9,063 nt of DNA from Candidatus Mediterraneibacter gallistercoris. Lineage in GTDB: Bacteria; Bacillota_A; Clostridia; Lachnospirales; Lachnospiraceae. Both the position numbers and the translations under genes were made by a program. The notes under the pieces are model-generated. The model was given only the letters and a program-made list of their open reading frames with translations. It did not search any database and was not told the origin of the DNA. The stretch covers positions 1 to 9,063 of the forward strand of contig DWWI01000033.1 of the NCBI GenBank assembly GCA_019119745.1, in the 5' to 3' direction. Shown in pieces: positions 1 to 9,063 of this stretch. Positions within the stretch are counted from its first letter, which is position 1, and every line of letters starts with the position of its first letter.

Positions 1-4
1 GCTA

Positions 5-2098
5 ATGTTCTTTGAGCTTATTGCACGCAACAGTAAAAGAAGCAGAAAAGAGAACGGGTTGTTTTTTACGACGCTTCTGGTCTCTGTCATAGCATTTTAT
101 ATTATACTTTCCCTTTCGCGTCAGGATGTTATGCTGTTCCTCCGGAAAATGGAAAGTGACGCGGTAAACCGTCTCCTTTCAATGATCCCCGTGTTTTATG
201 TGCTTACGCTGGTCGTCCTGTTCTTTCTGATCTACTTTGCCAGCAAGTTCCAGCTGGAACGGCGCAGGCATGAGTTCGGGATGTATCTGATGATGGGAAT
301 GACGAGGAACAGGCTGTTTGTGCTTCTTCTGGCAGAGGATGTGCGGAGCAGTGTTATCGCCCTGCTGATCGGACTTCCGGCTGGAGTTCTTCTGTCGGAG
401 CTGATCAGTCTGGTGACTGCCCGGCTGGTGGGACTGGGGATCATCGGACACCGGTTCACACTGTCGCTCCATGCCGTTTTGCTGACAGCAGCAGGGTTCT
501 TCCTCATTAAGCTCGCTGCTTTCCTGATCCTGAGCGCGAAGATCAGCCGTCAGGAGATTGGCTCTCTTCTCTCGGAAAAGCCGGAGGAGACAAAGAAGCA
601 GCATCCGGCGTTTGTCTACGGACTGGCGCTTCTTGCAGGCGTCTTATGTCTCGGGACGGCATATTATCTGGCGATCCAGGGAATGTCATGGACACAGATC
701 CGGACGATGGGGCTTACGCTGCTGCTGGGATTCGCCGGAACACTGCTGTTCTTCTACGGACTGAGATATATATTTGACCTGATCATAAAAGGCGGGAAGA
801 AGGACAGGCGTCTGCATATATTCAATGTGCGCCAGCTGCAGGAAAATGTAGTCCGTAAGTCGGCCACCATGGCAGTCACCTCTCTTCTGATACTCGGCGC
901 CCTCTGCTGCTTTGGCGCCGGAGTGGCGATCGCGGTCAGCTACGGACAGTCAGAGCCTCATGTGATGGACTACACATTTATACCGGAGTATACGGATGAA
1001 CCGAATCAGGAGCAGGGAGCTTCGGATATACTTGATACATTGCACAAGGCAGGTCTGGACACGGAGTTTTCCAGATTGTTTAAAATGAAGATCGGCCGTA
1101 TCCGCACAACTGATATCCTCACGGAAGATGATTTTGAAAATGCATATTCGATGGACGATGTAATGGAGCAGATTGCCGGATTTCCGGCTTCGGATGACAA
1201 GGATGTGCTTTTAAATACGCTGAGTTTTGCAGACTATCCGTATTTGATCTCGCTTTCCGGATATAATGAACTGCTCCGTGCCGCCGGGCTTCCCGAGATA
1301 AAGCTGGGGAAAGATGAAGCGGCTGTATATATGGACAGTACTTATGTCAATGAGAAACGGCTTGAGATCATGGACTCTGTCCTTGCAAAACACCCGGAAG
1401 CTAAGATCGGCGGGAATCCGGTGAAGCTGACCGGTAAGGTACAGACGACAGCGGTTGTGACGGACTATTCGATCACGCTGTCATTTGCGCTGATCCTGCC
1501 GGATGATGCATTTCAATATTATACGCAGGATCAGTACGACATCTATGTCAATGGAGTGCTGGATAGCAGTACCACAGAAAAAACCGGCCTTATGCAGGCA
1601 ATCTCCGGGATGAATGAGAGATTAAACGGGACCGGCCTGTACTACGAGAGCTATCTGCAGAACATGGGGCGGCAGCTTTTCTATATGGTGGCGGCAAGCT
1701 ATATTACGATCTATCTGGCGGTCATCTTTCTGATCGTGGCAAATACCGTAATCGGAGTGCAGTTCCTGATGAACCAGCAGCGGACGAACCGGAGATATAG
1801 AACGCTCATCAAGCTGGGCGCCGGGTATGAAACACTGTGCGGATCTGCCAAGAAACAGATCAACTGGTATTTCGGGATCCCGGTGCTTGCGGCGGCTGTA
1901 AGCAGCCTGTTTGCAGTGCGGGCGCTGTTCACAGGGATCCTCTCGTCCAGAACTCAGGGGACGATCGGAGAGATGCTGGTTATTTCCGCGGCTATGATTC
2001 TTGTACTGTGTGTGATAGAATGTATTTATATGACGGCGGTAAAACGCTCCAGCAACAGATATCTATTGACATTAATGGCGCCGGAGCGGGAAGAGTAA
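5..2098 (+). CDS. BceB-like ABC transporter permease (FtsX-domain, 10 TM)
   Basis: Membrane permease of a Bce-type peptide-sensing and detoxification ABC transporter. In this family the transporter frees cell-envelope targets from antimicrobial peptides and reports its activity to a partner kinase. The 697-residue protein shows ten hydrophobic segments, at about 19-39, 58-79, 115-138, 157-177, 203-222, 235-257, 289-312, 560-582, 622-640 and 655-676. A large outside domain lies between helices 7 and 8 (about 313-558), which is the diagnostic BceB topology. FtsX-like regions lie around 60-180 and 565-680, and the cytoplasmic stretch ERRRHEFGMYLMMGMTRNR (85-103) is typical of the first. The ATG belongs to a TAATG overlap (TAA at 3-5), suggesting translational coupling to an upstream gene outside the window, expected to be the ATPase. 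The regulator and kinase genes follow on the same strand. The outside domain, about 245 residues, seems slightly long for the family. The peptide ligand is unknown. Confidence 0.9.
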   Translation: MFFELIARNSKRSRKENGLFFTTLLVSVIAFYIILSLSRQDVMLFLRKMESDAVNRLLSMIPVFYVLTLVVLFFLIYFASKFQLERRRHEFGMYLMMGMTRNRLFVLLLAEDVRSSVIALLIGLPAGVLLSELISLVTARLVGLGIIGHRFTLSLHAVLLTAAGFFLIKLAAFLILSAKISRQEIGSLLSEKPEETKKQHPAFVYGLALLAGVLCLGTAYYLAIQGMSWTQIRTMGLTLLLGFAGTLLFFYGLRYIFDLIIKGGKKDRRLHIFNVRQLQENVVRKSATMAVTSLLILGALCCFGAGVAIAVSYGQSEPHVMDYTFIPEYTDEPNQEQGASDILDTLHKAGLDTEFSRLFKMKIGRIRTTDILTEDDFENAYSMDDVMEQIAGFPASDDKDVLLNTLSFADYPYLISLSGYNELLRAAGLPEIKLGKDEAAVYMDSTYVNEKRLEIMDSVLAKHPEAKIGGNPVKLTGKVQTTAVVTDYSITLSFALILPDDAFQYYTQDQYDIYVNGVLDSSTTEKTGLMQAISGMNERLNGTGLYYESYLQNMGRQLFYMVAASYITIYLAVIFLIVANTVIGVQFLMNQQRTNRRYRTLIKLGAGYETLCGSAKKQINWYFGIPVLAAAVSSLFAVRALFTGILSSRTQGTIGEMLVISAAMILVLCVIECIYMTAVKRSSNRYLLTLMAPEREE

Positions 2099-2151
2099 CG
2101 GTCTGGATCCGAAGCAGGATACGGCAGAAGCAACGGGAGGTGCGGGAAAGG

Positions 2152-2892
2152 ATGAAGCGGATCGCGGTGGTTGAGGATGAACCTCTTATGCGCGAAGAAC
2201 TGGCGCTGATGCTCAGAAGAGCAGGATATGAGACAGCAGAGATCAGTGAATTCGACCATGTGACAAAGCAGTTGGAAGAACTCACGCCTGATCTTGTAGT
2301 GCTCGATCTCAATCTCCCGGGCGTCAGCGGATTTCAGATCTGCCGGGAGATCAAGGGGAGAAGCCCGTTCCCGGTACTCGTGCTGACCTCCCGGGATCAG
2401 ATGAAAGATGAGCTCCGGGCTCTTGAGCTCGGAGCGGATGAATATCTGACGAAACCGTGCCGCAGGGAGAGATTCCTTGCCCGGGTATCCAATGTACTGA
2501 AGCGCTATGAAGGACGGGCGAATCTGCTGGAGGGCCCGGGCTTCCTTCTGGACCGTCAGACTTATACGCTGTACATCAACAACAGCTCTATCGTGCTTCC
2601 GAAAAATCAGGGGAAACTGCTTGAGATATTTCTGTCCCGCAGCGACAGGACGGTTGCAAAAGACGACCTGTGTACAGCGCTGTGGGGCACGACAGAGTTT
2701 ATTGACGAGAATGCGCTGCAGGTCAACCTGACAAGGCTGAAAAAGACGATGGCAGGACTGGGCATGAGGCAGAAGATCGCGCCGGTCCGGGGTGTGGGAT
2801 ATCGTCTGGAGCATGAAGAAGGCTCAGAAAATGATCCCGGGGAAAATCCCGGGCAGGATACCGATCTTGGAAATGAGGAGGAGTCATTATGA
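2152..2892 (+). CDS. OmpR-family response regulator (BceR-like)
   Basis: DNA-binding response regulator of 246 residues, cytoplasmic, likely activating the neighbouring transporter genes when phosphorylated by the kinase encoded next. The receiver domain (about 1-118) has the acidic pocket D9/E10, phospho-acceptor D52 in VVLDLNLPG, T79 in LVLTS and K101 in YLTKP. A winged-helix output domain (about 125-219) ends in the RGVGYRL signature at 213-219. The reading frame is open upstream to 1837, but ATG 2152 is chosen because the receiver fold begins there (MKRIAVVEDE), a GGGAGG lies at 2135-2140, and earlier starts would overlap the permease. There is a 53-nt gap after the permease and a 4-nt ATGA overlap with the kinase. 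An acidic, low-complexity tail of about 27 residues (220-246, rich in E, D, G, N) follows the winged helix and is not part of the usual fold. Its codons carry the kinase ribosome binding site (GAGGAGGAG, 2875-2883). Confidence 0.93.
   Translation: MKRIAVVEDEPLMREELALMLRRAGYETAEISEFDHVTKQLEELTPDLVVLDLNLPGVSGFQICREIKGRSPFPVLVLTSRDQMKDELRALELGADEYLTKPCRRERFLARVSNVLKRYEGRANLLEGPGFLLDRQTYTLYINNSSIVLPKNQGKLLEIFLSRSDRTVAKDDLCTALWGTTEFIDENALQVNLTRLKKTMAGLGMRQKIAPVRGVGYRLEHEEGSENDPGENPGQDTDLGNEEESL
2836..2853 (+). repeat. GC-rich hairpin inside the regulator tail, upstream of the kinase start
   Basis: CCCGGG at 2836-2841 and CCCGGG at 2848-2853 are separated by six bases (GAAAAT) and would form a six-pair all-GC stem in mRNA. 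It lies 21 nt before the kinase ribosome binding site, within codons for the acidic C-terminal tail of the regulator. It could tune kinase translation or be a by-product of codon choice (Pro-Gly). No T-run follows, so it is not a terminator. Confidence 0.4.
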
Positions 2893-3959
2893 GAAACAGA
2901 CTGCTTTATCTGTCCCGGTATCTGCCGTGGCTTGCGCTGCTGCTCGGACTTGATGCGGTCTCGGCGCTCCTGCTGTGGCTCTCCGAGGCGGAGGCTTTTG
3001 GCGCGCTGATCCCTCTGATCCTGCTGGGAACAGTCCTTTTGTTCTTTGTGACAGCATTTGTATTGATCCGCGTGGAGCAGAAGCGGGAAAATGCGTTTCA
3101 TGCATTTTTGAATAATCCTGACCTTATCAATGAAGAAAATCTGATCCGGACGGTCAGCGCGTCTAAACGGGAATCTGTCCGACTGCTGGGAACTGTCCTG
3201 CGGGAAAAAGACCTCGCCTGCAGCAGAGCGAAAGCTGCGGCTGAGGATTATGAGGAATATGTGGAGGCGTGGGCGCATGAGACGAAAACCCCGCTGTCAC
3301 TTCTGACAATGGTACTGGACAATCAGGGAAAAGAAATCCCCGCACCGGCTGCATTTAAGCTGGAATATGTCCGAAGCCGGCTTCAGGAGTATATCAGCCA
3401 GATCCTTTACTACGCGCGCCTAAAGAGCGGAAGAAAAGATTATCTGTTCGAGTATGTAGATCTGAATGACTGCATCGGTGAGGTGCTGGAAGATTACAGT
3501 CTGCTCCTGAAAGAGAAAAATTTCAAAATTACTGTACAGGTGCCTGAGCTTTCGGTCTATACTGACCGGAGAGGAATTGAATTCCTGCTTGGACAGATCG
3601 TGAGCAACACAGTGAAATACTGTACCGTAATGTCCGGGAACACTGCTAAAGCGGCTGATACGGAGAAGTATGATAGTGCTGACAGAGAAAAACGGCCGGA
3701 ACTTAAAATTACTTTGGAGCAGTCGGAGACAGAAGATGTGCTGCGTATACAAGATAATGGGATCGGTGTGAAAGAATGTGACCTGCCCTATATCTTTGAA
3801 AAAGGATTTACGGGAGATTCGGAGAATTCAGGAAAGAAGGCAACGGGAATGGGACTCTATCTGTCAAAGAAGATGGCGGATGATCTGAAACTCGGACTGG
3901 AAGCCGCATCTGAGCGGGGCGCGGGATTTGAGATGGCAATCCGGTTCCCGCGGGTCTGA
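2889..3959 (+). CDS. Intramembrane-sensing sensor histidine kinase (BceS-like)
   Basis: Sensor kinase of 356 residues. Two transmembrane helices (about 11-31 and 38-60) are joined by only about six residues, so there is no real outside sensing domain. In BceS-type kinases of this build, the signal comes from the partner permease within the membrane. The dimerisation region carries the phospho-acceptor H130 in WAHETKTPLS. The ATPase domain shows the N-box (QIVSNTVKY, N240), G1 (DNGIGV, 289-294), F-box (FEKGFTG, 303-309) and G2 (GMGLYLSK, 320-327). A hydrophilic stretch at about 247-270, rich in Lys, Asp, Glu and Ala, lengthens the segment between N-box and the next strand. The start is set by GAGGAGGAG five bases upstream and by the ATGA overlap with the regulator stop, indicating coupled translation. 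It should phosphorylate the regulator's D52. The stop codon abuts the palindromic region; no classic terminator follows directly. Confidence 0.93.
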   Translation: MRNRLLYLSRYLPWLALLLGLDAVSALLLWLSEAEAFGALIPLILLGTVLLFFVTAFVLIRVEQKRENAFHAFLNNPDLINEENLIRTVSASKRESVRLLGTVLREKDLACSRAKAAAEDYEEYVEAWAHETKTPLSLLTMVLDNQGKEIPAPAAFKLEYVRSRLQEYISQILYYARLKSGRKDYLFEYVDLNDCIGEVLEDYSLLLKEKNFKITVQVPELSVYTDRRGIEFLLGQIVSNTVKYCTVMSGNTAKAADTEKYDSADREKRPELKITLEQSETEDVLRIQDNGIGVKECDLPYIFEKGFTGDSENSGKKATGMGLYLSKKMADDLKLGLEAASERGAGFEMAIRFPRV

Positions 3960-3964
3960 GAAAG

Positions 3965-3985
3965 AAATTTCGATTTTTCGGACTG
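3965..3985 (+). repeat. Left terminal inverted repeat of the palindromic region
   Basis: AAATTTCGATTTTT followed by CGGACTG. The first 14 bases match the complement of 4827-4840 exactly, and the following CGGACTG matches the complement of the right side only approximately (CAGTCTG after one extra T). TTTTCGGACTG at 3975-3985 recurs exactly at 4655-4665, the left end of hairpin C. The AAAT-TTCG-ATTT core could itself form a weak four-pair stem followed by T residues. Confidence 0.75.
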
Positions 3986-4324
3986 AATGCCAATGGGATA
4001 AGGTCCGAAATCAGATGGAGATGAGGCAATGAAATACTTTTTAAGATAACCGGCATGTGCTTCAGGCTCCGCTCCGTAATTCGGGAAAAATTAAAGGTTC
4101 TGAAAGCTGACTAAAAGCAAAGCCTGAAAATGGGAAACTCGTCTTCGACTCAAACACCCCATTTTCAGGCTTAACGTCATCATTCAGAGCCTTAACTTTT
4201 CCATCGAATTACTTCGAAGTCGCCTTCCTCACATACCAGTCATCTCTTTAAAGTCTTTCGATGCCTCGTCTCCATCTGTTTTCTGTTTTATCGGATTCGG
4301 CATCCAGTCCGACAAATATGAAAG
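3967..4324. repeat. Large imperfect inverted repeat A
   Basis: The left arm 3967-4134 and right arm 4158-4324 are complementary along almost their full length, roughly seven bases in ten by eye, with small indels. The strongest blocks are CGGACTGAATGCC (3979-3991) against GGCATCCAGTCCG, and CAGATGGAGATGAGGCA (4012-4028) against TGCCTCGTCTCCATCTG. The innermost block AGCCTGAAAATGGG (4121-4134) is perfect against 4158-4171. The 23-base loop 4135-4157 contains a small GTC-TTC-GAC stem. Mismatches are mostly single substitutions, many of them transitions, spread along the stem. This fits an old palindrome that has drifted, or a structure kept under loose selection. No protein feature was recognised in either arm. 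Confidence 0.8.
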
Positions 4325-4344
4325 CTAAAGAAACCGGTTAAAGG

Positions 4345-4368
4345 GGTAAATAATGAGGTAAATAATAG
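4345..4368 (+). repeat. Two-copy 12-bp tandem repeat
   Basis: GGTAAATAATGA at 4345-4356 is followed directly by GGTAAATAATAG at 4357-4368; the units differ only in the last two bases. It lies between hairpin A and the core of hairpin B, on the AT-rich outer left flank of B. It may be a replication slippage product. No function is apparent. Confidence 0.55.
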
Positions 4369-4397
4369 AGAAGAAGTTATTTATTGGTCTGGCGGAG

Positions 4398-4411
4398 AAC
4401 CGTTTCCGGTT
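4398..4411. repeat. Small side hairpin on left arm of B
   Basis: AACCG (4398-4402) and CGGTT (4407-4411) enclose a four-base loop TTTC. It sits on the left flank of the B core, roughly opposite the 18-bp palindrome on the right flank. The folded B region would therefore be branched rather than a simple rod. Confidence 0.5.
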
Positions 4412-4418
4412 ATGGAGA

Positions 4419-4549
4419 TTTCTGGTTCCGCTTGTTCGTCTTATATCTGCAGAGAACATCCCGTGTCAAGCCTGCGAAGCACCTGTTTACAGGCAAGGGC
4501 TTGACACGGGATGTTCCTGCAGATGAATATTATTCAAGCGGACCAGAAA
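4419..4549. repeat. Imperfect inverted repeat B, core stem
   Basis: ATCTGCAG plus GAACATCCCGTGTCAAGCC (4445-4472, with a bulged A at 4453) pairs with 4498-4524, giving 27 consecutive pairs broken by a single bulge. Outside it, TTTCTGGTTCCGCTTG (4419-4434) pairs with CAAGCGGACCAGAAA (4535-4549) with one bulged base. The apical part 4473-4497 contains a CCTGT/ACAGG mini-stem. Weaker complementarity continues outwards towards about 4343 and 4650. This is the best-preserved stem in the region. No T-run follows it on either strand. Confidence 0.82.
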
Positions 4550-4555
4550 TTAATG

Positions 4556-4573
4556 CGGTTCGAATTCGAACCG
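4556..4573. repeat. Perfect 18-bp palindrome
   Basis: CGGTTCGAATTCGAACCG is a perfect 18-bp palindrome with no central spacer. It lies on the right flank of the B core, six bases outside the CAAGCGGACCAGAAA block. It could be a side branch of the folded RNA, a cruciform point, or a binding site for a dimeric protein. Its CGGTT/AACCG arms echo the small hairpin at 4398-4411. Confidence 0.75.
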
Positions 4574-4654
4574 GAAGATCAACAAATCCTAAATCAGCCA
4601 AAAAAATAAGATCATAGTCGGGGAAGTCGCTTCTTCTACCCGTTTGCATGAGAA

Positions 4655-4841
4655 TTTTCGGACTGGGAAAGAAAGCAGCCGGGGGCAGGTATTGCGTACG
4701 CACCGTTGGAGCAGCGTCGGCTCTTAGAGCGCGTCTTTTGCGCTCTTATGTACCGTTACGCTGCGACCGAATGAAAATGTGTGCGTTAGCAATACCTGCC
4801 TCCCGGCGGATACTTTATCAGACTGAAAAAATCGAAATTTT
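4655..4841. repeat. Large imperfect inverted repeat C
   Basis: The left arm 4655-4732 pairs with the right arm 4740-4841, with a loop of about 7 bases (GTCTTTT). The strongest stem is GCCGGGGGCAGGTATTGC (4678-4695) against GCAATACCTGCCTCCCGGC (4789-4807), broken only by one bulged base. It continues into ACGCAC against GTGCGT. The apical stem AGAGCGC (4726-4732) pairs with GCGCTCT (4740-4746), and CAGCG (4712-4716) pairs with CGCTG (4759-4763). The base begins with the same TTTTCGGACTG found at the left end of A. The right base carries the region's right terminal repeat and runs almost to the carrier stop codon. Confidence 0.8.
4820..4840 (-). repeat. Right terminal inverted repeat of the palindromic region
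   Basis: On the minus strand this reads AAATTTCGATTTTT then TCAGTCT. The first 14 bases are identical to the left end at 3965-3978, and the rest matches CGGACTG approximately. It begins 4 nt after the carrier stop codon, so both convergent genes are followed by the same sequence at nearly the same distance. The T-run after the AAAT-TTCG-ATTT mini-stem could weakly favour termination of carrier transcripts. Confidence 0.75.
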
Positions 4842-4844
4842 ACT

Positions 4845-6242
4845 TTAGAACGGCCCATACCCGATTCCATAGGCGATCATGACAAGTACGAACGCGCTGA
4901 CGATAAATCCAAGGTATATCTTCCAGCAGAATTTGATCCATGAGCCGTAGTCCACGCCGCACATGGACAGCTGGACAAGGGAGCTTCCCGGCCAGAAACT
5001 GTTTGTAATGCCGTCTCCGTACTGATAAGTGAGCACGAGCACCTGCTGGTTGATGTTCAGTATCTTTCCAAGAGGCTGCAGGATCGGCATAACGATGACG
5101 GCCTTTCCGCTTCCGGATACGACAAGGAAGTTGAACAGTGTCACAAAGATGAAGATGATGAGAAGCGCGAGGATGGCACTTCTGTTCTCCAGCAGCTGTG
5201 ACATGCCGTGCACGATCGTATCCATGATGCACGCCTGATTCATAAGCACTACGACTGACTGGGCAAGTCCTACCGCAAAAGCCGCGGCGAATACACGGAC
5301 AGCACCTTTACAGAAGAGCTGGCATGCTTCGCTCGGTCCGATCCGAAAGATAATGGAGAGCAGGATTCCCATGATCACGTAAATTGCCGCGATCTGAGGG
5401 AAGGACCAACCAAGTCTGATACAGCCGAAGCCCTGTATGATAATGATTCCGAGGAATACAAGAAGCCCGAGGGCTCTTCTGATATTCATCTCTTCCATTC
5501 CCTCTGTATGATTTTCCTGCTTCTGGCTCATATATTCTTCGCTCATCAGACTGAGCGCAGGATTCTTCTTGATCTTACGGCAGTATGTATATAATCCGAT
5601 CAGACCGATGATATAGAACACGACCAGTCCGACCGCCCGGAATCCGATACCGGAAAACAGCGGCAGTCCCACGATCTGCTGTGCAACTCCGGTCGTAAAT
5701 GTATTCATCAGACCGGAAGTAAACCCGACAGTGCTTCCTACAATAGCAAGAGCTGTACCCACCATACGGTCGTATCCCAGAGCAAAACCGATGGTCACTG
5801 CAAGAGGATAGAACGGATAAGCAGCCTCTCCATATCCGAGCACTCCGAATACGACAAAGATCGTATAGAAAATGCACACAACGGAAAATTCTTTTCCTTT
5901 TGTCTTTTTCAGAATCATATTGATCCCGGCCCCAAATGCTCCGCTGACTTCAAGCAGATAGATAACACCTGAACTGATAAAGAGCGTTCCCATGATCGTC
6001 GCGCCGTTTACGAAGCCGGTATAGACAGCCTCAAAATAATCCATAAATGTAATAGGCGTCTCATTTTCCACATACTGGAATGTATCCGGATCGATCACGG
6101 TGATCCCTGAGGCGTCCTCAATCCGCTCATATAATCCGCTCGGGATCAAATAAGAGAGAATGACGACAAACAGCATGATAACAAGTAATATAATGAAGAC
6201 ATGAGGCATATGGAAGCCTTTCTTCTGTGTTTTTCCGTTCAT
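4845..6242 (-). CDS. YfcC/DcuC-superfamily membrane carrier
   Basis: Integral membrane carrier of 465 residues with about a dozen hydrophobic segments in two halves, split by a hydrophilic cytoplasmic stretch at about 222-252 (KIKKNP through EEMNIRR). The N-terminus (KKGFHMPHVFIILLVIMLFVVILSYLIPSG), the SGSGKAVIVMPILQPLGKI motif (376-394) and the GDGITNSFWPGS motif (409-420) are typical of the YfcC-like C4-dicarboxylate/amino-acid carrier superfamily. In that fold, paired hairpins with such Ser/Gly motifs form the substrate site. Exact substrate is not predictable. The neighbouring M20 hydrolase suggests an acylated amino acid, dipeptide or related amide. The gene starts 2 nt after the M20 stop. 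Its AAAGGAG (6254-6260) lies inside the end of the M20 gene, so the two are co-transcribed and probably translationally coupled. The AbgT family is an alternative, but the motifs fit YfcC better. Confidence 0.87.
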   Translation of the reverse strand: MNGKTQKKGFHMPHVFIILLVIMLFVVILSYLIPSGLYERIEDASGITVIDPDTFQYVENETPITFMDYFEAVYTGFVNGATIMGTLFISSGVIYLLEVSGAFGAGINMILKKTKGKEFSVVCIFYTIFVVFGVLGYGEAAYPFYPLAVTIGFALGYDRMVGTALAIVGSTVGFTSGLMNTFTTGVAQQIVGLPLFSGIGFRAVGLVVFYIIGLIGLYTYCRKIKKNPALSLMSEEYMSQKQENHTEGMEEMNIRRALGLLVFLGIIIIQGFGCIRLGWSFPQIAAIYVIMGILLSIIFRIGPSEACQLFCKGAVRVFAAAFAVGLAQSVVVLMNQACIMDTIVHGMSQLLENRSAILALLIIFIFVTLFNFLVVSGSGKAVIVMPILQPLGKILNINQQVLVLTYQYGDGITNSFWPGSSLVQLSMCGVDYGSWIKFCWKIYLGFIVSAFVLVMIAYGIGYGPF

Positions 6243-6244
6243 TT

Positions 6245-7489
6245 TTAATGGTTCTCCTTTCCGTGTTCCTCAAGCCACGTAACAGCCACATTTGCATGGA
6301 CTGCTGCTCCGAGAGGCAGCACTTCTTCGTCCAGCATCATCTTCGGACTGTGAAGCGGTGCATTGCCCGGCTTTCCTGCTCCGATAAATACGAACATACC
6401 GGGAACTTCGGTTGTCACATATCCGAAATCCTCTGTCCCTGTCATTGGCGGAATCTGATGTACTTTCTCTACTCCGACGATCTCCCCGATATGCGGGACG
6501 ACATCTCTGCACAGTTCTTCATTTGAATATGTACAGGGTGTGTGGAATATAGTCAGGTCATACTCACCGTTCCACGCTTTCACATAATGATCGATCACTT
6601 CGGGAATACGCTGTTTCAAATGCTCGGCTGCCTCTACATCCAGCGTGCGCAGTCCGATGTGGAGTTCCGCCTCGTCCGGGATAATATTAACTGCCGTTCC
6701 GCCCTTTGCCACACCGCACGTCAGAGCCACCATTGCCGCAGGATCTGCTTCCCGTGTTGCCAGCAGATTAACCGCCTGATACACCTGATTCATGATCATC
6801 AGCGGATCCGTACAAAGCTGGGGCTGGGAACTGTGTCCTCCTCTTCCGTGGATCTTCAGTATAAAGGAATCAAGAGAAGCGGAATTTACGCCTACCGCAT
6901 AGCCGACTTTCCCGGTCTCATCTGTAGGCTGGACGTGCAGTCCGAACGCCGCATCCACCGGCGGATCCTGAAGCGCGCCGTTTTCCACCATGACCCGCGC
7001 GCCTGCTCCGGTTTCTTCTCCCGGCTGGAACATAAGTTTTACGGAACCCTTAAGCTCACTTTCCATATCCTTTAAAATCTGCGCCGCTCCGAGCAGCATA
7101 GCTGCATGGCTGTCATGTCCGCACATATGACCGGCTCCATTGCATGATTTATAATCCAGATCATTATCCTCTCTGACCGGCAGCGCATCCATGTCTGCCC
7201 TCAGAAGGATACACGGGCTTCCGTGTCCGATCACGGCGGTAACACCGGTCTCCTTCTCCATTCTTGGAAATCCCGCTTCTACAAAATCGTCCGTCATTTT
7301 TTCCGGGAGCGGTCCCCCGCAGTCTTTCCATGGAATTTCCATCTCATCCAGACGCTTTTTGATGTATGCGCTTGTCTCTGGCAGATCTGTTCCGATCTCC
7401 GGCATCTGATGCAGAATTCTTCTGTCCTGTGTAATCTGATCCTTCAGCGCATATGCTCTCTTCTTTATCTCTTCGGCTGATATTGCCAT
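6245..7489 (-). CDS. M20-family metallo-amidohydrolase/peptidase
   Basis: Cytoplasmic zinc/manganese-type amidohydrolase of 414 residues, full length for the M20D (HipO/IAA-amino-acid hydrolase) group, cleaving an amide bond in N-acyl or aroyl amino acids or small peptides. Visible motifs: RADMDALPV (97-105), HMCGHDSH (121-128, with C123 and H125 as expected metal ligands), PGEET (156-160, catalytic glutamate), GLHV (H185), the lid-domain GRGGHSSQP (215-223, H219), GTEDFG (351-356) and HSP (H380). All expected key residues are present, so it should be active. The start is supported by AAAGGAG at 7498-7504, eight bases upstream. It is first in a leftward operon with the carrier and divergent from a second amidohydrolase, which points to amide scavenging. 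A hippurate, aminobenzoyl-glutamate or N-acetyl-amino-acid substrate is possible; which one cannot be told from the sequence. Confidence 0.92.
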   Translation of the reverse strand: MAISAEEIKKRAYALKDQITQDRRILHQMPEIGTDLPETSAYIKKRLDEMEIPWKDCGGPLPEKMTDDFVEAGFPRMEKETGVTAVIGHGSPCILLRADMDALPVREDNDLDYKSCNGAGHMCGHDSHAAMLLGAAQILKDMESELKGSVKLMFQPGEETGAGARVMVENGALQDPPVDAAFGLHVQPTDETGKVGYAVGVNSASLDSFILKIHGRGGHSSQPQLCTDPLMIMNQVYQAVNLLATREADPAAMVALTCGVAKGGTAVNIIPDEAELHIGLRTLDVEAAEHLKQRIPEVIDHYVKAWNGEYDLTIFHTPCTYSNEELCRDVVPHIGEIVGVEKVHQIPPMTGTEDFGYVTTEVPGMFVFIGAGKPGNAPLHSPKMMLDEEVLPLGAAVHANVAVTWLEEHGKENH

Positions 7490-7497
7490 ATTTTATG

Positions 7498-7504
7498 CTC
7501 CTTT
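7498..7504 (-). promoter_or_regulatory. Ribosome binding site of the M20 gene
   Basis: AAAGGAG on the minus strand, eight bases before the ATG at 7489-7487. It fixes the start codon of the M20 gene and lies downstream of the leader hairpin. Confidence 0.85.
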
Positions 7505-7534
7505 CCGACTTCTTCACATATCTCCTTATAAAAC

Positions 7535-7573
7535 GAAAAAACTCCGGACATCTTGTTGTTCCAGCCTCGGAGT
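7535..7573 (-). terminator. Terminator-like hairpin in the leader of the M20-carrier operon
   Basis: Read on the minus strand, ACTCCG (7573-7568) and CGGAGT (7546-7541) form a six-pair stem with a 21-base loop, followed at once by a run of T (TTTTTTCG). The 3' half lies about 50 nt before the M20 start codon. It has the form of an intrinsic terminator or attenuator acting on leftward transcripts only, since no T-run follows on the plus strand. It could lower expression of the operon or be relieved by a ligand or protein. I recognise no known riboswitch or T-box motif in the leader. Confidence 0.5.
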
Positions 7574-7585
7574 CATCTGTTCATA

Positions 7586-7591
7586 ATTATA
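7586..7591 (-). promoter_or_regulatory. Candidate -10 box for the leftward M20-carrier operon
   Basis: A perfect TATAAT on the minus strand. The -35 position at 16-18 bp spacing has no good TTGACA match, so the promoter would be weak or activator-dependent. Transcription would begin near 7579, only a few bases before the terminator-like hairpin. The same AT block also contains TATAAT on the plus strand (7588-7593), so the direction is not certain. Confidence 0.4.
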
Positions 7592-7601
7592 ATATCTGTT
7601 T

Positions 7602-7620
7602 GCATAAATATTCTATATGC
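7602..7620. promoter_or_regulatory. Candidate operator dyad in the divergent control region
   Basis: GCATAAATATTCTATATGC is an imperfect dyad: GCATA and TATGC ends match perfectly, and 14 of 19 positions agree with the reverse complement. It overlaps the -35 region expected for the leftward promoter and lies upstream of the rightward promoter, a suitable place for a shared regulator. In AT-rich DNA this could arise by chance, and no regulator gene lies in the window. Confidence 0.25.
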
Positions 7621-7663
7621 TAACATTTTTTATTTCATTTTACAAGGTTTTTAAAGATTTTTC

Positions 7664-7692
7664 CTGACAAAAACAGGCCATTCTGCTATCAT
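7664..7692 (+). promoter_or_regulatory. Strong housekeeping-type promoter for the YtcJ-like gene
   Basis: CTGACA (7664-7669) and TATCAT (7687-7692) are each five of six to the SigA consensus and separated by the ideal 17 bp. TGC directly before the -10 gives an extended -10 element. Transcription should start near 7699, immediately before the AAGGAG at 7701-7706, giving a leader of only about 20 nt. Confidence 0.8.
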
Positions 7693-7717
7693 AGACACTA
7701 AAGGAGTGTAAAACAGC

Positions 7718-9063
7718 ATGAAAAAATCTGAAAAACATATCTTTATTAATGGAAAAATATTTACATCAGATGACAGCTGTCCTTACGCAGACATTATGGT
7801 TGTCGAAGGAGGACGCATCATCTGGATCGGAACAGAATCCGACATGCCAAAAGAATATGCAGAAATAATTTCAGGTCGGCCGTACGCACAGGATGGAGTT
7901 TCTTCAGTGACTGACCTGAAGGGCAGACGCGTAATCCCCGGATTTGTGGACGCCCATATGCATCCGGTCATGCTTGCGGATTTCCGCAAGAAGATCACGG
8001 CGATGCCGCCGGAGATCAATTCTATAGAAGATCTTGTCGAGGCAGTCAGAGAACGCCGCGGACAACAGGCCGCCGGAGAATGGATCGAAGGATGGGGCTA
8101 TGACGAGCAGGGACTTCTCGAGAAGCGTTCTCCCACCCGCTATGATCTGGACCGGGGCTGCAGTGATTCCCCTGTATCCATTATGCGTACATGCGCACAT
8201 ATCCGCTGCGTCAACAGCATGGCACTCGGACTGGCAGGCATTGACAGAAATACACCGGATCCGCCGGGCGGAGAGATCGAGAGAGACGAAAACGGCGAAC
8301 CCACGGGGGTCCTCAAGGAGAATGCCCGTAACCTGATCGTACCTCTGATGCCGCAGGAATCTGTCGAACAGCATGTGGACAACCTGCTGGAGCTGGGCGG
8401 GGTTCTCATCTCCCAGGGCATCACTACGATCTGTGATATGGGCAATCTGGACGAAAGCGATAATATACCGGTCTATGAGGCAGCCGCAAAGCGAGGCTTC
8501 CATCAGAGGGTCGGTGTTTACTACATGTGGGATTTCTTTGCAGATGATAAAGGATTCCATATCCCGGAAGAAAGATACGACCGGAACCGTCAGATCTTCG
8601 CAGCAGGCTTAAAGCTTATCGGAGACGGCAGCATCTCCGGACGGACTGCATGGATGAACCGGCCTTATTACGGCTCTGAAGATGAATACGGCATCTCCGT
8701 ATGCAGCGATCACCTTGTGGAAACTGCCATTGCTTTCTGTAAAGAAAATCACTGCCAGCTCTCCATGCACGCTATGGGCGGCAGGGCTATCGCAAGAATG
8801 ATCGACCGGGCATGTCAGGAAGCGCCATGGACAACAGGTGATATTCCATATGTGCGGGTGGAGCATGTCACAGATCCCTCCAAAGACAGTATCACAAAAG
8901 CCGCCGAACACGGCATCTCCTTTGTGTCCCAGCCAATCTTCCCGTATGCGGAGAGCAAAAGCTATCTCTCCAATCTCGGTGCAGACTGGTTAAAACAGTG
9001 CTATCCTTATAAGGATATGCTGGATGCAGGTGTTTCCCTGGGCTTCTCAACTGATGCCCCGGC
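7718..9063 (+). CDS. YtcJ-like metal-dependent amidohydrolase (3' end outside window)
   Basis: First 448 residues of an amidohydrolase-superfamily enzyme of the YtcJ (Amidohydro_3) group, which is usually about 530-550 residues; it runs off the right edge without a stop. After a short beta-rich segment (NGKIFTSDD..., GGRIIWIG), VIPGFVDAHMHP (72-83) supplies the HxH metal ligands H80 and H82. Further hallmarks are GEWIEGWGYDE (120-130), GVLKENA (197-203), KLIGDGSISGRTA (299-311), SMHAMGGRAI (349-358, H351), VEHV (381-384, H383) and FSTDAP (443-448, catalytic-type D446). The start ATG is chosen from AAGGAG 11 bases upstream and the fit to the family's N-terminus. There is no signal peptide, so it is cytoplasmic. 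The reaction should be hydrolysis of a C-N bond in a small amide, imide or formamide; the substrate is unknown. It is divergent from the M20-carrier operon and shares its control region. Confidence 0.92.
   Translation, partial: MKKSEKHIFINGKIFTSDDSCPYADIMVVEGGRIIWIGTESDMPKEYAEIISGRPYAQDGVSSVTDLKGRRVIPGFVDAHMHPVMLADFRKKITAMPPEINSIEDLVEAVRERRGQQAAGEWIEGWGYDEQGLLEKRSPTRYDLDRGCSDSPVSIMRTCAHIRCVNSMALGLAGIDRNTPDPPGGEIERDENGEPTGVLKENARNLIVPLMPQESVEQHVDNLLELGGVLISQGITTICDMGNLDESDNIPVYEAAAKRGFHQRVGVYYMWDFFADDKGFHIPEERYDRNRQIFAAGLKLIGDGSISGRTAWMNRPYYGSEDEYGISVCSDHLVETAIAFCKENHCQLSMHAMGGRAIARMIDRACQEAPWTTGDIPYVRVEHVTDPSKDSITKAAEHGISFVSQPIFPYAESKSYLSNLGADWLKQCYPYKDMLDAGVSLGFSTDAP

Follow-up and report, generated by a model that had tools for sequence, protein, structure and literature searches.

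The 876-bp region between two convergent genes of Candidatus Mediterraneibacter gallistercoris was found to belong to a real, multi-copy and modular family of palindromic elements located at gene ends, the core of which was also found beyond the genus. For this family, we showed that many copies have the same ends, that modules are mixed, that ends lie at stop codons far more often than expected by chance, and that the hairpins are preserved by paired changes. We regard it as probable that the family consists of modular, non-autonomous palindromic DNA elements of Mediterraneibacter and relatives, positioned at gene 3′ junctions and often extending from stop to stop, which would be recognized as DNA, spread by an enzyme acting in trans and recombine with one another.

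Structure of the Element and Its Position between Two Genes

The window, i.e., the whole stretch of DNA analysed, comprises 9,063 bp of contig DWWI01000033.1. The element is a composite palindrome (3965–4840) with genes for an FtsX-type permease, a response regulator and a histidine kinase to its left and genes for a DcuC-family carrier, an M20 peptidase and an amidohydrolase to its right. The kinase gene (2889–3959, + strand) ends with a TGA at 3957–3959, leaving 5 nt to the left end of the element, and the stop of the carrier gene (4845–6242, − strand) is located at 4845–4847, 4 nt past the right end. The initial annotation had described a palindromic region of about 880 bp filling a convergent gap, made up of three consecutive large inverted repeats and bracketed by perfect 14-bp terminal repeats 4–5 nt from the stops, and each of these features was borne out. 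The left terminal repeat (3965–3978, + strand), for which the family end consensus is AAATTYCGATTTTTCGKACTG, pairs with the right one (4827–4840, − strand; pair I6). Between them, inverted-repeat pairs and folding delimited three large imperfect palindromes on the + strand: module A, a hairpin of about 345 bp (3973–4317; pairs I4, I2, and I5; alignment A1), module B (approximately 4419–4550; pair I3 with perfect 19-bp arms at 4454–4472 and 4498–4516), and module C, a hairpin of about 175 bp (4655–4829; pair I1; alignment A2). The apical core of module A (4094–4195, + strand) scored 96.1 bits with the covariance model and includes perfect 15-bp arms (4120–4134 and 4158–4172, together 4120–4172, + strand; I5) around a loop carrying AACTCG...CTCAAACA. 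Some copies elsewhere match 3965–4840 entirely or nearly so.

The folding energy of 3940–4860 was −388.1 kcal/mol compared to −257.0 ± 5.1 for 20 shuffles (z −25.65), and that of the opposite strand was −391.2 (z −25.65). The ORFs wholly within the element are short (77 aa), and a 66-aa ORF slightly crosses the right end; such short ORFs in the ORF list, together with the covariation in the alignments, speak against a decayed gene. An Rfam search of the whole window gave nothing at the gathering score, the seven matches obtained for 3900–4900 at E values up to 10 were each far under their gathering scores, and a further Rfam search was likewise without a match, so that a known RNA family was rejected. 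An origin as a plasmid or phage element was likewise rejected, as there was no plasmid match and a single weak 61-base phage match, at the tip of C.

Copies and Module Combinations in Related Genomes

A search with the kinase returned 36 loci, the nearest of which belonged to uncultured Lachnoclostridium and Mediterraneibacter. At locus L001, which holds a homologue of the window kinase, a 784-bp element was found that shares its ends with the element of the window and differs from it in the interior, and at L002, with the same kinase as the window, the C end comes first, an orientation that differs from that of the window; an invertible switch, considered because of this difference, was not adopted as an explanation. 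In six relatives, C-type hairpins, in either orientation, were also observed ahead of this operon, at a distance of about 1 kb upstream from its permease gene (L003:6088–6249, L004:6126–6267, L006:6103–6253, L011:6160–6307, L010:6170–6240, and L035:6210–6324).

BLAST matches to the element were present in all eight related genomes and in 32 of 58 genomes of the genus, where eight candidates were scored per genome, so that per-genome counts are lower bounds; genome G002 gave 76 matches. The initial annotation had proposed that a mobile element would be supported by several copies that share their ends and lie at unrelated loci, and such copies, with ends of identical type and mixed modules, were found both by BLAST and by the end pattern. 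Sites fitting the element-end pattern with at most three mismatches numbered 39 in G002, 30 in G001, and 12 in G054, compared to one over all three genomes for the reversed control. Near-full-length copies were detected in G002 (at 86 and 78%) and G054 (two at 94%), and the module combinations elsewhere were A alone, A-C, B-C, and mixes with another long module, D. Elements ranged from 86 bp, the minimal form, found in G001, to 1034 bp, and modules from about 130 to 345 bp. Thirteen copies of module B, that of the window included, covered at least 90% of 4395–4580, and the tip of C (4699–4785) was the portion that matched in more distant genomes of the genus. The initial inspection had suggested a non-autonomous mobile element, several of these nested together, or a large structured RNA; the many same-ended copies and the varied module combinations make a nested set of non-autonomous elements the best fit, and a one-strand RNA is argued against in the core, with module C leaning otherwise (see below).

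A perfect hairpin at the tip of B (approximately 4437–4512) was absent from L002 (11398–11410) and from G054:C33 and C72 (L138:2997–3361), as if collapsed or cleanly deleted. Furthermore, contigs of the G002, G005, and G008 drafts often start or stop within an element, and these repeats thus seem to break short-read assemblies.

Element Ends Abut Gene Stop Codons

The ends in 61 element rows mostly fitted AAATTYCG and abutted stop codons. Counting only stops that close frames of 60 codons or more, we found a stop at −3 to +10 nt for 80 of 109 distinct ends. This count may be too low, since some element borders were derived from BLAST and may not reach the actual end. The corresponding control values were 8.4 and 6.6% of 6000 intergenic positions on one 390-kb contig of G008. 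The leading end offsets were −2 (30 ends), −1 (16), and 0 (7). Among the 53 elements with two testable ends, 27 had both at stops and 22 had one, and in the control, for which 4932 insertion points were placed in convergent gaps, both-at-stop placement was obtained for 44. The remaining 29 of the 109 ends, located away from any stop, and the 4 of 53 elements with neither end at a stop count against the explanation that we prefer.

On the G008 contig, 34 convergent junctions were predicted with a simple gene finder, and 26 convergent gaps spanned 20–181 bp (median 78). Two large convergent gaps of 681 and 787 bp (G008:C1, near 194440–195122 and 278390–279178; L153–L172) were without a family match and perhaps contain missed genes.

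Partner Switching and the Junction in the Window

Exchange of flanking genes was observed at one set of loci, where P and Q designate the genes flanking the element in L071 (G002) and L115 (G001), and R and S those flanking it in L132 (G006). The arrangement was P-element-Q in G001 and G002, R-element-S in G006, and both P-element-S and Q-element-R in G054, with the two G054 elements being 93.7% identical; R and S almost directly adjoin each other in G042 and lie on separate contigs in G001, by elements of 121 and 183 bp. This pattern is what recombination between elements would give, which we take as support and not as proof, since a long repeat may also give reciprocal misjoins; G001 and G002 are metagenome assemblies, and G054 consists of many contigs. 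The element may be a swappable spacer that lets chromosomes rearrange.

By the same logic, the kinase-carrier junction in the window appears to be new, its flanks resembling different relatives. Module A of the window was 98% similar to G001:C4 over 318 bases and 97–98% similar to copies in G054 and G002, and positions 1–3979 were only 88.7% similar to G001 and 88.6% to G002. The right flank is itself 96% identical to G054, so the similarity of the module to G054 says little. Positions 1–3623 were 95% similar to L003 and the remainder of the kinase was 76% similar to it, the entire kinase being 94–95% similar to G001 and G002, and this switch of ancestry within the left flank indicates that the operon is a mosaic.

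It is a distinct possibility, although not the one that we favour, that the adjacency of kinase, element and carrier in the window results from a metagenome assembly misjoined at a shared repeat, in which case the element would be real and the adjacency would not. The usual neighbours of both genes agree with this, as the carrier was present in 29 genomes of the genus and a convergent rubrerythrin gene faced it in 13 of them (G001, G002, G003, G005, G006, G008, G054, G012, G042, G058, G049, G014, and G036), and the convergent neighbour of the kinase was a 198-aa gene in L001, L006, L009, L010, and L013. In the other 16 carrier genomes no rubrerythrin gene was seen in the flank examined, that of G016 leaving its contig. 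The ancestry of the flanks, the right one being close to G054 as stated and the kinase end being 94–95% similar to G001 and G002 but 76% to G054, also fits a misjoin, as does the finding that contigs in such assemblies often end inside elements. However, no repeat was seen near 3623, where the left flank changes ancestry, which makes natural mosaicism likely, and misjoins at repeats less readily account for the switches in G001, where the elements are as short as 121 and 183 bp.

Elements at the Same Junction in Different Species

The gap between the DcuC-family carrier and rubrerythrin genes was 74 bp with a terminator-like hairpin in G012 and 114 bp with a hairpin in G042, and it measured 197–815 bp with family-type ends in G001, G002, G003, G005, G006, G008, and G054; in G005 (242 bp) the family ends were present, but BLAST with the element gave no match. 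The C-termini of the two proteins (GYGPF and KAENY) were constant with or without the element, and the unchanged stops of the two genes indicate that the element replaces the entire gap. The possibility that the stops are made by the element was rejected as a general explanation on the basis of the same C-termini; the copy of gene R in G042, which adjoins no element, runs about seven codons longer to its stop, and some stops may therefore be new. At another gene pair (L084), 694 bp separated the genes in G002 and about 400 bp in G006, and only a stub was left in G054 (L216), the two ends of which form a small hairpin.

Elements at the same junction across species would also be expected if old insertions had been inherited by descent, which weighs against the explanation that we prefer. 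They bear as well on a different reading, possible but in our opinion somewhat doubtful, in which the family is a cis-acting 3′-end device, i.e., large bidirectional terminators or mRNA-protecting hairpins, maintained for their function and homogenized by gene conversion and not by transposition. Ends that abut stops, the same gene ends bearing elements in several species, and a family element at the site where G012 has its terminator-like hairpin would all be expected of such a device, but it is difficult to reconcile with the number of terminator-like sites in the window (a GC stem followed by a T run; 2 compared to 1.6 ± 1.3 in shuffles), with an element at only 2 of the 34 convergent junctions on the 390-kb G008 contig, and with the variation in interior and in size (86 to 1034 bp). 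Besides, terminators located a few base pairs past a gene are reported to be almost fully repressed in E. coli (PMC4824070).

Paired Changes in the Hairpins

In the alignment of module A (A1; 38 copies, i.e., 56 BLAST rows minus 18 opposite-strand readings of the same copies), 97.4% of the 2731 cells were paired, and a double change was observed in 27 of 72 pairs, compared to 13.1 in shuffles and 4–6 when slid. For module C (A2; 33 copies), 98.9% of cells pair and the double changes amounted to 10 of 49 pairs, compared to 4.3 in shuffles and 0–2 when slid, the structures having been predicted in both cases from the very alignments tested, which favours them. The core common to A and other long modules reads TAAAARCAA, arm, AACTCG..CTCARACA, arm, TTAACG, with loops that are near-invariant and arms that vary freely while staying complementary. 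Among 54 core instances found by pattern, 29 were chosen, and these had double changes in 21 of 25 pairs (17.0 in shuffles, with 1 of 500 equally high) and a covariation score of 0.727 compared to 0.258 ± 0.016; the number of pair types was not above that in shuffles. With the covariance model and stricter filters, the core was found in 16 of 150 genomes of the bacterial family, G008 included. A repeated search with 26 of 30 returned loci, those from other genomes, gave 27 distant cores; in this alignment, which was fitted to the structure, all 25 pairs varied and the covariation was 1.171 compared to 0.214 ± 0.019, and neither the double-change pairs (25 compared to 23.9) nor the pair types were above shuffles. 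The structure is kept through paired changes in modules A and C and in the core. Homologues in close relatives without arm complementarity had been named in the initial annotation as a finding that would refute its reading; the homologues found here keep their complementarity.

Among 391 genomes of the class, 28 contained the exact sequence AACTCGCTTCGCTCARACA, a common form of the core loop, compared to 0 for the reversed sequence; G008, which contains variant forms only, scored 0. The 19-base loop also recurs in viral contigs (L274, L282, L300, and similar) in a few fixed contexts; 60 such stretches with the 19-mer were not counted as family members, since most are without pairing arms. In some distant Clostridia (L339, L343, L352, L353, and others), CTTCGYTAA-like motifs were observed on the 3′ arm of long stems.

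Recognition as DNA or as RNA

An RNA helix selected on one strand would accept G-U and reject A-C. Counted as pair cells, which are not independent events, Watson-Crick, G-U, and A-C combinations numbered 628, 3, and 4 in the 27 distant cores, 682, 12, and 18 in the 29 near cores, 2561, 98, and 55 in module A (23 G-U and 33 A-C columns), and 1536, 61, and 9 in module C (12 and 7 columns). With G-U in just 3 of 631 standard pairs, the distant cores point to a palindrome at the DNA level or to both RNA strands; a core with neither G-U nor A-C suggests either that exact copies of the arms are maintained at the DNA level or that both strands matter, and the equal rarity of the two is evidence against a structured RNA of the classical, one-strand type. 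Module C appears to lean to a one-strand RNA, and its G-U excess fits RNA better than our preferred explanation. A large structured non-coding RNA from one strand is nevertheless improbable for the family, as the strong covariation, the invariant loops and the G-U excess of module C stand against dozens of copies per genome, 0 promoter-like sites compared to 1.3 in shuffles, a core in which G-U is as rare as A-C, and no Rfam family.

Under the preferred explanation of non-autonomous DNA elements, the hairpins would be recognized as DNA, single-stranded or extruded, via the near-invariant core loops, and an enzyme acting in trans on the single-stranded hairpins would spread the copies. Recombination between copies would homogenize them, swap their interiors and invert chromosome segments, and an inserted hairpin could supplant the native bidirectional terminator and form the 3′ end of both mRNAs. 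A wider version can be put forward only tentatively: these may be Clostridia-wide DNA hairpins with a near-invariant loop (often AACTCGCTTCGCTCARACA), small internal loops, and free but exactly inverted arms, which a loop-recognizing enzyme re-copies or moves, with placement linked to gene ends and the stops being the borders of exchangeable, inversion-promoting spacers.

Candidate Mobilizing Partner

An apparently domesticated Y1 transposase gene was located between glyS and an M18 aminopeptidase gene (L240:1465–2232). The encoded 255-aa protein contains an HFH motif and a YIHMNPVNANIV stretch (Pfam Y1_Tnp), and we take it to be RAYT-like. The order glyS-Y1-M18 was the same in L238–L241 (G054, G008, G001, and G002), the Y1 gene thus being present in all four genomes, with a second copy (68% identical) in G001; in the genus, 38 of 58 genomes had Y1 matches at E 1e-20, 32 of them with at least 60% identity. 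No element was detected within about 1.5 kb on each side of the Y1 gene except for one 32-bp BLAST match, and no Y1 homologue was found in the other loci, with five known loci as positive control. Y1 did not track the elements, as there was none at E 1e-20 in G004 and G005, and it was present in genomes that were element-negative by BLAST. The Y1 protein is thus a candidate mobilizer only.

No transposase was seen adjoining any element copy, and no target duplication was clear by eye, the stops and A/T runs at both ends masking short ones. These two results and the lack of a terminator-like excess count against the preferred explanation. The end lists of three genomes contained no facing ends 1–5 kb apart on one contig, as expected for an autonomous parent. 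We infer that the element is mobile.

Comparison with Known Systems

No description of the family was found among the titles and abstract openings listed in the literature searches, which covered few subscription papers; the sources consulted included PMC3733652, PMC2267715, PMC6006769, PMC4824070, and PMC2864571, and the one paper listed for the loop string was unrelated. As intergenic palindromic repeats, the elements belong to a class known in kind; the literature searched contained no match for their size, their placement or their core, and the family may be undescribed. If our explanation is true, each genome in a group of gut bacteria carries tens of palindromes at gene ends, the largest of about 1 kb, unlisted in Rfam, and the family would account for rearranged chromosomes and broken assemblies among these genomes. 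It would also offer a system in which to study the survival of long DNA palindromes in bacteria and to ask which protein recognizes a constant loop irrespective of the stem that bears it.

The large bacterial RNAs ROOL, GOLLD, and OLE are similar in size and complexity of fold, but the present family is without an Rfam match, has many copies and has a core with equivalent strands. Bidirectional rho-independent terminators also lie between convergent genes, and the two ends alone form a small hairpin at L216 in G054, whereas the family elements are hundreds of base pairs long and occur as copies with a common sequence, and terminator signals were not enriched in the window. MITE-like repeats such as BOX, which is modular, RUP, ERIC, YPAL, and Correia are non-autonomous and structured and have terminal inverted repeats, a trait that is present here; the family differs from them in being far longer, in replacing the gap from stop to stop and in having a core common across genera, and neither a target duplication nor a transposase partner was seen for it. 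The REP, BIME, and REPIN sequences are associated with RAYT (TnpA-REP), and their REP hairpins are given as 20–40 bp with a GTAG or CGTC tag (PMC3733652). By eye, this tag was absent from the hairpin foot in the family, where ends and module starts read AAATTYCG.. and TTTTCGGACTG. Unlike these sequences, the family elements measure 86–1034 bp, abut stops and do not flank the RAYT-like gene; like them, they are intergenic palindromes with many copies and a mosaic structure in genomes with a RAYT-like gene (four of four searched), and their hairpins would likewise be read as single-stranded DNA.
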